Source of the DNA: Modestobacter sp. Leaf380
GTDB taxonomy: Bacteria; Actinomycetota; Actinomycetes; Mycobacteriales; Geodermatophilaceae
Assembly: GCF_001424485.1 (NCBI RefSeq)
Contig: NZ_LMQC01000001.1
Span: 625,755 to 689,754 of the forward strand
Direction: 5' to 3'
Length of the DNA stretch: 64,000 nucleotides
A program made the position numbers and the translations under genes. Shown here in pieces: positions 1 to 64,000 of the stretch (positions are counted from its first letter, which is position 1; each line of letters starts with the position of its first letter). Under the pieces are notes generated by a model that was given only the letters and a program-made list of their open reading frames with translations, was not told the DNA's origin and made no database searches.

Positions 1-634
1 CCACCGTGCCCCGGCCGGCCGGGCCGGCGGGCTCGGCGTAGTCCACCCGGGTCAGCTCGTCGCCGGCGTAGGTCAGCGAGGTGACGCTGGCCAGGCCGCA
101 CTGCCGCTTGCGGGGGTCGTGCAGGTAGCGGCGGCCCTCCACGTGCAGGCGCAGCGTCCAGATCGGCAGCTGGTGGCTCACGCAGACCGCGGCGCTCCCC
201 CGGGCGGCGTCCCGGGCGGTGTGCACGGCAGCCAGCATCCGGGCGGCGATCTCGTCGTAGGGCTCGCCCCAGCTGGGCTTCCACGGGTTGCGCAGCCGCC
301 ACCAGTTGGCCGGGTGCTTGAGCGCGCCGTCCCCGACGCCGAAGGTCTGCCCCTCGAAGTCGTTGCCGGCCTCGATCAGCCGGTCGTCGGTGGCGATCGG
401 CAGGTCCAGGGTCTCGGCGATCGGGGCCGCGGTCTGCTGCGCCCGGACCAGCGGCGAGGCCACCAGGTGGGTGATCGGCCGGCGGGTGCCGAAGAACCCC
501 GCGGCGGCGCGGGCCATGCCGTGCCCGGCGTCGGACAGCTCGAAGCCGGGCAGCCGCCCGTAGAGCACACCCGTGGGGTTGAAGACCTCGCCGTGGCGCA
601 GCAGGTGGACGACGGTGGTCTCGGGGGCGGTCAC
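1..634 (-). CDS. Histidine phosphatase family protein (3' end outside window)
   Basis: Phosphoglycerate-mutase-like phosphohydrolase. Near the N-terminus the frame has the catalytic LLRHGE signature, and further on a VSHQLPIW block that carries the second active-site histidine. The GTG start (634-632) overlaps the hemL stop by 4 bp (GTGA), so it is the last gene seen of the haem operon. The C-terminus runs off the left edge; about 211 codons are visible. A phosphatase of this family follows hemL in mycobacteria too (Rv0525, from memory). The substrate cannot be read from sequence. Family call is firm, function unknown. Confidence 0.85.
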
Positions 635-1995
635 GGCTGCAGCGCCTGGGCGTCGTGGGAGACCGCCGGGGCGGTGCCCGGGGTCGCGGCGGCCGCGGCG
701 CGGGCCGCCGCCGGCAGCGCCTGCAGCACGTGACCGACGGCGTCGTCGTCCATCGCGGCGTTGACGAACCAGGACTCGAAGGCCGAGGGCGGTAGGTAGA
801 CCCCGGAGGCCAGCATCGAGTGGAAGAAGGCGGTGTGCCGGGCGGTCTCCTGGGTGCGCGCGTCGTCGTAGTCGCGGACGCGGCGCTCGTCGGGCACGAA
901 GAACACCGAGAACATCGACCCGGCCTGCTGGACCCGGTGGGCGACGCCGGCGGCCATCAGCTCGGCCGACACCGCCCCGCGCAGGGTGGCGGCGACGGTG
1001 TCGCAGCGGTCGTAGACGTCGGGGGTGCAGTGCCTCAGCGTGGTGAGCCCGGCCGCGACGGCGACGGGGTTCCCGGCCAGCGTGCCGGCCTGGTAGACCG
1101 GGCCCAGCGGGGCCAGCTGGTCCATCAGGTGTGCCTTGCCGCCGAAGGCCGCGGCCGGCAGTCCGCCGCCCATGACCTTGCCGAAGGTGAACAGGTCGGC
1201 GTCGACGGGGTCCAGGCCCTGCCAGCCGGCGCGGGTGACCCGGAAGCCGGTCATCACCTCGTCGATGACCAGCAGCGCCCCGTGGGCGGCGGTGATCCGG
1301 CGCAGGTGGGCGTTGAACCCGTCCAGTGGCGGGACGACGCCCATGTTGCCGGCGGCGCCCTCGGTGATGACGCAGGCGATCTCGCTGCCGCGCTCGGCGA
1401 AGACGGCCTCGACGGCGGCCACGTCGTTGTAGGGCAGCACCACGGTGTCCGCGGCGGCCCCGGTGGTGACGCCGGGGGTGTCGGGCAGGCCCAGGGTGGC
1501 GACGCCGGAGCCGGCCGCGGCCAGCAGCGCGTCGACGTGGCCGTGGTAGCAGCCGGCGAACTTGACCACGACGGGGCGGCCGGTGGCGCCGCGGGCCAGC
1601 CGGATCGCCGACAGCACGGCCTCGGTGCCGGAGTTGACCAGCCGGACCTTCTCCACCGCGGGGACGCGGTCCACGATCTCGGCGGCCAGCTCGACCTCGC
1701 CGGCGGTGGGGGTGCCGAAGGAGAACCCGCGGGAGGCGGCCTCGACGACGGCCTCCACGACGGCCGGGTGCGCGTGGCCCAGGATCATCGGGCCCCAGCT
1801 GCTGACCAGGTCGACGTAGCGGCGGCCGTCGACGTCGGTGATCCACGGGCCGGACCCGGACGCCATGAAGCGCGGGGTCCCGCCGACGGCGCGGAACGCG
1901 CGGACCGGGGAGTTCACCCCGCCCGGGGTGACCTGGGCGGCGCGGTCGAACAGCGCCGCCGACGTCGGGGCCTCGTAGGGGTACGGGGTGTTCAC
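631..1995 (-). CDS. hemL: Glutamate-1-semialdehyde 2,1-aminomutase
   Basis: PLP enzyme that converts glutamate-1-semialdehyde to 5-aminolevulinate, the second step of the C5 pathway. 454 aa, normal for the family. The N-terminal block [13 protein letters not shown], the NSGTEA cofactor region, GCYHGH, and the TFGKVMGGG motif with the Schiff-base lysine are all present. The GTG start (1995-1993) overlaps the stop of the upstream membrane gene by 4 bp. Start choice is supported by the overlap and by the short family-typical N-terminus. It acts right after hemA, which lies in the same operon. Confidence 0.95.
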
Positions 1996-2489
1996 GGCTC
2001 CACTCTCCCAGGCTCGTCGGTCGGGGCGGCGGCCCCGGGGTGGGCTGTGAGCAGGGCCTCCGTCAGCTGTGCGGGGTGCCGGGTGGGCACCAGCACGGTG
2101 GTGCCGTCGGTGCGCCGCAACGGCAGCCCGACCCGGCCGCGCGGGAGGACGGCGCCACCGCCCAGCACCGGGGCGCCCACGTCGACGCCGGCCGACCCGC
2201 TGACCAGGGCCTCCCGGTCGACGTCGGCCAGCCGGAGGTCCTCCCGGCCCACGGTCAGCACCGCGTCGGGGCCGCGACCGGCAAGCCGGACCGACCAGAC
2301 ACGGTCGGCCGCGACCACCCCGGTGGCCACCACGCCGAGCACCGCGACCACCGCCACGACCCACACCAGCAGCGGCACGTCACCGCCGGGGAGGGCGACG
2401 TCGAGCACGACGAAGACGCCGGCCAGCGCGCCGAACGTGCGCCAGGAACCGCCGCGCTCGGTGTACCGGGCGGCGTCCCCCGCGGGCAT
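1992..2489 (-). CDS. DUF3093-like membrane protein
   Basis: 165 aa. An N-terminal YTERGG motif and two closely spaced hydrophobic helices (about residues 20-60) precede a soluble beta-rich domain ending in a [13 protein letters not shown] stretch, which resembles actinobacterial DUF3093 proteins. The ATG start shares one base with the hemB stop (TGATG) and its own stop overlaps hemL by 4 bp, so it is translationally coupled inside the haem operon. No enzymatic motif is seen; a membrane-linked role accompanying haem synthesis is only suggested by position. Confidence 0.7.
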
Positions 2490-3523
2490 CAGCGCAGCCA
2501 GCGGGCGGCCTCGACCGCCCAGTAGGTCAGCACGGTGCTGGCGCCCGCGCGGCGGATCGAGGTCAGCGTCTCCAGCACCGCGCGCTTGCGGTCGACCATG
2601 CCGCGCTCGGCGGCGGCCTCGACCATCGCGTACTCACCGCTCACCTGGTACGCGCTGACCGGGACGTCGACGGCGTCGGCGACCCGGCGCACGATGTCCA
2701 GGTAGGGCAGCGCGGGCTTGACCATCACGGCGTCGGCGCCCTCGGCGAGGTCCTGCCGGACCTCGCGCAGCGCCTCGTCGGCGTTGGGCGGGTCCATCTG
2801 GTACGTCGAGCGGTCGCCGAACTGCGGGGCGCCCTCGGCGGCCTCGCGGAACGGGCCGTAGAAGCCCGAGGCGTACTTGGCGGCGTAGGCGAGCACCGGG
2901 GTCTCGGTGAACGCGGCGCTGTCCAGGCCGGCCCGGATGGCGGCGATCTGGCCGTCCATCATCCCGCTGGGGGCCACCAGGTGCGCCCCGGCCTGGGCCT
3001 GGGCGATCGCCACGGCGGCGTAGCGGTCCAGCGTGGGGTCGTTGTCCACGACCCCGGCCGGGGTGACGACGCCGCAGTGCCCGTGGTCGGTGTACTCGCA
3101 CAGGCACAGGTCGGCCATCAGCACGAGCTCGTCGCCGAGGTCGGCACGCAGCTGCTGCAGCGCGACGTTGACGATCCCGTCGGCGGCGTCGGCCTGGGAG
3201 CCCACCGCGTCCTTCACGGCCGGGATGCCGAAGAGCATCAGCCCCGAGATCCCGGCCTCGGCCGCCTCGTGGGCGGCCCGCCGCAGCGAGTCCAGCGAGT
3301 GCTGGACGACGCCGGGCATCGAGCTGATCGGCACCGGCTCGGACACGTCCTGCTTGACGAAGACCGGCAGCACGAAGTCGGCGGGGGCCAGCCGGGTCTG
3401 CGCCGTCATCCGGCGCATGGCCGGGGTCGAGCGCAACCGCCGTCCCCGGGCGAAGCCCGGGTTCGCGCCCTGACTCCGCCCTGCGCCCGGATCCCGCCGA
3501 CCCGGCAGGCCCCCGCCGGTCAC
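2489..3523 (-). CDS. hemB: Delta-aminolevulinic acid dehydratase (porphobilinogen synthase)
   Basis: Condenses two 5-aminolevulinate molecules to porphobilinogen. 344 aa. The Cys-rich metal site ADLCLCEYTDHGHCG marks a zinc-type enzyme. The two active-site lysines sit in AAKYASGFYGPFR and in MVKPALPYLD. The GTG start overlaps the cobA/hemD stop by 4 bp. The family-conserved RRLRSTPAMRRM block begins near residue 28, so a start downstream of it would be too short. The roughly 25 residues before it are Gly/Arg-rich and poorly typical, so the true start could lie slightly downstream. Confidence 0.95.
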   Translation of the reverse strand: MTGGGLPGRRDPGAGRSQGANPGFARGRRLRSTPAMRRMTAQTRLAPADFVLPVFVKQDVSEPVPISSMPGVVQHSLDSLRRAAHEAAEAGISGLMLFGIPAVKDAVGSQADAADGIVNVALQQLRADLGDELVLMADLCLCEYTDHGHCGVVTPAGVVDNDPTLDRYAAVAIAQAQAGAHLVAPSGMMDGQIAAIRAGLDSAAFTETPVLAYAAKYASGFYGPFREAAEGAPQFGDRSTYQMDPPNADEALREVRQDLAEGADAVMVKPALPYLDIVRRVADAVDVPVSAYQVSGEYAMVEAAAERGMVDRKRAVLETLTSIRRAGASTVLTYWAVEAARWLR

Positions 3524-5103
3524 TCGGCGTCCTCGGCGGTGTCCTCCGCGGGGGCGGCCGCCGGGGCGGCGGTGCCCTCGGCCTCGGCCCGGCGGGCCTC
3601 GGCGAAGGCGGCCAGCGCGTCGACCAGCGGGCCGACCGCGGCCGTCTCGGGCTGGACGTCGACCCGCAGGCCGAACTCGGTGGCGCTGCTGGCGGTGGCC
3701 GGCCCGATCACCGAGACGACGGTGCGGGCGTGCGGCTTGCCGGCGATGCCGACCAGGTTGCGCACCGTCGAGGAGGAGGTGAAGCAGACGGCGTCGAAGC
3801 CGCCGCCCTTGATGGCCTCGCGCACGGCGGCAGCCGGCGGCGCGGCGCGCACGGTGCGGTAGGCGGTGACGTCGTCGACCTCCCAGCCCCGGTCCTTGAG
3901 GCCCGCGGTGAGGGTCTCGGTGGCGATGTCGGCTCGGGGCAGCAGGACCCGGTCGATCGGGTCGAACACGTCGTCGTAGGGCGGGAAGTCCACCAGCAGG
4001 CCCTCGGAGGACTGCTCGCCGGCGGGCACCAGCTCCGGGACGATGCCGAAGTCGCGGACGGCCTGGGCGGTCTGCTCCCCGACGCAGGCGACCTTGACCC
4101 CGGCGAACGCGCGGGCGTCCAGGCCGAGCTCGGCGAACTTCTCCCGGACCGCGCGCACGGCGTTGGTCGAGGTAAAGACGATCCAGCCGTAGCGGCCGGT
4201 GACCAGGCCCTTGACGGCGCGGTCCATCTGGGCCGGGCTGCGCGGGGGCTCCACGGCGATGGTGGGCACCTCGACGGGGACGGCGCCGTAGGCCCGCAGC
4301 CGGTCGCTCATCTCACCGGCCTGCTCGCGGGTGCGGGGCACCAGCACGCGCCAGCCGAACAGCGGGCGGGACTCCCACCAGGAGAGCTTGCCGCGCTTGT
4401 CGACGACGGAGCCGACGGTGGCCACCACGGAGCCCGCGAGCGCCTCGAGGCCGGCGGTCTTCTCCGCGATCGCCGACAGCTTGGCCACCACGGACTTCTG
4501 CGCGGTGCCGGTGCCCTCGGCGGTGACGACGACCGGGGTGTTGCCCGACAGCCCGCCCTCGAGCAGGCCGGTGGCCACGGTGGGCAGCTGGTCCACCGCG
4601 ACCTGCAGCACCAGCGGGCTGTTGGTCCCGGTGGCGGCGGCGGCGAGCGCAGCCGGGTCGGCCGGGGACTCCCCGCGCAGGTCGGCCTGCACGGAGCCCG
4701 CGCCCAGCGCCACACCGGCGTAGGCCGGCACGGCGGTGCCGACGGCCACCCCGGGGACGACGTCGAAGGCGATGCTGGTCCGGGTGACCGCCAGGGTCTC
4801 CTTGACCACGCCGTCGGTGGTGAACGGGTCACCGGCGACCAGCCGGACGACGACGGAGCCGTTCTTGGCCGCCGTCACCGCGGTCTTGGCGATCTCGGCC
4901 GGCTCGCCGGACACCACGCTGATCTCCACGTCCGGGTGGGACTCCCGGATCGCGTCGGTCAAGGGCGCCGGGACGTCGCCGTCGGTCAGCACCAGGTCGG
5001 CGGCGGCCAGCGCGTCGGCCGCCCGCGTGGTCAGCAGACCGGGGTCGCCGGGGCCGGCCCCGACGAAGACGACTCGACCGGGCTGCTTGCGTGAGCGCGT
5101 CAT
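3520..5103 (-). CDS. hemD: Fused uroporphyrinogen-III methyltransferase-like / uroporphyrinogen-III synthase
   Basis: 527 aa fusion. Residues 1 to about 240 form an SUMT (CobA-like) domain with VGAGPGDPGLLT and AGDPF motifs. Residues about 250-500 are a HemD domain that closes hydroxymethylbilane into uroporphyrinogen III. An Ala/Glu-rich tail ends the protein. In the SUMT part the usual Thr-His-Arg segment after PAYAG is replaced by LGAGSVQADLR, so methyltransferase activity is uncertain. The ATG start follows a GAGGAG ribosome site at 6 nt. A 73-bp gap with a small hairpin separates it from hemC, the longest gap in the operon. Confidence 0.92.
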   Translation of the reverse strand: MTRSRKQPGRVVFVGAGPGDPGLLTTRAADALAAADLVLTDGDVPAPLTDAIRESHPDVEISVVSGEPAEIAKTAVTAAKNGSVVVRLVAGDPFTTDGVVKETLAVTRTSIAFDVVPGVAVGTAVPAYAGVALGAGSVQADLRGESPADPAALAAAATGTNSPLVLQVAVDQLPTVATGLLEGGLSGNTPVVVTAEGTGTAQKSVVAKLSAIAEKTAGLEALAGSVVATVGSVVDKRGKLSWWESRPLFGWRVLVPRTREQAGEMSDRLRAYGAVPVEVPTIAVEPPRSPAQMDRAVKGLVTGRYGWIVFTSTNAVRAVREKFAELGLDARAFAGVKVACVGEQTAQAVRDFGIVPELVPAGEQSSEGLLVDFPPYDDVFDPIDRVLLPRADIATETLTAGLKDRGWEVDDVTAYRTVRAAPPAAAVREAIKGGGFDAVCFTSSSTVRNLVGIAGKPHARTVVSVIGPATASSATEFGLRVDVQPETAAVGPLVDALAAFAEARRAEAEGTAAPAAAPAEDTAEDAE

Positions 5104-5123
5104 CGCGTGCTCCTCATTCTGAT

Positions 5124-5139
5124 CCCCGCGGGTGCGGGG
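5124..5139 (-). other. Small GC hairpin before cobA/hemD
   Basis: CCCCGC-ACCC-GCGGGG forms a 6-bp stem just upstream of the GAGGAG ribosome site, inside the only real gap of the haem operon (5104-5176). It could modulate translation or processing, or be chance in such GC-rich DNA. Confidence 0.3.
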
Positions 5140-5176
5140 TCGGTGCGGGTGGAACAGGGCAGGTGGGGGGTGTGGT

Positions 5177-6118
5177 TCACCGGCTGGCCGCCATCAGGTC
5201 GGCGGCGCCGCGGTCGAGCAGCTCGGCGGCGAGCTCGCGGCCGAGCCGCGCCGCGTCGGGTGCGGGCCCGGAGGTCGACCCGCGGACGGCGTCGCTGCCG
5301 TCCAGCGCGGTGACCGAGGCCCGCAGGTAGAGCTCGTCGGTGCCGTCCTCGGCCTCGCCGACCTCGGCGTGGGCGGCGACGGGGGCACTGCAGCCGGCCT
5401 CGAGGGTGGCCAGCACGGTGCGCTCGGCGACGACGCAGGCGCGGACGGCGGGGTCCTCGAGCGAGGCGAGGGCGGCCAGGGTGGCCGCGTCGTCGGTGCG
5501 GCACTCGACGGCCAGCGCGCCCTGGGCGGGCGCGGGCAGGACCTGGAGCGGGTCGAGGACCTCGGTGACGGCGTCGAGGCGGCCCAGCCGGGCCAGGCCC
5601 GCCCGGGCGAGCACGACGGCGTCGAGGTCGCCGTCCTGGCTGCGGCCCTTGACCCGGCGCATCCGGGTGTCCACGTTGCCGCGGATCGGGACGACGTCCA
5701 GACCCAGGCCCAGGGCCCGCAGCTGGGCGACCCGGCGCGGGGCGCCGGTGCCGATGGTGGAGCCGGGCGGCAGTTCGCCGAGGGTCAGGCCGTCGCGGGC
5801 CACCAGGGCGTCGCGGGGGTCCTGCCGGGCAGGCACCGCGGCGATGGTCAGCCCCGGCTCCTCCGCGGTCGGCAGGTCCTTGTAGCTGTGCACGGCCAGG
5901 TCCACGGTGCCGGCGTGCAACGCGTCGCGCAGGGCACTGACGAACACCCCGGTGCCACCGAGCTGGCTGATGGCGGCGGAGTTCACGTCGCCCTCGGTGG
6001 TGATGTGCACCAGCTCCACCGGCGTGCCGGTGGCCGCGGTGATCGCATCGGCGACGTGCTGGGACTGGGTGAGGGCCAGCAGGCTCCGGCGGGTGCCCAG
6101 CCGCAGCGGGGCGGTCAC
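5177..6118 (-). CDS. hemC: Hydroxymethylbilane synthase (porphobilinogen deaminase)
   Basis: Polymerises four porphobilinogens to hydroxymethylbilane. 313 aa. Clear motifs are [14 protein letters not shown] at the N-terminus, [12 protein letters not shown], the substrate-binding GTGAPRR and RGNVDTR blocks, and the [13 protein letters not shown] segment whose cysteine attaches the dipyrromethane cofactor. Its start overlaps the hemA stop by 4 bp. It supplies the HemD domain encoded next. Confidence 0.95.
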
Positions 6119-7494
6119 GAGACCTCCCGGTCGACCGGCAGCTGGCTCAGCGACGTCGCCGCCGGCAGTGCGGGGTCGACGGTCACCGCCCCGGCCAGCG
6201 AGGACGTGGTGTCGGCGTCCAGGCCGAGGCCGAACAGGGCCCGCAGGGCGTCGGCGTAGTCGGTGCCACCGGGGGCACTGGCCAGCTCCTTGACCCGCAC
6301 GGTGGGCTCGTGGAGCAGCTTGTCGACCACCCGGCGGACGGTGCGGGCGATCTCGCTGCGCGCGCGGGCGTCCAGGTCGGGCAGCCGGGAGGACAGCCGC
6401 AGCAGCTCGGCGTCGACGACCTCAGCGGCCTGGCTGCGCAGCGCGGACACCGTGGGGGCCACCGAGGCTGCCTGCCGCTCGGCGCGCAGCAGCGAGGTCT
6501 CCAGCTCGACCAGGGCGTGGGCGGCGGCGATGTCGTCGGCGGCCACGGACCCGGCGACCGGGCGGCCGTGCTCGTACCGCTCGCCCTGCAGCATCGCCAG
6601 GTCCACGACGTGCACGCCGGGCAGGGTGGCGACGGCCGGGTCGACGTCGCGGGGCAGGGCCAGGTCCACCACGACCAGCGGGCGGTCGCCCCGGCCGGCC
6701 ATCGCGGTGGTGACGACGTCGGTGCCGATGACCGTGCCCGTCGCGCCGGTGCAGGTGACCAGCACGTCGGCGACGGCGAGCTCGGCGGGCAGCGTCTCCA
6801 GGTCGGCGGAGCGGCCCTCGATGGCCTCGGCCAGCCGGGCGGCCGAGGCCGGCGTCCGGCTGGAGACGGTGACGGCCGCGCCGCGGCGGGCCAGCGTGGT
6901 GGCGGCCAGCGCGCCCATGGAACCGGCGCCGACGACCAGCACCGGGCGCCCGGTGAGGTCACCGATCCGGTCGGTGACCCGCTCCAGGGCGACCGACACC
7001 AGCGAGGCGCCGGCCTTGTCGATGCCGGTCTCGGCGTGCACCCGCTTGCCCACCCGCAGCGCGCGCTGGGTGATCGGGTGCAGCTCGCGGCCGACGGTCC
7101 CCTCCTGCTGGGCCAGCGCGTAGGCCGCCCGCAGCTGGCCGAGCACCTGGGTCTCCCCGACCACCATCGAGTCCAGCCCGGCGGCGACGGTGCACAGGTG
7201 CCCGATGGCCTGGTCCTCGTAGTGCACCGTGACGTAGGGCGACAGGTCCTCCACGGTGGCCCCGGCGTGCCGGGCGAGCACCCGGCTCACGTCGGTGACC
7301 CCGCCGTGGAACCGGTCGACCTCGGCGAAGACCTCCACCCGGTTGCAGGTGGCCAGCACCAGCGCCTCGGTGACGTGCTCGCTGTCGAGGAGCTCGTGGA
7401 GGGTCTTGACCGTGTCGTCGCCGTTCATCGCGACCTGCTCGAGCAGGGCGACGGGCGCGGTCTGGTGGCTGATGCCGACGGCGAGCAGGCTCAT
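6115..7494 (-). CDS. hemA: Glutamyl-tRNA reductase
   Basis: NADPH-dependent reduction of Glu-tRNA to glutamate-1-semialdehyde, the committed step of the C5 pathway. 459 aa. The start [15 protein letters not shown] is canonical, the catalytic cysteine lies in [13 protein letters not shown], a VVGAGSMG Rossmann motif and the [12 protein letters not shown] block follow, and the C-terminal dimerisation helices are complete. The ATG start overlaps the rex stop by 4 bp. Being second after rex places haem entry flux directly under redox control. Confidence 0.96.
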
Positions 7495-8189
7495 CGGGTG
7501 GCCGCCTGCGGGACGGTGAGGTCGTTCGGGACGGTGTCGGGCACCAGCTGCACGCCCTTCTGCTGGTCGAGGAAGGCGAGCACCTGCAGCTCGACCGAGA
7601 GGTCCACCTGACGGACGTCGACCCCGGCCGGCACGCTGAGCGTCTGCGGCGCGAAGTTGACGATGCTGCGCACCCCGGCGGCGACGAGCCGGTCGCAGAC
7701 CGACTGGGCGACCGTGGCCGGGGTGGTGACGACGGCGATGGTCACGCCGTGCTCGGCGACCACGGCCTCCAGCTCGTCGACCGGACGCACCGCGGTACCG
7801 CCGACGACGGTGCCGACCCGCTGCGGATCGGCGTCCAGCAGGCCGACGAAGGAGAAGCCGCGGCTGCCGAAACCGGCGTACCCGGCCAGCGCCGAGCCCA
7901 GGTTGCCCATGCCGACCAGCACGCAGGCCCGGTCGGACTCGACGCCCAGCGCGCGGGCCAGCCGTTCGCGCAGGGAGGGCACCGAGTAGCCGACGCCACG
8001 GACACCGCACGGGCCCAGGTAGGAGAGGTCCTTGCGCAGCCCGGCCGGGTTGACCCCGGCCGCCGAGGCCAGCTCGCCGGAGGACACGTGGCTGCGTCCA
8101 CCGTCGGCGAGACCGCTGAGCACCCGCAGGTACACGGCCAGCCGGGCGACGGTGGCCTCCGGGATGACCCGGGGGCGCGGCTCTGGCAC
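7491..8189 (-). CDS. rex: Redox-sensing transcriptional repressor Rex
   Basis: 232 aa repressor that senses NADH/NAD+. The N-terminal winged helix includes GVNPAGLRKDLSYLG; the Rossmann domain begins at VGMGNLGSALAGY. The GTG start at 8189 has a GAGGAGG ribosome site 4 nt upstream; the frame stays open further upstream but that part is Arg/Pro-rich and unlike Rex. It is the first gene of the haem operon and sits downstream of a Rex-type operator at 8345-8362, so autorepression is likely. Rex control of hemACD is known in Streptomyces. Confidence 0.95.
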   Translation of the reverse strand: MPEPRPRVIPEATVARLAVYLRVLSGLADGGRSHVSSGELASAAGVNPAGLRKDLSYLGPCGVRGVGYSVPSLRERLARALGVESDRACVLVGMGNLGSALAGYAGFGSRGFSFVGLLDADPQRVGTVVGGTAVRPVDELEAVVAEHGVTIAVVTTPATVAQSVCDRLVAAGVRSIVNFAPQTLSVPAGVDVRQVDLSVELQVLAFLDQQKGVQLVPDTVPNDLTVPQAATR

Positions 8190-8333
8190 GCGTCCTCCTC
8201 GGTGTCGCTGGGCCTGGACGTCGCGGGGACGTCGCGGGGCGGTGGTCGTCGGGCGCCTCACCGGGCACCACCGGGGGTGGGATCGGGTGCGAGGAGGGCG
8301 GTCGTCCGGCGTGCGTCTCCCGCCGGCAACTCC

Positions 8334-8362
8334 ACGGTAACCGCTTGTGAACGCTGGAACAA
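8334..8362 (-). promoter_or_regulatory. rex-hem promoter overlapped by Rex operator
   Basis: Leftward promoter: -35 TTGTTC (8362-8357), 17-bp spacer, -10 TACCGT (8339-8334). The -35 and spacer coincide with TTGTGAACGCTGGAACAA (plus strand 8345-8362), an imperfect match to the Rex operator with TTGTGAA on one side and a weaker TTGTTCC half on the other. The predicted start near 8327 gives a 5' UTR of about 138 nt. NADH-free Rex bound here would block the -35. Confidence 0.75.
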
Positions 8363-8450
8363 AGTCGCTGAGGGCGTCGGCGCAGGTCACAGCGCCCTGC
8401 TGTGGCCGACGCCACGCACCGGACGCCTACCACGGGGGTGGACCAGCGGG

Positions 8451-8696
8451 TCAGGCGGTCCCGAGGTCGCGGCGCAGCCGGTCGACGTCGACGGTGAAGT
8501 AGGAGTGCTCGCGGCCGTCGAGCAGCACGACCGGCACCCGGTCGCCGAACTCGGCCTGCAGGTCGGGGTCGGCGTCGACGTCGACCGCGGTGACGGCCAG
8601 CCCGGCCTCGGCGGCCAGCCGGTCCAGGGTCTCCGCGGCCGCCACACACAGGTGGCAGCCCTCCCGGGTGAGCAGCTGCAGCTCGCGCTCAGGCAC
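8451..8696 (-). CDS. Glutaredoxin-like (DUF836) thioredoxin-fold protein
   Basis: 81 aa thioredoxin-fold protein. The redox CHLC motif lies near residue 14, the cis-Pro segment is DRVPVVLLDGREH. It starts inside the 3' end of the acyl-CoA ligase gene (8-bp overlap) and lies upstream of the rex operon in the same direction, as Rv0508 does before hemA in M. tuberculosis (from memory). A small disulfide reductant role is likely; partner unknown. The 261 bp between it and rex hold the rex promoter. Confidence 0.85.
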   Translation of the reverse strand: MPERELQLLTREGCHLCVAAAETLDRLAAEAGLAVTAVDVDADPDLQAEFGDRVPVVLLDGREHSYFTVDVDRLRRDLGTA

Positions 8697-10296
8697 CCTC
8701 GCCGACCCCCTCGACCGTCTCGGTCTCGGCGGCCATCCGGTCCAGCCCCAGCTCGCGCAGCCGGGCCCGGCTGACCTTGCCGGTCAGGGAGTGCGGCAGC
8801 TGCGCGACGAAGGTGAACGTGGCCGGCACCTTGAACCGGGCCAGCGAACGCGCCGCGTGGGCCCGCAGCGCGTCGGCGTCCACGGTGCTGCCGGACGTGC
8901 GGACGACGACCGCGCGCACCGACTCACCGGTGCGGTCGTCGGGCATCCCGACGACCGCGGCCTCGGCCACCTCGGGGTGCTCCTCCAGGACCCGCTCGAC
9001 CTCACCGGGGTAGACGTTGAAGCCTCTGACCAGCACCAGGTCGCGGCGGCGGTCGACCAGGTGCAGGTCGCCGACGGCGTCCCGGTAGGCGATGTCGCCG
9101 GTGAGCAGCCAGCCCTCGGCGTCCGGGCCGTCGGCGCCGTCGGGCCAGTAGCCGCTGAACAGGTTGGCCCCACGCACGCAGACCTCGCCGGCAGCGTCGG
9201 CCGGGTCGTCGCCGAACGGGTCGCCGAAGACGTCCTCGCGGACCTTGCTGCCCGGGTCCGGGCCCGCACCGGGCCCACCTGCGGTGTCCCGCAGCACCAG
9301 CTCCACGCCGGGCAGCGGGGCGCCGATGCACTCGGGCTCGGCCCGGCCGGTGACCAGCGTGGTGGCCAGCACGGGGGCGGCCTCGGTGAGGCCGTAGCCC
9401 ATCCACACGGTGACCGCGGCCCGGTCCCGCATCGCCGTCCAGATGCGGGCGGGCAGCGGGGCGGCCCCGCAGCTGGCGGTGTGCACGGCGGCGAAGGCCC
9501 GGCGCAGCGCGGTGTCCGAGCCGGCGGCGTCGGCCGCGGCCAGCCAGGCCTGGTACATCGGCGGCGCACCGGGGACGGCGCTGACGCCCTCGCGGGCCAT
9601 CAGCTCCAGGGTGGCGACCGGGTCGAAGGAGTCGACGAGCACGCCGCACGCCCCGGTCGCCGCGACCAGGCCCAGGGCGCCGTTGAGGCCGTAGACGTGG
9701 AACAGCGGCAGCACCAGCAGCACGACGTCGCCGGGGCGGACCGGGGCCGGCTGCACGGAGAGCACCTGCTGCTGGTTGGCCAGCAGCGCGGCGTGGGTGA
9801 GCATCGCCCCGCGGGGGCGACCGGTCGTGCCGCTGGTGTAGCAGAGGACGGCCAGCGCGGAGGGGTCGTCGCGGTCGGCCGGCGGCGCGTCGTCGGAGGC
9901 CGGGGGGCCGGCCAGCGCGGGCACCCCGCCCGGGGCGGTCCGCTCGGTGGTGCCCACCAGCAGCCGGGCGCCGGAGTCGCCGAGCAGGTGCTCGAGCTCG
10001 GGGTCGGTGTAGGCGGTGTTCACCGGGACGACGACCAGCCCGGCGCGCAGCGCGCCCACCACCGCGACCACCCAGTCGACCCCGTTGGGCAGCTGGACGG
10101 CGACCCGCTCCCCCGCGGTCAGCCCGCGGGCGGCGTAACCGGCCGCGGCCCGGTCGACCGCGGCGTCCAGCTCGGTCCAGCTCAGCCGGCGCTCGCCCTG
10201 GACCAGCGCCGGGGCCGACCCGGAGGCGGTCGCGGCGGCGCGCACCAGACCGTCGAACGTGCGGACGTCGCTGCGGCCAGCCGGCACCGGGACCAC
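8689..10296 (-). CDS. AMP-dependent acyl-CoA ligase (long-chain fatty-acid-CoA ligase type)
   Basis: 535 aa ANL-superfamily adenylating enzyme that activates a carboxylic acid to its CoA thioester. P-loop-like CYTSGTTGRPRGAMLTH, the GYGLTEAAP motif, LTGDIAYRD, the GFNVYPGEVE hinge region and the C-terminal lysine in SLTGKVSR are all intact. GTG start. The substrate cannot be read from sequence; similarity is to medium/long-chain acyl ligases. There is an Asp/Gly/Pro-rich insertion before the TGD motif. Divergent from the sigma-factor gene. Confidence 0.88.
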   Translation of the reverse strand: MVPVPAGRSDVRTFDGLVRAAATASGSAPALVQGERRLSWTELDAAVDRAAAGYAARGLTAGERVAVQLPNGVDWVVAVVGALRAGLVVVPVNTAYTDPELEHLLGDSGARLLVGTTERTAPGGVPALAGPPASDDAPPADRDDPSALAVLCYTSGTTGRPRGAMLTHAALLANQQQVLSVQPAPVRPGDVVLLVLPLFHVYGLNGALGLVAATGACGVLVDSFDPVATLELMAREGVSAVPGAPPMYQAWLAAADAAGSDTALRRAFAAVHTASCGAAPLPARIWTAMRDRAAVTVWMGYGLTEAAPVLATTLVTGRAEPECIGAPLPGVELVLRDTAGGPGAGPDPGSKVREDVFGDPFGDDPADAAGEVCVRGANLFSGYWPDGADGPDAEGWLLTGDIAYRDAVGDLHLVDRRRDLVLVRGFNVYPGEVERVLEEHPEVAEAAVVGMPDDRTGESVRAVVVRTSGSTVDADALRAHAARSLARFKVPATFTFVAQLPHSLTGKVSRARLRELGLDRMAAETETVEGVGEGA

Positions 10297-10471
10297 CCTC
10301 CTGCTCAGGCCGCGTCCTCCGCACGGGTCACCGCCCCACCGGGTCGGGGGCGGTCGCGTGGACGCAGGCGCACGATGTTGTCACCATGGGGCCTGCCCGC
10401 GCAGGTCAGGAGCGGTCCGACACCGTCGCCGGGCCCCCGACCAGCCCCGTGACGAGGAGGTGGACGAGGCC

Positions 10472-11401
10472 GTGCCCCGCCCACGCTCCACCGACACCGG
10501 CGACCTGACCGCGCGGTTCGCCCCCGACGGCCTGCACGCCGGGGCACCGGTCGACGGGATCGCGGTGCCGCACCCCCGCCCCGGTGACGCCGCCCGGCCC
10601 ACGCCCCGGCCGCGCCCCACCCCGCGCCCGCGCCTCCCGGCCGAGGACGCCGTCGCGCCCGCCGCCGACGCCACCGCCCCCGTCCCGGCCCCCGTACCCG
10701 TCGACGGGGTCCCGCGGCACGCCGCGACCCCCGACGAGCCCGCGGAGCCCGCCGAGTCCGCCGAGCCCGCCGAGCCCATGGAGACCGACGGGACCGACGG
10801 GACCGAGGAGGACGACGACCTCGAGGGCCTGCCCACCGAGCCCGAGGGCGAGGAGCAGATCGCCGTCTGGGCGCTGGTCGCCGACGCCCAGCAGGGCCGC
10901 GCCGAGGCCTTCGGCGAGCTCTACGACCGGTACGCCGACATGGTCTTCCGCTACCTCTACCACCGGGTGTCCGACCGGCAGACCGCCGAGGACTTCACCA
11001 GCGAGACCTTCGTCCGGGCCCTGCGGCGCATCGACTCGCTGAGCTTCCAGGGTCGCGACGTCGGCGCCTGGCTGGTCACCATCGCCCGCAACATCGTCCG
11101 GGACCACGTGAAGAGCAGCCGGTTCCGTCTGGAGGTCAGCACGGCCGACATGCGGGACGCCGACCGGGCCACCGACGGCCCCGAGGACGCCGTGCTGCAG
11201 GGCCTGACCAACGAGCAGCTGCTGGCCTGCGTGGCCCAGCTCAACGACGAGCAGCGCGAGTGCATCGTGCTGCGCTTCCTGCAGGGCCTGTCGGTCGCGG
11301 AGACCGCGGCCGCGATGGGCAAGAAGGACGGCGCCATCAAAGCCCTGCAGCACCGCGCGGTGAAGCGGCTGGGCAACCTGCTGCCCGAGGGCCTCCGGTG
11401 A
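10472..11401 (+). CDS. BldN-family ECF sigma factor
   Basis: About 309 aa from the GTG at 10472 (GAGGAGG 11 nt upstream; another in-frame GTG at 10460). Sigma region 2 (FGELYDRYADMVFRYLY, residues about 145-210) and region 4 (ECIVLRFLQGLSVAETAAAMGK, about 245-300) closely match Streptomyces BldN, including GAWLVTIARNIVRDH and KSSRFRLEV. The first 130 or so residues are Pro/Ala/Glu-rich and disordered-looking, recalling the BldN pro-sequence that is removed proteolytically. The next gene encodes an RsbN-like protein. Start not certain; an ATG at 10777 would give a short form. Confidence 0.85.
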   Translation: MPRPRSTDTGDLTARFAPDGLHAGAPVDGIAVPHPRPGDAARPTPRPRPTPRPRLPAEDAVAPAADATAPVPAPVPVDGVPRHAATPDEPAEPAESAEPAEPMETDGTDGTEEDDDLEGLPTEPEGEEQIAVWALVADAQQGRAEAFGELYDRYADMVFRYLYHRVSDRQTAEDFTSETFVRALRRIDSLSFQGRDVGAWLVTIARNIVRDHVKSSRFRLEVSTADMRDADRATDGPEDAVLQGLTNEQLLACVAQLNDEQRECIVLRFLQGLSVAETAAAMGKKDGAIKALQHRAVKRLGNLLPEGLR

Positions 11402-11564
11402 CCGCGTCCTCACCCCCGGGAGGGGGCCGGGCAAGTTACCGGTGGGTACCCCGTACCCACCGCTCGGGGGCTTCGTTGGTCGCCGTGGTACCCACCGGGT
11501 CGGCCCACGGGGCGCGACCGGCACGGCGACCGGGCAGGACCCACGGGGCAGACGGAGGACAGCG

Positions 11565-12821
11565 GTGAGGGACGGGCAGCGGACGGCGGGCGTGGACGCC
11601 CCGTCCGGCGCGGTGCTCGAGGACGCCCTCGCCGCCCGCCTCACCCTGCTCGGCCAGCACGCCCCCACCCTCGACGACGACGTCCGGGCCCGGCAGCGCG
11701 CCCGGCTGGTCGCCATGGCCGCCGTCCGGACGCCGGAGCCCACGCCCTCGCTGGCCCAGCGGCTGCTGTCCGGACGGGCCGTGGACACCCCTGCTGCGCG
11801 CTGGCGGAGCCGGCTCACCGCCGGACTGACCGGAGCCGCGCTCACGGTGGCGACGCTGTCGGGCCTGGTGGCCCTCGCCCAGGGCTCCGAGCCCGGCGAC
11901 CTGCTCTACGACGTCAAGCGCGGCACGGAGCAGACCCAGCTCGCCCTGGCCTCCGACACCGACCGGGGCCTCACCCTGCTCGGGTTCGCCAGCACCCGGC
12001 TCACCGAACTGGAGCAGCTGACCGGGGTGGAGGCCGGCGCCCTGGCCGTCCCGGTGGCGGCGCCGGTCGCGCCGACCGCCGACGGGTCCGACGCGGTCCT
12101 GGCAGCCGACGGCACCGACGTGGGCACCGTCCGCGACGTGCTGGCCACGATGGACCAGCAGACCACCGAGGGCACGGACTCGCTGACCGGCACGATCGTG
12201 GCCGCCGGGGACCCCGCCCCACTGGCCACCCTGGACGGCTGGACCGTCGCCCAGCGCGAGGGGATCGCCGCCGTGGAGGCCGCGCTCCCCGCCGAGGCCC
12301 GACCCGACGCCGCCGCCTCGCTCGCCCTGGTCGACCGGGTGGCCGCCCGGTCGGCGGCCCTGCAGACCGGCTTCGCCTGCCCCGGTGGGCTGCAGACCGC
12401 GGGCTCCGACGAGCTGGGTCCCGTGCCCGCCCCCTGCGCGACCCCGACCGACCCCTCGGGGACGTCGACGCCGTCCGCGACACCCATGCCCAGCACCCCG
12501 GCCACGGCCGCACCCACCACCGGGGCACCGGCGAGCGAGACCGCACCGGCCCCCGCCGGTGGCGGCGCGGCCCCCACCGGCACCGCCGGCCCGGGCGGCG
12601 GTGTCGGGGGTGGCGGTGGCGGGGGTGGCGGCGCACCTGCCCCGACCGGCGGCGCGGCCCCCAGCCCCACGGCCGCCGTCCCCAGCCCGGCGCCGGCGCC
12701 CGTCGTCCCCACGGTGGTGCCGACGGCGCCCCCGAGCACCGGCGGCGCCCTCGTCGAGGTGCCCCCGCTGGTCCCCGGCGTGCAGGTCTGCGCGCCCCCG
12801 CTGATCACCGTGGGCTGCTGA
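11565..12821 (+). CDS. DUF5667 membrane protein, RsbN-like anti-sigma factor
   Basis: 418 aa. A cytoplasmic N-terminal region, one transmembrane helix (about residues 84-105), then the DUF5667 signature [16 protein letters not shown] on the outside. The last 140 residues are Thr/Pro/Ala/Gly-rich with a long Gly run, a cell-wall-spanning type of tail. GTG start at 11565 with GGAGG 6 nt upstream. In Streptomyces the equivalent gene downstream of bldN encodes RsbN, the anti-sigma factor of BldN; the same role is inferred here from position and domain. Confidence 0.82.
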
Positions 12822-12879
12822 GACCCTCCGGATAGGGTCGGCAGCGGCGCTCCCGCACGGGGGCCGGCAGCACGAGGGG

Positions 12880-13803
12880 GTGGCAGCAGTGGTCCGGGTG
12901 CCCTTCCGCGGTGACCGCGCCCGCACGCCCGCCGGCATCGAGGACGAGGAGGCCCGCGCGCTCGTCGCGGGCGCCGCCTCCGCCGCCGCGGCCGATGTCG
13001 AGGCGCCCCCGGCGGTCACGCCCGACCCCACCGCGGCCGCGTTCTTCGACTGCGACAACACGATGATGATGGGCGCCTCGCTGTTCTGGTTCGCCCGCGG
13101 GCTGGCCGCCCGCAAGTACTTCACCGGCCGCGACGTGGCCAGCTTCGTCTGGCAGCAGGCCAAGTTCCGGGTCGCCGGCAGCGAGTCCGCCATCGACGTG
13201 CACGCCGTGCGGGACAACGCGCTGGCCTTCATCGCCGGCAAGACGGTCACCGAGATCGTCGACGCCGGTGAGGAGATCTACGACGAGCTGATGGCCGACC
13301 GGATCTGGTCGGGCACCCGCCTGCTGGCCCAGCAGCACCTGGCCGCCGGTCAGCGGGTCTGGCTGGTCACCGCCACCCCGGTCGAGCTGGCCTCGGTCAT
13401 CGCCCGCCGGCTGGGCCTCACCGGCGCCCTGGGCACGGTGTCGGAGATCGTGGACGGCGTCTACACCGGCCGGCTGGTCGGCGAGCTGATGCACCACGAG
13501 GCCAAGGCCCAGGCGGTGCTGGCGCTGTCCGAGCGGGAAGGACTGGACCTGAGCCGCTGCACCGCGTACAGCGACTCCTCCAACGACCTGCCCATGCTGT
13601 CGATGGTCGGCACCGCGGTCGCGGTCAACCCCGACAGCGAGCTCAAGGCCGTGGCCCGCTCCCGCGGCTGGGACGTCAAGGACTTCCGCACCGGCCGCAA
13701 GGCCGCCCGGATCGGCGTCCCCACGCTGGGTGCGGCCGCCGTCGGGGGCGGCGCGGTCAGCGGCCTGATCGCCCTCCGGCGCCGCAACCGCTGGCCCTTC
13801 TGA
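12880..13803 (+). CDS. HAD-IB family phosphatase (SerB1-like) with C-terminal membrane anchor
   Basis: 307 aa. HAD motif [11 protein letters not shown] (near residue 53), motif II VTATP, motif III lysine in HHEAKAQAV, motif [14 protein letters not shown]. The C-terminus has a hydrophobic Gly/Ala segment followed by RRRNR, a likely membrane anchor. GTG start; a TAGGGT -10 at 12833-12838 suggests its own promoter. Rv0505c (serB1) holds the equivalent place in M. tuberculosis. Phosphoserine or a lysophospholipid phosphate are both possible substrates, the second because a plsC gene is adjacent. Confidence 0.85.
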
Positions 13804-13806
13804 GCC

Positions 13807-14718
13807 TCAGGAGAAGACGGACCGGCGCTTGAGCAGCAGCTGGTACAGCGACTGCTGGATGTTCTCCCGCACCTGGTCGGTGAGGTTGAAGACCAGCATC
13901 GGGTCCTCGGCTGCGCCCGGGCCGTAGGAGGCGGTCTCGATGGGCGCCCCGAAGGCGATGAACCACTTGGAGGGCAGCGGGACCGCCCCGAGCGGGCCCA
14001 GCAGCGGGAACGTCGGGGTGATCGGGAAGTAGGGCAGGCCCAGCACCCGGGCCGCGGTCTTCGCGTTGCCGATCATCGGGTAGATCTCCTCGGCCCCGAC
14101 GATCGCGCACGGCACGATCGGCACGCCCGTGCGCAGGGCGGCCGTGACGAACCCGCCACGGCCGAACCGCTGCAGGGTGTACCGCTCGCTGAACGGCTTC
14201 CCGACGCCCTTGAACCCCTCGGGGAAGACCCCGACCAGCTCACCCTCGGTGAGCAGCCGTTCGGCGTCCTCGTTGCAGGCCAGCGTGGCACCCAGCTTGC
14301 GGGCCATGGCACCGATGAAGGGGACCTGGAAGACCAGGTCGGCGCCCAGCAGGCGGAAGCGGCGGGCGGCGGGGTGCTCGTCGTGCAGCGCCACGGTGGT
14401 CATCAGCGCGTCCATCGGGACCGTGCCCGAGTGGTTGGCCACGATGAGCGCACCGCCGACGTCGGGCACGTTCTCCAGTCCGACGGTCTCCACCCGGAAC
14501 CAGCGCTCGAACAGCGGGCGCAGCACCGGCAGCAGCAGGTGGTCGGTGAGGTCGGGGTCGAAGCCGAACTCGTCGGTGTCGTAGTCACCGGTCAGCCGGC
14601 GACGGAGGAACTCCAGGCCGCCGGCGACCGAGGCGTCCCAGCCGCGGCCGGGGACGGTGGGCTCCACCGGCTCCTCGGGGCCGTCGGGGTGCAGCCGGAT
14701 GACCCGGGCCTCAGGCAT
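13807..14718 (-). CDS. 1-acylglycerol-3-phosphate acyltransferase-like protein
   Basis: 303 aa PlsC-family acyltransferase. The HX4D catalytic motif is NHSGTVPMDA and the second acyltransferase motif is FPEGFKG. It probably acylates a lysophospholipid at the membrane face. Its start overlaps the upstream epimerase stop by 8 bp and its 3' end is 3 bp from the convergent HAD gene, with no terminator hairpin visible between them. Corresponds in order to Rv0502. Confidence 0.88.
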   Translation of the reverse strand: MPEARVIRLHPDGPEEPVEPTVPGRGWDASVAGGLEFLRRRLTGDYDTDEFGFDPDLTDHLLLPVLRPLFERWFRVETVGLENVPDVGGALIVANHSGTVPMDALMTTVALHDEHPAARRFRLLGADLVFQVPFIGAMARKLGATLACNEDAERLLTEGELVGVFPEGFKGVGKPFSERYTLQRFGRGGFVTAALRTGVPIVPCAIVGAEEIYPMIGNAKTAARVLGLPYFPITPTFPLLGPLGAVPLPSKWFIAFGAPIETASYGPGAAEDPMLVFNLTDQVRENIQQSLYQLLLKRRSVFS

Positions 14719-15817
14719 CGCGCACCGCCTGCAGGTGCGTGCCCGACGGGGTCGGCCGGGTGGTCCGGCCGACGTCGTCCAGCACGGACGCCAGTCGGCC
14801 CACGGCCCGTGCGGCGTTCGCGGTCAGCCCGCTGACCAGCTCGGGGGCGACGACGGGGGCCACCGTGCGGCCGTAGTCGGCCAACGCGGCGGCGGTGGTG
14901 AAGCGCGGGGAGTAACCGAACTCGTGGCGCAGTCGGGTGGTGTCCACGACGCGGCCGAAGTTGAGGAAGCGCATCTGCTCGGGTGAGTAGTCGGTGATGC
15001 CGGCCCGCCGGGTCAGCTTGCCCAGCGGGCCCATCGCCTGGGTGGGCAGCGGCAGCGCCACCCGGCCCAGCCGCCGGATGGCCTGGGACAGCAGCACCGT
15101 GCCCTCGGCCCCGACGTTGACGGTGCCGGCGAAGTCACCGGTGGTGGCGCGGACCAGCACGGCCACCGCGTCGTCCTCGTGCAGCAGCTGGACGCGGGCG
15201 TCGAACCCCAGCGCCGTGGGCACCACCGGCATCCGCAGGAAGCCGGTGAGCAGCGAGTCGATCCGCGGGCCGATGAAGTTGGTGAACCGCAGCACCGCCA
15301 CGTCGACGTCGGGCCGCCGGCGGGAGTAGGCCCGCACGTAGCCCTCGACGTCCAGGCTGTCCTTGGCGAAGCCGCCCCCGGGCACCCGGCGGGCCTGCAT
15401 GGCCTCGGTGAACACGGCGGGGTCGCGGGGGCTGGCCCCGTAGACCGCGCTGGTGGACTTCAGCACGAACCGGCGCACCGAGGGAGCGCGCTGGCACGCG
15501 GCCAGCAGCTGCATCGTGCCGATGACGTTGAGTTCCTTCATCGACGTGCGCCCACCCGACCCACCGGGGGTCGAGGAGATGTTCATGTGCACCACGGTGT
15601 CCACCGACGCGGCGGACACGACCTTGCCGATCAACGGGCTGCGGATGTCGGCCCGGACGAACTCGGTGCGCCCCAGACGCCGCAGCATCTCGGGGCCGGG
15701 GGGCACGGTGTCCACCCCGATGACCCGCTCGATGGAGGGGTCTGCGGCCAGCTCGCCCGCCAGCGCGCCGCCCAGCCACCGGCTCACGCCGGTGACGAGG
15801 ACGACCGCGGGCGGCAC
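14711..15817 (-). CDS. NAD-dependent epimerase/dehydratase (GalE2/SDR-extended type)
   Basis: About 368 aa. Rossmann motif VLVTGVSRWLGGAL near the N-terminus (TGxxxxxG), a later YVRAYSRRRPD region where classic epimerases carry YxxxK, and a FTNFIGPRID substrate loop. GTG start at 15817 lies 10 nt after the stop of the bS22-type gene; no strong ribosome site, so the exact start is open. The gene set epimerase-plsC is conserved with Rv0501-Rv0502. Actual sugar or steroid-like substrate unknown. Confidence 0.82.
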   Translation of the reverse strand: MPPAVVLVTGVSRWLGGALAGELAADPSIERVIGVDTVPPGPEMLRRLGRTEFVRADIRSPLIGKVVSAASVDTVVHMNISSTPGGSGGRTSMKELNVIGTMQLLAACQRAPSVRRFVLKSTSAVYGASPRDPAVFTEAMQARRVPGGGFAKDSLDVEGYVRAYSRRRPDVDVAVLRFTNFIGPRIDSLLTGFLRMPVVPTALGFDARVQLLHEDDAVAVLVRATTGDFAGTVNVGAEGTVLLSQAIRRLGRVALPLPTQAMGPLGKLTRRAGITDYSPEQMRFLNFGRVVDTTRLRHEFGYSPRFTTAAALADYGRTVAPVVAPELVSGLTANAARAVGRLASVLDDVGRTTRPTPSGTHLQAVRDA

Positions 15818-15827
15818 GAGCGTCAGC

Positions 15828-15926
15828 TCACTTCTTGTTACGACGCTGGACGCGCGTCTTCTTGAGCAGCTTGCGGTGCTTCTTCTTCGCCATCCGCTTG
15901 CGGCGCTTCTTGATGACCGAACCCAT
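15828..15926 (-). CDS. AURKAIP1/COX24-domain protein (bS22-type small ribosomal protein)
   Basis: 32-residue, extremely basic protein beginning [16 protein letters not shown] and ending NKK. It is near identical in pattern to the mycobacterial Rv0500B product, known as bS22 in mycobacterial ribosome structures. GGGAG ribosome site 7 nt before the ATG. Lies between the excisionase-like regulator and the epimerase, exactly as in M. tuberculosis. Role: structural protein of the small ribosomal subunit near the decoding region. Confidence 0.92.
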
Positions 15927-16151
15927 GTGCCTGCTCCCGACGTCGAGGACGCGTGGGACCCGGGACAGTGACCGGTGGTCACGCCGGGCACCGCGCGAGG
16001 GTGTTCCGCTCGTGTGCGCCGCAGCCCCCGGAGGGAGCGGTACGACGCTCGACGGTCGAGACTACCCGGCCCGGGGGCCGGGGGTGTCGCCGAGTCGGTC
16101 CGTCGTGGACGGGCCGACCCTGGGTGGTCGCGGCACGGGGGCCGCGACCAC

Positions 16152-16493
16152 TCAGGCGATGTCGGTGTAGGCGTCGCGCAGGTAGTCCTGCACGGCGCGC
16201 TCGGGGACGCGGAAGGAGCGGCCCACGCGGACGGCGGAGAGCTCGCCGCCGTGCACGAGGCGGTAGACCGTCATCTTCGACACGCGCATCATCGCGGCGA
16301 CCTCGGCCACGGTGAGGAACGTGACGGCCGCACGCTGCGGCTGCATCGGGGCCTGCCGGTTGACCGGTGCGGCAGCCGGGTGCGGGGCACCGACCGGACG
16401 GGCCACCGAGGCGGCCGACACGGGACGGGCGACCGGACGCGGGCCGGACTGGACCGGACGGGCGTTGTAGGTGGCGCGCTGGGGCATGGTCAT
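16152..16493 (-). CDS. Excisionase/MerR-like helix-turn-helix protein
   Basis: 113 aa. An N-terminal Pro/Ala/Arg-rich tail (residues 1-55) precedes a winged HTH of the excisionase type: FLTVAEVAAMMRVSKMTVYR then GELSAVRVGRSFRVPERAV. The ATG at 16493 has GGAGA 9 nt upstream and is preferred over the ATG at 16520. It matches Rv0500A, also just upstream of the bS22-type gene. DNA-binding regulator of unknown targets; the core is strongly conserved in actinobacteria while the N-terminal tail is variable. Confidence 0.85.
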   Translation of the reverse strand: MTMPQRATYNARPVQSGPRPVARPVSAASVARPVGAPHPAAAPVNRQAPMQPQRAAVTFLTVAEVAAMMRVSKMTVYRLVHGGELSAVRVGRSFRVPERAVQDYLRDAYTDIA

Positions 16494-16879
16494 CAGTTCA
16501 TCTCCGCTACTAGCACGCATCGGGCCGCCGGCTTCCCCACCGGCGGACGGGACACGTACGTGCTGGAACAGACGTTAGGGGGCTGGTGGGACAGAAGCGA
16601 TGGGTGAATCGAACATGCGGACCGGTCCGTACTGGGCACATGTCGACACGACGACCCCGCTCCCTCGTTCGACGGCGCGTCGTCCCCAGACCGTCGGCCT
16701 GTGATCACGCTCCGTCCCCAGGAAGTGTGGACAAGTCGACTCACAGGTGCAACACGGACACCACGCGTGAGGACGGATCAGTCCGCAACGGCCGGTTGCC
16801 CACATCTCGCCCACACCCCGCGGCCCGGCACCGACCGCCGCCCGCCGTCCGCCGTCCGCCGTGGACGACGCGGCAGGGC
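16494..16879. other. Intergenic region upstream of the HTH gene
   Basis: 386 bp without a supported gene, noticeably less GC-rich than its surroundings. It carries the leftward promoter of the HTH/bS22/epimerase cluster; TAACGT (about 16574-16579, minus strand) is a possible -10. The 3' end of proC closes it on the right. Short frames here lack ribosome sites and look like noise. Confidence 0.5.
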
Positions 16880-17701
16880 TCAGCGGCCGAGCTCGACCGA
16901 GCGGTCGTGCGCGGCCTCGATGGCCGCGATCAGCGCCGCCCGCACACCGTGGCGCTCCAGCTCCCGGATCGCCGCGATCGTCGTCCCGCCGGGGCTGGTG
17001 ACGGCCTCGCGCAGCTGCACCGGGTGCTCCCCGGAGTCGCGCAGCATGGTCGCGGCACCCAGCGCCGTCTGCACGATCAGGTCCGCGGCCAGCGTGCGCG
17101 GCAGGCCCAGCAGGATGCCGGCGTCGATCATCGCCTCGACCAGGAAGAAGAAGTAGGCCGGCCCGCTGCCCGACAGCGCGGTGACCGCGTCCTGCTGGGA
17201 CTCCGGGACCCGTCGCACCTGACCCACGGCCGACAGCAGCGCCTCCGCCTCGTCCAGGTGCGCCTCGGTGGCGTGCGCCCCGGCCGACAGCACGCTCATG
17301 CCCTCGTCGACCAGCGCCGGGGTGTTGGGCATGACCCGCACGACCGGCGTGCCGGCGGGCAGCAGCGCCTCGATCCGCGCCGTGGGGACGCCGGCAGCCA
17401 CCGAGACCACCAGGTGGTCGCCGTCGACGTGCGGGGCCAGCAGGCCCAGCAGGGCGTCGACGTCCTGCGGCTTGACCGCCAGCAGCAGCACCCGGCTGGT
17501 GGCGGCGGCCCCGGCCAGGTCCAGCGCCCGGACGCCGTACCGCTGCTCCAGCTGCGCGGCCCGCTCGGGGCTCCGCTCGACCACGGCGATCGAGGAGGCC
17601 GCCCCGGGACGACGGACCAGCCCGGAGACCAGGGCCTCCCCGATCTTGCCGCCGCCCACGAGGGCGAGTCCGGACCGGGCGGGGGCGTCTGCGCTGCTCA
17701 C
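16880..17701 (-). CDS. proC: Pyrroline-5-carboxylate reductase
   Basis: 273 aa; last step of proline synthesis, NAD(P)H-dependent. Rossmann motif LVGGGKIGEALVSGL, VMPNTPALV, and the P5CR signature SGSGPAYFFFLVEAM through SPGGTT are complete. GTG start with a TAGCGT hexamer 7 nt upstream (17714-17709), so a leaderless transcript is likely. Order ppx-membrane protein-proC-HTH-bS22 follows Rv0496-Rv0500B. Confidence 0.95.
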   Translation of the reverse strand: MSSADAPARSGLALVGGGKIGEALVSGLVRRPGAASSIAVVERSPERAAQLEQRYGVRALDLAGAAATSRVLLLAVKPQDVDALLGLLAPHVDGDHLVVSVAAGVPTARIEALLPAGTPVVRVMPNTPALVDEGMSVLSAGAHATEAHLDEAEALLSAVGQVRRVPESQQDAVTALSGSGPAYFFFLVEAMIDAGILLGLPRTLAADLIVQTALGAATMLRDSGEHPVQLREAVTSPGGTTIAAIRELERHGVRAALIAAIEAAHDRSVELGR

Positions 17702-17721
17702 CCCCAGGACGCTAGTGCGGC

Positions 17722-18486
17722 TCAGGTGCCCGAGAGCAACCCGGCCGCCGGGACGACGACCAGCAGCGTCCCGGCGAACAGCAGGACCAGCAGGATCCGG
17801 GTCTCCAGCTGGGGCTGCCCGTGCCGCCGACGCCAGAACGCGACCCCGCCGACCAGTCCGGTGAGCACCAGCGGGGCCAGCACCACCGCGAGGTAGGGCA
17901 GGACCTCCCAGAGCACGGTGAACAGGTAGTAGACGCCGACACCGACCGCCAGGGCCAGCACGAGCTCGCCGACGAAGCGGGCCCAGGCGACCGCGCTCTG
18001 GGCCGGGGTGAGCGGCTCGGCGGGCTCCTCCTCGGCCGGCAGGACGATCTTGGGGATCGGCCCGGTGGAGGCCAGGTCCGGTGCGCCCGACCGGGAGCCC
18101 ACCGTGGAGCCGGGCACCCCCGGGGTACGGGCGGGGCGCAGACCCGGGATGGCGGCCGTGGTGGGGCCCCCGGTGGGGAAGAGCTCACCCTGGCCGGGCG
18201 CCACGGGCTCGGGCAGGTCGACGTCGGTCTTGCGTCGTCCCACCCGGGGTGCCGCCGGCTCCGCGGCGGGTGGGGTGGCGTCATCGGCCCGGCGTCCGCC
18301 GCTGGTGCGGCGGTCCCGGCCGGTGGCCTCGGGCCGGGAGGAGGGCGGGTCGTCGACGCCACGACGGCGCTGCGAGGCGCGCACGGGTCCGGTCGTGCCC
18401 GGCCGGGTGCCGGCCTCGGACTCCAGGCCGTGCTCCCGGAGGATCTCGGCCAGCGAGCGGACCGAGTGGTCTGCGGGGTCGGTCAT
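17722..18486 (-). CDS. Membrane protein with long disordered N-terminus (Rv0497-like)
   Basis: 254 aa. Residues 1-165 are hydrophilic, Pro/Arg/Thr-rich, starting [20 protein letters not shown]. Three hydrophobic helices fill the C-terminal third. The ATG overlaps the ppx stop by 4 bp. The [10 protein letters not shown] start block recurs in actinobacterial homologues next to ppx. Function unknown; a cytoplasmic tail of this type could be a kinase target. Confidence 0.7.
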
Positions 18487-19427
18487 GCGCCCTCCAGTCC
18501 GTCCAGCCGGCGCAGGATGATGCCCTCGCGCAGCGCCCAGGGGCAGATTGCCACGTGCGGCACGTCGACCGCGCGCAGGGCGGCGCGCGCCACGACGGCG
18601 CCGGCCGGGACCTGGTGGGCCCGGTCCACCGAGACGCCCTGCAGTTCGGCCAGCGCACCGGAGTCGATCCGGGAGACGAAGCCGACGAGCTGGCCCAGTC
18701 CGGCCGTGCTCAGCGTGCGCGGCACCCGCAGCCCCGCGGAGTAGGGCGCCGCACCGGTGAGGCGGGCCAGGGTGCGGAAGGTCTTGGAGGTCGCCGCGAC
18801 CAGGTCCGGCGGCCCGGCCGCCGCCAGCCGGCGGGCGGCGGGCGCCAGCAGCCGGGCGGCGTGGGTGTCCAGCTCGCCGAGCGCCTCCAGGCTCGGGCGG
18901 CCCCCCTCGTGCGCCTCGGGCAGGAACCGCCGGGTCATCCGGCCGGCGCCCAGCGGCAGCGACAGGGCGACGTCGGGGTCCTCGTCGATGCCGGTGGCCA
19001 GCTCCAGGGAACCGCCACCGATGTCGAGCACCAGCAGCCGCCCGGCGCTCCAGCCGAACCACCGGCGGACGGCGAGGAAGGTCAGTCGGGCCTCGTCCTC
19101 CCCGGAGAGGACCTGCAGGTCCACCCCGGTGGCCTCGCGGACCCGGTCCAGCACCTCGGGGCCGTTGGAGGCCTCCCGGATGGCGGAGGTGACGAAGGCC
19201 AGCAGCTCCTCGCAGCCCTGCTCGGCAGCGACCTTGCGGGCCCGGCGGACCGCGGTGAGCAGCCCCTTCTCCCCCGCCTTGGACAGCACGCCGTCCGCGC
19301 CCACGTGCTCGGCCAGCCGCAGCACCGACTTGTCGTCGTGGGCCGGGGTGGGGTGCGCACCACGGTGCGCGTCGACCACCAGCAGGTGGACGGTGTTCGA
19401 ACCGACGTCGAGCACTCCCAGCCGCAT
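18483..19427 (-). CDS. Ppx/GppA family exopolyphosphatase
   Basis: 314 aa ASKHA-fold phosphatase acting on polyphosphate or pppGpp. N-terminal phosphate-1 motif [25 protein letters not shown], and the second phosphate loop [11 protein letters not shown] are intact. Only the two core domains are present, the short actinobacterial (Ppx1/Rv0496) form. ATG at 19427. The neighbourhood with the SenX3-RegX3-PhoU phosphate genes 3 kb away suggests a role in polyphosphate balance. Confidence 0.9.
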
Positions 19428-19475
19428 GGGACGACAGTCTGCCGGGTGCCGGTGGGGCCGTGGTGGACTGGGCCG

Positions 19476-20303
19476 GTGGCGCAGCAGCTGGAGGACGGTC
19501 CCCCCGACGAGGTGGACCTGGACTTCTCCCGCGAGTGGGTCGAGTTCACCGACCCGGCCGACCCCGACCACCGGGTCCGGGCCGACCTGACCTGGCTGAC
19601 CTCGGCCTGGACGTGCGTCTACGGCCGGGGGTGCGCCGGGGTGGTCGAGGGCCGGGCCGAGGACGGCTGCTGCAACCACGGCGCCTTCTTCACCGACACC
19701 GAGGACCTGGAGCGGGTCGGGGCCGCCGTCGCCGAGCTCACCGACGCCGACTGGCAGCGCCGTCCGCAGTGGGCAGCGGACTGGACCGAGCCCGACGTCC
19801 TCGACGAGTCCGACGAGGACGGCGGGACCGCGCTGCGCACCCGGGTCGTCGACGGCGCCTGCGTCTTCCTCAACCGCGCCGACCACCCCGGCGGGGGCGG
19901 CTGCGCGCTGCACGGGCTGGCCCTGCGCACCGACCGGCACCCCCTGGAGACCAAGCCCGACGTGTGCTGGCAGCTGCCGGTGCGTCGTGAGCAGGAGTGG
20001 GTGGACCGCCCGGACGAGACCCGGGTGCTGGTCAGCAGCATCGGGGAGTTCGACCGCCGCGGCTGGGGCCCGGGCGGCCACGACCTGCACTGGTGGTGCA
20101 CCGGCTCCCCCACCGCGCACGTGGCCGCCGAGCCGCTGGTGCTCACCTACGCCGCCGAGCTCACCGAGCTGCTGGGGCGCGCCGCCTACGCCGAGCTACG
20201 CCGGCTGACCGAGGCCCGCCTGGACGCCGGTCTCGTCGCGCCGCACCCGGCCAGCCCCCGGCCGGTGGACGTCCAGCTGCACCGCCGCCGACCCGTCACC
20301 TGA
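19476..20303 (+). CDS. Conserved Cys-rich hypothetical protein
   Basis: About 275 aa. The N-terminal half contains a Cys/His cluster ([11 protein letters not shown] then [11 protein letters not shown]) with later cysteines in [15 protein letters not shown] and KPDVCWQL, suggesting bound metal or an Fe-S cluster, in the manner of YkgJ/DUF3109-type proteins. It is divergent from ppx as Rv0495c is in M. tuberculosis; orthology is inferred from position. GTG at 19476 is the best start but there is no clear ribosome site. The 3' end is overlapped by the convergent regulator gene. Confidence 0.65.
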
Positions 20304-21272
20304 GCCCAGCCCGGTGCGGAAGGCCTGCCGGTAGGCGCGCGGGCTGATCCCCCGGCGACGGGCGAACTGCTCGCGCAGGCCCGCCGCGGTGCCGAAGCCC
20401 ACCAGCCGGGCCACCTCCTCGACGGGCGCGTCGGAGTCGGCCAGCAGCGTCTCGGCCGCGGCCAGCCGCTGGGCCAGCAGCCAGGCGTGCGGCGTCGTCC
20501 CGGTGGTGGCCTTGAAGCGGCGGGCGAAGCTGCGCGGGCTCATCAGCGCCCGGCGGGCGAGGTGGTCGACGCTGATGTCCTCGGCCAGGTTCTGCTGCGC
20601 CCAACCCAGCACCACGCCCAGCAGGTCGTCCTCGCAGCGGGCGACGGGGGCGTCGACGTACTGGGCCTGGCCGCCGTCGCGGTGCGGGGGCACGACCATC
20701 TCCCGGGCCAGCCCGTTGGCCGCGGCCGGGCCGTACTCGCGGCGCACCCAGTGCAGCAGGGCGTCGACGCCCGAGGCCGTGCCCGCCCCGGTGATGATCG
20801 AGCCCTCGTCGACGTAGAGCACCCGCGGGTCGACGACGACGGCGGGGAACAGCGCCGCCATGTCCCCGGCCATCCGCCAGTGGGTGGTCGCCCGGCGGCC
20901 GTCGAGCAGTCCGGCGGCGGCCAGCACGAACGCCCCGCTGCAGTGGCTGATCAGCTGCCCGCCGCGGGCGTGCACGGCGCGCAGTGCGTCCAGCACGGCC
21001 GGCGGACAGGGCCGGGCCAGGTCCTCCCAGGAGGTGACCAGCACGACGTCGGAGACCGCCAGCCGCTCGAGGCCGTGCTCCACGACGAGCACCAGGCCGG
21101 TGTCGGTGCGCACCGGGCCGGGGTTCTCGGTGACCAGGGCGAGGTCGAAGCGCGGCATCCCGAAGCGGGTGTGGTCGTAGCCGAAGACCTCGCTGGCGAC
21201 ACCGAGGCCGAAGGCCCCCAGGGCGCCGTCGCAGGCCAGGACGCTCACCACGAGGGGACGCTGTGCGGTCAT
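20196..21272 (-). CDS. GlxA-family AraC-type transcriptional regulator
   Basis: 358 aa. N-terminal DJ-1/PfpI-like domain (residues about 8-190, with the elbow [13 protein letters not shown]) and C-terminal AraC double HTH (about 225-325, [21 protein letters not shown] and [20 protein letters not shown]). The last 35 residues, after RQAFRTGLG, have no family counterpart and are read antisense to the end of the Cys-rich gene (108-bp overlap). ATG start with CATGCT 6 nt upstream. Targets unknown. Confidence 0.87.
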
Positions 21273-21353
21273 GCGGGCAGCATGGCAGGAAATCGGCGTT
21301 CATGGTCGTTCCTGCCACTCGTCCGGGCTGCTCGACCCCGCCAGGCTGACCGC

Positions 21354-21605
21354 ATGCTGCTGATCACCTGCCCCGTGACCCACGCGACCGAGCTCGTCGC
21401 GGACCGCAGGCTGCGGCCCGTCGCGGACCCGCGCACCCGCCCCGGCGTGGTCGCCGTGGCCGTCCTCTGCCCCTGCGGTGCGGACCACGTCTTCCTCACC
21501 GGACGGCGGATCGAGGAGGCCCGTGCGCGACTGCGGTGCGCCGACCGCGTGGCGCCGGCGACGGCACCGGCCGTTCGCCGCGCGGACTCCCCGGTCCCGG
21601 CGTAG
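21354..21605 (+). CDS. Small putative metal-binding protein
   Basis: 83 aa. Starts MLLITCPVTHATELV and contains VLCPCGADHVF: a CxxxH and a CPCGxxH pair that could form one zinc site. Divergent from the GlxA-type regulator, with a CAGGCT hexamer 6 nt before the ATG (leaderless pattern). Basic C-terminus. I do not recognise the family; coding is supported by the motif pair, promoter position and GC codon bias. Confidence 0.5.
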   Translation: MLLITCPVTHATELVADRRLRPVADPRTRPGVVAVAVLCPCGADHVFLTGRRIEEARARLRCADRVAPATAPAVRRADSPVPA

Positions 21606-21615
21606 CTTCGAACAC

Positions 21616-21843
21616 ATGAGCGAAGCAGACTCGAAGGTCAACACCGGCCAGCCCGGTGACCCCACGGCAGAGAAGGACCCCTCCGACTGGGTGACCGGCG
21701 ACGAGCCCGCCACCGGTGCCCAGAAGAGCTACCTGAGCACGCTGGCGCAGCAGGCCGGCGAAGAGGTCCCCGAGGACATCAGCAAGGCCGACGCCTCGAT
21801 CAAGATCGACGAACTGCAGGAGGAGACCGGCCGCGGCAAGTGA
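21616..21843 (+). CDS. DUF3072 domain protein
   Basis: 75 aa, acidic. The signature EKDPSDWVTGDEPATGAQKSY followed by ISKADASIKIDELQEETG matches DUF3072, small stress-associated actinobacterial proteins of unknown function. ATG at 21616, with TAGCTT 7 nt before it, fits a leaderless transcript. A strong hairpin terminator follows. Confidence 0.85.
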   Translation: MSEADSKVNTGQPGDPTAEKDPSDWVTGDEPATGAQKSYLSTLAQQAGEEVPEDISKADASIKIDELQEETGRGK

Positions 21844-21860
21844 CGCGACGGTCGACGTGG

Positions 21861-21889
21861 ACGGCCCCGGTGCTGCGCACCGGGGCCGT
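21861..21889. terminator. Bidirectional terminator between DUF3072 gene and regX3
   Basis: Perfect 13-bp stem (21861-21873 with 21877-21889) and 3-nt loop between two convergent genes, so it can serve both. No long U-tract, as is usual in such genomes. Confidence 0.8.
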
Positions 21890-21909
21890 TCGCGTTCGGA
21901 CTGGTGCTC

Positions 21910-22590
21910 TCAGGCCTCGAACTTGTAGCCCAGGCCCCGCACGGTGACCAGCCACTTCGGCGTCGCCGGGTCGGGCTCGAGCTTGGCCCGCAGCCGCTTG
22001 ACGTGGACGTCGAGGGTCTTGGTGTCCCCGACGTAGTCCGATCCCCAGACCCGGTCGATGAGCTGCCCGCGGGTGAGCACCCGGCCGGCGTTGCGCAGCA
22101 GCAGCTCGAGCAGGTCGAACTCCTTGAGCGGCAGCGACACGGTCTCGCCGTCGACGGCCACGGTGTGCCGCTCGACGTCCATCCGGACCGGACCGGCGGT
22201 CAGCGTGGCGTCGGCGGGCAGGTCGGTGTCGGTGCCGCGGCGCAGCACCGCCCGGATCCGGGCCAGCAGCTCCCGGGCGGAGTAGGGCTTCGTGACGTAG
22301 TCGTCCGCACCGAGCTCCAGGCCCACGACCTTGTCGATCTCGGTGTCCTTGGCCGTCAGCATGATGATCGGGACGGCGCTCTTGGCGCGCAGCGTCCGAC
22401 ACACCTCGGTGCCCGACAGGCCCGGCAGCATCAGGTCCAGCAGCACGATGTCGGCGCCGCTGCGGTCGAACTCGGCGAGCGCGTCGATGCCGTTGCCGGC
22501 GACCACGGCCTCGTAGCCCTCACGACGCAGCATGTAGGACAGCGCGTCGGAGAAGGACTCCTCGTCCTCCACCACGAGCACTCGGGTCAT
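21910..22590 (-). CDS. regX3: Phosphate-response regulator RegX3 (PhoP-type)
   Basis: 226 aa OmpR/PhoB-family regulator. Receiver domain with acidic pocket VEDEES, phospho-acceptor in LLDLMLPG, and lysine in VTKPYS; winged-helix output from about residue 125 (LPLKEFDLLELLLRNAGRV, TLDVHVKRLRAKLE). The ATG overlaps the senX3 stop by 4 bp. Activates phosphate-uptake genes; probable binding sites occur at the senX3/phoU divergence and upstream of pstS in this window. Confidence 0.95.
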   Translation of the reverse strand: MTRVLVVEDEESFSDALSYMLRREGYEAVVAGNGIDALAEFDRSGADIVLLDLMLPGLSGTEVCRTLRAKSAVPIIMLTAKDTEIDKVVGLELGADDYVTKPYSARELLARIRAVLRRGTDTDLPADATLTAGPVRMDVERHTVAVDGETVSLPLKEFDLLELLLRNAGRVLTRGQLIDRVWGSDYVGDTKTLDVHVKRLRAKLEPDPATPKWLVTVRGLGYKFEA

Positions 22591-23852
22591 GACCGTCCTC
22601 TCTGGGGTTCTCCGGCACCGGCGGGGGTCGCGGTGACGGCAGCGCGCAGGGCGGCGACCCGGTCGACGGACCGGCCCGCCGGGTCGGTGGTGGCCGGCGG
22701 CGGGGCGTCGGCCGGGGCGAGCGGGACGCGCAGGGTGAACGTCGACCCCAGGCCCTCCTCGCTCCAGACGGTGACCGAGCCACCGTGGTTGGTGGCCACG
22801 TGCTTGACGATCGCCAGGCCCAGGCCGGTGCCACCGGTGGCGCTGGCCCGGGACTGGTCGACCCGGTAGAAGCGCTCGAACACCCGAGCCCGGTCGGCCC
22901 GGGGGATGCCGATGCCCGAGTCGGTCACCGCGATCTCGGCGAACCCGGAGCGGGCCCGGGTGCCGACGGCGATCTTGGCCTTCTCCGGGCTGTAGGCCAC
23001 GGCGTTGGCGAGCATGTTGGTGACGGCGGTGGCCAGCTGGGACTCCACACCCCGCACGACGAGCCCGGGCTGCTCCCCCACGGCCAGCTCGATGCCCTTG
23101 GCGGCGGCGGCCAGCCGGGTGCGGTCGACGGCTTCCGCCACGACGGTGGTCACCTCGACGGGGGCCAGGTCGGGCAGCGGCTCGGCACCCTGCAGCCGGG
23201 AGAGGTCGATGAGCTCCCGGACCAGCCGGGCCAGCCGGTCGGCCTCGTGGGTCATCCGGGCGGCGAAGCGCTGCACGGTCTCCGGGTCGTCGGCGGCACC
23301 CTGGGTGGCCTCGGCCAGCAGCGCCAGCGCGCCCACCGGGGTCTTCAGCTCGTGCCCCACGTTGGCCACGAAGTCCCGGCGGACGGCCTCGACCCGGCGG
23401 GCCTCGGTCACGTCCTGCAGCACCAGCGCGACGGGGCCGGGCTCGAGGGCCGGACCGCTGTCCAGCCGCACCCCGTGCACGCCCACCATCCGCGGCCCGG
23501 CGCCGACCAGGTCGCCGGGGAGCTGGACGTCGGAGCGCCGTCCACCGGCGGCCCGCACCTCCTGGGCCACCGTGATCAACCCGGGCACCATCAGCCGGGT
23601 GCCGCGCACGATGCCCAGCGCGCGGGCGGAGGGGTTGGCCAGCAGCACCTCGTCGGCGGCGTCGAGCAGCACGACCGCGGGGTCCATCAGGTCGACCAGA
23701 CGGCGCGACAGGGCCGCCTCACCGGGCGCGGTGGCCGGGGGCGGGGACCGGTCGGGGGCGGCCGGGGGCGCCCAGGGGTGGGCCCGGGCGACGAGGAGGC
23801 CGACGACCCCGCCCGTCACGAGGCCGAGCGCCAGCCACAGCAGCGGGTGCAC
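22587..23852 (-). CDS. senX3: Sensor histidine kinase SenX3 (PhoR-type)
   Basis: 421 aa. One N-terminal membrane helix (HPLLWLALGLVTGG), a PAS-like region (about 50-160), then the HisKA motif NVGHELKTPVGAL and HATPase motifs N (NMLANAVAYSP), G1 (DSGIGIP) and G2 (GTGLGLAIVKHV). GTG at 23852 preceded by TAGCAT at exactly 7 nt, so likely leaderless; the frame is open upstream but not family-like. Partner of RegX3; signal relayed with PhoU/Pst. Confidence 0.94.
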   Translation of the reverse strand: MHPLLWLALGLVTGGVVGLLVARAHPWAPPAAPDRSPPPATAPGEAALSRRLVDLMDPAVVLLDAADEVLLANPSARALGIVRGTRLMVPGLITVAQEVRAAGGRRSDVQLPGDLVGAGPRMVGVHGVRLDSGPALEPGPVALVLQDVTEARRVEAVRRDFVANVGHELKTPVGALALLAEATQGAADDPETVQRFAARMTHEADRLARLVRELIDLSRLQGAEPLPDLAPVEVTTVVAEAVDRTRLAAAAKGIELAVGEQPGLVVRGVESQLATAVTNMLANAVAYSPEKAKIAVGTRARSGFAEIAVTDSGIGIPRADRARVFERFYRVDQSRASATGGTGLGLAIVKHVATNHGGSVTVWSEEGLGSTFTLRVPLAPADAPPPATTDPAGRSVDRVAALRAAVTATPAGAGEPQRGRS

Positions 23853-23924
23853 GCTGCCGATGCTAGGCCCGCCGGGGGCATGGTCCGCCCCGATCCGGGC
23901 TCTGGACCCCCCGGATGGGGAGCT

Positions 23925-23957
23925 GTTCACGGCCGCGTGTCCCGTCGTTCACCTGCA
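23925..23957 (+). promoter_or_regulatory. PHO box in the senX3-phoU divergent promoter
   Basis: Three 11-bp units: GTTCACG at 23925, a degenerate unit at 23936, and GTTCACC at 23947. The outer units are exactly 22 bp apart, the phasing of Streptomyces PHO boxes. The third unit ends 5 bp before the -35 zone of a rightward promoter with -10 TAGGCT at 23986-23991, the right place for RegX3 activation of phoU. Confidence 0.7.
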
Positions 23958-24084
23958 GGGTCCGTCGGCGGGTCGGAACTGTCTCTAGGCTGCTCTGCAG
24001 GCGCCAGAGACGCATCCAGACGAGGGTGCGGCCGGCCCGACGACGCAGCGGCACCCCGGGGGGTGCCGTTCCCTGGAGGAAGAC

Positions 24085-24747
24085 GTGCGGGACAGCTACC
24101 GCGAAGAACTCGACGACATCAACGCCTGCCTGGTCGACATGACCAACTCGGTCGGCTCCGCGATGAGCAAGGCGACGACGGCCCTGCTCGACGCCGACGT
24201 GGCACTGGCCGACCTGGTCATCGCCGGCGACCAGCACATCGACCTGGTGCGCGAGAACGTCGACGAGCGCTGCTTCACCCTGCTGGCCCGCCAGCAGCCG
24301 GTCGCCACCGACCTGCGGGCCATCACCACCGCCATGGCCACGGTGCAGGACCTGGAGCGGATGGGCGACCTGGCCCAGCACATCGCCAAGGTCGCGCGGA
24401 TGCGCTTCCCCGACCACGCCGTCCCGCAGGAGGTGCGCCCGGTCTTCCTGGACATGGGGCACATCGCGGAGAGCCTGGTCGCCAAGGCCGGCACGATCAT
24501 CGCCAAGCGCGACGTCGAGGCCGCCGTCGAGCTCGAGGCCGACGACGACCTGATGGACCGCAACCACCAGCAGCTGTTCCGCGAGCTTCTGAGCAACGAG
24601 TGGCCGCACGGCATCGAGTCGGCCATCGACATCACCCTGCTGGGCCGCTACTACGAGCGCTTCGCCGACCACGCGGTCAGCGTCGCCCGTCGCGTCGTCT
24701 ACCTGGTCACCGGCGAGCGCCCGCTCCCCATCGCCGCCGCCAGCTGA
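24085..24747 (+). CDS. phoU: Phosphate signalling protein PhoU
   Basis: 220 aa. Two PhoU helical repeats with the acidic metal-binding motifs: RAITTAMATVQDLERMGDLA in the first and TLLGRYYERFADHA in the second. GTG start at 24085 with GGAGG 5 nt upstream. Divergent from senX3-regX3, the standard actinobacterial arrangement; PhoU links the Pst transporter to SenX3 and holds the kinase silent in phosphate excess. Followed by a strong terminator. Confidence 0.95.
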   Translation: MRDSYREELDDINACLVDMTNSVGSAMSKATTALLDADVALADLVIAGDQHIDLVRENVDERCFTLLARQQPVATDLRAITTAMATVQDLERMGDLAQHIAKVARMRFPDHAVPQEVRPVFLDMGHIAESLVAKAGTIIAKRDVEAAVELEADDDLMDRNHQQLFRELLSNEWPHGIESAIDITLLGRYYERFADHAVSVARRVVYLVTGERPLPIAAAS

Positions 24748-24759
24748 CATCCCGCACGA

Positions 24760-24798
24760 CGAGAGGGCCCCGGACTCACCGAGTCCGGGGCCCTCTCG
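24760..24798 (+). terminator. phoU terminator
   Basis: Perfect 18-bp stem with a 3-nt loop, 13 nt after the phoU stop. Very stable factor-independent-type hairpin without a clear T-tract. Confidence 0.85.
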
Positions 24799-24815
24799 CG
24801 TCGTCCCTCCCCGGG

Positions 24816-24919
24816 CAACGTCCGGTCCCGCGGGTCCACCCCGGGGACCGGACGATGAGCCGGTGCACGACGCGGCTCGAGGTCCGGTCTCCTGGGTCGA
24901 CCCAGGAGACCGGACGTTG
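24816..24919. repeat. Twin palindromic elements between phoU and gpmA
   Basis: Two related inverted repeats. The first has 11-bp arms (24819-24829 and 24844-24854). The second is a perfect 34-bp palindrome (24882-24915). Both carry GTCCGGTC/GACCGGAC arms, and both are followed by TGAGCCGG. CAACGTCCGGTC at 24816 and its inverse at 24908 bracket the whole. Located between convergent genes, in addition to the phoU terminator. Confidence 0.8.
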
Positions 24920-24930
24920 AGCCGGGCGGG

Positions 24931-25686
24931 CTACTTCTTGCCCTGGGCGGCCACGGCCTTGATGGCCTCGGCGGCGGCGTCGGGGTCCAGGTAGCGGCCG
25001 CCGGGGGTGGTGGGCTTGAGGTCGGCGTCCAGGTCGTAGCGCAGCGGGACGCCGGTGGGGATGTTGAGGCCGACGACCTCGTCGTCGCCCATGCCGTCCA
25101 GGTGCTTCACCAGGGCGCGCAGGCTGTTGCCGTGCGCGGTGACCAGCACGGTCTTGCCGGCGCGCAGGTCCGGCACGATCGCGTCGTACCAGTAGGGCAG
25201 CATCCGGACGACGACGTCGGCCAGGCACTCGGTGGCCGGGCGGGCCTCCGGAGGCAGGAAGGCGTAGCGCGGGTCGGCGTCCTGGCTGTACTCGCTGCCG
25301 GCGTCGATGGGCGGCGGCGGGGTGGCGTAGCTGCGCCGCCAGGTCATGAACTGCTCCTCGCCGTACTCGGCGAGGGTGGCGGCCTTGTCCTTGCCCTGCA
25401 GGGCGCCGTAGTGCCGCTCGTTGAGCCGCCAGGACCGCTTGACCTCGATCCACTGCCGGTCGGCCGCGGCGAGGGCCAGCTCGGCGGTGGTGATGGCGCG
25501 CTTGAGCAGCGAGGTGTGCAGCACGTCGGGCAGCAGGCCCTCGGCGACCAGCAGCTCACCGCCGCGGGCGGCCTCGGCGCGGCCCTTCTCCGACAGGGAG
25601 ACGTCCACCCAGCCGGTGAACAGGTTGGCCTTGTTCCACTCGCTCTCGCCGTGGCGGAGCAGTACCAGGGTGCCGGTCTCAGTCAC
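24931..25686 (-). CDS. gpmA: 2,3-bisphosphoglycerate-dependent phosphoglycerate mutase
   Basis: 251 aa glycolytic enzyme that interconverts 3- and 2-phosphoglycerate. Catalytic [10 protein letters not shown] near the N-terminus, [12 protein letters not shown], and the second histidine in [17 protein letters not shown] start at 25686 with CAGGAT 6 nt upstream, compatible with leaderless transcription. Matches gpm1 (Rv0489) next to senX3 in M. tuberculosis. Confidence 0.96.
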
Positions 25687-25706
25687 GGGTCCATCCTGCC
25701 CGACGC

Positions 25707-26030
25707 TCAGCGGGTGAGGGACGGCCAGGCCAGCCACAGCTCGAAGACCCCCGGTGGCACCAGCCCCAGGAGCAGCCAGGGGCTGGTCACCCGGCGGCCG
25801 GTGCTCCACCGGACGACGGCGGCGATAGCCACGCACAGCAGCACGGCCAGACCGCCCCACCACAGCGCGTCGACCGGGTCGCGGGTGAGGTACTGGGCCA
25901 GGGCGAGCTGCACCGCGCACAGCAGCAGCGGGTAGACCAGCGCGCTGGCGACCACCACCCCGGTCAGCTGGCGGGTGCGCTCCCGCGCAGCCCCGTCCCG
26001 TCCCGCATCGTCTCGTCCCCCGGAGACCAC
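25707..26030 (-). CDS. Small three-helix membrane protein
   Basis: 107 aa. A charged N-terminus of about 20 residues is followed by three hydrophobic helices (about 22-45, 55-72, 83-102). GTG start; no family recognised. Lies 10 bp downstream of the next gene in the same direction and 20 bp before gpmA, so probably one transcript. Function unknown. Confidence 0.6.
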
Positions 26031-26040
26031 GCCGTCCCCG

Positions 26041-26664
26041 TCAGGGCAGGGTGCCGGCGCGCCAGCGGCGGGCGGAGGCGGCCAGCTGGTCGGCGGTGCG
26101 GCCCAGGGCGTGGCCGCCGCGGGTGACCCGGTCGGCGGCGGCGCTGTCGACGTCGTCGAGCTCGTCGGCCAGCGCGGCCCGGCCGCCGGCGACGACCCAG
26201 CAGAACGCGGCGGCCCGGTCCAGGGCGACGTCCAGGTCGCCCTCGAAGACCCCGGTGAGGACGGCGTCGGCGAGGTCCCGGACGCCGTCGGGGCCGGGCG
26301 GGTCGGCCAGCCCGGCGACGACCTCGCGGGGCAGCACCCGGCCGCGCCCGGCCTCGAACTGGCGGGCCGCGGCGACCGGGTCGCGCTGCACCCAGGCGCG
26401 CAGCAGGTACAGCCGCCACAGCGAGCCCGGCAGCGAGACGGCGGGGCTGTCGGCCCACAGCTCGGCGAGCTCGTCGAGGCCCTCGTCGTCGGCCAGGGTG
26501 ACCAGCCGGCGGGTGACCTCGGGGTCGTCGGTGACCCGGGCCCGGTCGACCAGGGCGTAGGCGACGCCGCGGGCGGCCTCGGCGGTGGCGATCGGGTCGA
26601 CCTCCCCGGCGAGGTGGTCGCCGAGGGTGGCGCGCAGCAGCGGGCGGCGGGATCGGGCGGCCAT
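26041..26664 (-). CDS. Conserved actinobacterial hypothetical protein
   Basis: 207 aa, mostly alpha-helical, rich in Ala/Asp/Arg, no membrane segment. Notable stretch LPGSLWRLYLLRAWVQRDP, seen in proteins near gpm/mshA in other actinobacteria that are sometimes mislabelled as RNA polymerase subunits. ATG at 26664 with GAGGAGG 6 nt upstream. Function not known. The 159 bp upstream (26665-26823) hold only its promoter region. Confidence 0.65.
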   Translation of the reverse strand: MAARSRRPLLRATLGDHLAGEVDPIATAEAARGVAYALVDRARVTDDPEVTRRLVTLADDEGLDELAELWADSPAVSLPGSLWRLYLLRAWVQRDPVAAARQFEAGRGRVLPREVVAGLADPPGPDGVRDLADAVLTGVFEGDLDVALDRAAAFCWVVAGGRAALADELDDVDSAAADRVTRGGHALGRTADQLAASARRWRAGTLP

Positions 26665-26823
26665 CGGTCCTCCTCGTGGGTGACGGCCGCGGATCGGACG
26701 ACCTCTACCGTTGTACGTGGACTCAGGGTGCTCCTGCCACCCCCTCAGCTGTGGGGGGACTCGCGCTCCGCCGGGTTGCGCCGAGGTCCTCCCGGCCCCC
26801 GGGTCTGGTCACCACGCGTCGGG

Positions 26824-27330
26824 TCACGACCCGTCGGGGCGGCGCTGCACGAACTCGGCGAAGGCCTCCAGGTTGCGCAGGGACTCCCCGCGCTTGACCC
26901 GCCAGTCCCACTCCCGGCGGATGGAGCTGCCGAAGCCGATCTCCAGCATGGTGTTGAAGTGGTCGTCGGCGTAGCTGAGCACCGCGCCCAGCAGTCGGTC
27001 CAGCTCCTCGGCGGTGACCGCGGCGTGACTGAGCCGGCCGGTCAGGTAGACGTCGCCGACGCTGTCGATGGAGTAGGAGACGCCGTACATCCGGGAGTTG
27101 TGCTGCAGCAGCCAGGTCCACAGCTGCTCGCGGTTCTCGTCGGGCTGGCGGCAGACGAACGCCTCGACCCGCAGCCCGTGGTCACCGAGGATCAGCCCGC
27201 AGACGGTCTTGAGCTTGTTGTGGCCGGGCAGGTCGACCAGGAACCGGCCGCGGGCGGGGTGCTCGAAGACCAGCTCGGCGTCCCGCAGGGTGGCGTCGAC
27301 GACGGCCTCGAGCTCGTCGAGGGACCTCAC
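26824..27330 (-). CDS. YbjN domain-containing protein
   Basis: 168 aa YbjN-fold protein, the type-III-chaperone-like fold, with [19 protein letters not shown] and the helical end [21 protein letters not shown] start overlaps the mshA stop by 4 bp. The mshA-ybjN pair is conserved across actinobacteria (Rv0486-Rv0487). A chaperone or assembly role for mycothiol synthesis or envelope sensing is speculative. Confidence 0.85.
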
Positions 27331-28688
27331 CGGGTGACGCCGCTGGCCGACAGCGCCCGGACGGCGTCCCGGACCCGGTCGCGGGGCGAGCGGACCAGCG
27401 GGGGCACGGCCATCTCGGCCATGGCCGCCGAGTAGGCGTCCACCAGGGACCCCGCCGTCCGGTCCCAGCTGAACCGGGTGGCGTGCCGGCGCGCCCCGGC
27501 GGACAGCAGCTCCCGCTGCTCCACGACCTTGCGGATCGCCGCGGCGTAGTCGGCCGGGTCGTGCCCGTCGACGAGCACGCCGGAGACGCCGTCCTCGACC
27601 GCGGTGGGGAGCCCGCCGACGGCGGCGGCGACCACCGGGGTGCCGCAGGCCTGGGCCTCGAGCGCGACCAGGCCGAAGGACTCGTTGTGGCTGGGGACGA
27701 CGGTGACGTCGGCGGCCCGGTAGTGCTCGGCCAGGGAGTCCGGGGCCTGCGGCGGCACGAACCGGACGACGTCGGCGATGCCCAGGGAGACGGCGAGCTC
27801 CTGCAGCTGGCGGGGCTCGGCCAGCCCGCTGCCGCTGGGCGCACCGACGACCAGCACCTGCAGCCGCGTCCGGAGGGCGGGCTCGTCGGCGAGCATCCGG
27901 GCAGCAGCGTGCAGCAGCACGTCGGGGGCCTTCAGCGGCTGGATCCGGCCGACGAACAGCAGCACCAGCGCGTCGTCGCGGACGCCGACGGCGCGGCGGG
28001 CGGCGGCCCGATCGCCCGGGGAGAAGCGGTCCAGGTCCACCCCGGGCGGGACGACGAGGGTGCGCGCCGGGTCGGCGTCGTACCAGCGGACCAGCTGGCG
28101 GGCCTCCTCGGCGGTGTTGGCGATCAGCCGGTCGGCCTCGGCCACGACCTGCTCCTCGCCGATGACCCGGGCCCGCGGCTCGGGGCTGTCGCCCTCGGCC
28201 AGGGCGGCGTTCTTGACCTTGGCCAGGGTGTGCGCGGAGTGCACCAGCGGCACGCCCCAGCGGTCCCGGGCCAGCCAGCCGACCTGGCCCGAGAGCCAGT
28301 AGTGGCTGTGCAGGACGTCGTAGAAGCCGGGCTCGCGCCGGGCCTCCTCCCGCAGCACGGCGGCGGTGAAGGCGCACAGCTGGGCCGGCAGGTCGTCCTT
28401 GCCCAGGCCCTCGAACGGGCCGGCGGAGACGTGCCGCACGGTCACGCCGGGGACCATCTCGACCACCGGCGGCAGGTCCGAGGACGTCGCCCGGGTGAAC
28501 ACCTCGACGGCGATGCCTCTGGCGGCCAGCCGGCGGGACACCTCGACGATGTAGACGTTCATGCCCCCGGCGTCACCGGCGCCGGGCTGGTCCAGCGGGC
28601 TGGTGTGCACGCTGAGCGTGGCCACGCGGCGCGGGAGCAGGGGCTGACCGGGCCGCGGGGCGGGCCGGAGCGGGCGGCGTGCAGGCAC
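27327..28688 (-). CDS. mshA: D-inositol-3-phosphate glycosyltransferase
   Basis: GT4 glycosyltransferase that joins GlcNAc to inositol-3-phosphate, first step of mycothiol synthesis. About 453 aa. [20 protein letters not shown] at the N-terminus, [30 protein letters not shown] and the nucleotide-sugar motif [18 protein letters not shown] are diagnostic. GTG at 28688 has GGGAGG 5 nt upstream; the frame is open further upstream but without family similarity. mshD, the last enzyme of the path, is at 61.7 kb. Confidence 0.95.
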
Positions 28689-28770
28689 CTGGACCTCCCG
28701 CCCGGGCTCGGTACAGCACCCGGACGGGCGCCTGTGTCGACTCACCATCCTGCACCAGCACACTGGGCAC

Positions 28771-29544
28771 ATGCCTGCCGAGACCCCCTCCCCGCTCCCC
28801 TCGCCCGGCGCCGGCCGGGTCGCCGTCGTCACCGGTGCCTCCAGCGGCATCGGTGCCGCCACCGCGCAGCGACTGGCCGCCGACGGGTTCTCCGTCGTGC
28901 TGGGCGCCCGGCGGCTGGACCGGCTGACCGAGCTGGCCGAGCGCATCGGCGGGCGGGCGGTGCAGCTCGACGTCACCTCCGAGGAGTCGGTCGCGGCGTT
29001 CGCCGCGGGGCTCGACCGGGTCGACGTGCTGGTCAACAACGCCGGGGGCGCGTTCGACGCGGCCCCGGTCGCCGACGCCGACCTGGACTCCTGGACCCGC
29101 AGCTTCGAGGTCAACGTGCTGGGCAGCGTGCGGGTCACCAAGGCGCTGCTGCCGGCGCTGCGCGCCTCGGGCGCCGGGGACGTGCTCTTCGTGGGCTCGA
29201 CCGCCGGCCTGGTCAGCTACGAGGGCGGGGCCAGCTACACCGCGGCCAAGCACGGCGTGCACACCCTGGCCGGGACGCTGCGCCTGGAGCTGGTGGGCGA
29301 GCCCGTCCGGGTCATCGAGATCGCCCCGGGCATGGTCAAGACCGACGAGTTCGCCCTCAACCGCACCGGGGACGCCGACAAGGCGGCCGCCGTCTACGCC
29401 GGGGTGCGCGAGCCGCTGGTCGCCGACGACGTCGCCGACTGCATCGCCTGGGCCGTCACCCGCCCGCACCACGTGAACATCGACCTGATGGTCGTGCGCC
29501 CGCGCGCCCAGGCCGCCCAGCACAAGGTCGCCCGGGAGTCCTGA
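28771..29544 (+). CDS. SDR-family oxidoreductase (Rv0484c-like)
   Basis: 257 aa short-chain dehydrogenase. Cofactor motif [10 protein letters not shown] near residue 22, NNAGG, catalytic Ser in VGSTAGLVS and YxxxK in SYTAAKHG. The RHG-type LGARRLDR after beta-2 suggests NADP preference. Divergent from mshA; CACACT lies 6 nt before the ATG. Substrate unknown. The equivalent gene sits between murB and mshA in M. tuberculosis. Confidence 0.88.
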
Positions 29545-29553
29545 CCCCGCGGT

Positions 29554-29612
29554 GGCATGGGATCCCCCGCATAACGCAGGAGCGCTCAGCCGTATGCGGG
29601 GGATCCCATGCC
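29554..29612. repeat. Large inverted repeat between the SDR gene and murB
   Basis: Perfect 20-bp arms (29554-29573 and 29593-29612) around a 19-nt loop. It fills most of the 81 bp between convergent stops and could end transcription both ways. The arms contain GATCCCCCGCAT, unrelated to the palindromes at 24.8 kb. Confidence 0.8.
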
Positions 29613-29625
29613 CGGGCGGCCGGGC

Positions 29626-30633
29626 TCAGCCGGGGCGGACGGCGGTGGGCTCGGGGACCAGGGTGACCCCGAAGCGGTCCCGGACGGCGTCGACGACGCG
29701 GCCCGCGAAGGCCAGCAGCTCCTCGGCCGTGGCGCCGGGCTCGGTGGTGAGCGCCAGGCTGTGCCGGGACGACGTCCCGACGTGGCCGGAGCGGGTGCCA
29801 CGGCCGAACCCGGCGTGCTGGACGAGCCAGGCGGCGGACAGCTTGACGTCGTCCCCGGCGGGCCAGCTGGGGCAGCCCTCGACGGCCATCGAGGCCGGGA
29901 CGACGGGGTTGGTGAAGAAGGAGCCGGCGCTGCGGGAGTCGGGGTCGGCCGGGTCCAGCACCATGCCCTTGCCGCGGCGCAGCTCCAGGACGGCGGCGCG
30001 GACGTCGGCCAGCGGCGCCCGCTCCCCGACCTCGACGCCCAGCCGGCGGGCCAGCTCGGCGTAGCCCACCGGCATCGACAGTGCGCTGTCGGTGAGCCCG
30101 AAGGTCACGGTGAGGACGACGAACACCCCGGGGTGCTGCTTGAGGGCACTGTCCCGGTAGCCGAAGCCGCACTCGGCGGGGGTCAGGGTGCGCTCGGTGC
30201 CGTCCCGGCGGTCCAGCACCCGGACGGCGGTGATGGTCTGGGCGACCTCCTGGCCGTAGGCGCCGACGTTCTGCACCGGGGTGGCCCCGGTGCTGCCCGG
30301 GATGCCGGACAGCGCCTCGATGCCGGCCAGCTGCTCGGTGACGGTGTGCGCGACCAGGTCGTCCCAGGGCTCACCGGCCTGCACCTGCAGGGAGTCCCCG
30401 GTGCGCACCACGCCCCGCGACCGGACGGCGACGACGGTGCCGGGCCAGCCGGCGTCGGGGGCCACGACGTTGGAGCCACCGCCGAGCACCAGCAGCGGCC
30501 GGCCGGCGGCGTCGGCCTCGCGGACGGCGTCGGCGAGCTCGGCGGCGTCGGTGACCTCGACGAGCCGGTCGACCGGTCCCCCGACCCGCAGGGTGGTCAG
30601 CTCGGACAACGGGACACCGGTGAGCGACTGCAC
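29626..30633 (-). CDS. murB: UDP-N-acetylmuramate dehydrogenase
   Basis: 335 aa FAD enzyme that reduces UDP-GlcNAc-enolpyruvate to UDP-MurNAc. FAD-binding LGGGSNVV, IPGSTGATPVQNVGAYGQEV, the catalytic Ser in SAGSFFTNPVV and the C-terminal GLU-bearing region are present. GTG at 30633 with TACCGT exactly 7 nt upstream (leaderless pattern). Divergent from the methyltransferase gene with only 40 bp between start codons. Confidence 0.95.
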   Translation of the reverse strand: MQSLTGVPLSELTTLRVGGPVDRLVEVTDAAELADAVREADAAGRPLLVLGGGSNVVAPDAGWPGTVVAVRSRGVVRTGDSLQVQAGEPWDDLVAHTVTEQLAGIEALSGIPGSTGATPVQNVGAYGQEVAQTITAVRVLDRRDGTERTLTPAECGFGYRDSALKQHPGVFVVLTVTFGLTDSALSMPVGYAELARRLGVEVGERAPLADVRAAVLELRRGKGMVLDPADPDSRSAGSFFTNPVVPASMAVEGCPSWPAGDDVKLSAAWLVQHAGFGRGTRSGHVGTSSRHSLALTTEPGATAEELLAFAGRVVDAVRDRFGVTLVPEPTAVRPG

Positions 30634-30673
30634 GCCGACCACGGTAGCCACCACGCGACTACGCTCCCGCCAG

Positions 30674-31537
30674 GTGAGGGACAGCGACCACACCCGCAAG
30701 GCGGTGCTTCCCCCGACCCGCAAGCAGCCACGGCTGGCAGCCGGCCGGGCGCGGGCCCTGGGCCTGCCCACCCGCGGGACGACGAACGCGAACCGGCTGC
30801 GCCGGGTGGACCGCTGGCTGGTGGCCACCCAGGTGCCCCGGCTGCGGGACGCGGCCCGCCCGCTGGTCGTGGACCTGGGCTACGGCGCGTCGGCGGTGAC
30901 CACCCTGGAGCTGGTGGACCGGCTGGCCGACGAGGTGGACGGCCTGGAGGTCGTCGGGCTGGAGATCGACCCGGAGCGGGTGGCCGCGGTGGCCGCCGAC
31001 CGGGACCCGCCGCGGGTGGACTTCCGGGTCGGCGGGTTCGAGCTGGCGGGGCTGAGCCCGGTGCTGGTGCGCGCGTTCAACGTGCTCCGGCAGTACGACG
31101 AGGAGTCCGCGGCGCGGGCCTGGCAGACGATGTGTGCGGCGCTGGGGCCGGGCGGGCTGCTGGTCGAGGGCACCTGCGACGAGTGGGGACGGCGGGCGAC
31201 CTGGGTGGCGCTGGACGACTCCGGCCCGCTGACGCTGACCCTGGCCGCCCGGGCCTCGGACATCGAGCGACCCTCGGACCTGGCCGAGCGGCTGCCCAAG
31301 TCGCTGATCCACCACAACGTGCCCGGCCAGCCGGTGCACGCGTTCCTGCAGGCCTTCGACGCGGCCTGGGCCTCGGCGGCCGGGCTGTCGACGTTCGGCC
31401 CCCGGCAGCGCTGGGTGGGCGCGGTCGAGGGGCTGGCCGCGCAGGGCTGGCCGCTGGTCGGCTCCAGCCGACGCTGGCGGCACGGCGAGATGACGGTCCG
31501 CTGGTCCGCCGTGGCGCCGGTGGGAGCGCCGTCGTGA
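30674..31537 (+). CDS. Class I SAM-dependent methyltransferase-like protein
   Basis: 287 aa. SAM-binding motif LVVDLGYGASAVTTLEL, acidic end of beta-2 in VGLEIDPERVAAV, then FNVLRQYDEE. The conserved N-terminal block TRGTTNANRLRRVDRWL is typical of an actinobacterial family beside murB. GTG at 30674 with TACGCT 8 nt upstream. It overlaps the next gene by 4 bp, starting a three-gene operon. Substrate unknown. Confidence 0.8.
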   Translation: MRDSDHTRKAVLPPTRKQPRLAAGRARALGLPTRGTTNANRLRRVDRWLVATQVPRLRDAARPLVVDLGYGASAVTTLELVDRLADEVDGLEVVGLEIDPERVAAVAADRDPPRVDFRVGGFELAGLSPVLVRAFNVLRQYDEESAARAWQTMCAALGPGGLLVEGTCDEWGRRATWVALDDSGPLTLTLAARASDIERPSDLAERLPKSLIHHNVPGQPVHAFLQAFDAAWASAAGLSTFGPRQRWVGAVEGLAAQGWPLVGSSRRWRHGEMTVRWSAVAPVGAPS

Positions 31538-32292
31538 GCGCTGTCGTGGGCGATGTCCCGCTCGACCGGCTGGTGGACGCCGTCGTCGCCGACGGCGAGC
31601 GGTTCGGCGTCGTGGCGGAGCTGCTGGACAACGGCCGGACACCGGTGCAGGGCGGTCTCGACGTCACCGTGCCGTGGGTGCCGGACTGGACCGCCCGGGA
31701 CCTCGTCGTCCACCTGGGCACCGTGCACCGCTGGGTCACCGGCATCCTGCGCAGTCCGGACCCCACTCCCCCGCCGGCGCCCCGCTTCCCGCCGCACGAG
31801 GACCTGCACGGCTGGTTTGCCCTGGGCCTCACCGAGCTGGTGGCCACGCTGCGCACCACCGACCCGGTGAAGCCGACCTGGCACATGAGCCCGGCCGCCG
31901 ACACCGCCGGGCACTGGGTGCACCGGCAGGCCAGCGAGCACCTGGTGCACCGGCTGGACCTGGAGACCGCCGCCGGCCTCGACCACGCCCCGGTCGACCC
32001 CGCCCTGGCCGCCGACGGGGTGGCCGAGCTGCTGGGCGTCGTCCTCCCGCGGTGGGCGCACACCGAGCCGCTGCTCACCGCCCGCGCGCACGTCCTGGTC
32101 CGCGCCACCGACCTGGACACCAGCTGGGACGTCGGCCTGCGCGACGGCGCGGTCACGGTGGGGACGTCGGCCGAGCCGGACGCCGTGCTGTCGGGCACCG
32201 CCGAGCAGCTGCTGCGCCGGCTGTGGGGCCGCCCCGCCGAGGTCGAGGTCAGCGGCGACGCGACCGCCGAGACCCTGCTGCGGGGGCGCTGA
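31534..32292 (+). CDS. Maleylpyruvate isomerase N-terminal (DinB-fold) family protein
   Basis: 252 aa. The first 150 residues form the mycothiol-dependent metalloenzyme fold (VPDWTARDLVVHLGTVHRW, with a His ligand, later HRQASEHLVHRLDLE with more). The C-terminal part is an SCP2-like domain (VLSGTAEQLLRRLWGR). GTG overlaps the methyltransferase stop. Such proteins often use mycothiol, which this organism should make. Reaction unknown. Confidence 0.82.
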   Translation: MSAVVGDVPLDRLVDAVVADGERFGVVAELLDNGRTPVQGGLDVTVPWVPDWTARDLVVHLGTVHRWVTGILRSPDPTPPPAPRFPPHEDLHGWFALGLTELVATLRTTDPVKPTWHMSPAADTAGHWVHRQASEHLVHRLDLETAAGLDHAPVDPALAADGVAELLGVVLPRWAHTEPLLTARAHVLVRATDLDTSWDVGLRDGAVTVGTSAEPDAVLSGTAEQLLRRLWGRPAEVEVSGDATAETLLRGR

Positions 32293-32293
32293 G

Positions 32294-33166
32294 GTGGCCC
32301 GCCGCGAGCGCAAGGCTCCGCCGTTGGAGCACCCGGAGCTGCCCGGTCCCACGCAGACCGTGGGCGGGACGGCGGAGATCCTGGGCGACGCCGACCGGGA
32401 GCGCTCCTACGTGCTGATGCTCGACGGCGTCCCGCAGTCCCACGTGGACCTCGACGACCCGGCGCACCTGGAGTTCGAGTACGTCCGCCGGATGGGGCAC
32501 GTGCTGGACCTGCACGGCGAGGACGGCGCGGCACTGGACGTCGTGCACCTGGGCGGCGGCGCGCTGACCCTGGCCCGCTACGTGGCGGTCACCCGGCCGG
32601 GCTCCCGGCAGCGGGTGGTGGAGCTGGACGAGCCGCTGACCGACCTGGTGCGCAGCACCCTGCCGCTGCCCCGCGGGGCCCGCGTGCGAGTGCGGGCCGC
32701 CGATGCCCGGGCCGGCCTGGAGGCGCTGCCCGACGCGAGCGCCGACGTCGTCCTGGTGGACGTGTTCGCGGGGGCCCGCACGCCGGCGCACCTGACCTCG
32801 ACGGCGTTCGCCGTGCAGGTGGCCCGGGTGCTGCGCCCGGGCGGGGTGACGGCCTGGAACGTCTCCGACGGCCCGCCGCTGCGCTTCCTGCGCACCCAGG
32901 CGGCGACGCTGTCCGCGGTCTTCGGGCACGTGCTGCTCATCGCCGAACCCGGCACGTTGCGCGGGCGCCGCTACGGCAACACGGTCGCCGTCGCCTCCGA
33001 CGTCGAGCTCCCGGTCGCCGGGCTCACCCGGCGTACGGCCGGCGACCCGATGCCGGCCCGGGTGGTGGCCGGTGCGGACCTGACCGCGTTCGTGGGCACC
33101 GCCCTGCCGGTCGACGACGCGACCGCCGTGCCCTCCCCCGAGCCCCCGGCCGGCGTCTTCGGCTGA
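32294..33166 (+). CDS. Spermidine synthase-like methyltransferase-fold protein
   Basis: 290 aa. Resembles SpeE-type proteins: MLDGVPQSHVDLDDPAHLEFEY, nucleotide-binding VVHLGGGALTLARY, VVELDEPLTDLV, and VLVDVFAGARTPAHLTS. The usual polyamine gate motif GGGDGG is replaced by LGGGALT, so true spermidine synthesis is doubtful. Starts 1 nt after the previous stop, so co-translated. Role unknown. Confidence 0.82.
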   Translation: MARRERKAPPLEHPELPGPTQTVGGTAEILGDADRERSYVLMLDGVPQSHVDLDDPAHLEFEYVRRMGHVLDLHGEDGAALDVVHLGGGALTLARYVAVTRPGSRQRVVELDEPLTDLVRSTLPLPRGARVRVRAADARAGLEALPDASADVVLVDVFAGARTPAHLTSTAFAVQVARVLRPGGVTAWNVSDGPPLRFLRTQAATLSAVFGHVLLIAEPGTLRGRRYGNTVAVASDVELPVAGLTRRTAGDPMPARVVAGADLTAFVGTALPVDDATAVPSPEPPAGVFG

Positions 33167-33222
33167 GGCGTGCGGGGCCGCTCCCCAGGCGATGCCCAGG
33201 TCAGCGCCTTACGGTGTACGAC

Positions 33223-33411
33223 ATGACCTCTCCCGCACGCTTCGCCCGCGACACCAACAACAAGGTCATCGCCGGGGTCTGCTCGGGCCTGGCCCGCCGC
33301 TTCGGCATCTCACGCACCGCGCTGCGCATCGCGGCGGTGGTGTCCTGCATCCTGCCCGGCCCGCAGTTCATCGCCTACATCGTGCTGTGGATCTTCATGC
33401 CCAAGGGCTGA
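33223..33411 (+). CDS. PspC domain protein
   Basis: 62 aa. Signature NNKVIAGVCSGLARRFGIS followed by one hydrophobic helix (PQFIAYIVLWIFMP). ATG at 33223 preceded by TACGGT at 7 nt, a textbook leaderless promoter; an ATG three codons upstream is less likely. Membrane stress protein of the phage-shock C type. Confidence 0.88.
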   Translation: MTSPARFARDTNNKVIAGVCSGLARRFGISRTALRIAAVVSCILPGPQFIAYIVLWIFMPKG

Positions 33412-33436
33412 GCCCCGCCAGGTCAGCAGCGGCTGG

Positions 33437-33724
33437 TCACCAGCTGCTGTTGCCCTGCTGCAGGCCGCGCAGCGCCGGCCGGACGTCGACCAGGTAGACG
33501 ATGATCGCGATGATCGCCGGCAGGCCCAGGAAGCTGATCGGGCCCAGGTAGAACGCGGCCAGGGTGGCGATGACGGTGATGGCCACCCAGGCGGGCTTGC
33601 TGAGCTTGCCGGCCGCGACGTAGCCGTCGGCCGGGCGGATCAGCGCGTCGACGACGGCCCACGCCCCCAGCGCCAGCACGGCGTAGGTGATGACCGCGAA
33701 CAGGGTCGAGTCGAAGCCGGGCAT
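33437..33724 (-). CDS. DUF2516 membrane protein
   Basis: 95 aa with three membrane segments and the conserved WAVVDALIRP and YLVDVRPALR ends that define DUF2516. ATG at 33724 with TAACCT 6 nt upstream, so it probably has its own leaderless promoter between the hbhA terminator and its start. Equivalent of Rv0476, also downstream of hbhA. Confidence 0.85.
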   Translation of the reverse strand: MPGFDSTLFAVITYAVLALGAWAVVDALIRPADGYVAAGKLSKPAWVAITVIATLAAFYLGPISFLGLPAIIAIIVYLVDVRPALRGLQQGNSSW

Positions 33725-33749
33725 GCACCCAGGTTACCCACGCAGGACG

Positions 33750-33786
33750 CCGCAGGGCCCGGAGCGAGACGCTCCGGGCCCTGCGG
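33750..33786 (-). terminator. Terminator downstream of the HBHA-like gene
   Basis: Perfect 17-bp stem with AGA loop, 15 nt after the HBHA-like stop. Separates it from the DUF2516 gene in the same direction. Confidence 0.85.
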
Positions 33787-33801
33787 TGTCGTGCGGGTGG
33801 G

Positions 33802-34713
33802 TCAGCTGTCCGAGGACGGCGCGGTGCTGGTGGCGGCCGGGGCGTTGCTGCTGGCCGACGGGGCGCTGCTGCTGGCCGAGGGCGCGGTGGCCTTGCGGGC
33901 CGGGGCGCGCTTGGCGGCGGCCTTGCGGGCCGGGGACTTGCGGGCGGGCTTGGCCGGCACGTCCTCCGGGGTGGGGGCGGCGGCCGACCGGACGGTGCGC
34001 TTGGTCGACCGGGCCTGGTCGGCGGCCTCGGTCTTGGTCTCCTCGACCGCGGCGTCGGTGTCGGACTTGGCCTTCTGCGCGACCGAGGTGACCTTGGCGG
34101 CGGCCTTGTCTGCCTTGGACGAGGCCTTCTGCGCGACCGAGGTGATCTCGTCGGAGGCCTGGGCCACGGCGTCGTCGGTGCTGTCAAGCACGTCCTCGAG
34201 GGCGTCCTCGACGGTGTCTACGGCGCGCTCGGTGCGGCGCACGACGGAGCGGAACGCGGGCTGGCGGCGCAGGTCCTCGATGACCTCCTCGCCGCGGGCG
34301 GCCAGCCCGGACAGCGTGCTCACGGCTTGGTCGCGGACGGTGCCGGCGACGCCGGCGACGGTGCCCCGGACGGTCTCGGGACGGGCGGCGGACGACGCGC
34401 GGTCGGCGGCGACCTCGGCGCGGCTGCGGGCCTCGCCCACGGCGCGGGAGGCCTTGTCGCGGGCGGCCTCGGCCCGGGTGCGGACCTCCTTGGCGGCCAG
34501 GTCGGCCTGGACCTGGGCCTCGCCGGGCAGCGCCTCGGCCTTGGAGCGCAGCACGCCGACGGCGGACAGCGCGCGCTCGACGACGACGTCGCCGGCGCCG
34601 ATGGCGGCCAGCACGCCGGTCTTGCCGGTCTCCACGAGGCTGCCGGCGACCTTGCGGCCCTCGGACACGGCGGCCTCGCCGTAGCTCTTCACGGTCTCGG
34701 TGGGCTTGCTCAT
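33802..34713 (-). CDS. Heparin-binding haemagglutinin (HBHA)-like coiled-coil protein
   Basis: 303 aa. A short hydrophobic segment (TGVLAAIGAGDVVVE) is followed by a long Ala/Glu/Arg/Lys coiled coil (about 50-230), then a Lys/Ala/Pro basic region (AKPARKSPARKAAAKRAPARK) and a Ser/Ala/Pro tail. This order matches mycobacterial HBHA, whose Lys-rich end binds heparan sulfate; here a 30-residue Ser-rich tail is added. ATG shares one base with the stop of the regulator gene. In a soil organism a role in surface or lipid-body biology is likelier than host adhesion. Confidence 0.8.
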   Translation of the reverse strand: MSKPTETVKSYGEAAVSEGRKVAGSLVETGKTGVLAAIGAGDVVVERALSAVGVLRSKAEALPGEAQVQADLAAKEVRTRAEAARDKASRAVGEARSRAEVAADRASSAARPETVRGTVAGVAGTVRDQAVSTLSGLAARGEEVIEDLRRQPAFRSVVRRTERAVDTVEDALEDVLDSTDDAVAQASDEITSVAQKASSKADKAAAKVTSVAQKAKSDTDAAVEETKTEAADQARSTKRTVRSAAAPTPEDVPAKPARKSPARKAAAKRAPARKATAPSASSSAPSASSNAPAATSTAPSSDS

Positions 34714-35168
34714 CAGGACTCCTGGGGGGTGGTGGGGGCGGGGGACGCCGGGAGGACGGCCAGCTGCTCGTACATCTCCAGCAGCAGCGTCTTGTGCCGC
34801 TCGCTCAACGCCGGGTCCGATCGGATCGCCGCGACCGTGTCCGGGGTGCCGGAGCGACGGTCGAGGATGCCGGCCTGCTCGTAGAGCGTCTCGGCGGAGA
34901 TCTTCAGGCCCCGGGCGATCTGGGCCAGGATCTCCGCCGACGGCTTGCGCAGTCCCCGCTCCACCTGGGAGAGGTAGGGGTTGCTGACCCCGGCGGTGCG
35001 GGCCAGCTCGCGCAACGACACCTGGGCGGCGTTGCGCTGGGTGCGGATGAAGTCGCCGACCTGCGAGCTGACCGCGGTGGACACCGTGGTCGCCTCGGCA
35101 GCAGCGGACGCGGCAGCACTGGTCACGCTCTCGCGGACCGTGCTGACGATCTCCGACGGGTTCTGCAC
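34713..35168 (-). CDS. XRE-family HTH regulator (Rv0474-like)
   Basis: 151 aa. A helical N-terminal arm (about 1-40, Ser/Ala-rich) and an HTH_3 domain: RTQRNAAQVSLRELARTAGV, SNPYLSQVERGLRKPSAEI. GTG at 35168 with TAGGGT at 7 nt and a TTGCAG -35 at 17 bp, a good leaderless promoter. Directly upstream of the HBHA-like gene (TGATG overlap), as Rv0474 is of hbhA. Paired GCTAGC sites in its promoter suggest autoregulation. Confidence 0.87.
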   Translation of the reverse strand: MQNPSEIVSTVRESVTSAAASAAAEATTVSTAVSSQVGDFIRTQRNAAQVSLRELARTAGVSNPYLSQVERGLRKPSAEILAQIARGLKISAETLYEQAGILDRRSGTPDTVAAIRSDPALSERHKTLLLEMYEQLAVLPASPAPTTPQES

Positions 35169-35190
35169 GTCCCTTACCCTAGGCCCGGGT

Positions 35191-35217
35191 GCTAGCTCCT
35201 GCAAGCGGGGGGCTAGC
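35191..35217 (-). promoter_or_regulatory. Paired GCTAGC sites over the XRE regulator promoter
   Basis: Identical palindromic hexamers at 35191-35196 and 35212-35217, 21 bp centre to centre (two helical turns). They flank the -35 TTGCAG (35204-35199) of the leaderless promoter whose -10 is TAGGGT (35181-35176). A likely operator, probably for the XRE protein itself. Confidence 0.5.
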
Positions 35218-35232
35218 AGCGTGAGGAAGACC

Positions 35233-36198
35233 TCACTGCAGGACGTCGGCCGCCCGGACCTCGCCCACGGCGCCGTCCCCACCGCTGACCGGGGTGACCA
35301 CCCACCGGGCCACCGCGTCCGCGGCGACCCCGATGCGCGGCAGCGCCGCGCACAGCGCGGGCATCCGCCCGCGGTCCCCGCCGTCGTCGAGCTTGAGTGC
35401 CACCGCACCGCCACCGGGGTGGGCGGCCACGTGCACGCCGTCGGCCCCGCCCTTGACCAGCAGGCCGGGGACGGCGTCCATCAGCAGCGTGTCGTCCCGG
35501 CCGGTGCCGGCGACCAGCCACGGGTGGGCACGCATCGCGTCGGCGACGGAGCGGTCCCGGCTCCCCTCGGGGGCCTGCACCAGCGACAACACGCCACGGG
35601 CCAGCGCCGTCACCGACAGCGCGTGCTGGGGTGCCCCGCACCCGTCGACGACGACGGCGCTGACCGGCTCGCCGCCGGCCTCGCCCAGCCGCGCCTGGAT
35701 CGCCTGCTGCAGCGGGTGCCCGGGGTCCAGGTAGCCGCGGGTGGGCCAGCCGGCGGCCACACAGGCCGACAGCATCGCCGCGTGCTTGCCCGAGCAGTTC
35801 ATCGCCGCACGTCGGGGCGTGGTGCCGGCCGCCGTCCACAGCGCCTTCTGGTGCTCGTCGGAGGGCAGCGCGGGCGGACAGCCCAGGTCGTCCTCGGTCA
35901 GCCCGACGGCGGCCAGCATCGCCAGCGCCAGCTCGACGTGGCCGGGCTCCCCGGAGTGCGAGCCTGCGCCGATGGCCAGCTCCTGCGCCGAGCGCGGCGT
36001 CCAGCCCGCGGCCAGCAGTGCGGTGGCCTGCACCGGCTTGTTCGACGAGCGGGGCAGTGTCGGGGTGTCCACGGCGCCGACCGCGAGGGTCACCGCACCG
36101 TCGGCGTCCAGCACGACCAGCGATCCGCGGTGCACCGACTCCAGGAAGCCCGAGCGGACGACCTCGACCAGGACCGGGTTGTCGGGGTAGCTCTGCAC
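35233..36198 (-). CDS. Asparaginase (AnsA/thermolabile L-asparaginase family)
   Basis: 321 aa. Key blocks LPRSSNKPVQATALLAAG, IGAGSHSGEPGHVE, AAMNCSGKHAAML and VVVDGCGAPQHALS match the rhizobial-type asparaginase II family that hydrolyses asparagine to aspartate. ATG start. Only 2 bp after the rsiG stop, so it ends the operon ygfZ-BKACE-rsiG-asparaginase. Confidence 0.9.
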   Translation of the reverse strand: MQSYPDNPVLVEVVRSGFLESVHRGSLVVLDADGAVTLAVGAVDTPTLPRSSNKPVQATALLAAGWTPRSAQELAIGAGSHSGEPGHVELALAMLAAVGLTEDDLGCPPALPSDEHQKALWTAAGTTPRRAAMNCSGKHAAMLSACVAAGWPTRGYLDPGHPLQQAIQARLGEAGGEPVSAVVVDGCGAPQHALSVTALARGVLSLVQAPEGSRDRSVADAMRAHPWLVAGTGRDDTLLMDAVPGLLVKGGADGVHVAAHPGGGAVALKLDDGGDRGRMPALCAALPRIGVAADAVARWVVTPVSGGDGAVGEVRAADVLQ

Positions 36199-36200
36199 GG

Positions 36201-36779
36201 CTAGTGGCGGCCCTCGGCGGCGAGCAGCTGCGCGACGTCGGCCTCGCCGTCCCGGTAGCGGCGGCCGAGCTCACCGGCCAGGCCGTCCATGACCTTCTGC
36301 ACGCCACGGCGGCGCTCGGAGAGCCCGCGCTCGCCGGCGGCCAGCGCGCGGGCGGCGGTCTCCAGCTGGTCGTCGGGCAGGTCGCCGACGTCGGAGAGGT
36401 CGACCCCGGGGGCCAGGGAGTTCACCCAGTGCTCGTGGTCGGCGGGCGAGCTGGGCTGCACGGTCTGGTGCCGGCCCAGGCCGTGGGCGGGGCCGCGGCC
36501 CTTCTCGGACAGGATCTCGGGCAGCAGGTCGACCAGCGACCGGCCGTCGTGCTCGGCGCGGCGCTGCAGCTCGCGGCGGACGATGTCCAGTCGGCCCTGC
36601 AGCAGGCGGCGGGTGTAGGACAGGTCGACCTCGGACTGCTCGGCCTGCCGGCGCAGCCCGCGGACCTCGCCCATCGTGCGGGTCTCGACGCCCTCCAGGA
36701 AGGCCGGGTCGAGCAGCGCGTCGACCGCGGACCCGCCGGCCTTGCCGGCGGTGGGGTGGTCGGTCGGGGACTCGGTCAC
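36201..36779 (-). CDS. rsiG: RsiG, c-di-GMP-binding anti-sigma factor
   Basis: 192 aa helical protein. Two exact E(X)3S(X)2R(X)3Q(X)3D motifs are present: E50-S54-R57-Q61-D65 and E150-S154-R157-Q161-D165, exactly 100 residues apart. These are the c-di-GMP-binding repeats described for Streptomyces RsiG, which sequesters the sporulation/motility sigma factor WhiG when loaded with c-di-GMP. Start overlaps the BKACE stop by 4 bp. No whiG in the window, so the partner must be elsewhere. Confidence 0.9.
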   Translation of the reverse strand: MTESPTDHPTAGKAGGSAVDALLDPAFLEGVETRTMGEVRGLRRQAEQSEVDLSYTRRLLQGRLDIVRRELQRRAEHDGRSLVDLLPEILSEKGRGPAHGLGRHQTVQPSSPADHEHWVNSLAPGVDLSDVGDLPDDQLETAARALAAGERGLSERRRGVQKVMDGLAGELGRRYRDGEADVAQLLAAEGRH

Positions 36780-37675
36780 GGGGTTGCCTCCTGGGCTGCG
36801 GTCGGGCGGGGTGCCGGCTCGGCGGGGGCTGGCTGACGGGGCGAGATGCCCAGCATCTCGCGGGCCTGGGTGGTGGACAGGGCGGGGCGCTGGGCGATCC
36901 GGGCGAGCCCGGCCGCGCGGGCGACGAGCTGCACGTTGTCACGGACCGGCTCGCCCGGGGCGTAGGTGAGCGTGTCCTCCATGCCGACCCGCAGGTGCCC
37001 GCCGGCGGACAGGGCGGCCAGCATGACCGGCAGCGACGTCCGGCCCACGCCGGTGGCGGCGAAGGTCCAGGTCGGGTCGATCTCGGGCAGGCAGGCGGCC
37101 AGCGCGCGGGTGGTGCCGGGCATCCCGCCGGGCACGCCCATGACCAGGTCGACGTGCACGTGGCCGCCGTGCGGCAGGCCGTGCCGGTCCAGCAGGCGGC
37201 GCAGGGTGGCCAGGTGGCCCAGGTCGAAGGCCTCGTACTCGGGGACGATGCCGCGGGCCTGCATCTGGGTGTGCATCTCGACGATCAGGTCCCAGGGGTT
37301 GCTGAACACGTCGCGGCCGAAGTTGACGGTGCCCAGCGACAGGGACGCGGCGTCCGGCTCGGCGTCGAGCACCGCGACCCGGTCGGGCAGCGGGTCGGTG
37401 ACGGCGCCGCCGGAGGACAGCTGCACCACCAGGTCGGTGGACTCCCGGACGGCGGCGACCACCTCGCGGACCCGGGCGAGGTCCAACGTCGGGCGGGTGT
37501 CGGTGCCGCGGACGTGCAGGTGCACGACGGCGGCGCCGACCGCCTGGCAGTCCCGGGCCGTGGCCACGACCTCCTCGACCGTCACCGGCAGCGCGGGGAC
37601 GTCGGCCTTGGCCGACTCGGCGCCGGTGGGCGCGAGGGTGATCAGCGTGCCGGCGGTCGGGACTGCTGCGCTCAC
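36776..37675 (-). CDS. BKACE family protein (DUF849, beta-keto acid cleavage enzyme)
   Basis: 299 aa zinc-dependent TIM-barrel lyase family that splits beta-keto acids with acetyl-CoA. ITLAPTGAES at the N-terminus, zinc-ligand HLHVRG, VQLSSGG, and the HVHVDLVMGVPGGMPG segment carrying the other ligands. GTG overlaps the ygfZ stop by 4 bp. The C-terminal 20 residues are Pro/Ala-rich. Substrate cannot be assigned. Confidence 0.88.
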   Translation of the reverse strand: MSAAVPTAGTLITLAPTGAESAKADVPALPVTVEEVVATARDCQAVGAAVVHLHVRGTDTRPTLDLARVREVVAAVRESTDLVVQLSSGGAVTDPLPDRVAVLDAEPDAASLSLGTVNFGRDVFSNPWDLIVEMHTQMQARGIVPEYEAFDLGHLATLRRLLDRHGLPHGGHVHVDLVMGVPGGMPGTTRALAACLPEIDPTWTFAATGVGRTSLPVMLAALSAGGHLRVGMEDTLTYAPGEPVRDNVQLVARAAGLARIAQRPALSTTQAREMLGISPRQPAPAEPAPRPTAAQEATP

Positions 37676-38793
37676 CGGCCGATCGTCGCAGACCGCACGG
37701 CCCGCACGCGCTCGCGGGCGGCCGCCACGGCCTCGTCGGTCTCCACGGCCAGGTCGTCGGTGTCGACGACGGCCACGCTGGGCTCCACGCGCAGCTCGAC
37801 CGCTGTGCCGGTGGCGAGCTTCTCCAGCACCGAGGACTTCACCAGCGCCAGGCCGACGACGCCGAGCTCGTGGTGCCGGACGACGGTGCCGACCCGGCCC
37901 ACCTCCTTGGTGCCCGACAGCACCGGCGTGCCGGCCGCGGGCAGGTGCTCCTCCATGCCGTCCAGGTGCAGGAGCACCAGGCGGCGCGGCGGCCGGCCCA
38001 GGTTGTGCACCCGGGCGACGGTCTCCTGGCCGCGGTAGCAGCCCTTCTCCAGGTGTACGGCGGTGCGCAGCCACGGCGTCTCGTTGGGGATGGTGCGGTG
38101 GTCGCTGTCCACGCCAGGACGGGGACGGCGGGCCTCGACGCCCAGCGCGGTGAGCGCGTCGACGCCGGCCAGGGTGGCGCCGGCGGCCAGCAGCGCGTCG
38201 GCGCGGGCCGCCAGCTCGGCCCGCGGGACCAGCAGGTCGACCACGGCGGCGGAGCCGTCGCCCAGCGGGCTGGAGCGGCGGGCCCAGCCACCGCCCTCCA
38301 GCGGCAGGACCTGGTCCACGGCGGCCGGGACGGGCAGCCCGGCAGCGGTCAGGACGTCGTCCCCGCGGGGACCGACGAGGGTCAGCAGCGCCCAGTCCGG
38401 CGTCACCAGGGCGGGCTCGACGCGCAGCATGAACCGCATCCGGTCCAGCCAGGTGACCAGCGCGGCGCCGGCGCCGGGCTCGGTGTCGCCCCAGGTGGTG
38501 CCGCCGGTCTCGGCGAGCGCGACGTGGTGCTCGACGTGGCCCTGCGGGCTGAGCACGAGGGCCTCGGTGGCGGTGCCGTCGGCGAGGGCGTCCAGGTGCT
38601 GGGAGAGCAGGCTGTGCAGCCAGCTCAGCCGGTCGGCACCGGGGACGACGAGGACGTCGCGGTCGCTGCGGTCGACGAGGACGGCGGCCTCGGCGGCGCG
38701 GCGCTGCTCGGGCAGCGGCTCTCCGTAGTGCGCGGCGACGGCGCCGCCCTCGACGGCGACGGCGCCCGGGCGGTCGAGCAGGGGGGAACGCAT
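37672..38793 (-). CDS. ygfZ: Folate-dependent Fe-S maturation protein YgfZ
   Basis: 373 aa, GcvT-like fold. The diagnostic KGCYRGQE motif (IPNETPWLRTAVHLEKGCYRGQE region) is intact. Supports repair or assembly of Fe-S enzymes with folate. ATG at 38793, 1 nt after the fur-type gene stop, which heads this operon. Confidence 0.92.
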   Translation of the reverse strand: MRSPLLDRPGAVAVEGGAVAAHYGEPLPEQRRAAEAAVLVDRSDRDVLVVPGADRLSWLHSLLSQHLDALADGTATEALVLSPQGHVEHHVALAETGGTTWGDTEPGAGAALVTWLDRMRFMLRVEPALVTPDWALLTLVGPRGDDVLTAAGLPVPAAVDQVLPLEGGGWARRSSPLGDGSAAVVDLLVPRAELAARADALLAAGATLAGVDALTALGVEARRPRPGVDSDHRTIPNETPWLRTAVHLEKGCYRGQETVARVHNLGRPPRRLVLLHLDGMEEHLPAAGTPVLSGTKEVGRVGTVVRHHELGVVGLALVKSSVLEKLATGTAVELRVEPSVAVVDTDDLAVETDEAVAAARERVRAVRSATIGR

Positions 38794-38794
38794 G

Positions 38795-39265
38795 TCAGGA
38801 CTCCTCCGGGGCCTCGGCGTCTCGGCAGTCCCGGCAGGTGCCGGACAGCGCCACGTGGCCCACGTCCAACGTGAAACCCAGATCGGCGCCCAGACGTTCC
38901 GCGACGCCGTCCATCAGCCGGGGGTCGACGGAGTCGATCCGGCCGCAGGTGGCGCACACGACGTGCAGGTGGGGGTGTTCGGCGGCGTGGTAGACCGGCG
39001 CGCCCTTGCCGAGGTGGGTGTGCCAGACCAGGCCCAGCTTCTCCAGCAGCTCCAGGTTCCGGTACACCGTCGAGGTGTCCGGGGCGGCGCCGCCGGGACC
39101 GGCCTGCTCCTTGAGCCAGGAGCTGATCTCCTCGGGCGTGCCGTGCTCCAGGGCGCCGACGGCGGCCAGCACGCGCTGGCGCTGGGTGGTCAGTCGCAGC
39201 CCGCGCGCCTTGAGCTGCGCGGCCAGTGCCGGCGGCGTCGCGGGCTCGTGGGCGTGGTCGGTCAC
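38795..39265 (-). CDS. Fur-family metal-responsive repressor (FurB/Zur-like)
   Basis: 156 aa. Winged helix with LRLTTQRQRVLAAV and DTSTVYRNLELLEKLG; metal sites HPHLHVVCATCGRIDSVD and the C-terminal CRDC pair give the two-CxxC structural zinc. GTG at 39265 with TAGGCT 6 nt upstream, so leaderless. Whether it senses zinc or iron is not decided by sequence; it lies where a Zur/Fur paralogue precedes ygfZ in Streptomyces. Confidence 0.88.
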   Translation of the reverse strand: MTDHAHEPATPPALAAQLKARGLRLTTQRQRVLAAVGALEHGTPEEISSWLKEQAGPGGAAPDTSTVYRNLELLEKLGLVWHTHLGKGAPVYHAAEHPHLHVVCATCGRIDSVDPRLMDGVAERLGADLGFTLDVGHVALSGTCRDCRDAEAPEES

Positions 39266-39274
39266 GGGTCGAGC

Positions 39275-40240
39275 CTAGGCCCGGTCCCACCGGTCCAGGA
39301 CCCGTCGCGCACCGAGGGTGAGCCAGCGCGAGGGCTCCCCCTGGGGCACGTCGACCGGGAACCAGACGGCCCCGGGCTGCACCGGCCCCTGCAGCCAACG
39401 GCCATCGGGCTGCCGACCGGCGCGCAGCAGCTCGACGGCCTCGGCGGCGCGGGGGTCCGGTGCGGTCCCGTCGTGCAGGCCCGCGGAGCGCAGGTGGTCC
39501 AGCGCCCGCAGCACGTCGTAGCGCCACCGGGACGGCGCGGTCGGGGGCACCAGGCAGGGCGCCAGCGGCTCATCGGTGGACAGCCGGCGGGTCAGCCGCC
39601 GCTCCAGCAGGTGCTCCTCGCCGCGGTGCCGGGCCGTGCGCAGCTCGTCGCTGCCGCCGGTGGCGACCTCGTGGGCGAGCAGTCCGCGGACGGCGTTGAG
39701 CGTGGAGTGCACCGAGGACCGGGTGGCCCCCTCCACCCACTCGCAGTTCCACCCGCCGTCGCCGAGCTGGTGCTCGGGGAACCAGCGGGCCAGGGCCTCG
39801 ACGTCGGCGCCGAGCCAGACGCCGGAGGCCAGGGTGTTGGCGTTGATGCAGACATCGGTCTCCCCGCCCCAGTAGGGCAGGTCCTCGTACTCCCAGCGGC
39901 AGTGCTCGGCCAGCCGGTCCGCGGTGTCACCGAGGGCAGCGGGGTCGCAGCCCCAGTCGCGGAGGGCGGCCAGCGACCAGGTGGTCGCCGTCCACGGCTG
40001 GCCCTCGTCGTCGTCGGCGGGCCACTGCACCTCGCCGCCCACGCGGGGGAAGAAGGCACCGCCGGCCCACTGGCCGTCCGGGTCCTGCAGCGCCAGCAGT
40101 CGGGCGCCCCAGCCCTCGGTGGCGACCCGGGCCCGGGTGGCCCGCCAGACCTCCCCGGGTGCGCCCACGAGGTCCCGTTCGACCTGCCAGCGCAGGGCCG
40201 GGTCGCTGTCTGCGAGCCAGGTGAGGACGTCGTCCGCCAT
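39275..40240 (-). CDS. Alpha/alpha-toroid (prenyltransferase/squalene-cyclase-like) protein
   Basis: 321 aa. Toroid repeats with QW-like stretches: ALQDPDGQWAGGAFF, FPEHQLGDGGWNCEWVEGATRSS and GRQPDGRWLQGP. Probably binds or surveys a peptide or terpenoid, though no DCTAE or DDTA catalytic acid motif of true cyclases is seen. ATG at 40240 with TACCGT 6 nt upstream. Divergent from the zinc-ribbon gene, 34 bp apart. Confidence 0.8.
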   Translation of the reverse strand: MADDVLTWLADSDPALRWQVERDLVGAPGEVWRATRARVATEGWGARLLALQDPDGQWAGGAFFPRVGGEVQWPADDDEGQPWTATTWSLAALRDWGCDPAALGDTADRLAEHCRWEYEDLPYWGGETDVCINANTLASGVWLGADVEALARWFPEHQLGDGGWNCEWVEGATRSSVHSTLNAVRGLLAHEVATGGSDELRTARHRGEEHLLERRLTRRLSTDEPLAPCLVPPTAPSRWRYDVLRALDHLRSAGLHDGTAPDPRAAEAVELLRAGRQPDGRWLQGPVQPGAVWFPVDVPQGEPSRWLTLGARRVLDRWDRA

Positions 40241-40274
40241 GCCGGGACGGTAGTGCGCTCCTAGGGTCTGGGGC

Positions 40275-40478
40275 GTGTTCTTCTTCTTCGGGTACGGCAG
40301 CAAGCAGAAGGAGCTCGGTCCCGGCTCGACGCGGACCTGCCCGCGCTGCAACAACACGACGACGTGGGCGCGGGTGAAGCGCTACAAGCAGTTCACGGTG
40401 TTCTTCGTGCCCGTGCTGCGGTGGGGGCGGCAGCAGGCGGAGGTCTGCACGATCTGCGGGACCACGGTCGCCGTCTGA
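40275..40478 (+). CDS. Zinc-ribbon protein
   Basis: 67 aa. CPRC (near residue 22) and CTIC (near residue 57) form a zinc ribbon around a basic aromatic stretch WARVKRYKQFTVFFVPV; the N-terminus is FFFFGYGSKQK. GTG at 40275 with TAGGGT exactly 7 nt upstream, leaderless. A conserved actinobacterial small protein; function unknown. Confidence 0.85.
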   Translation: MFFFFGYGSKQKELGPGSTRTCPRCNNTTTWARVKRYKQFTVFFVPVLRWGRQQAEVCTICGTTVAV

Positions 40479-40507
40479 GCGTCGGTGCCGTGCGGCAGGC
40501 TGGGCCC

Positions 40508-41359
40508 GTGACGGACGACGTGCGCGCGGTGGCGGTCTGGCGGGACGGGTCCGCGGTGCGGGTGCCCGCCGACGAGCCGGTGGTGACGGCGTTCGACACC
40601 GGGCTGGCCCGCGGCGACGGCGTGTTCGAGTCGGTGCTGGTCGTCGGGGGACGCACCCCGTACCTGGCCGACCACCTGGCCCGGCTGCACCGCTCGGCGG
40701 CGTTGCTCGACCTGCCCGAGGTGGGCGACGACGTCTGGGGCGCCCTGGTCGCAGCCGCGACCGACGGCTGGCCGGCCGACGTCGAGGGCGCCTGCCGGCT
40801 GTTCCTGACCCGCGGCCTCGGCGAGGGTGCCGCGCCGACCTGCCTGGCCCTGCTGGCGCCGGTGCCCGCAGAGACGCTGCGCCAGCGGACCGCCGGCATC
40901 GCCGTGGTGGCCCTGACCCTGGGTGTGGCCGCGGACGTGCGCGCGGTGTCCCCGTGGCTGCTGGGCGGGGCGAAGACGCTGTCCTACGCGGTCAACATGG
41001 CCGCCGGCCGGTACGCGCACTCCGTCGGTGCCGACGACGTCGTCTTCACCTCGGTCGAGGGCCGGTTGCTGGAGGGCCCGACGTCGACCGTCGTCTGGGC
41101 GTCCGGCGGCACGCTGCACACCCCGCCGCTGGACACCGGCATCCTCGCCGGCACCACCCAGGCCCGGCTGTTCACCTGCGCCGCCCCCGACGGCTGGGCC
41201 ACAGCCGTCACCCCTGGGACGGTCGCCGACCTGCACGCCGCCGACGCCGTCTGGCTGCTCTCGGGCATCCGCGGAGCGGCGCCGGTGACGTCGCTGGACG
41301 GCATCGCCCGCGGGGACGCGGGACTGACCTCGAGGGTGCAGGAGCTGCTGGCCCGCTGA
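40508..41359 (+). CDS. Aminodeoxychorismate lyase-like class IV aminotransferase
   Basis: 283 aa fold-type IV PLP enzyme. ARGDGVFESVLV, the LARLHRSA block, PLP lysine in GGAKTLSYAVNM, and TSVEGRLLEGPTSTV. Most likely makes p-aminobenzoate for folate (PabC), but D-amino-acid or branched-chain transaminase relatives look alike. GTG at 40508 with CAGGCT 6 nt upstream. Alone on its transcript; a weak 7-bp hairpin at 41374-41391 follows. Confidence 0.85.
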   Translation: MTDDVRAVAVWRDGSAVRVPADEPVVTAFDTGLARGDGVFESVLVVGGRTPYLADHLARLHRSAALLDLPEVGDDVWGALVAAATDGWPADVEGACRLFLTRGLGEGAAPTCLALLAPVPAETLRQRTAGIAVVALTLGVAADVRAVSPWLLGGAKTLSYAVNMAAGRYAHSVGADDVVFTSVEGRLLEGPTSTVVWASGGTLHTPPLDTGILAGTTQARLFTCAAPDGWATAVTPGTVADLHAADAVWLLSGIRGAAPVTSLDGIARGDAGLTSRVQELLAR

Positions 41360-41542
41360 GTCGGGCCCGTGCCGTCCACCGTCCGGTGGACCCTCGGTGG
41401 ACGCTGGGTCCTCGGACGGCTGTGGCCAGGGTGCTCAGTCCGGTCGGGTGGGTGGCCTCGTCCTCGGCCGACAGCGCCCACCCCCTGCCGCACGTGCACT
41501 CGTCCGCACGGGCCTGAGGTGCCACTGCTGCAAGCTGGTCCC

Positions 41543-42235
41543 GTGATCGCTCGGGGACGTGACGCGCAACGGTGGCCGACCACAGCTGGAGGGACGGCGA
41601 GCACTCCTGCGCAGTGGGCCGCCGCCGAGGCGGCACTTGCCGACGCCCTCACCCCGCCAGACACCAGTGGCCGGACCCTGGACGGCGGGAGCCTCGCGAT
41701 CTCCTACGTGCCCTTCACCGACTGGGGTCGCGACGAGGGCCTCGACCTCTCGTGGGAGGTCCAGGCCGACTGGGGGACCAGACCCTGGCGTCCCACTCGT
41801 GTCGAGATCGGCGCGGGCGCAACCCTCGTCGAGGCGCTGGAGGACCTCCTCCTCTCGCGGCAGGTTCCTGCGCAGCACACGAACGCCGTGCAGCTGCGGT
41901 CCGCCGCAGCCACAGTCCTCGAGCAACAGTGGGTGGGGTGGAGCAGTCTCCTTGCTCGAGCGGCCGCCGTCGCCTCCCGTGGCCCCGCGTCGGCCGACGA
42001 ACCCAGCTCGAGCAGCGTCGACATGGTGGTGCGGTGGGACGACCACCGGCCCCCGCCCCACTGGGGGTGGGAGGTGACCGTGCCGTGGATCGACACGAGA
42101 GGCTCAGAACTCGGTGCGCACCGCTGGCTCGGCGACACCCCTGCCGAGGCCCTGCGGACTGCCTTGGCCGACGCACGTGAGTGGTACCGGCCCACCCCGG
42201 CGAAACGATTCGGACGACGCACGAGGTCGAGCTGA
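41543..42235 (+). CDS. Hypothetical protein
   Basis: 230 aa, acidic-neutral, Trp-rich (FTDWGRDEGLDLSWEVQADWG, HWGWEVTVPWIDT). No membrane segment or known motif. GTG at 41543 with CAAGCT 6 nt upstream. A weakly repeated pattern (LDLSWEVQADW, WGWEVTVPW) suggests a duplicated beta domain. First gene of an accessory stretch; codon third positions are slightly less GC-rich than neighbours. Confidence 0.6.
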   Translation: MIARGRDAQRWPTTAGGTASTPAQWAAAEAALADALTPPDTSGRTLDGGSLAISYVPFTDWGRDEGLDLSWEVQADWGTRPWRPTRVEIGAGATLVEALEDLLLSRQVPAQHTNAVQLRSAAATVLEQQWVGWSSLLARAAAVASRGPASADEPSSSSVDMVVRWDDHRPPPHWGWEVTVPWIDTRGSELGAHRWLGDTPAEALRTALADAREWYRPTPAKRFGRRTRSS

Positions 42236-42393
42236 TCCGGCGGATGGGGCCCATCACGTGTGTGGCTGGGACGACCTGCCCGCCGATCGGTGCTCGCGCA
42301 CACATCTGGGCTGCGGTGTGATGCCCTCGACATGACGTGGAGTCTTCTCGTCTCTGGCAACGCAGCGACGCGGCCGCCCGACGGTAGGGCTCG

Positions 42394-42409
42394 CCCCGCT
42401 TCGGCGGGG
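42394..42409. other. UUCG-loop hairpin in the 42236-42470 gap
   Basis: CCCCGC-TTCG-GCGGGG, a 6-bp stem with a stable tetraloop, 158 bp after the preceding stop. May end transcription. The rest of this 235-bp gap shows no gene. Confidence 0.4.
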
Positions 42410-42470
42410 AGCGTGCCGAGACCACATGAGGAGGTCACGCAGGGCGGGGGTTGGCGTGCATGATCGGTGC

Positions 42471-42836
42471 ATGTCTGCGCCGTCGGGATCCGATCCCGGG
42501 CCGACCCCGGCCGGAAGACGCCCCAGGAGATCCGCGAGTCCCACGCTGCTGCTCGTCATCGGGGGCGCGTTCACCGCTCTTGCGGTTTCGGCCTGGACAC
42601 TCGGAGACAGTTGGTTGATGGCCGTCAGCCAGTCGGCTCTGGCGGTGTACTACCTGGGCATGGCCGCGCACGCGCGACGACACGCAGACGACCCCGTCCC
42701 TCCCGGCGCCGACAGCACCAGTCGTTGGGGTGGCGGCCGCCCGGAGGAGCGCTGGAACCAGGGGACAGGGACAGGTCCGGCGCCCACCTCGTCGTCGGAT
42801 GGGTACACACGAGCACGACGGTGCACTGCCCGCTGA
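42471..42836 (+). CDS. Small hypothetical membrane protein
   Basis: 121 aa. Pro/Arg-rich N-terminus, two hydrophobic helices (about 30-50 and 52-68), and a hydrophilic tail. ATG at 42471 with CATGAT 6 nt upstream. Unrecognised; less biased codon use than core genes. The following 214 bp contain no supported gene. Confidence 0.5.
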   Translation: MSAPSGSDPGPTPAGRRPRRSASPTLLLVIGGAFTALAVSAWTLGDSWLMAVSQSALAVYYLGMAAHARRHADDPVPPGADSTSRWGGGRPEERWNQGTGTGPAPTSSSDGYTRARRCTAR

Positions 42837-43050
42837 CTGTTCCGATGGCAGGTCAGTGGCGGGCGACGACGGCCGCACCGGTCTCGACACCAGGCCGTGT
42901 GCGGCGCCTCCTGTGGGCCTCGCGCCGACCGGGCGGGCGCGCGACTCTCCGCCGCGGGTCGATCCCGTGGCGGTGCGGCACTCAGCCACGATGATGAGCA
43001 GGCGCACGCGCTGCCCACGCCAGTGGACGAGAGAGGGAGCAGGTGCACCG

Positions 43051-43485
43051 GTGACCAGCTACCGCCTCGCGGTCCCCAGCCGGGTGTTCATCGGCTGTGT
43101 CGCACTCGTGGTCGTCGTCGGGGCGCCCCTGCTCCTCGCCGGCAGGATCGATCTCGGCCCGGAGATGCGTGACCCTGTCGGCACCAGCGTCGTCTCGATC
43201 GGCTCCTGCGCGATCGCCGCACGGCTGTGGATGCTTCGAGTCACCGTCGATGCCAACACGATCGAGATCGTGAACTTCTTCTCGACCTCGCGGGTCCTGA
43301 AGCACGACGTCGTCGCGTTCCGACGAGCATCGAGTCTGCTCGACGCGTCGGGAGAGCTCTCGCTCCTGGCCAGCGACGGCCGGGTCATCCCCCTGCAGGT
43401 CGCCGCGGGTGCGGCCCCCCTCTACGAGTCCAGGCGTGTCTCCGAGATGGAGAGAGACCTGAACGTGTGGCTCACTCGTCGATGA
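43051..43485 (+). CDS. Hypothetical PH-domain-like membrane protein
   Basis: 144 aa. Two N-terminal hydrophobic helices (VFIGCVALVVVVGAPLLL; and about 42-60) then a beta-rich bacterial-PH-like region (VTVDANTIEIVNFFSTSRVLK, LSLLASDGRVIPLQV). GTG at 43051 with a GGGAG site 11 nt upstream. Function unknown. Confidence 0.6.
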   Translation: MTSYRLAVPSRVFIGCVALVVVVGAPLLLAGRIDLGPEMRDPVGTSVVSIGSCAIAARLWMLRVTVDANTIEIVNFFSTSRVLKHDVVAFRRASSLLDASGELSLLASDGRVIPLQVAAGAAPLYESRRVSEMERDLNVWLTRR

Positions 43486-43825
43486 GGACGCCGGCACCGC
43501 CGTCGGCATGGTCGTGCGCGACAGGGAGCTTGCTGGGTGGGGTCATGCAGTGCTGCTCGGTTCGCCCCGCGAGGAAGGCGGCTCGTCACGTGGGGGCGGG
43601 TGACCCAGCTGAGTCCGGGAGGCTGGACGCCGTCGCCCGGCCCGCTGTCCGGCCGGTTCTGACCGCCTCCTGAACGCGGTGCTTGTACTGCCGCGCGAGA
43701 CTGCGTGTCGTCGGGGGCTGACTGCTGGCACCACCTGTGACCGCTGCAGCCCGGTGGACAGCTCGGCTCGGCGGACCCGGTCTGACGGTCGCCGCGACCG
43801 GTCGCTGGCGGGGCAGACTCGGAGG
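43486..43825. other. Gene-poor gap in the accessory stretch
   Basis: 340 bp. Open frames here lack starts with ribosome sites or known motifs, and base composition is lower in GC than core genes. Possibly eroded coding sequence. A CAGACT hexamer at 43814-43819 serves the next gene. Confidence 0.4.
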
Positions 43826-44212
43826 GTGAGCTTCGACGTCTTCCTGATGCGCTTCCACGACGGGGACGACGGGGGCGGCAACGCGGCTGTCCGGGTCGCA
43901 CTGGCGCCGCACCTGGTGCGCGTGGGCAGCGGGGACATCTGGCACCTGCGGACCGGGGACAGCCAGGCCGACGTCTACGGCCTGGACCAGCCGAGCGGCT
44001 TCATGGCCAACCACATCGGCGACGCGATCTGGGACCTGCTGGTGGAAGCCGCACGGGTCGGGCGCTTCGTGATCCTGCCGATGAGCGGACCCGCGTGCGT
44101 CGTCGACCCCGACCACGTCGAGGACCTCCCACCCGACGCGCGGGAGGCCGCCGTGGTGGTCCAGAACGGTGCCCAGCTGCTGGCCGCCATCGAGGAGCTC
44201 GGCCGGCACTGA
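43826..44212 (+). CDS. Hypothetical protein (SFDVFL family)
   Basis: 128 aa acidic protein starting VSFDVFLMRFHDGDDGG, a start shared by many small actinobacterial proteins often found near toxin or immunity genes. GTG at 43826 with CAGACT 6 nt upstream. No known fold; could be an immunity-like protein. Converges with the HNH gene, 35 bp apart. Confidence 0.6.
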   Translation: MSFDVFLMRFHDGDDGGGNAAVRVALAPHLVRVGSGDIWHLRTGDSQADVYGLDQPSGFMANHIGDAIWDLLVEAARVGRFVILPMSGPACVVDPDHVEDLPPDAREAAVVVQNGAQLLAAIEELGRH

Positions 44213-44247
44213 ACCCTGGCCTCGAGCGCCGGTCAGGCCGGGCGCGC

Positions 44248-45465
44248 TCAGGCCGGCGACGAGCCCAGCACGATCGCCGACCCGTCGGGCCGGGTCGTCC
44301 GCCACCGCTGCCCCGGCGGTGCCCCGTCGTCCCGCTCGACCCGGAACCCGTGGTGCACCTTCGTGTGGTGCCGCTCGCAGAGCAGGGCGGAGTTGTCCAG
44401 GCTGGTGTCGCCCTGGTCGAGGACCCACTCGGCGAGGTGGTGGACGTCGCACCAGTGGGTGGGGGCGGAGCAGCCGGCGAAGACGCAGTGCCCGTCGCGC
44501 TGCTCGACGGCCCGGCGAATGTGCGGCGGGACGACCCGCTTGGTGCGGCCGACGTCCAGGGGCAGGCCCTCGGGGCCCATCACGATCCGGGTGACGGCCG
44601 AGTCGCAGGCGACCCAGCGGGCCCGGGCCGCGGAGAGCCGGGCGCCGAAGCCGGTGGTGGAGGTGTCGTGGCCGGTCGAGGGGTCGACGAGGTCCGCCAG
44701 GTCGACGGTCACGACCACGTGCGGCTTGACCGTCCGCAGGAACGGCAGGGACCCGGCGGCGAGGGTGTTGTCGGCCCACTGCACCAGCGCGTCGCCCTGC
44801 TGCTGCGCCCGGTTGCGGGTGTCGCCCTGCGGCCGGTCGGCCTGGACCATCGACTCGATCACCGCGGCGACCTTCTCCGGGCCGACCGCGTCCAGGTCGA
44901 AGCGGCCCGAGCCGCTGCCGTCGTCGTGCCTGGTGATCGTCAGCCGGCGTCGCTCGGTGGGGTCGGGCTCGGGGCCGTCGGGGTCCAGGGCGTGACGGAA
45001 GGCCTGCACCGCCGTCCCCAGCTTCGCGTGCGGCAGCGTGCGGGCGACCTCGGTCCACGCCTCGTCGAAGGCGTGCAGGTCGACGCCCTGCTCCTCGGCT
45101 GCGGCGATGTCGCAGGGCCGGAGGGCGGCCGCGACGACGCCGACCTGGGCGGCGGTGACCGCACCCTCGGCGAAGGCGGACTCGAACCGCGGCAGGTGCT
45201 CCAGCACCCGGCCGGCCCGCACGACAGCCGCCGCTGCACCGGGTGGGAAGTGGTGGTGGCCGCGCAGTACCGACTGCATGGTCCGCAGCCCGTCGTGCTC
45301 GGCGGCACCGACGACGTCGGCGTGCCGCACGGTGCGCACCAGCTCGGCCTGCAGCCGGTTGATGGTCCGCGCGAGCTCCGAGGTGCTGTCGAGCAGCTGA
45401 CCGTCGCGCAGCGCGTGCAGGTCGTCCGCGGCGAGCGCCACGACAGCCGACCGGAGCTCGCTCAC
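44248..45465 (-). CDS. DUF222/13E12-repeat family HNH endonuclease
   Basis: 405 aa. N-terminal DUF222 helical region (about 1-300) and C-terminal HNH nuclease: DGHCVFAGCSAPTHWCDVHH, then LLCERHHTKVHHG, with zinc cysteines and catalytic histidines intact. GTG at 45465 has GGAGG 4 nt upstream. A perfect actinobacterial LexA box and good promoter lie just upstream. 13E12 genes are LexA-controlled in M. tuberculosis and often repeat in genomes; mobility of this one is not shown by flanking repeats. Confidence 0.92.
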   Translation of the reverse strand: MSELRSAVVALAADDLHALRDGQLLDSTSELARTINRLQAELVRTVRHADVVGAAEHDGLRTMQSVLRGHHHFPPGAAAAVVRAGRVLEHLPRFESAFAEGAVTAAQVGVVAAALRPCDIAAAEEQGVDLHAFDEAWTEVARTLPHAKLGTAVQAFRHALDPDGPEPDPTERRRLTITRHDDGSGSGRFDLDAVGPEKVAAVIESMVQADRPQGDTRNRAQQQGDALVQWADNTLAAGSLPFLRTVKPHVVVTVDLADLVDPSTGHDTSTTGFGARLSAARARWVACDSAVTRIVMGPEGLPLDVGRTKRVVPPHIRRAVEQRDGHCVFAGCSAPTHWCDVHHLAEWVLDQGDTSLDNSALLCERHHTKVHHGFRVERDDGAPPGQRWRTTRPDGSAIVLGSSPA

Positions 45466-45480
45466 CACACCTCCACGGAC

Positions 45481-45525
45481 TCGAACACGTGTTCGAAGTG
45501 TAACCGTCCGAGGCGCGATGATCAA
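45481..45525 (-). promoter_or_regulatory. LexA (SOS) box and promoter of the HNH gene
   Basis: Perfect SOS box TCGAAC-ACGT-GTTCGA at 45481-45496. The promoter is -35 TTGATC (45525-45520), 17-bp spacer, -10 TACACT (45502-45497); the box starts right after the -10 and covers the start point, the ideal position for repression. Confidence 0.88.
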
Positions 45526-45594
45526 GTCGAAAGCGCAGCTCAGGGGCACGTCGGGGTCGTGAGCGAGGATGACCTCCCCCGAGAAGGAGACCCA

Positions 45595-46098
45595 GTGATC
45601 CTCCCCAGCGTCCGCGACCCACGCCTGGTCACCGTCCGCCGCGGCGGAACCCTCACCGACGCCGACCACCACCTGCTCGCCCTGTGGGCCGCGACCTGCG
45701 CCGAGCACGTGCTGCCGCTGTTCACCGCCGCCGTCCCCGGCGACGACCGCCCGCGCGCGGCGATCGAGCACGTCCGGGCCTGGACCCGTGGCGAGGTGTC
45801 GATGACGGCGTCCCGCGCGGCCGGCGGGCACGCCATGGGCGCCGCCCGCGAGCTGCGCGGCGCGCCCCGGCACGCCGCCTACGCCGCCGGGCAGGCCGGC
45901 GCCGTCGCGCACGTCGCCGAGCACGACCTGGGGGCCGCGGCCTACGCGATCAAGGCCGTCCGCGCCGCCGAGGACGACGACGCCGGGCGGCGGGAGTGCC
46001 GCTGGCAGCACGATCAGCTGCCGGACGCCGTCCGGGACCTGGTGCTGGAGGACCAGGCCCGCCGCAACGAGCTGTGCTGGTCGGTCTTCGAGGCCTGA
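45595..46098 (+). CDS. Imm-5-like putative immunity protein
   Basis: 167 aa. The pattern DHHLLALWAATCAEHVLPLF, DDRPRAAIEHVRAWTRGE, and repeated Ala-rich helices AAGQAGAVAHVAEHDLGAAAYA match the Imm-5-like family of polymorphic-toxin neighbours, although no toxin gene is adjacent. GTG at 45595 has AAGGAG 5 nt upstream; another in-frame GTG at 45559 lacks one. May act as an orphan stress or DNA-associated protein. Confidence 0.75.
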   Translation: MILPSVRDPRLVTVRRGGTLTDADHHLLALWAATCAEHVLPLFTAAVPGDDRPRAAIEHVRAWTRGEVSMTASRAAGGHAMGAARELRGAPRHAAYAAGQAGAVAHVAEHDLGAAAYAIKAVRAAEDDDAGRRECRWQHDQLPDAVRDLVLEDQARRNELCWSVFEA

Positions 46099-46104
46099 TC
46101 CCGG

Positions 46105-46179
46105 TACCCTGGCCCACGGTGCGCCGGGAAGTCTGGTCGGCAACTCCTCAGTCGACCCCGCACCCTGGAGCCACCCCTG
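46105..46179 (+). promoter_or_regulatory. nhaA promoter and structured leader RNA
   Basis: A -10 TACCCT (46105-46110) predicts a start at about 46117. The RNA would then open with GGTGCG (46118-46123) pairing with CGCACC (46159-46164), enclosing a second stem GGTCG/CGACC (46135-46139 with 46153-46157) and a GCCGGGAAG internal segment. Cation-sensing leader RNAs are known upstream of nhaA in other bacteria (nhaA-I/II, Li+/Na+). Membership is not proven here. Confidence 0.55.
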
Positions 46180-47529
46180 ATGTCGAGCCCATCCCGCCTG
46201 TTCGCCCGCGGCACCTACGGCGAGGCCACCCGCATCGCCGCACTGCTCCGCAAGGAGACCGTCGGCGGCGTCCTGCTGATCCTCGGCGCGGTCATCGCCC
46301 TGGTCTGGGCCAACACCCCCTGGTCGGCGGCCTACGAGACGCTGCGCGACACCCGCGTCGGGCCGGCCTCGCTGCACCTGGACCTGACCCTGGGCACCTG
46401 GGCCGCCGACGGCCTGCTGGCGGTCTTCTTCTTCGTGGCCGGGCTGGAGCTCAAGCGCGAGTTCGTCGCCGGCGACCTGCGCGACCCACGCAAGGCCGCC
46501 CTGCCCGTCGCGGCCGCCGTCGGCGGCATCGCGGTCCCCGCCGTGATCTACACCGTCATCAACCTGGGCAGCGAGGACGGACTCACCGGCTGGGCCATCC
46601 CCACCGCCACCGACATCGCCTTCGCCCTCGCCGTCCTCGCGGTCATCAGCACCCACCTGCCGGCCGCGCTGCGCACGTTCCTGCTGACCCTGGCGATCGT
46701 CGACGACCTGCTGGCCATCACGATCATCGCGGTCTTCTACACCTCGTCCCTGGCGTTCGGCCCGCTCGCGCTGGCTCTCGTCCCGCTGGCGCTGTTCGGG
46801 TTCCTGGTGCAGAAGCGGGTCCGGCACTGGTGGCTGCTGCTGCCCCTCGCCGTCGCCACCTGGGTGCTCGTCCACGAGTCCGGCGTGCACGCCACGGTCG
46901 CCGCGGTCCTGCTCGCCTTCACGGTGCCGGTGGTCCGCCAGGCCCCCGGGGAGGGCCCCGGCCTCGCCGAGCACTTCGAGCACCGCATCCGGCCGATCTC
47001 GGCCGGCATCGCCGTCCCCGTGTTCGCGTTCTTCTCCGCCGGCGTCACCGTCGGCGGGCTGTCCGGGCTGGGCGCCTCGCTCACCGACACCGTGGCCATC
47101 GGCATCGTCGTGGGCCTGGTCGCCGGCAAGGCCATCGGCATCACCGGCGCCACCTGGCTGGTCAGCCGGTTCACCAAGGCCGAGCTGGACACCGACCTGC
47201 GCTGGCCCGACGTGATGGGCCTGTCCCTGCTGGCCGGCATCGGCTTCACCGTCTCGCTCCTGATCGGCGAGCTGGCCTTCGGCGCCGGCTCGTTGCGCGA
47301 CGAGCACGTCAAGGTCGGCGTCCTCACCGGCACGCTGATCGCCGCGCTGCTGGCCACCGCCGTGCTCAAGCCGCGGGACCGGGTCTACCGCCGCCTCGCC
47401 GAGGCCGAGGCCCGGGACGACGACGGCGACGGCATCCCCGACGTCTACCAGCGGGAGGGCCTCAGACCTCCGCGGGAGACCGTCGACGAGGCCTCCGAGC
47501 GACGCCGGAACCCCTCCGCCGAGAGCTGA
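46180..47529 (+). CDS. nhaA: Na+/H+ antiporter NhaA
   Basis: 449 aa, about 11-12 membrane helices. Family motifs [11 protein letters not shown] and the ion-binding Asp pair in [13 protein letters not shown] are intact, as is [14 protein letters not shown]. Exports Na+ (or Li+) in exchange for protons. ATG at 46180 after a structured 60-nt leader. The cytosolic tail holds [12 protein letters not shown], a thrombospondin-type calcium-binding-like loop, unusual for the family's minimal form. Confidence 0.95.
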
Positions 47530-47538
47530 AGAAGGGTG

Positions 47539-47568
47539 TTGCGCGGTCGGGAAAACCGGTCGTACCGT
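47539..47568 (+). promoter_or_regulatory. Promoter of the small 47.6-kb unit
   Basis: TTGCGC (47539-47544), 18-bp spacer, TACCGT (47563-47568), only 10 nt after the nhaA stop. Predicted transcript start is near 47576. Confidence 0.6.
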
Positions 47569-47579
47569 GGTGTCACACG

Positions 47580-47640
47580 AGAGAGGAGGTGGTCCGAACA
47601 ATTGATGTCGTTCAGGACGCGTGAGGTGGCTGTCCGCTAG
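47580..47640 (+). CDS. Possible 11-residue peptide gene with ultra-long SD
   Basis: ATG at 47605 to TAG at 47640 encodes MSFRTREVAVR. Upstream, AGAGAGGAGGTGGTCC (47580-47595) can pair along 16 nt (14 Watson-Crick, 2 G-U) with the usual actinobacterial 16S 3' end. The spacing to ATG is long (14 nt from AGGAGGT). A second tiny frame (GTG 47589 to TGA 47624) overlaps. Coding status is open; it may instead be a small regulatory RNA. Coordinates here include the SD. Confidence 0.4.
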
Positions 47641-47664
47641 CCGCCGTCCAGATGGGCCGCCCGC

Positions 47665-47689
47665 TCAGCACCGGATCAACCCGGTCTGA
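47665..47689 (+). terminator. Hairpin ending the small unit
   Basis: TCAG-ACCGG stem (9 bp, one bulged C) around ATCAAC. With the promoter at 47539 it defines a transcript of about 115 nt. The remaining 47690-47900 shows no gene. Confidence 0.5.
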
Positions 47690-47900
47690 CGCGTGTGGCA
47701 TCGCCCGTCCGCCGATGGCGGCGAGCGAGAACCGGACAGTCACCCGACCCCCGGGCCGCCGACCCAGTCCAGTCGGCCCGCGCGCAGCTCCCCCGCCCAC
47801 CAGCAGGGTCCAGCGCCGCGGAGCAGCCCGGGGGTTGTCCGTTCTCCGGAGGACCTGCGCACGACCCGCGGGAGACCCGCGAGGTCCCTAAGCTCGGCCC

Positions 47901-48614
47901 GTGCAGTTCGCCGGCCGGGAGCCCGAACCCGACGTCACCGTCGGTGCGTGGATCGCCGGGGCCGTCCGCCCCGGCGCCGGGCTCGCCGCCCTGATGCCGC
48001 CGGTCTTCCCGGCCACCGCCCGGGTGCTGCACCCCGCCGCCCGGTACGTCGGGGACGACGACGTCGACGTCCGCTGGGCCGACGTCGCCGCGGCCAACGG
48101 CACCACCGCGCACCCGCAGATGACGTGGGGCGCGATCACCGGCTCCCTCGACTTCTACGAGGAGGCCGACCAGAGCCCGCTGTGGGAGGGCGCCCCCGCC
48201 CGTGGCCACCTGACCGAGCAGGTCGCCGAGGTCCTGGTCGACGTCCTCGCCCGACACACCGGCACCCCCGGGGACTGCTGGTTCGGCGTCTGGGACGCCC
48301 ATCCCGGGCTGCACGCCCACCAGGCCCGGCTGACCGTCGGGCCCCGGTCCTACTGGCTGGTCCACGGCCCGGTGACCCTGGCCTGCCAGAACATGGCCCC
48401 CGAGCCGCTGGACCAGAGCGCCAACCTGTGGTGGCCGGCCGACCGGGCCTGGTGCGTGCTCACCGACGTCGAGCTGGTCAGCACCTACGTCGGCGGCTCG
48501 ACCGCCTGCATCGCCGAGCTGCTCGCCGACCCCCGGCTGGAGTGCCTGCCGGCCACCGCCGACCAACCGGTCGGGGACGACGCCGACACGGTCAACCCGC
48601 CGCCGGACTCCTGA
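47901..48614 (+). CDS. Conserved hypothetical protein
   Basis: 237 aa, soluble, Trp-rich, acidic (LDFYEEADQSPLWEGAPARG, SANLWWPADRAWCVLTDVELVSTYVGGS). Resembles uncharacterised actinobacterial proteins seen without fixed neighbours. GTG at 47901 with TAAGCT 6 nt upstream, leaderless. The 3' end overlaps the convergent gene by 23 bp. Confidence 0.72.
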   Translation: MQFAGREPEPDVTVGAWIAGAVRPGAGLAALMPPVFPATARVLHPAARYVGDDDVDVRWADVAAANGTTAHPQMTWGAITGSLDFYEEADQSPLWEGAPARGHLTEQVAEVLVDVLARHTGTPGDCWFGVWDAHPGLHAHQARLTVGPRSYWLVHGPVTLACQNMAPEPLDQSANLWWPADRAWCVLTDVELVSTYVGGSTACIAELLADPRLECLPATADQPVGDDADTVNPPPDS

Positions 48615-49224
48615 ACCGCTGCGCGGCCACGACGCCGGCGGGCAGGTCGGCCTCCAGCGGGCCGAGCACGTCGGCCAGCTGCTGCACGGTCAGCTCCGGA
48701 CCGGCCGCGCCCAGCGCCGCCACCGCCGGCCACGGGGCACGCCACTCGCCCAGGCCCTGGTCGTCGGCGACGCCCTCGGCGTAGGTGTCGACCAGGCCGT
48801 ACAGCGTCTCGGCGTCGACCGGCAGGCCGACCCGGGTCGAGCCGTCCACCAGGTCCGAGGGCACCCGCGACCAGGCCGTACCGTCCCAGCCGAGGACGAA
48901 GGACACCTCGACGGCGGGGTCCAGGGCGCGCAGCGGCTCCGACCACCAGTCCGGGGCGTCGGTCAGCAGCTCCCCCGTCGGCTCGCCGTCGGGACGGCGG
49001 GACAACCGGGTGACCGCCTCCCGGTCCCAGCCCAGCAGCACCGCCCGGTCCGGGGCCAGCAGCACGACCTCGGCCCAGTTGCCGCCGCCGTCGTCCAGGC
49101 GCCAGCGGTCCCCGCGGGCCGATGCCGTCTGCGGGAAGCCCAGCGCGGTCACCACCGCGGCCGCGGCCGCCCAGCGGTCCCGCAGCAGGTCCAACGACGG
49201 CAGGTCCACGACGGTCAGCTCCAC
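48592..49224 (-). CDS. Hypothetical protein
   Basis: 210 aa soluble protein, Trp/Asp-rich (DRWRLDDGGGNWAEVVLLAPDR, DAPDWWSEPL, WRAPWPAVAAL). No recognised domain; pattern resembles SMI1/KNR4-like immunity folds only loosely. GTG at 49224 with TACAGT 8 nt upstream. Divergent from the next gene with 28 bp between starts. Confidence 0.65.
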   Translation of the reverse strand: MELTVVDLPSLDLLRDRWAAAAAVVTALGFPQTASARGDRWRLDDGGGNWAEVVLLAPDRAVLLGWDREAVTRLSRRPDGEPTGELLTDAPDWWSEPLRALDPAVEVSFVLGWDGTAWSRVPSDLVDGSTRVGLPVDAETLYGLVDTYAEGVADDQGLGEWRAPWPAVAALGAAGPELTVQQLADVLGPLEADLPAGVVAAQRFRSPAAG

Positions 49225-49252
49225 GTCAGCAGACTGTAGGACCATCGTGGGC

Positions 49253-49627
49253 ATGCACCCCGCCACCGTGGAGACCCGGCTGACCACCGTCCTGGGCGGC
49301 TGGGCCGCGGCCTCCGTCGTCGCCGGCGCGGCATTGTCGCTGTCGCCGCGGACCCGTGGCTTCGGCCGGCAGACCGCGGCCTGGGGTGCGGTCGACGGGG
49401 TCATCGCCGGCGTCGGCGCCCACAACCGCCGCCGTCGCGGGCCCACCGATCCGGGTCGGCTGCGCCGGGTGCTGCTGGTCAACGCCGGGCTGGACGTGGG
49501 CTACCTGGCCCTGGGCGCCGCACTGCTGCGCACCGACCGCTGGCGGGGCGACGGCGCGGCGGTCGTCGTCCAGGGGGCGTTCCTGCTCGCCCTGGACTCG
49601 ACCGCCGCAGCCGCCCTCAGGCCGTGA
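49253..49627 (+). CDS. Small membrane protein (DUF6992-like)
   Basis: 124 aa, four hydrophobic helices. GWAAASVVAGAALSLSPRTR and GFGRQTAAWGAVDGVIAGVG recall DUF6992-type proteins; the basic loop HNRRRRGPTDPGRLRRV sits between helices 2 and 3. ATG at 49253 (GTG 49247 possible). Ends 3 bp before the convergent DUF885 gene. Confidence 0.68.
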   Translation: MHPATVETRLTTVLGGWAAASVVAGAALSLSPRTRGFGRQTAAWGAVDGVIAGVGAHNRRRRGPTDPGRLRRVLLVNAGLDVGYLALGAALLRTDRWRGDGAAVVVQGAFLLALDSTAAAALRP

Positions 49628-49630
49628 GCC

Positions 49631-51310
49631 TCACAGCCGGCTGAGCTCGTCGGCCAGGTCGTCCAGGCCCAGGCTGCCCTGGGACAGCGCGGCCATGTGC
49701 CAGGCCTTGAGGTCGAAGGCGTCCCCGTGTGCGGCCTGCGCGGCCGCCCGGCCCTGCAGCCAGGCACGCTCCCCCAGCTTGTAGCTGATCGCCTGCCCGG
49801 GCATGCCCAGGTAGCGGACCAGCTCGCTGTCCAGGAAGTCGGTGTCCCGGCCGCAGTACTCGCCGAAGAACGCCCGGGCCAGCTCGGGGGTCCACCGCTG
49901 CCCGCGGTGCTCGGCCAGCGCCCCGTCGGCGTCGGCGGGGATCGGCAGCTCCAGGTGCATGCCGATGTCCACGACGACCCGGACGGCGCGCATCTGCTGG
50001 GCGTCCAGGTAGCCCAGCCGGGCGCCGGGGTCGGTGAGGAAGCCCAGCTCGTCCATCAGCCGCTCGGCGTAGAGCGCCCAGCCCTCGACGTTGGCCCCCA
50101 CCGACCCCAGCGAGGTCTGGTAGGTCGACAGGTCCCCGCTCACGTAGGCCCACTGGGCCAGCTGCAGGTGGTGGCCCGGGACGCCCTCGTGGTACCAGGT
50201 GGACACCAGGTCCCACAGCGGGAAGCGGTCCTTGCCCAGCGTGGGCAGCCAGGTCCGGCCTGGGCGGGAGAAGTCCTGCGCGGGGCGGGTGTAGTACGGC
50301 GCGGCCGCGCTGCCGGGCGGGGCGATCATGGCCTCGACCCGGCGGATCGGCTCGGCCAGCTCGAAGTGCGTGCCGTCCAGGGCCTCGATGGCGTCGTCCA
50401 TCATCTGCTGCAGCCGCAGCCGGACCTGCTCGACGCCCTCGACGGCGGGCCCGTTCTCCCCCAGCCAGCGCATCGCCTGCATCGGGGTGGCCCCGGGCAG
50501 CACCTGCTCGGCGGCGGCGCGCTGCTCCTCGCGGATGCGCAGGTGCTCGGCCCAGCCCCAGGCGTAGGCGTCCTCGAGCCCCGTGCCGTGGCCCAGGTCC
50601 GTGCCGTTCCAGGACCGGGCGAAGCGGGCGTACCGGTCCCGGCCCACGGCGTCCGGGGTGCCCTGTGCCTGGCGCAGGTAGGTGTCGCGGAGGAAGTCGC
50701 GCACCTGGGCGACGGCGTCGTCCGCCGCAGCGGCCGCGGCGTCCAGCTCGGTGCGCAGCTCCGCGGGGCCGGCCGCGACGACGCCGGCGTAGTACGGCCC
50801 GGCCAGCCACTCGTCCAGCTGCCCGATCACGGTCTCCACCTGGCGCGGGGCGGCGAAGAGCCCGCGGGCCGCACCCTCGGTCAGCGAGGCCAGGTACCCG
50901 CGGTGCGCCTCGGGCACCCGGGCGAGCCGCCGTCCCAGCACACCCCAGTCCTCCACTGTCGCGGTCGGCATCATCGTGAAGGCCTGCCGCACCTGGTGGA
51001 CCGGGGAGAACAGGTTGGAGACCTCGCGCAGGCCCTCGCCGGCCTCGTGCAGGTCCAGCGCGGCACCCAGCCGCTCGCGCAGCAGCCGGGCGCAGCGCGC
51101 CTCGACCGGGTCCTCCGCCAGCGCCGGGTCCTGCTCGAGCGCCCGGTCCAGGTCGGCCAGGGTGTCCCGCTGCAGCTGTGCCTCGGCGGCCAGGCCGGCC
51201 GGGGACAGGTCGGGCAGTCCGTCGACGGCCTGCCCGAGGCCGGTGGCCACGATCGGGTTGAGCTCGCAGACGGCGGCGACGTGGGCATCGGCGATCTGGC
51301 GCGGGGTCAT
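49631..51310 (-). CDS. DUF885 family metallopeptidase-like protein
   Basis: 559 aa, soluble. The catalytic-type motif YHEGVPGHHLQ (HExxPGHH) near residue 375 and later EGWALYAERLMDELG give the gluzincin-like zinc ligands and glutamate of the DUF885 family, probable peptidases. ATG at 51310 with GGAGAGG 5 nt upstream, overlapping the nitrobindin gene stop by 4 bp. No signal peptide, so cytosolic. Confidence 0.88.
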   Translation of the reverse strand: MTPRQIADAHVAAVCELNPIVATGLGQAVDGLPDLSPAGLAAEAQLQRDTLADLDRALEQDPALAEDPVEARCARLLRERLGAALDLHEAGEGLREVSNLFSPVHQVRQAFTMMPTATVEDWGVLGRRLARVPEAHRGYLASLTEGAARGLFAAPRQVETVIGQLDEWLAGPYYAGVVAAGPAELRTELDAAAAAADDAVAQVRDFLRDTYLRQAQGTPDAVGRDRYARFARSWNGTDLGHGTGLEDAYAWGWAEHLRIREEQRAAAEQVLPGATPMQAMRWLGENGPAVEGVEQVRLRLQQMMDDAIEALDGTHFELAEPIRRVEAMIAPPGSAAAPYYTRPAQDFSRPGRTWLPTLGKDRFPLWDLVSTWYHEGVPGHHLQLAQWAYVSGDLSTYQTSLGSVGANVEGWALYAERLMDELGFLTDPGARLGYLDAQQMRAVRVVVDIGMHLELPIPADADGALAEHRGQRWTPELARAFFGEYCGRDTDFLDSELVRYLGMPGQAISYKLGERAWLQGRAAAQAAHGDAFDLKAWHMAALSQGSLGLDDLADELSRL

Positions 51311-51879
51311 CGGATCCTCTCCAGGCGGGCGGACATCACCGGGCGGAGCTGGCCGTCGGCACCGGCGTGGTCCACGGCGTACATCAGCGCACCCTCGACG
51401 ATCCCGTAGAGCCGGGCCGCCTTGGTGACGTCGGGGTGGTCGGGGGTGCGGGCCAGCACGTCGGTGGCCAGCTCCCAGCTGGTGGTGCTGCGGGCGGTGC
51501 CGACGAGGATCTCGACCAGGCCCTCCGGGTGGGCGACGAGGAGCTCGACCTCGTCCTCCCCGCGCGGCCGCCAGAAACCGGACTCCCGGACGTCGGGGCC
51601 GGCGACCGTGCCGTCCTCGGCGATCCGCCAGGTCCGGGACTCGTAGGACAGGAAGTCCCGCCCGTCGTGGGCGAACCGCACCCACTGCCCGAACCGGTGG
51701 TCCCCGGCGGACCCGGCGGCCTGCCCCTCCCCGTGCCACTCGCCCAGCAGCGGCAGCACCGAGAGCAGCTCGTGCGCCACCTCCGGCCCGGTCCGGACGT
51801 CGGTGGTCTCCTCCACCGGCAGCTCGGTGCGGCCGGCGACCGGCTGCTCGGGCAGCCCGGCGGGCGTCGGGTTCGTCAC
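51307..51879 (-). CDS. Nitrobindin/FABP-like haem-binding protein
   Basis: 190 aa beta-barrel. LLGEWHGEGQ is the conserved N-terminal barrel motif of nitrobindins (usually GxWxGxG), and the barrel ends with RLYGIVEGALMYAVDHA; the C-terminal histidine that binds haem may be in AVDHAG. Nitrobindins scavenge peroxynitrite or NO. GTG overlaps the preceding small gene by 4 bp. Confidence 0.85.
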   Translation of the reverse strand: MTNPTPAGLPEQPVAGRTELPVEETTDVRTGPEVAHELLSVLPLLGEWHGEGQAAGSAGDHRFGQWVRFAHDGRDFLSYESRTWRIAEDGTVAGPDVRESGFWRPRGEDEVELLVAHPEGLVEILVGTARSTTSWELATDVLARTPDHPDVTKAARLYGIVEGALMYAVDHAGADGQLRPVMSARLERIR

Positions 51880-51989
51880 CGGACACCCCCGCTGCGCTCG
51901 CGACGTGTCAGCCGCACGGCCCCGGCGGCGCACCACAGCGCGGCGAGGACGGCGAGGGCGACGAGGACCCAGGCAGTGAGCAGACCCAT
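51876..51989 (-). CDS. 37-residue single-helix membrane protein
   Basis: ATG 51989 to TGA 51876: MGLLTAWVLVALAVLAALW, then CAAGAVRLTRRERSGGVR. One transmembrane helix and a basic cytosolic end. The GTGA overlap with the nitrobindin start and the composition support a real gene that heads this operon. Too short for most gene finders; no known family. Confidence 0.6.
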   Translation of the reverse strand: MGLLTAWVLVALAVLAALWCAAGAVRLTRRERSGGVR

Positions 51990-52012
51990 GCCCGCCACGG
52001 TAGCGAGCGGGT

Positions 52013-54217
52013 TTGCCGCCGTCCCCCCGCGCGCACCCCCGGGAGGTGGAGACCACCGCGCCGACGCCGTCCGGGACCGAGCCGTGGGAGGGGTGGGCCG
52101 GGCACCACGCGACCGCCCGGGCGCTGGTCGAGCAGCTGACCCTCGCCGAGGCGGTGTCCCTGGTGAGCGCCCCGATGGGCATCGGCCCGGACGCCCCGGC
52201 CGACGCCGTGGGGTCAGCAGCGCACACCCCGGGCGTCGAGCGGCTGGGCATCCCCGGCTGGGACGAGTCCGACGCGAGCCTCGGCGTCACCAACCCGATG
52301 GGCGCGCGCGGACCGGACGACGACGCCACCGCCTTCCCCTCCGGACCCGCCCTGGCCGCGACCTTCGACCCCGACCTGGCCCGGCAGGTGGGCGAGGCGG
52401 TCGGCGCGGAGGCACACGCCCATGGCGTCGCCGTCCAGCTGGCCGGCGGGATGAACCTGGTGCGCGACCCGCGCGGCGGGCGGGTCTTCGAGTACCTGTC
52501 CGAGGACGTGCTGCTGTCGGGCGTGCTGGCCGGGGCCTCCGTGGCCGGCATCCAGTCCCGGGGGGTGGCCGCCACCCTCAAGCACTTCGCGCTGAACCCC
52601 TCGGAGACCGGCCGGGTGGTGGTCAGCTCCGACCTGTCCGAGCCGGCGCTGCGCGAGTCGGACCTGCTGGCCTTCCAGATCGCCCACGAGCGCGGCCGCC
52701 CGCGTGCGGTGATGCCCGGCTACAACCTGGTCAACGGCGTCTACGCCAGCGAGTCCCACCACCTGCTCACCCAGGTGCTCAAGGGCGACTGGGGCTTCGG
52801 CGGGTTCGTGATGAGCGACTGGGGCGCCACCCACTCCACCGTGCACGCCGCCGTCGCCGGGCTGGACCGGCAGTCCGGCCACGGCCTGGACACCCGGCAC
52901 TTCTTCGGCGCCGACCTGCTCGCCGCCGTCGAGTCCGGGCGGGTGCCCCGGGAGCGGCTGGACGACATGGTCACCCGCATCCTCACCGCGCTGGCCTCCG
53001 TCGGCGCCCTCGGCGAGCGCCGCCGGCCCCGTGCCCTGGACCTCGCCCCGCACGCCGCCCTGGCCGCCCGCGTCGCCGCCGGGTCGGTGGTGCTGCTGCG
53101 CAACACCGACCACGTGCTGCCCCTGGCGGGCACCGGCCGGCTGCTGGTCGTCGGCGCGCACGCCGACACCGGCGTGATCAGCGGCGGCGGCAGCTCGACG
53201 GTCACCCCGCCCGGCACGGTCACCGACGGCGGCTCGCAGATCGCCCAGATGGAGCTGCCCCGCGCCTTCCACGCCCCCGCCCCGCTCGACGCCCTGCGCG
53301 AGCGGTGGGACGGCGAGGTCAGCTGGCTCGACGGCGCCGACGTCCCGGCGGCGGTGGCCGCCGCCGGGTCGGCCGACACCGTCGTGGTGGTCGCCGAGAA
53401 GTGGTCCACCGAGGGCCAGGACTCCCCCGACCTGTCCCTGGGCGACGGGCAGGACGAGCTGATCACCGCGCTGGCCGCGGCGAACGACCGGCTCGTCGTC
53501 GTCCTCACGGTGCCCTCGGCGGTGACCATGCCCTGGCTCGACGACGTCGCCGCGGTGCTGGTCGCCTGGTACGGCGGCCAGGCCGGGGCGGGTGCGATCG
53601 CCGACGTGCTCACCGGGGTGGCACCGCCCGCGGGCCGGCTGCCGATCACCTTCCCGCGGTCGGAGTCCCAGCTGCCCCGACCCGACGTCCTGGACCCGGC
53701 CGGGCTGGCCTCCAACCCCGGCGAACCCCGCCGGGGCGGGTACCCGCGGGTCTCCTACGACGTCGAGGGCGCCGACGTCGGGTACCGCTGGTTCGAGCGG
53801 GAGCGGCTGGACCCGCTGTTCCCCTTCGGCGCCGGGCTCTCCACCACCACCGTCGAGTGGTCGCAGGTGTCGGTCGCGGTGGAGGACGGCGCCCCGGTGG
53901 CCACCCTCACGCTGACCAACACCGGCACCCGGGCCGGGGTCGAGACCCCGCAGGTGTACGTGGCCCCACCCGCGCTGCCCGACCGCTCGGCCACCCGGCG
54001 GCTGGCCGGCTGGGCCCGGGTTGCGCTGGAGCCCGGCGAGAGCCGCACGGTGTCGATCCGCTGCGACGAGCCCCGGGTGCTGTCCGCCTACGACGCCGAC
54101 GACCCGGGCTGGACCCGGGCCGCCGGCCGGTACGCCGTCCGGGTGGCCCGGGACGCCGCCGCCCGCCCGGTGCTGGAGGCGGAGGTCGAGCTGCCCCGGT
54201 TGCGGCTGGCGCCCTAG
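52013..54217 (+). CDS. Glycoside hydrolase family 3 beta-glucosidase
   Basis: 734 aa. GH3 N-domain with LAGGMNLVRDPRGGRVFEYL, KHFALNP and the nucleophile in GFVMSDWGATHS; C-domain (GSVVLLRNTDHVLPL, LVVVLTVPSAVTMPWL, AWYGGQAGAGAIADVL) and a C-terminal fibronectin-III-like domain. No signal peptide, so intracellular glucoside cleavage. Start uncertain: TTG at 52013 or GTG at 52046. Its TAG stop and the convergent gene's stop share the same CTAG. Confidence 0.9.
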   Translation: MPPSPRAHPREVETTAPTPSGTEPWEGWAGHHATARALVEQLTLAEAVSLVSAPMGIGPDAPADAVGSAAHTPGVERLGIPGWDESDASLGVTNPMGARGPDDDATAFPSGPALAATFDPDLARQVGEAVGAEAHAHGVAVQLAGGMNLVRDPRGGRVFEYLSEDVLLSGVLAGASVAGIQSRGVAATLKHFALNPSETGRVVVSSDLSEPALRESDLLAFQIAHERGRPRAVMPGYNLVNGVYASESHHLLTQVLKGDWGFGGFVMSDWGATHSTVHAAVAGLDRQSGHGLDTRHFFGADLLAAVESGRVPRERLDDMVTRILTALASVGALGERRRPRALDLAPHAALAARVAAGSVVLLRNTDHVLPLAGTGRLLVVGAHADTGVISGGGSSTVTPPGTVTDGGSQIAQMELPRAFHAPAPLDALRERWDGEVSWLDGADVPAAVAAAGSADTVVVVAEKWSTEGQDSPDLSLGDGQDELITALAAANDRLVVVLTVPSAVTMPWLDDVAAVLVAWYGGQAGAGAIADVLTGVAPPAGRLPITFPRSESQLPRPDVLDPAGLASNPGEPRRGGYPRVSYDVEGADVGYRWFERERLDPLFPFGAGLSTTTVEWSQVSVAVEDGAPVATLTLTNTGTRAGVETPQVYVAPPALPDRSATRRLAGWARVALEPGESRTVSIRCDEPRVLSAYDADDPGWTRAAGRYAVRVARDAAARPVLEAEVELPRLRLAP

Positions 54218-55137
54218 CCCGGGAGTGCCCCGGCGGTCGTGCGCACGACCTGGTCCCACGGGGTGGGCGCGACGCCCAGCACCGCGGTGGTCTCGCTGCC
54301 GTCGACGACGAAGTCGGCGTCCCACTGGTGCCGGATCGCCACGACCTCCCGCAGCAGCGGGACGACCGTCCCGAGGGCCCGGAGCACCGGCCACGGCGTG
54401 CTGGACACCCGCGGCGCCGGCGCCCCGAACACCGCGGCGAAGTCCCCCAGCGCCTCCCGCTGGCTGCGCGAGGGGGCGCTGGGCACCACCCACGCCCGGC
54501 CCCAGGCCCGCTCGTCGGTACCCAGCGTGGCCAGCGTGGCGCCGACGTCGGGCAGGTAGGCCCAGCTGTGCTGCACGTCGGGGTCACCGATCACCCACAC
54601 CCGCCCGCCCGCCCGCACCCCGGCCAGGCTGCGACCCAGGTAGGAGTTGGCCGGGGGCACGTCGGGCCCGACGAAGTCCGACGCCCGGGCCTCGGTCACC
54701 CGCACCCGCCCCGCTTCGTGCGCGGCGGCCATCTGCTCCCACATCGCCACCCGCACCCGGCCCTTGACGTCGGTGGCGGCCAGCGGGCTCCGCGCCGTCA
54801 TCGGCCCGGTCGGACGGCCGTGCCCGTACAGGTTGCCCATCGCGACCAGCACCGCACCGCTGCGCTCGGCAGCACCCAGCAGGGCGGTGGCGATCGGCGG
54901 CCACTCCGTCGCCCAGCGGTGGTAGGTGGGGTTGACCGCGTTGTAGACCACGTCCGCACCGGCCGACGCGGTCGCCAGCGCCTCGGTGTCGGCCGCGTCC
55001 ACCGCGCGGTGCTCGACGTCGTCGGTCGACGTCCCCCCGCTGCGCGAGAGCACCCGCACCCGGTGCCCGGCCCGCACCAGCTCACCGGAGACGGCGGTGC
55101 CGACCGGTCCCTTGCCCACGACCACGTGCAGTCCCAC
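54214..55137 (-). CDS. NAD-dependent epimerase/NmrA-like dehydrogenase
   Basis: 307 aa Rossmann protein. VVGKGPVGTAVSGELVRAGH at the N-terminus, YNAVNPTYHRW, LYGHGRPTGPM. Lacks a clear YxxxK, so it may be a redox sensor or atypical reductase. GTG at 55137 with AGGAG 5 nt upstream. Divergent from a TetR gene that probably represses it through operators at 55157 and 55211. Confidence 0.85.
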   Translation of the reverse strand: MGLHVVVGKGPVGTAVSGELVRAGHRVRVLSRSGGTSTDDVEHRAVDAADTEALATASAGADVVYNAVNPTYHRWATEWPPIATALLGAAERSGAVLVAMGNLYGHGRPTGPMTARSPLAATDVKGRVRVAMWEQMAAAHEAGRVRVTEARASDFVGPDVPPANSYLGRSLAGVRAGGRVWVIGDPDVQHSWAYLPDVGATLATLGTDERAWGRAWVVPSAPSRSQREALGDFAAVFGAPAPRVSSTPWPVLRALGTVVPLLREVVAIRHQWDADFVVDGSETTAVLGVAPTPWDQVVRTTAGALPG

Positions 55138-55156
55138 GACGTCTCCTGACGACTGA

Positions 55157-55173
55157 CGAGAGCGGTGCTCTCG
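55157..55173. promoter_or_regulatory. TetR operator 1 (epimerase side)
   Basis: CGAGAGC-GGT-GCTCTCG, a 17-bp palindrome 19 bp before the epimerase GTG and just downstream of its predicted start (-35 TTGACA 55211-55206, -10 CACTGT 55189-55184). Confidence 0.75.
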
Positions 55174-55210
55174 TTCTGGAGCGACAGTGACTCCCTCTCC
55201 CGAGCTGTCA

Positions 55211-55223
55211 AGAGCGGTGCTCT
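55211..55223. promoter_or_regulatory. TetR operator 2 (shared)
   Basis: AGAGC-GGT-GCTCT, same core as operator 1, 52 bp away. It touches the epimerase -35 and the -35 zone of the tetR promoter (-10 TAACGT 55240-55245). Confidence 0.75.
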
Positions 55224-55252
55224 CGGATGAGATCGGTGCTAACGTCCGCGGG

Positions 55253-55930
55253 GTGGTGAGCACGGCGAGGGAACGCGCCCGCAACGCGCTGACCGAGGAG
55301 ATCCTCGAGTCGGCACGCGGCCAGCTGGCCACGGTCGGCGCCGCCGCGCTGTCGCTGCGCGCGGTGGCGCGGGACCTGGGCCTGGCGTCCTCCGCGCTGT
55401 ACCGGTACTTCCCCAGCCGGGACGACCTGCTGACCCGGCTGATCATCGAGGGCTACGACGCACTCGGCGCCGCCGCCGAGGCCGCCGACGACCCCACCGC
55501 ACAGCCGCGCACCCGCTGGCACGCCATCTGTGCCGCCGTCCGGGCATGGGCGCTGGCGCACCCGCACGAGTACGCCCTGCTCTACGGCTCACCGGTGCCC
55601 GGCTACGCCGCCCCGCAGGACACCGTCGCCGCCGCCGGCCGGGTCGGTCTCGCACTGGGCCGGGTCCTCGGCGACGCTGCCCGGGCCGGTGTCCTGCCAC
55701 CCGCGGAGGGACGCCGCACCCACCTGGTCACCCCTGCCGCCGCCGCAGGACTGGGCGGCGAGCACCCCGACCTCGACGACGCCGTCCGGGCCCGCGCCCT
55801 GCTCACCTGGAGCTCGCTGTTCGGGCTGGTCAGCTTCGAGCTGTTCGGCCACTTCGTCGGCGTGCTCACCGATCCCGACGCCTTCTTCACCGAGCAGGTC
55901 GGCGAGCTCGCCGACGTCCTGGGTCTCTGA
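55253..55930 (+). CDS. TetR-family transcriptional regulator
   Basis: 225 aa. N-terminal HTH: ILESARGQLATVGAAALSLR, AVARDLGLASSALYRYFPSRDDLL; C-terminal ligand domain of the TetR_C_25/WHG type. GTG at 55253 with TAACGT exactly 7 nt upstream, leaderless (a second GTG follows at once). Likely represses itself and the divergent dehydrogenase. Ends at a strong hairpin. Confidence 0.92.
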   Translation: MVSTARERARNALTEEILESARGQLATVGAAALSLRAVARDLGLASSALYRYFPSRDDLLTRLIIEGYDALGAAAEAADDPTAQPRTRWHAICAAVRAWALAHPHEYALLYGSPVPGYAAPQDTVAAAGRVGLALGRVLGDAARAGVLPPAEGRRTHLVTPAAAAGLGGEHPDLDDAVRARALLTWSSLFGLVSFELFGHFVGVLTDPDAFFTEQVGELADVLGL

Positions 55931-55934
55931 ACGG

Positions 55935-55972
55935 CCAGGGCCCGCCACCGCGACAGCGGTGACGGGCCCTGG
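55935..55972 (+). terminator. tetR terminator
   Basis: 17-bp stem with one mismatch and GACA loop, 4 nt after the stop; it could also serve the convergent DUF1416 operon. Confidence 0.8.
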
Positions 55973-56047
55973 TGGGGTGCTGGAACGGCCTGGCTGCAGG
56001 GTCCCGTGCCGCGCGGAGCGTGGTGCGGGGGGCAGTCAGGCCCTCCT

Positions 56048-56341
56048 TCAGACGATCGCGAGCGTCGTCTCGTTCAGCCCGACCTCGGCGGCCAGCACGC
56101 GCTCGGCGCGGCCCACCGGGGCCAGCGAGCGCAGCTTCCAGTCACCGGGGGCGGCGAAGAAGCGGAACTCGCCCTCGGGGCTGGTGACCACCTCGGCGGT
56201 GAACTCGTCGGTCGAGTCCAGCAGCCGGACGTAGGCGCCGGCGACGGGGTTGCCGTCGTGCCACACCTGGCCCTGGATGACCGTCTGGGTGCTCAGGTCG
56301 ATGCCGGCGAGGGAACCGCCCTGCTTCGGGGACGCGCACAC
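56048..56341 (-). CDS. DUF1416 protein (SseC-like)
   Basis: 97 aa. VCASPKQGG at the N-terminus and the beta-sandwich block GNPVAGAYVRLLDSTDEFTAEV, FRFFAAPGDWKLR define DUF1416. GTG starts 2 nt after the sulfurtransferase stop. The cysA2/sseA-DUF1416 (sseC) pair is conserved in mycobacteria (Rv0815c-Rv0814c). Probable accessory to sulfur transfer. Confidence 0.88.
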   Translation of the reverse strand: MCASPKQGGSLAGIDLSTQTVIQGQVWHDGNPVAGAYVRLLDSTDEFTAEVVTSPEGEFRFFAAPGDWKLRSLAPVGRAERVLAAEVGLNETTLAIV

Positions 56342-56343
56342 GG

Positions 56344-57177
56344 TCAGGCCCCCTTGGCGATCGGGACGCCGACGAGCGAGCCGTACTCGGTCCAGGAACC
56401 GTCGTAGTTCTTGACGTTCTGGTGGCCGAGCAGCTCCCGCAGGACGAACCAGGTGTGGCTGGAGCGCTCCCCGATGCGGCAGTAGGCGATGGTGTCCTTG
56501 GAGTCGTCGAGGCCGGCGTCGGCGTAGAGCTTCGCGAGCTCCTCGTCGGACTTGAAGGTGCCGTCCTCGTTCGCGGCCTTGCTCCACGGCACGTTGACGG
56601 CCGAGGGGATGTGGCCGGGACGCTGAGCGCCCTCCTGCGGCAGGTGCGCGGGGGCCACGAGCTTGCCGGCGAACTCGTCGGGACTGCGCACGTCGACCAG
56701 GTTCTTGGTGTCGATGGCGGCCACGACCTCGTCGCGGAAGGCGCGGATCGAGGTGTCGGGCTCGGCGGCCTGGTAGGTGGTGGCCGGGCGCTGCACGGTG
56801 TCGGTGGACAGCGGGCGGCCGTCCAGCTCCCACTTCTTGCGGCCGCCGTCGACGAGCTTGACGTCGCGGTGGCCGTAGACCTTGAAGTACCAGTAGGCGT
56901 AGGCGGCGAACCAGTTGTTGTTGCCGCCGTAGAGCACCACGGTGTCCTCGTTGCCGATGCCCTTGGCACTCAGCAGGGCGGAGAAGCCCTCGCGGTCGAC
57001 GAAGTCACGGGACTCGGCGTCCTGCAGGTCGCTCTTCCAGTCCAGCTTCACGGCGCCCTCGAGGTGGCCCCCGTCGTAGGCGCTGGTGTCCTCGTCGACC
57101 TCGACGAAGACGATCCCGGCGTCGCCGAGGTGCTCCTGGGCCCAGTCGGCGGTGACGAGCACGTCGTTGCGGCTCAC
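56344..57177 (-). CDS. Thiosulfate sulfurtransferase (rhodanese)
   Basis: 277 aa, two rhodanese domains; the second has the catalytic loop CRIGERS (persulfide cysteine in AYCRIGERSSHTWF). Transfers sulfane sulfur from thiosulfate, feeding cysteine and cofactor sulfur. GTG with TGGAGG 6 nt upstream. In an operon with DUF4395 and DUF1416, under a Cys-rich leader peptide. Confidence 0.93.
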   Translation of the reverse strand: MSRNDVLVTADWAQEHLGDAGIVFVEVDEDTSAYDGGHLEGAVKLDWKSDLQDAESRDFVDREGFSALLSAKGIGNEDTVVLYGGNNNWFAAYAYWYFKVYGHRDVKLVDGGRKKWELDGRPLSTDTVQRPATTYQAAEPDTSIRAFRDEVVAAIDTKNLVDVRSPDEFAGKLVAPAHLPQEGAQRPGHIPSAVNVPWSKAANEDGTFKSDEELAKLYADAGLDDSKDTIAYCRIGERSSHTWFVLRELLGHQNVKNYDGSWTEYGSLVGVPIAKGA

Positions 57178-57242
57178 GGTGTTCCTCCAGTGGTCGGTGG
57201 TCAGGGGGTGCTGCGGGGGGTGCGGTCTGTCGGGTGGGGCGG

Positions 57243-57710
57243 TCAGGCGGCGCGGACGGGGCGGACCCGTCGCGCGAGCAGGTACAGCTCACAGCCGAGG
57301 CAGAAGCCCACGGCGGCGTTGAGGAGGGCGGCCACCAGGGCCAGCCCGGCGGCGACGGCGCCCAGGACCGGCGCCCCCGCCAGGTACCCGACGGCCCCCA
57401 CCAGGGCGAAGAACAGGCCGACGAGCTGGGCGAACCGCGGCGGCGCCTCCGCCTCCCGCTCGCTGACCGGGCCCAGCCGGGGGGCCACGAGCACCCGGAA
57501 CAGCAGGCCGTAGGGCGCGTACCGCAGCCCGGCGAGGCCGCCGACGGCGAAGACCACGGCCTGCGCCGCGAGCAGCCAGCCGTTGCCGGTGAGCAGCACG
57601 ACGACCAGGACGACGGTGGTGACCCACGCGCCGAAGCGCGGGCCGCGGACGTCGACCATCGGCCCACCGGTGGCGGGCGGGGACGTACGGGGGTGCTGGG
57701 GGGATGTCAC
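57243..57710 (-). CDS. DUF4395 membrane protein
   Basis: 155 aa, four membrane helices. MVDVRGPRFGAWVTT and the C-terminal NAAVGFCLGCELYLL, with a conserved CxxC at the helix edge, mark DUF4395. GTG with GGAAGG upstream. The CxxC and operon with sulfurtransferase suggest a thiol/sulfur transport role. Confidence 0.88.
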   Translation of the reverse strand: MTSPQHPRTSPPATGGPMVDVRGPRFGAWVTTVVLVVVLLTGNGWLLAAQAVVFAVGGLAGLRYAPYGLLFRVLVAPRLGPVSEREAEAPPRFAQLVGLFFALVGAVGYLAGAPVLGAVAAGLALVAALLNAAVGFCLGCELYLLARRVRPVRAA

Positions 57711-57744
57711 GGTGTGGGGCCTTCCGACGGCGGTCAGGGCGCGT

Positions 57745-57765
57745 CGAGGCGGGTCGTCAGCCTCG
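57745..57765 (-). other. Hairpin between leader peptide and DUF4395
   Basis: CGAGGC/GCCTCG, 6-bp stem, 9-nt loop, starting immediately after the leader stop codon. Position fits an attenuator or ribosome-stall-responsive element. Confidence 0.4.
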
Positions 57766-57840
57766 TCAGGAGGCGCGACACAGGCAGCTGCCCAGGCGGC
57801 ACAGGTCCACTGTGCGTCGCTGAGTCAGCAGGGTGCCCAC
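57766..57840 (-). CDS. Cys-rich leaderless leader peptide
   Basis: 24 residues ending DLCRLGSCLCRAS, with three cysteines in the last eleven. GTG at 57840 with TACCCT 6 nt upstream (57852-57847), so translated from a leaderless mRNA. Cys-rich leaderless short ORFs in mycobacteria attenuate sulfur operons when cysteine is plentiful. Here it precedes DUF4395-sulfurtransferase-DUF1416 by 55 bp. Confidence 0.82.
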   Translation of the reverse strand: MGTLLTQRRTVDLCRLGSCLCRAS

Positions 57841-57875
57841 GGCGCGAGGGTAGCAACACCCAGGTCGGGGCGTGA

Positions 57876-58334
57876 TCACGAGGTCCGGACCGCCGGTGCG
57901 TGCGCGTCGACGATGGCCGTCAGCTCGTCGGGGCGGGGGGCTCCGCTGCTGCGCCCGAGCACCCGGCCGGACCGGTCCAGGTAGAACAGCGTGGGCGTGC
58001 GCCGGACGTCCAGCGCACGCACGGCCTCCAGCTGGCTCTCGGCGTCCACGTGGACGGCGGCCAGGCCGGGGCGGGTGGTCTGCAGCTGCGCCAGCCGGGC
58101 CTTGGTCGCGCGGCAGGGCGCGCAGAACGCGGTGGCGAACTGGACCACGGTGAGGTCGGCGTCCTCGGGGCGCACACCCAGCGAGCGGAGCACCTCGGTG
58201 TCCCTGGACCCGGTCACGTCGGCCTCCTCCTCGGCGGGGCGGCGGACCGCGCCGCTGCGGGTGCGCAGCCACCAGGCCGCGAGGCCGGTGAGGGCCAGCG
58301 CGACGAGCAGCACGACCAGACCCGTCGTCTCCAC
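57876..58334 (-). CDS. Membrane-anchored thioredoxin-like protein
   Basis: 152 aa. N-terminal helix (VVLLVALALTGLAAWWL) then a thioredoxin fold with active site FCAPCRATK and cis-Pro RRTPTLFYLD. GTG start. Upstream of the Cys-leader unit in the same direction but separately promoted. Probably a membrane-bound disulfide reductase. Confidence 0.88.
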   Translation of the reverse strand: METTGLVVLLVALALTGLAAWWLRTRSGAVRRPAEEEADVTGSRDTEVLRSLGVRPEDADLTVVQFATAFCAPCRATKARLAQLQTTRPGLAAVHVDAESQLEAVRALDVRRTPTLFYLDRSGRVLGRSSGAPRPDELTAIVDAHAPAVRTS

Positions 58335-58371
58335 GTCCCGCCCAACACGACCGGCCTGGTGGGGATTCCCG

Positions 58372-59058
58372 TCAGCGCAGGACGGTGTCGGTGGCCTCGA
58401 CGGTGAGGTCCACGCCGGAGTCGGTGGTGGTCAGCCCGGTGAGCTGGAGCCCGAAGGGCAGGGCGGGCACGGTGTAACGGAAGTCGAGCAGGTCCTGGGC
58501 GGCGTCGAGCAGGAAGTCCGGGACGTCGACCCCGGCGCCGGCGGCCTGGTCGACGGTCACCACCAGGTCCTGCCCGTCGAGGGCGACCTGCCCGGCGGCG
58601 GTCAGCCGGACCGACTGCCCGAGCACCTCCACGGTCCGGGTGACGCGGACGCCGTCGCCCTCGCGGGACAGCTGGGTGTCCCCGTCGAGCTGGGAGGAGA
58701 GCAGCCCCCAGGACAGCGAGGCCCGCCCGTCCACGTGCTCGACCGGGATCTCGGCGACGTCGCCGGCGATCACGTCGGACAGCGGCAGCTGCACTCCCTG
58801 CAGGGAGACCTCCGCGGTGCCGCCGTCGGGGAGGCCCAGCTGGTCGGCCGTGAGCGCGAGCCGGACGTCCTCGTAGCGACCGCCCAGGGCCTGGGTGAGG
58901 AACGGGAAGCCGGTGATGTCGACCTCGGGCTCACCGGTGAGCTGTCCGCGCTGGGCCACCTGGGCGGCGACCTGGTCCTCCGCGACCACGACACCGACCC
59001 GGTCGGCGGCCACCAGCAGGCCGAGCAGGACGAGGACGGTGATCAGCAGGCCCTTCAC
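58372..59058 (-). CDS. DUF2993 (LmeA-type) protein
   Basis: 228 aa. N-terminal signal/anchor (KGLLITVLVLLGLLVAADRV), then the lipid-binding DUF2993 fold with DITGFPFLTQALGGRYEDVRL. Mycobacterial LmeA, of this family, is needed for lipomannan elongation. GTG start with GACACT 7 nt upstream. Confidence 0.88.
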   Translation of the reverse strand: MKGLLITVLVLLGLLVAADRVGVVVAEDQVAAQVAQRGQLTGEPEVDITGFPFLTQALGGRYEDVRLALTADQLGLPDGGTAEVSLQGVQLPLSDVIAGDVAEIPVEHVDGRASLSWGLLSSQLDGDTQLSREGDGVRVTRTVEVLGQSVRLTAAGQVALDGQDLVVTVDQAAGAGVDVPDFLLDAAQDLLDFRYTVPALPFGLQLTGLTTTDSGVDLTVEATDTVLR

Positions 59059-59076
59059 CGGGCCCAGTGTCCGGCG

Positions 59077-59898
59077 TCAGAGGCTGGTCTGCAGCGCCAG
59101 GAAGAAGGCCACCGGGGTGGCGGTGGCGAGCGGCAGGGCGGCCTGGACGACGGGCAGCGCCCAGCCCCGCTGCGGGCGCTCGGCGACGACGTAGGACGCC
59201 CCCACGGCCATCAGCGCCGCGACACCGCCGATCGCCGCCCCGTAGGTGGCTGCCGACAACGCGTCGACCAGGTCGTCGGGCGCGCGGCGCAGCAGCGCGA
59301 CGCCGACCCCGGCCAGCACCGCCAGGACCAGGCCGACCAGCCCGCGGGGCACGCCCTGGGCGATCTGCGGCCGGGGCAGCACCAGGTCGACGAGGTGGCC
59401 GACGAGCAGCGCCGCGGTCACCACCAGCACGGCGCTGGTGGCCAGCCGGTCGCCGTCCGCGCTGCGACCCAGCGCCAGCAGCACCGACAGGGCGACGACG
59501 GCGCAGACCAGCAGCACCACACCGGCCAGCGAGGCCACCAGGTAGCGGCGGGGTGCGGGGCGGGCCATCTGGTGCACGAGGGCCACCAGCAGGCCGGGCC
59601 CCAGGACGAGCAGCAGCGACCCCAGCTGGGGGCGCTCGGGCAGGTGCATGAGCAGGTCGGCACCGACGGCGGCGGCGACCCCGATGCCGAGGGACCCGAC
59701 GAACCCGCGGATGCCGGTGGCGACCACCCAGGCGCCCACCAGCGCCAGCTGCACGACGAGCACGCCGACCAACCGGCCGGTGTCACCCAGGGCGAGCGGG
59801 CCGCCGACCAGCAGCGCCCCCGCCACGACGACGGCGCCCGCGGCGGGCAGGTGGTGCGCCCCGCGCGGCAGCTCGGTCTCCAGCGCTGAGTGGCTCAC
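59077..59898 (-). CDS. Polytopic membrane protein
   Basis: 273 aa, about eight membrane helices, few loops. No recognised motif; the C-terminus is [23 protein letters not shown] overlaps the hydrolase stop by 4 bp. Possibly a transporter or envelope protein. Confidence 0.72.
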
Positions 59899-60761
59899 CC
59901 GCGCATGGTCCCACCGTCGGTCGCGGACGCCGTGGAGGTCGCGACCCCGGGGGTGCTGCCCGGGACGCGGCCCACGGTGTCCCGCGCCCAGCGGCCGATC
60001 CGCTCGGCGAGCGGGCCGGACATCCCGCTCTCGGCGTGCCCCATGCCCGGGACGGTCCAGACGGTGGCAGCGGGCCCGGCGGCCCGGGCGAGTGAGCGGA
60101 CGTGCTCGAGGGGGAAGTACGCGTCCTGGTCACCGTGCACCAGCAGCAGCGGCGTGGGCGCGATGGAGCTGACCAGCTGCACCGGCGCCGGTGGGCTGGC
60201 CGCCCACGGCGGCGCCAGCCGCACGCCCACGACCCGGGAGCCCAGCCGGCGCCCCAGGGTGGTCTCCAGCATCCAGTGCACCCGCCGCATGGGCAGCGTG
60301 TCCCGGACGAACCACCGGCTGACGGCGCTGACGCCCACCACGGCGTCCGGGCGCGACGTGCCGATCGCGGCCTGCCGCAGCGCGGCGCCCCCGCCCATCG
60401 ACAGCCCCAGGCTCACCACGGTCCGCGCCCCGTCCGCCCGGGCGGCCGCGACGGCCGCGTCGACGTCGAGCAGCTCGGGGTCACCGCCCACCCCGGACTC
60501 CCCGCCGGAGCGGCCGTGGCCGCGGAAGTCCACGCCCCGGACCTCGCCGAACCGGGACAACCAGGAGGCCAGCCGCAGGAACGGCTGCCGCGCCGTGGAG
60601 TTGGTGAACCCGTGCGAGACGACGAAGGTCAGCGGTCGCTCGTCGGGCCCCAGCGGGGCCGGCAGCGCCGCCGGGACGACGATCCCGTGCAACCGGACGC
60701 CGTCGGCGGTGCGCACCGTCACCTCGGTCCGCGCGACGGAGAGGGTCTCAGGACGGCGCAC
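59895..60761 (-). CDS. Alpha/beta hydrolase
   Basis: 288 aa. Nucleophile elbow [10 protein letters not shown], oxyanion [11 protein letters not shown], acid in [13 protein letters not shown] and His in PGMGHAESG. Family of small esterases with broad substrates. GTG at 60761 with CAGGAT 7 nt upstream, overlapping the glnR -10 on the other strand. Confidence 0.88.
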
Positions 60762-60767
60762 GTCCGC

Positions 60768-60800
60768 TATCCTGCCAACTCACCTCGACACCGGTGTCGA
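60768..60800 (+). promoter_or_regulatory. glnR promoter with palindrome
   Basis: -10 TATCCT (60768-60773), start about 60780, then a perfect 16-bp palindrome TCGACACC-GGTGTCGA at 60785-60800, within the 5' UTR. Neither a LexA box (arms differ) nor the GlnR a-b site pattern. Possible operator of an unknown factor. Confidence 0.5.
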
Positions 60801-60849
60801 AGGCCGCGCACCACAGGCGACAGCCAGTACGACGTGTGAGGAGATCGAC

Positions 60850-61602
60850 GTGCGACTCGTGCTCATGACGTCCGCCCGGCAGGCCACCACCGAGGTGTTG
60901 CCCGCGCTGGGCCTGCTGGCCCACCAGGTGCGGGTCGTCGCGCCGGAGCTGTCCAGCCTGCTCGACGGCGACGCCGGCGACGTCGTCCTCGTCGACGCCC
61001 GCCACGACCTGGTCTCCGCCCGCACGCTGTGCGCGCTGCTGTCCTCCACGGGGGTCGCCGCCTCGGTGGTCGCCGTGCTGAGCGAGGGCGGCCTGGTCGC
61101 GCTGTCCGCCGACTGGGGCGTCGACGACGTGGTCCTGGACACCGCCGGCCCCGCCGAGGTCGACGCCCGGCTCAAGTGGGCTGCTGCCCGCCGGGTCGCC
61201 GCGGCCACCCCGAGCGCCGCCGACGACGGCGGGGTCACCAAGGCCGGCGAGCTGGTCATCGACGAGCACAGCTACTCGGCCAAGCTCCGGGGCCGCCCGC
61301 TCGACCTGACGTACAAGGAGTTCGAGCTCCTCAAGTACCTGGCCCAGCACCCGGGCCGGGTCTTCTCCCGCGCGCAGCTGCTGCAGGAGATCTGGGGCTA
61401 CGACTACTTCGGTGGCACCCGCACCGTCGACGTCCACGTCCGCCGGCTGCGCGCCAAGCTGGGCACCGAGCACGAGGCGCTGATCGGCACCGTGCGCAAC
61501 GTGGGCTACAAGCTGGACCAGCAGGTCGCCGACGCCACGGCCGCGGCGAACACCGCCGCCGAGACCGCCGTGCTGTCCGACAGCCGTTCCCCGCTCGCCT
61601 GA
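60850..61602 (+). CDS. glnR: Nitrogen regulator GlnR
   Basis: 250 aa, orphan OmpR-like regulator. [12 protein letters not shown]-type N-terminus, receiver domain lacking a canonical phospho-Asp pocket, and a strongly conserved winged helix ([40 protein letters not shown]). Controls glnA, amt and other nitrogen genes. GTG at 60850 with GAGGAG 6 nt upstream. The C-terminal 20 residues are an Ala/Thr-rich extension. Confidence 0.95.
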
Positions 61603-61675
61603 GACGTCCGTCCTGAGCACCCCCCTGCCTCCCGTCCGGGACGTCGACCGGCTCGCTGCCGACGACGTCCCGGCG

Positions 61676-62557
61676 GTGCTGGGGCTCCTGGCCGCGGCCA
61701 CCGCCGCCGACCGGGTGCGCCCGGTGTCGGAGGAGGCCGAGCTCCGGCTGCAGCACGGCGGCCCGGGCGAGAGCCGGGACCTGCTGGCCACCCGGGACGG
61801 CGCGCTCGCCGGCTACGCCCGCTTCGAGGTCGACGGTGCCGAGTGCGAGGCCGAGCTGGTCGTGGCACCGCCCGCCCGCCGCCAGGGCGTGGGCAGTGCA
61901 CTGCTCACCCGGCTCGAGGAGCTCGCCGGGGACCGCCCGCTGCGGGTGTGGGCGCACGGCGAGCTGCCGGGGTCGCGGGAGCTGGCCACCGGCCGCGGCT
62001 ACGACCGGGCCAGGACCCTGCTGCAGATGCGCCGCCCGCTGGCGACCGTGGACCCCGATCCCCGCCCGGCCCTGCCGGCCGACGTGGTCGTCCGGGCCTT
62101 CCGGCCCGGGGTCGACGAGGACGCCTGGCTGCGGGTCAACTCCCGGGCGTTCAGCCACCACCCCGAGCAGGGCGGCTGGACGGCCCAGGACGTCGCGCTG
62201 CGGGAGGCCGAGGACTGGTTCGACCCGGCCGGGTTCCTGCTGGCGTGGCGGACGGCGTTCGCCGGCTCCGAGACCCTGCTGGGCTCGCACTGGACGAAGG
62301 TGCACCCGGCCGGCGAGGTGGCCGAGGAGGCCGTCGGCGAGGTCTACGTCCTCGGGGTCGACCCCGACGCCCAGGGCATGCGGCTGGGCCGCGCGCTGAC
62401 CGACCTCGGGCTGGCGCACCTGCGGGGGCTCGGGCTCACCGACGTGCTGCTCTACGTCGAGGAGGACAACACCGCCGCGGTGTCCCTCTACGAGTCCACC
62501 GGCTTCACCCGGTTCGCCGTCGACGTCTCCTGGCGACGGGTCCCCGCCTCCCGCTGA
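61676..62557 (+). CDS. mshD: Mycothiol synthase
   Basis: Two tandem GNAT domains; acetylates Cys-GlcN-Ins to mycothiol. N-domain acetyl-CoA loop RRQGVGSAL; C-domain EQGGWTAQD, SHWTKVHPAGE and EVYVLGVDPDAQGMRLG. GTG at 61676 gives 293 aa, lacking about 21 residues that match the family N-terminus; a CTG at 61613, 10 nt after glnR, would restore a 314-aa protein. Start therefore uncertain. Completes the pathway begun by mshA. Confidence 0.93.
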   Translation: MLGLLAAATAADRVRPVSEEAELRLQHGGPGESRDLLATRDGALAGYARFEVDGAECEAELVVAPPARRQGVGSALLTRLEELAGDRPLRVWAHGELPGSRELATGRGYDRARTLLQMRRPLATVDPDPRPALPADVVVRAFRPGVDEDAWLRVNSRAFSHHPEQGGWTAQDVALREAEDWFDPAGFLLAWRTAFAGSETLLGSHWTKVHPAGEVAEEAVGEVYVLGVDPDAQGMRLGRALTDLGLAHLRGLGLTDVLLYVEEDNTAAVSLYESTGFTRFAVDVSWRRVPASR

Positions 62558-62630
62558 GCGGTGCTCCCGCACGACCCCCGGGGCCCTCTCCAGGGTGACC
62601 AGGCGCACGCTCGGTGACCGCCGCGCCGTC

Positions 62631-62725
62631 GTTCACCTGACGGACGTGATGCGTCCCTCACCCCGTCGACGAAGCTCCGGGGCGCGTTCACCTCCCGTTC
62701 ACCGATGCACCCGGATCCGTCCACC
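62631..62725 (+). promoter_or_regulatory. pstS PHO boxes
   Basis: GTTCACC at 62686 and 62697 (11 bp apart), a weak unit at 62708, GTCCACC at 62719, and a further GTTCACC at 62631, 55 bp (5x11) upstream. They run into the -35 zone of a promoter with -10 TAGCGT (62735-62740). The 14-mer CCGTCGTTCACCTG at 62626 is identical to one in the phoU promoter (23942). Confidence 0.82.
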
Positions 62726-62806
62726 TCGCCTCCTTAGCGTCCTCGTCTGTTGGAACCCCACCGCCCGGCACCGACGTCCGGGCACCCACAGTCGAAAGGC
62801 ACTGAG

Positions 62807-63925
62807 TTGAAGCTCAGCACCAAGACGCGCGCCGTGACCCTGTCTGCGGCGTTCGCCAGCACCCTCGCGCTCGCTGCCTGCGGCGCCTCCAACGAGGGCG
62901 GCGGCTCGACCGACGCCGCCGGTGGCAGCAGCAGCGAGGAGCAGCTGAGCGGCACCCTGGTCGGTGCCGGCGCCTCCAGCCAGCAGGCCGCCATCCAGGG
63001 CTGGACCGCGGGGTACTCCTCGCTGCAGCCGGACGTGACCGTCAACTACGACCCGGTCGGCTCCGGCGGTGGCCGTGAGCAGTTCCTCGCCGGTGGCACC
63101 GACTTCGCCGGCTCCGACGCCCCCCTCGACGACGAGGAGCTCGCCACCGCCGAGGAGCGTTGTGGCACCGACGGCGTCTTCGAGCTGCCGAACTACATCT
63201 CGGCCATCGCCGTGGTCTACAACCTGCCCGGCGTGGACGACCTGAACCTGTCCCCCGACACCCTGGCGGGCATCTTCACCGGCGCCATCACGACGTGGAA
63301 CGACCCGGCCATCGCCGGGGACAACCCCGACGCGCAGCTGCCCTCGACGTCGATCACCCCCGTCCACCGGGCCGACGACTCGGGCACCACGAACAACTTC
63401 ACCGACTACCTCTCCCAGGCCGCGCCGTCGGTGTGGACCGAGGAGCCGGACGGCGAGTGGCCGCTGGAGGGTGGCGAGGCCGCCAACCAGACCTCGGGCA
63501 TGGTCTCCGCCGTCACCGCCGGTGAGGGTGCGATCGGCTACGCCGACGAGTCCCAGGCCGGCGACCTCGGTGTCGCCAACATCGGTGTCGGCAGCGAGTT
63601 CGTCGCTCCCTCCCCCGAGGCCGCCGCGGCGGTCGTCGAGGGCTCGGAGCTGGTCTCCGGGCGCGGCGAGTTCGACTTCGCCTACGAGATCAACCGCACC
63701 ACGACCGCCGCTGACGAGTACCCGATCGTCCTGGTCAGCTACCACGTGGGCTGCATCTCCTACGAGGACGCCACCCAGGCCGACCTCGTGAAGTCCTTCA
63801 TGGGCTACGTCATCAGCGAGGACGGCCAGCAGGCCGCGGCCGACGCCGCGGGCAGCGCGCCGATCTCGGACACGCTGCGCGAGCAGGCGCAGACCGCGGT
63901 CGACGCCATCACCTCCGGCAGCTGA
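62807..63925 (+). CDS. pstS: Phosphate ABC transporter substrate-binding lipoprotein PstS
   Basis: 372 aa. Lipoprotein signal with lipobox LAAC; phosphate-binding blocks GAGASSQQAAIQGW, DFAGSDAPL, HRADDSGTTNNFT and TSGMVSAVTAGEGAIGYA. TTG start at 62807 with AAAGG 7 nt upstream. Extracytoplasmic high-affinity phosphate capture; pstCAB presumably follow beyond the window. Under PHO boxes, so induced by RegX3 in low phosphate. Confidence 0.94.
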   Translation: MKLSTKTRAVTLSAAFASTLALAACGASNEGGGSTDAAGGSSSEEQLSGTLVGAGASSQQAAIQGWTAGYSSLQPDVTVNYDPVGSGGGREQFLAGGTDFAGSDAPLDDEELATAEERCGTDGVFELPNYISAIAVVYNLPGVDDLNLSPDTLAGIFTGAITTWNDPAIAGDNPDAQLPSTSITPVHRADDSGTTNNFTDYLSQAAPSVWTEEPDGEWPLEGGEAANQTSGMVSAVTAGEGAIGYADESQAGDLGVANIGVGSEFVAPSPEAAAAVVEGSELVSGRGEFDFAYEINRTTTAADEYPIVLVSYHVGCISYEDATQADLVKSFMGYVISEDGQQAAADAAGSAPISDTLREQAQTAVDAITSGS

Positions 63926-63940
63926 CCCACCCCGCTCCAC

Positions 63941-63974
63941 CCGGCCCGGGGGTCCACACGGACCCCCGGGCCGG
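63941..63974 (+). terminator. Hairpin after pstS
   Basis: Perfect 15-bp stem, ACAC loop, 15 nt after the stop. Might partly terminate, or protect the pstS mRNA end, giving more PstS than the permease proteins. Confidence 0.75.
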
Positions 63975-64000
63975 CGCACGACCCCCACCCGATCCCCTGA

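What the first reader, a model, noticed from the sequence alone, without database searches (positions are those of the whole stretch)
47539..47689. Tiny transcription unit with a 16-nt match to the 16S 3' end
In 150 bp there is a promoter (TTGCGC-18-TACCGT), an anti-SD-complementary run AGAGAGGAGGTGGTCC (14 Watson-Crick and 2 G-U pairs with GGAUCACCUCCUUUCU), two overlapping 11-residue frames and a terminator-like hairpin. Ordinary genes in this window have 4-7 nt SDs. Either a very short peptide is translated at high rate, or the RNA titrates or senses ribosomes. Nothing of this kind is known to me at this locus.
Basis: partly seen in the sequence, partly recalled or inferred. Interest (0 to 1): 0.7.

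Follow-up and report, generated by a model that had tools for sequence, protein, structure and literature searches.

The report
Conserved ribosome-docking small RNA
A small folded RNA of actinobacteria carries an unusually complete landing strip for ribosomes and a mini-gene of about 12 codons that mostly lacks the usual start signal, so it may sense or hold ribosomes; the RNA was already catalogued, but I found no account of how it works in the papers searched.

Summary
Comparison of 236 loci adds three things absent from the Rfam consensus shown and the papers seen. (1) The 16-nt run pairs with the 16S tail at 15-16 of 16 positions in every locus; bases opposite C are always G, those opposite U nearly always A or G. 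In the own genome only the antisense of the rRNA gene matches equally. (2) Two covarying helices, P1 and P3, frame the run and a mini-ORF. (3) The ORF (12-15 codons; 10 in three loci) is frame-locked: an in-frame start lies at the right spacing in 233 of 236 loci, against 57 and 57 in the other frames; most starts are UUG. The peptide is largely dictated by RNA pairing. It is not Ms1/6S. In most lineages looked at it is no leader, but in the window's own family a conserved same-strand gene follows closely. Best reading: a 30S-docking RNA, refolded by weak-start translation, that senses or traps free 30S subunits. Docking and output are inferred.

The parts
47539..47544 (+). -35 element TTGCGC
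   Evidence: read; TTG at -36 to -34 enriched across 235 loci
47563..47568 (+). -10 element TACCGT, 18-nt spacer; RNA start near 47575 inferred
   Evidence: read; T/A at -12, A at -11 and T at -7 from the RNA start enriched across 235 loci
47575..47843 (+). sRNA of family Rfam RF02471 (Ms_IGR-5)
   Evidence: 75.5 bits, gathering score 45, E 6.8e-15; one copy in own genome
47576..47579 (+). helix P1, 5' strand CACG
   Evidence: pairs with 47620-47623; across 236 loci 97.3% of 927 cells canonical, 139 double-change cells against a shuffle maximum of 33
47580..47595 (+). 16-nt complement of the 16S rRNA 3' tail (extended Shine-Dalgarno)
47602..47640 (+). mini-ORF, UUG start, 12 codons ending MSFRTREVAVR, stop UAG 47638-47640; an in-frame AUG is codon 2
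   Evidence: frame-locked across loci
47592..47595 (+). P2, 5' strand GUCC (predicted partner 47615-47618); would compete with 16S pairing
   Evidence: predicted; nearly invariant, 17 of 236 loci break two of its pairs in the alignment, so covariation does not support it
47615..47618 (+). GGAC: P2 3' strand, or pseudoknot strand to the P4a loop 47767-47770
   Evidence: pseudoknot only suggested
47620..47623 (+). helix P1, 3' strand CGUG (codon 7 and first base of codon 8)
47625..47635 (+). helix P3, 5' strand GGUGGCUGUCC (codons 8-12)
   Evidence: 11 bp with 47734-47744; nine pairs tested in 236 loci: 96.3% of 2105 cells canonical, 160 double-change cells against a shuffle maximum of 61; the fifth pair is canonical in only 179 of 232
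47636..47648 (+). helix P3a, 5' strand, holds the stop codon
   Evidence: predicted, pairs with 47714-47726
47714..47726 (+). helix P3a, 3' strand
   Evidence: predicted
47734..47744 (+). helix P3, 3' strand GGACAGUCACC
47745..47837 (+). P4 arm (47745-47756 with 47826-47837) holding hairpin P4a (47758-47763 with 47772-47777; loop GUCC 47767-47770); 3' end of the RNA unproven
   Evidence: no U-tract terminator found here

Best explanation
It is a folded small RNA that docks on 30S ribosomal subunits. Helix P1 holds the 5' end so that the first bases of the extended Shine-Dalgarno tend to be free, and the whole 16S tail (16 nt) can zip onto it, more strongly than onto any other sampled site of the window. 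Initiation then occurs 8-13 nt after GGAGG, mostly at UUG or another near-AUG codon, a weak start. The codons that follow lie in helices P1, P3 and P3a (and P2 or a pseudoknot), so a ribosome can translate the 12-15 codons only by unfolding the RNA. The RNA thus has two states: folded or 30S-bound and waiting, or translated and opened. I think it reports or buffers the supply of free, initiation-competent 30S subunits. Shown by comparison: the family, selection on the full 16S-tail match, helices P1 and P3, the frame-locked ORF. Inferred: stable 30S binding, refolding on translation, and the physiological output. In the window's family it may in addition influence the same-strand gene that follows.
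For: The run pairs with the 16S tail at 16 of 16 positions in 215 and at 15 in 21 of 236 loci; at positions 3-5 and 8, opposite U, it is A or G only; at positions 2, 6, 7, 9, 10 and 12, opposite C, G in 236 of 236 (same in the 104 distinct loci not picked by pattern). In the own genome the only other full match is the rRNA gene's antisense. In 41 genomes, own included, 87 places match: by my count of the listing 33 have the letters of the rRNA antisense, 35 are this RNA and 19 are others, while the reversed-pattern control gives 14. P1 and P3 covary well beyond shuffles and slid controls. The SD-to-stop distance modulo 3 is 67/65/104, yet an in-frame start stands at 8-14 nt in 233 of 236 against 57 and 57; in loci not picked by pattern 100 of 104 against 21 and 31. 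At a fixed offset after GAGGTG a stop codon stands in 114 of 119 loci not picked by pattern (TAG 97, TGA 12, TAA 5), against 0, 4, 0 and 0 of 119 at four neighbouring offsets. Picked starts: TTG 138, ATG 52, GTG 20, CTG 13, ATC 5, ATT 4, ATA 1. With pairs that conflict with P1 excluded, the first ten bases of the run are 72% unpaired on average, against 34% for the whole RNA folded freely (36 of 119 loci). Ribosome-protected reads over Ms_IGR-5 homologues in M. abscessus and M. smegmatis (PMC4974804).
Against: No experiment here shows 30S binding or a phenotype. Folded freely, the run is only 43% unpaired on average, one locus (L120) stays mostly closed even with P1 favoured, and the free minimum of the window RNA lacks P1, by 2 kcal/mol. 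52 of 233 starts are AUG and 18 more have an AUG within codons 2-4, so a weak start is not obligatory. Position 1 of the run fails to pair in 20 of 236 loci. PMC4974804 itself warns that structured RNAs can give ribosome footprints. A titrator needs high copy number, which I could not measure. In the window's family a conserved gene follows on the same strand.
Confidence: 0.45

Rival explanations
1. Base-pairing or dual-function sRNA: the 3' part (P3 3' strand, P4a loop) pairs with mRNAs, and translation of the mini-ORF only switches this on and off or sets stability.
For: The 3' arm P4/P4a with a GUCC loop recurs (located in 212 of 236 loci); the family is listed among M. smegmatis sRNAs; translation would free the P3 3' strand.
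Against: The most constrained elements are the 16S match, P1, P3 and the frame; no target was looked for.
Confidence: 0.23
2. Leader or attenuator of the downstream gene, with translation of the mini-ORF setting read-through.
For: A short ORF overlapping helices before a strong hairpin is the anatomy of an attenuator. In the window's family the ORF after the RNA (47901, same strand) is conserved: found on the same strand downstream in 23 loci, own included, mostly 16-108 nt after the match; 13 of these 23 show no promoter of the type tested just before the start, and 7 of the 23 have GGAGG within the 40 nt before it. A terminator was found in only 1 of 75 loci of L001-L077.
Against: 10 of the 23, the window included, have TAnnnT 5-8 nt before the start, as leaderless genes do, against 18 of 1150 random stretches. 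Elsewhere the recognisable downstream gene usually points the other way: THAP4-like gene on the opposite strand downstream in 32 of 34 loci where found (8 of them within 100 nt), ligA in 11 of 12, sulfurtransferase in 11 of 13; citrate synthase is mixed, 5 and 5. 16 of 43 distant loci have an intrinsic terminator after the RNA, against 2 of 38 control stretches.
Confidence: 0.15
3. The product is a functional 12-15 residue peptide (..RTREVAVR, ..GTLEVAGR), for example one that stalls the ribosome at the stop codon.
For: Frame kept; E-V is present in most loci; conserved residues end at the stop codon, where arrest peptides act (recalled).
Against: Codons 5-12 lie in GGAC, P1 and P3, whose pairs go far to explain them; codon 7 changes follow P1. 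In L106, L111, L112 and L115 the same GGAGGTG motif is read in another frame with other peptides (read).
Confidence: 0.13
4. Ordinary sRNA with a chance SD-like purine run.
For: Purine runs are common; the reversed pattern occurs 14 times in 41 genomes.
Against: Base choice follows 16S pairing position by position; the frame is locked; the run recurs at the same place of the same RNA in every locus.
Confidence: 0.02

Closest known systems
Rfam RF02471 Ms_IGR-5, actinobacterial sRNA
   Same: This locus is a member, over the full model length.
   Different: The Rfam consensus printed has no P1 and no P3 and pairs the SD with ORF bases instead; that helix shows only one-sided changes and mismatches over 236 loci. 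16S pairing and ORF were not described in the passages I saw.
Ms1 / 6S-like RNA of Actinobacteria (scr3559, MTS2823)
   Same: Widespread actinobacterial structured sRNA.
   Different: Separate RNA: IGR-5 (ncMSMEG15794c) and Ms1 are listed apart in M. smegmatis (PMC10454040, passage); Ms1 of S. coelicolor lies between sco3558 and sco3559 (PMC9130861).
Ribosome-entrapment leaders of ribosomal-protein mRNAs (rpsO/S15, alpha operon/S4; recalled)
   Same: Works like: folded RNA beside SD and start codon lets 30S bind but hampers elongation.
   Different: No ribosomal-protein gene seen next to it in the loci looked at; mini-ORF inside the fold.
infC with AUU start (IF3 autoregulation; recalled)
   Same: Near-AUG starts make initiation depend on IF3.
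   Different: Not a protein gene; start codon varies among AUG and its neighbours.
Dual-function sRNAs (SgrS/SgrT, RNAIII; recalled)
   Same: Small RNA with a short ORF.
   Different: Shorter ORF embedded in the conserved helices, with a 16-nt 16S match.

Membership tests
Rfam RF02471 (Ms_IGR-5) | covariance-model score above the gathering cut-off | tested here: met
   75.5 against 45 bits, model positions 1-184
Rfam RF02471 (Ms_IGR-5) | expressed as a small RNA | not testable with these tools
   no RNA data for this genome; RNA-seq support in S. lividans, S. avermitilis and M. smegmatis (passages)
Ms1 / 6S-like RNA | identity with the M. smegmatis Ms1 RNA | tested here: not met
   IGR-5 and Ms1 are listed as separate RNAs of M. 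smegmatis (passage)
Ms1 / 6S-like RNA | HAD-hydrolase synteny | not tested
   neighbours were not scanned for it
Ms1 / 6S-like RNA | binding to RNA polymerase core | not testable with these tools
   -
Leader/attenuator | conserved same-strand gene downstream | tested here: inconclusive
   met in the window's family (23 loci), not met for most recognisable neighbours elsewhere
Translated sRNA (dual-function type) | ORF under selection for its reading frame | tested here: met
   233 of 236 in frame against 57 and 57; 100 of 104 against 21 and 31
Translated sRNA (dual-function type) | functional peptide | tested here: inconclusive
   amino-acid conservation largely explained by RNA pairing; four loci read another frame
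30S-entrapment RNA (works like) | stable 30S complex held at initiation | not testable with these tools
   only anatomy supports it

The most novel reading that the evidence does not exclude
A ribosome gauge made of RNA and spread over several classes of Actinomycetota: it competes for 30S subunits through a full-length complement of the 16S tail, and a near-AUG start codon makes its translation, and so its fold and fate, depend on the ratio of free 30S subunits to initiation factors.
Probability: 0.3. Interest if true: 0.87.

Novelty: new variant of a known kind. Interest (0 to 1): 0.66.

Why it matters
A catalogued sRNA for which I found no described function carries the strongest ribosome-binding signal of its window and one of only two full 16S-tail complements of its genome, with a reading frame kept over large evolutionary distances. 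If it gauges or buffers 30S subunits, it would be a translation-side counterpart of the RNA-polymerase-binding Ms1/6S RNAs in a phylum of antibiotic producers and pathogens. The idea can be tested directly with short constructs and toeprinting.

Tried and rejected
Ms1/6S identity: my first guess, dropped. Attenuator for the family as a whole: judged unlikely, but, made on re-checking, showed a conserved same-strand gene right after the RNA in the window's family; I therefore raised that rival from 0.07 to 0.15 and lowered the main reading from 0.50 to 0.45, the base-pairing rival from 0.25 to 0.23 and the novel case from 0.33 to 0.30. Phage copies: 16 viral hits of a loose pattern, judged by eye to lack the other conserved elements. 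Other full-length 16S-tail complements in relatives: of 19 such places nine were fetched, together with one that proved to be this RNA cut by a contig end (L262); L261, L264 and L266 have a start codon within 14 nt, the other six not; not followed further. Pseudoknot GGAC/P4a loop: 24 of 236 loci dropped because the loop was not located; core nearly invariant; flanking pairs above the shuffle maximum at three positions (128 against 101, 204 against 200, 80 against 73 of 212) but not at three others (129 against 129, 51 against 62, 19 against 33); mean helix 5.25 against a shuffle maximum of 5.07 (153 distinct); relatedness not corrected, so only suggested. Copies of the 16S tail inside some distant members: not general, left open. 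Literature searches; no account of function, 16S pairing or the ORF found; the library lacks most subscription journals and the original report of Ms_IGR-5 was not read.

Full report
WHAT IS THERE. The stretch lies just downstream of nhaA (46180-47529, Pfam Na_H_antiport_1). Rfam identifies 47575-47843, plus strand, as RF02471, Ms_IGR-5, 75.5 bits against a gathering score of 45. The genome has one copy.

CONSERVATION. RF02471 is present in 53 of 60 genomes, own included. One of the seven without a match, G046, has the RNA cut by a contig end (L262); two of the other six, G012 and G022, are under 80% complete. In 396 genomes drawn evenly from the phylum 70 match at E 0.001 or better, 35 above the cut-off; strict filters make this a lower bound. 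The 14 control genomes had none.

THE 16S MATCH IS SELECTED. In 236 loci (119 found by covariance model, 117 by pattern) the run pairs with the 16S tail at 16 positions in 215 and at 15 in 21. Opposite C the run is G in 236 of 236 at all six positions. Opposite U it is A or G only at positions 3, 4, 5 and 8, with exceptions at position 1 (20 of 236 not A or G) and position 13 (one T). Opposite G it is C or T. The pattern fixed positions 6-16 for the named loci, so the fair tests are positions 1-5 and the 104 distinct loci found by the model, which show the same. In the own genome the only full 16-nt partners of the tail are the rRNA gene's antisense and this RNA, with 0 hits for the reversed pattern. 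In 41 genomes, own included, 87 places match; by my count of the listing 33 have the letters of the rRNA antisense (checked as rRNA only in the own genome), 35 are this RNA and 19 are others; the reversed-pattern control gives 14, so the 19 are near chance level.

STRUCTURE. Clade-wise alignments and a joint alignment made without structure give P1 (CACG/CGUG) and P3 (GGUGGCUG/CAGUCACC); P3a, P4 and P4a come from clade alignments, the Rfam model and folding. P1: 97.3% of 927 cells canonical, 139 double-change cells against a shuffle maximum of 33; P3: 96.3% of 2105 cells, 160 against 61; slid partners reach at most 66.3%. In 140 sequences below 75% identity the values are 96.7% and 95.6%. One P3 pair is weak (179 of 232). 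The Rfam consensus has neither helix. With pairs that conflict with P1 excluded, the window RNA folds to -143.0 kcal/mol against -145.0 freely, with P1, P2, P3 (11 bp), P3a, P4 and P4a. The stretch 47575-47860 folds better than all 200 shuffles (z -5.0).

THE MINI-ORF. From UUG 47602 to UAG 47638-47640 it reads 12 codons. The distance from SD to stop takes all three values modulo 3 (67, 65, 104), yet a start (AUG, GUG, UUG, CUG, AUU, AUC or AUA) stands in frame at 8-14 nt after GGAGG in 233 of 236, against 57 and 57 in the other two frames; among 104 distinct loci not chosen by pattern 100 against 21 and 31. The three exceptions, two of them apparently one contig, carry ACG there. Picked lengths are 12 codons in 178, 13 in 19, 14 in 29, 15 in 4 and 10 in 3. 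At a fixed offset after GAGGTG the triplet is a stop in 114 of 119 loci not chosen by pattern (TAG 97, TGA 12, TAA 5); the five others are AGG in four and CGC in one; at four neighbouring offsets stops number 0, 4, 0 and 0 of 119. So the frame from start to stop is kept. The peptide looks conserved (..RTREVAVR), but GGAC, P1 and P3 constrain codons 5-12, and L106, L111, L112 and L115 read the same RNA motif in another frame (sequences; L111 and L115 counted as misses and L112 got a shorter frame). Picked starts are UUG in 138, AUG in 52, and CUG, AUC, AUU and AUA together in 23 of 233; where UUG and AUG both fit, the upstream UUG was picked, and 18 UUG loci, the window included, have an AUG within codons 2-4.

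LEADER OR NOT. In the window's family the ORF that follows on the same strand (47901-48614, no Pfam match) is conserved: found downstream on the same strand in 23 loci, own included. Ten of the 23, the window included, have TAnnnT 5-8 nt before the start, the look of a leaderless promoter (18 of 1150 random stretches); the others have not, and 7 of the 23 have GGAGG within the 40 nt before it. A leader role in this family is therefore open. Elsewhere the recognisable downstream gene mostly points the other way: THAP4-like gene in 32 of 34 loci where found, ligA in 11 of 12, sulfurtransferase in 11 of 13; citrate synthase 5 and 5. 16 of 43 distant loci (L078-L120) have an intrinsic terminator after the RNA, against 2 of 38 control stretches; in the other loci 1 of 75, control 0 of 75.

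WHAT IS PUBLISHED. Passages seen: RNA-seq support in S. lividans (PMC8079986), a transcription unit in S. avermitilis (PMC8780764), overlap with ncMSMEG15794c in M. smegmatis (PMC10454040); ribosome-protected reads in M. abscessus and M. smegmatis with the authors' caution about structured RNAs (PMC4974804, one section read). Ms1 is a different RNA (PMC9130861, abstract and two sections). In PMC4191392, PMC11077062 and PMC4633059 I saw passages only and nothing on this RNA. No account of function, 16S pairing or the ORF was found. scr4389 of S. coelicolor may be the Streptomyces homologue (name seen in PMC8388888; identity not tested).

MECHANISM. Shown by comparison: a folded RNA with a selected full-length complement of the 16S tail and a frame-locked, mostly weak-start mini-ORF that runs through its main helices. 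Inferred: 30S subunits dock on it with unusual strength; elongation needs the RNA to unfold; the RNA thus reads or buffers the pool of free 30S subunits. A base-pairing sRNA gated by translation is the main rival, and a leader role in the window's family the second.

Noticed in passing
window 47901-48614, plus strand: ORF of 237 codons right after the RNA, no Pfam match, conserved on the same strand in 23 loci of the window's family; the window copy has TAAGCT six bases before its GTG, the look of a leaderless promoter.
   Followed up: partly
L106, L111, L112, L115: A distant group reads the conserved GGAGGTG RNA motif in a different frame, with other peptides, while SD, start and stop are kept.
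   Followed up: partly
L078, L083, L108, L114: Some distant members hold copies of part of the 16S tail (GGACCACCUCC, GGAUCACC, GGACCACC, GGGAUCACCUCCC), able to pair with their own SD: a possible built-in off state.
   Followed up: no
-45 to -41 and -6 to -2 from the RNA start: The promoter has a conserved A-tract before the -35 and a G-rich discriminator, features associated with growth-rate-controlled promoters (recalled).
   Followed up: no
window 41858, minus strand: Second strongest duplex with the 16S tail among the sampled sites of the window (-23.7 kcal/mol).
   Followed up: no
window 51307-52119, minus strand: THAP4-like heme-binding protein (PF08768); a homologue is found downstream of the RNA on the opposite strand in 32 of 34 loci where found.
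   Followed up: partly
Rfam RF02471 model: The first helix of the Rfam consensus pairs the SD with the ORF and shows only one-sided changes and mismatches across 236 loci; P1 and P3 are better supported.
   Followed up: yes
L262 (G046:C12 end): A genome scored as lacking the family has the RNA cut by a contig end, so some absences are assembly gaps.
   Followed up: yes
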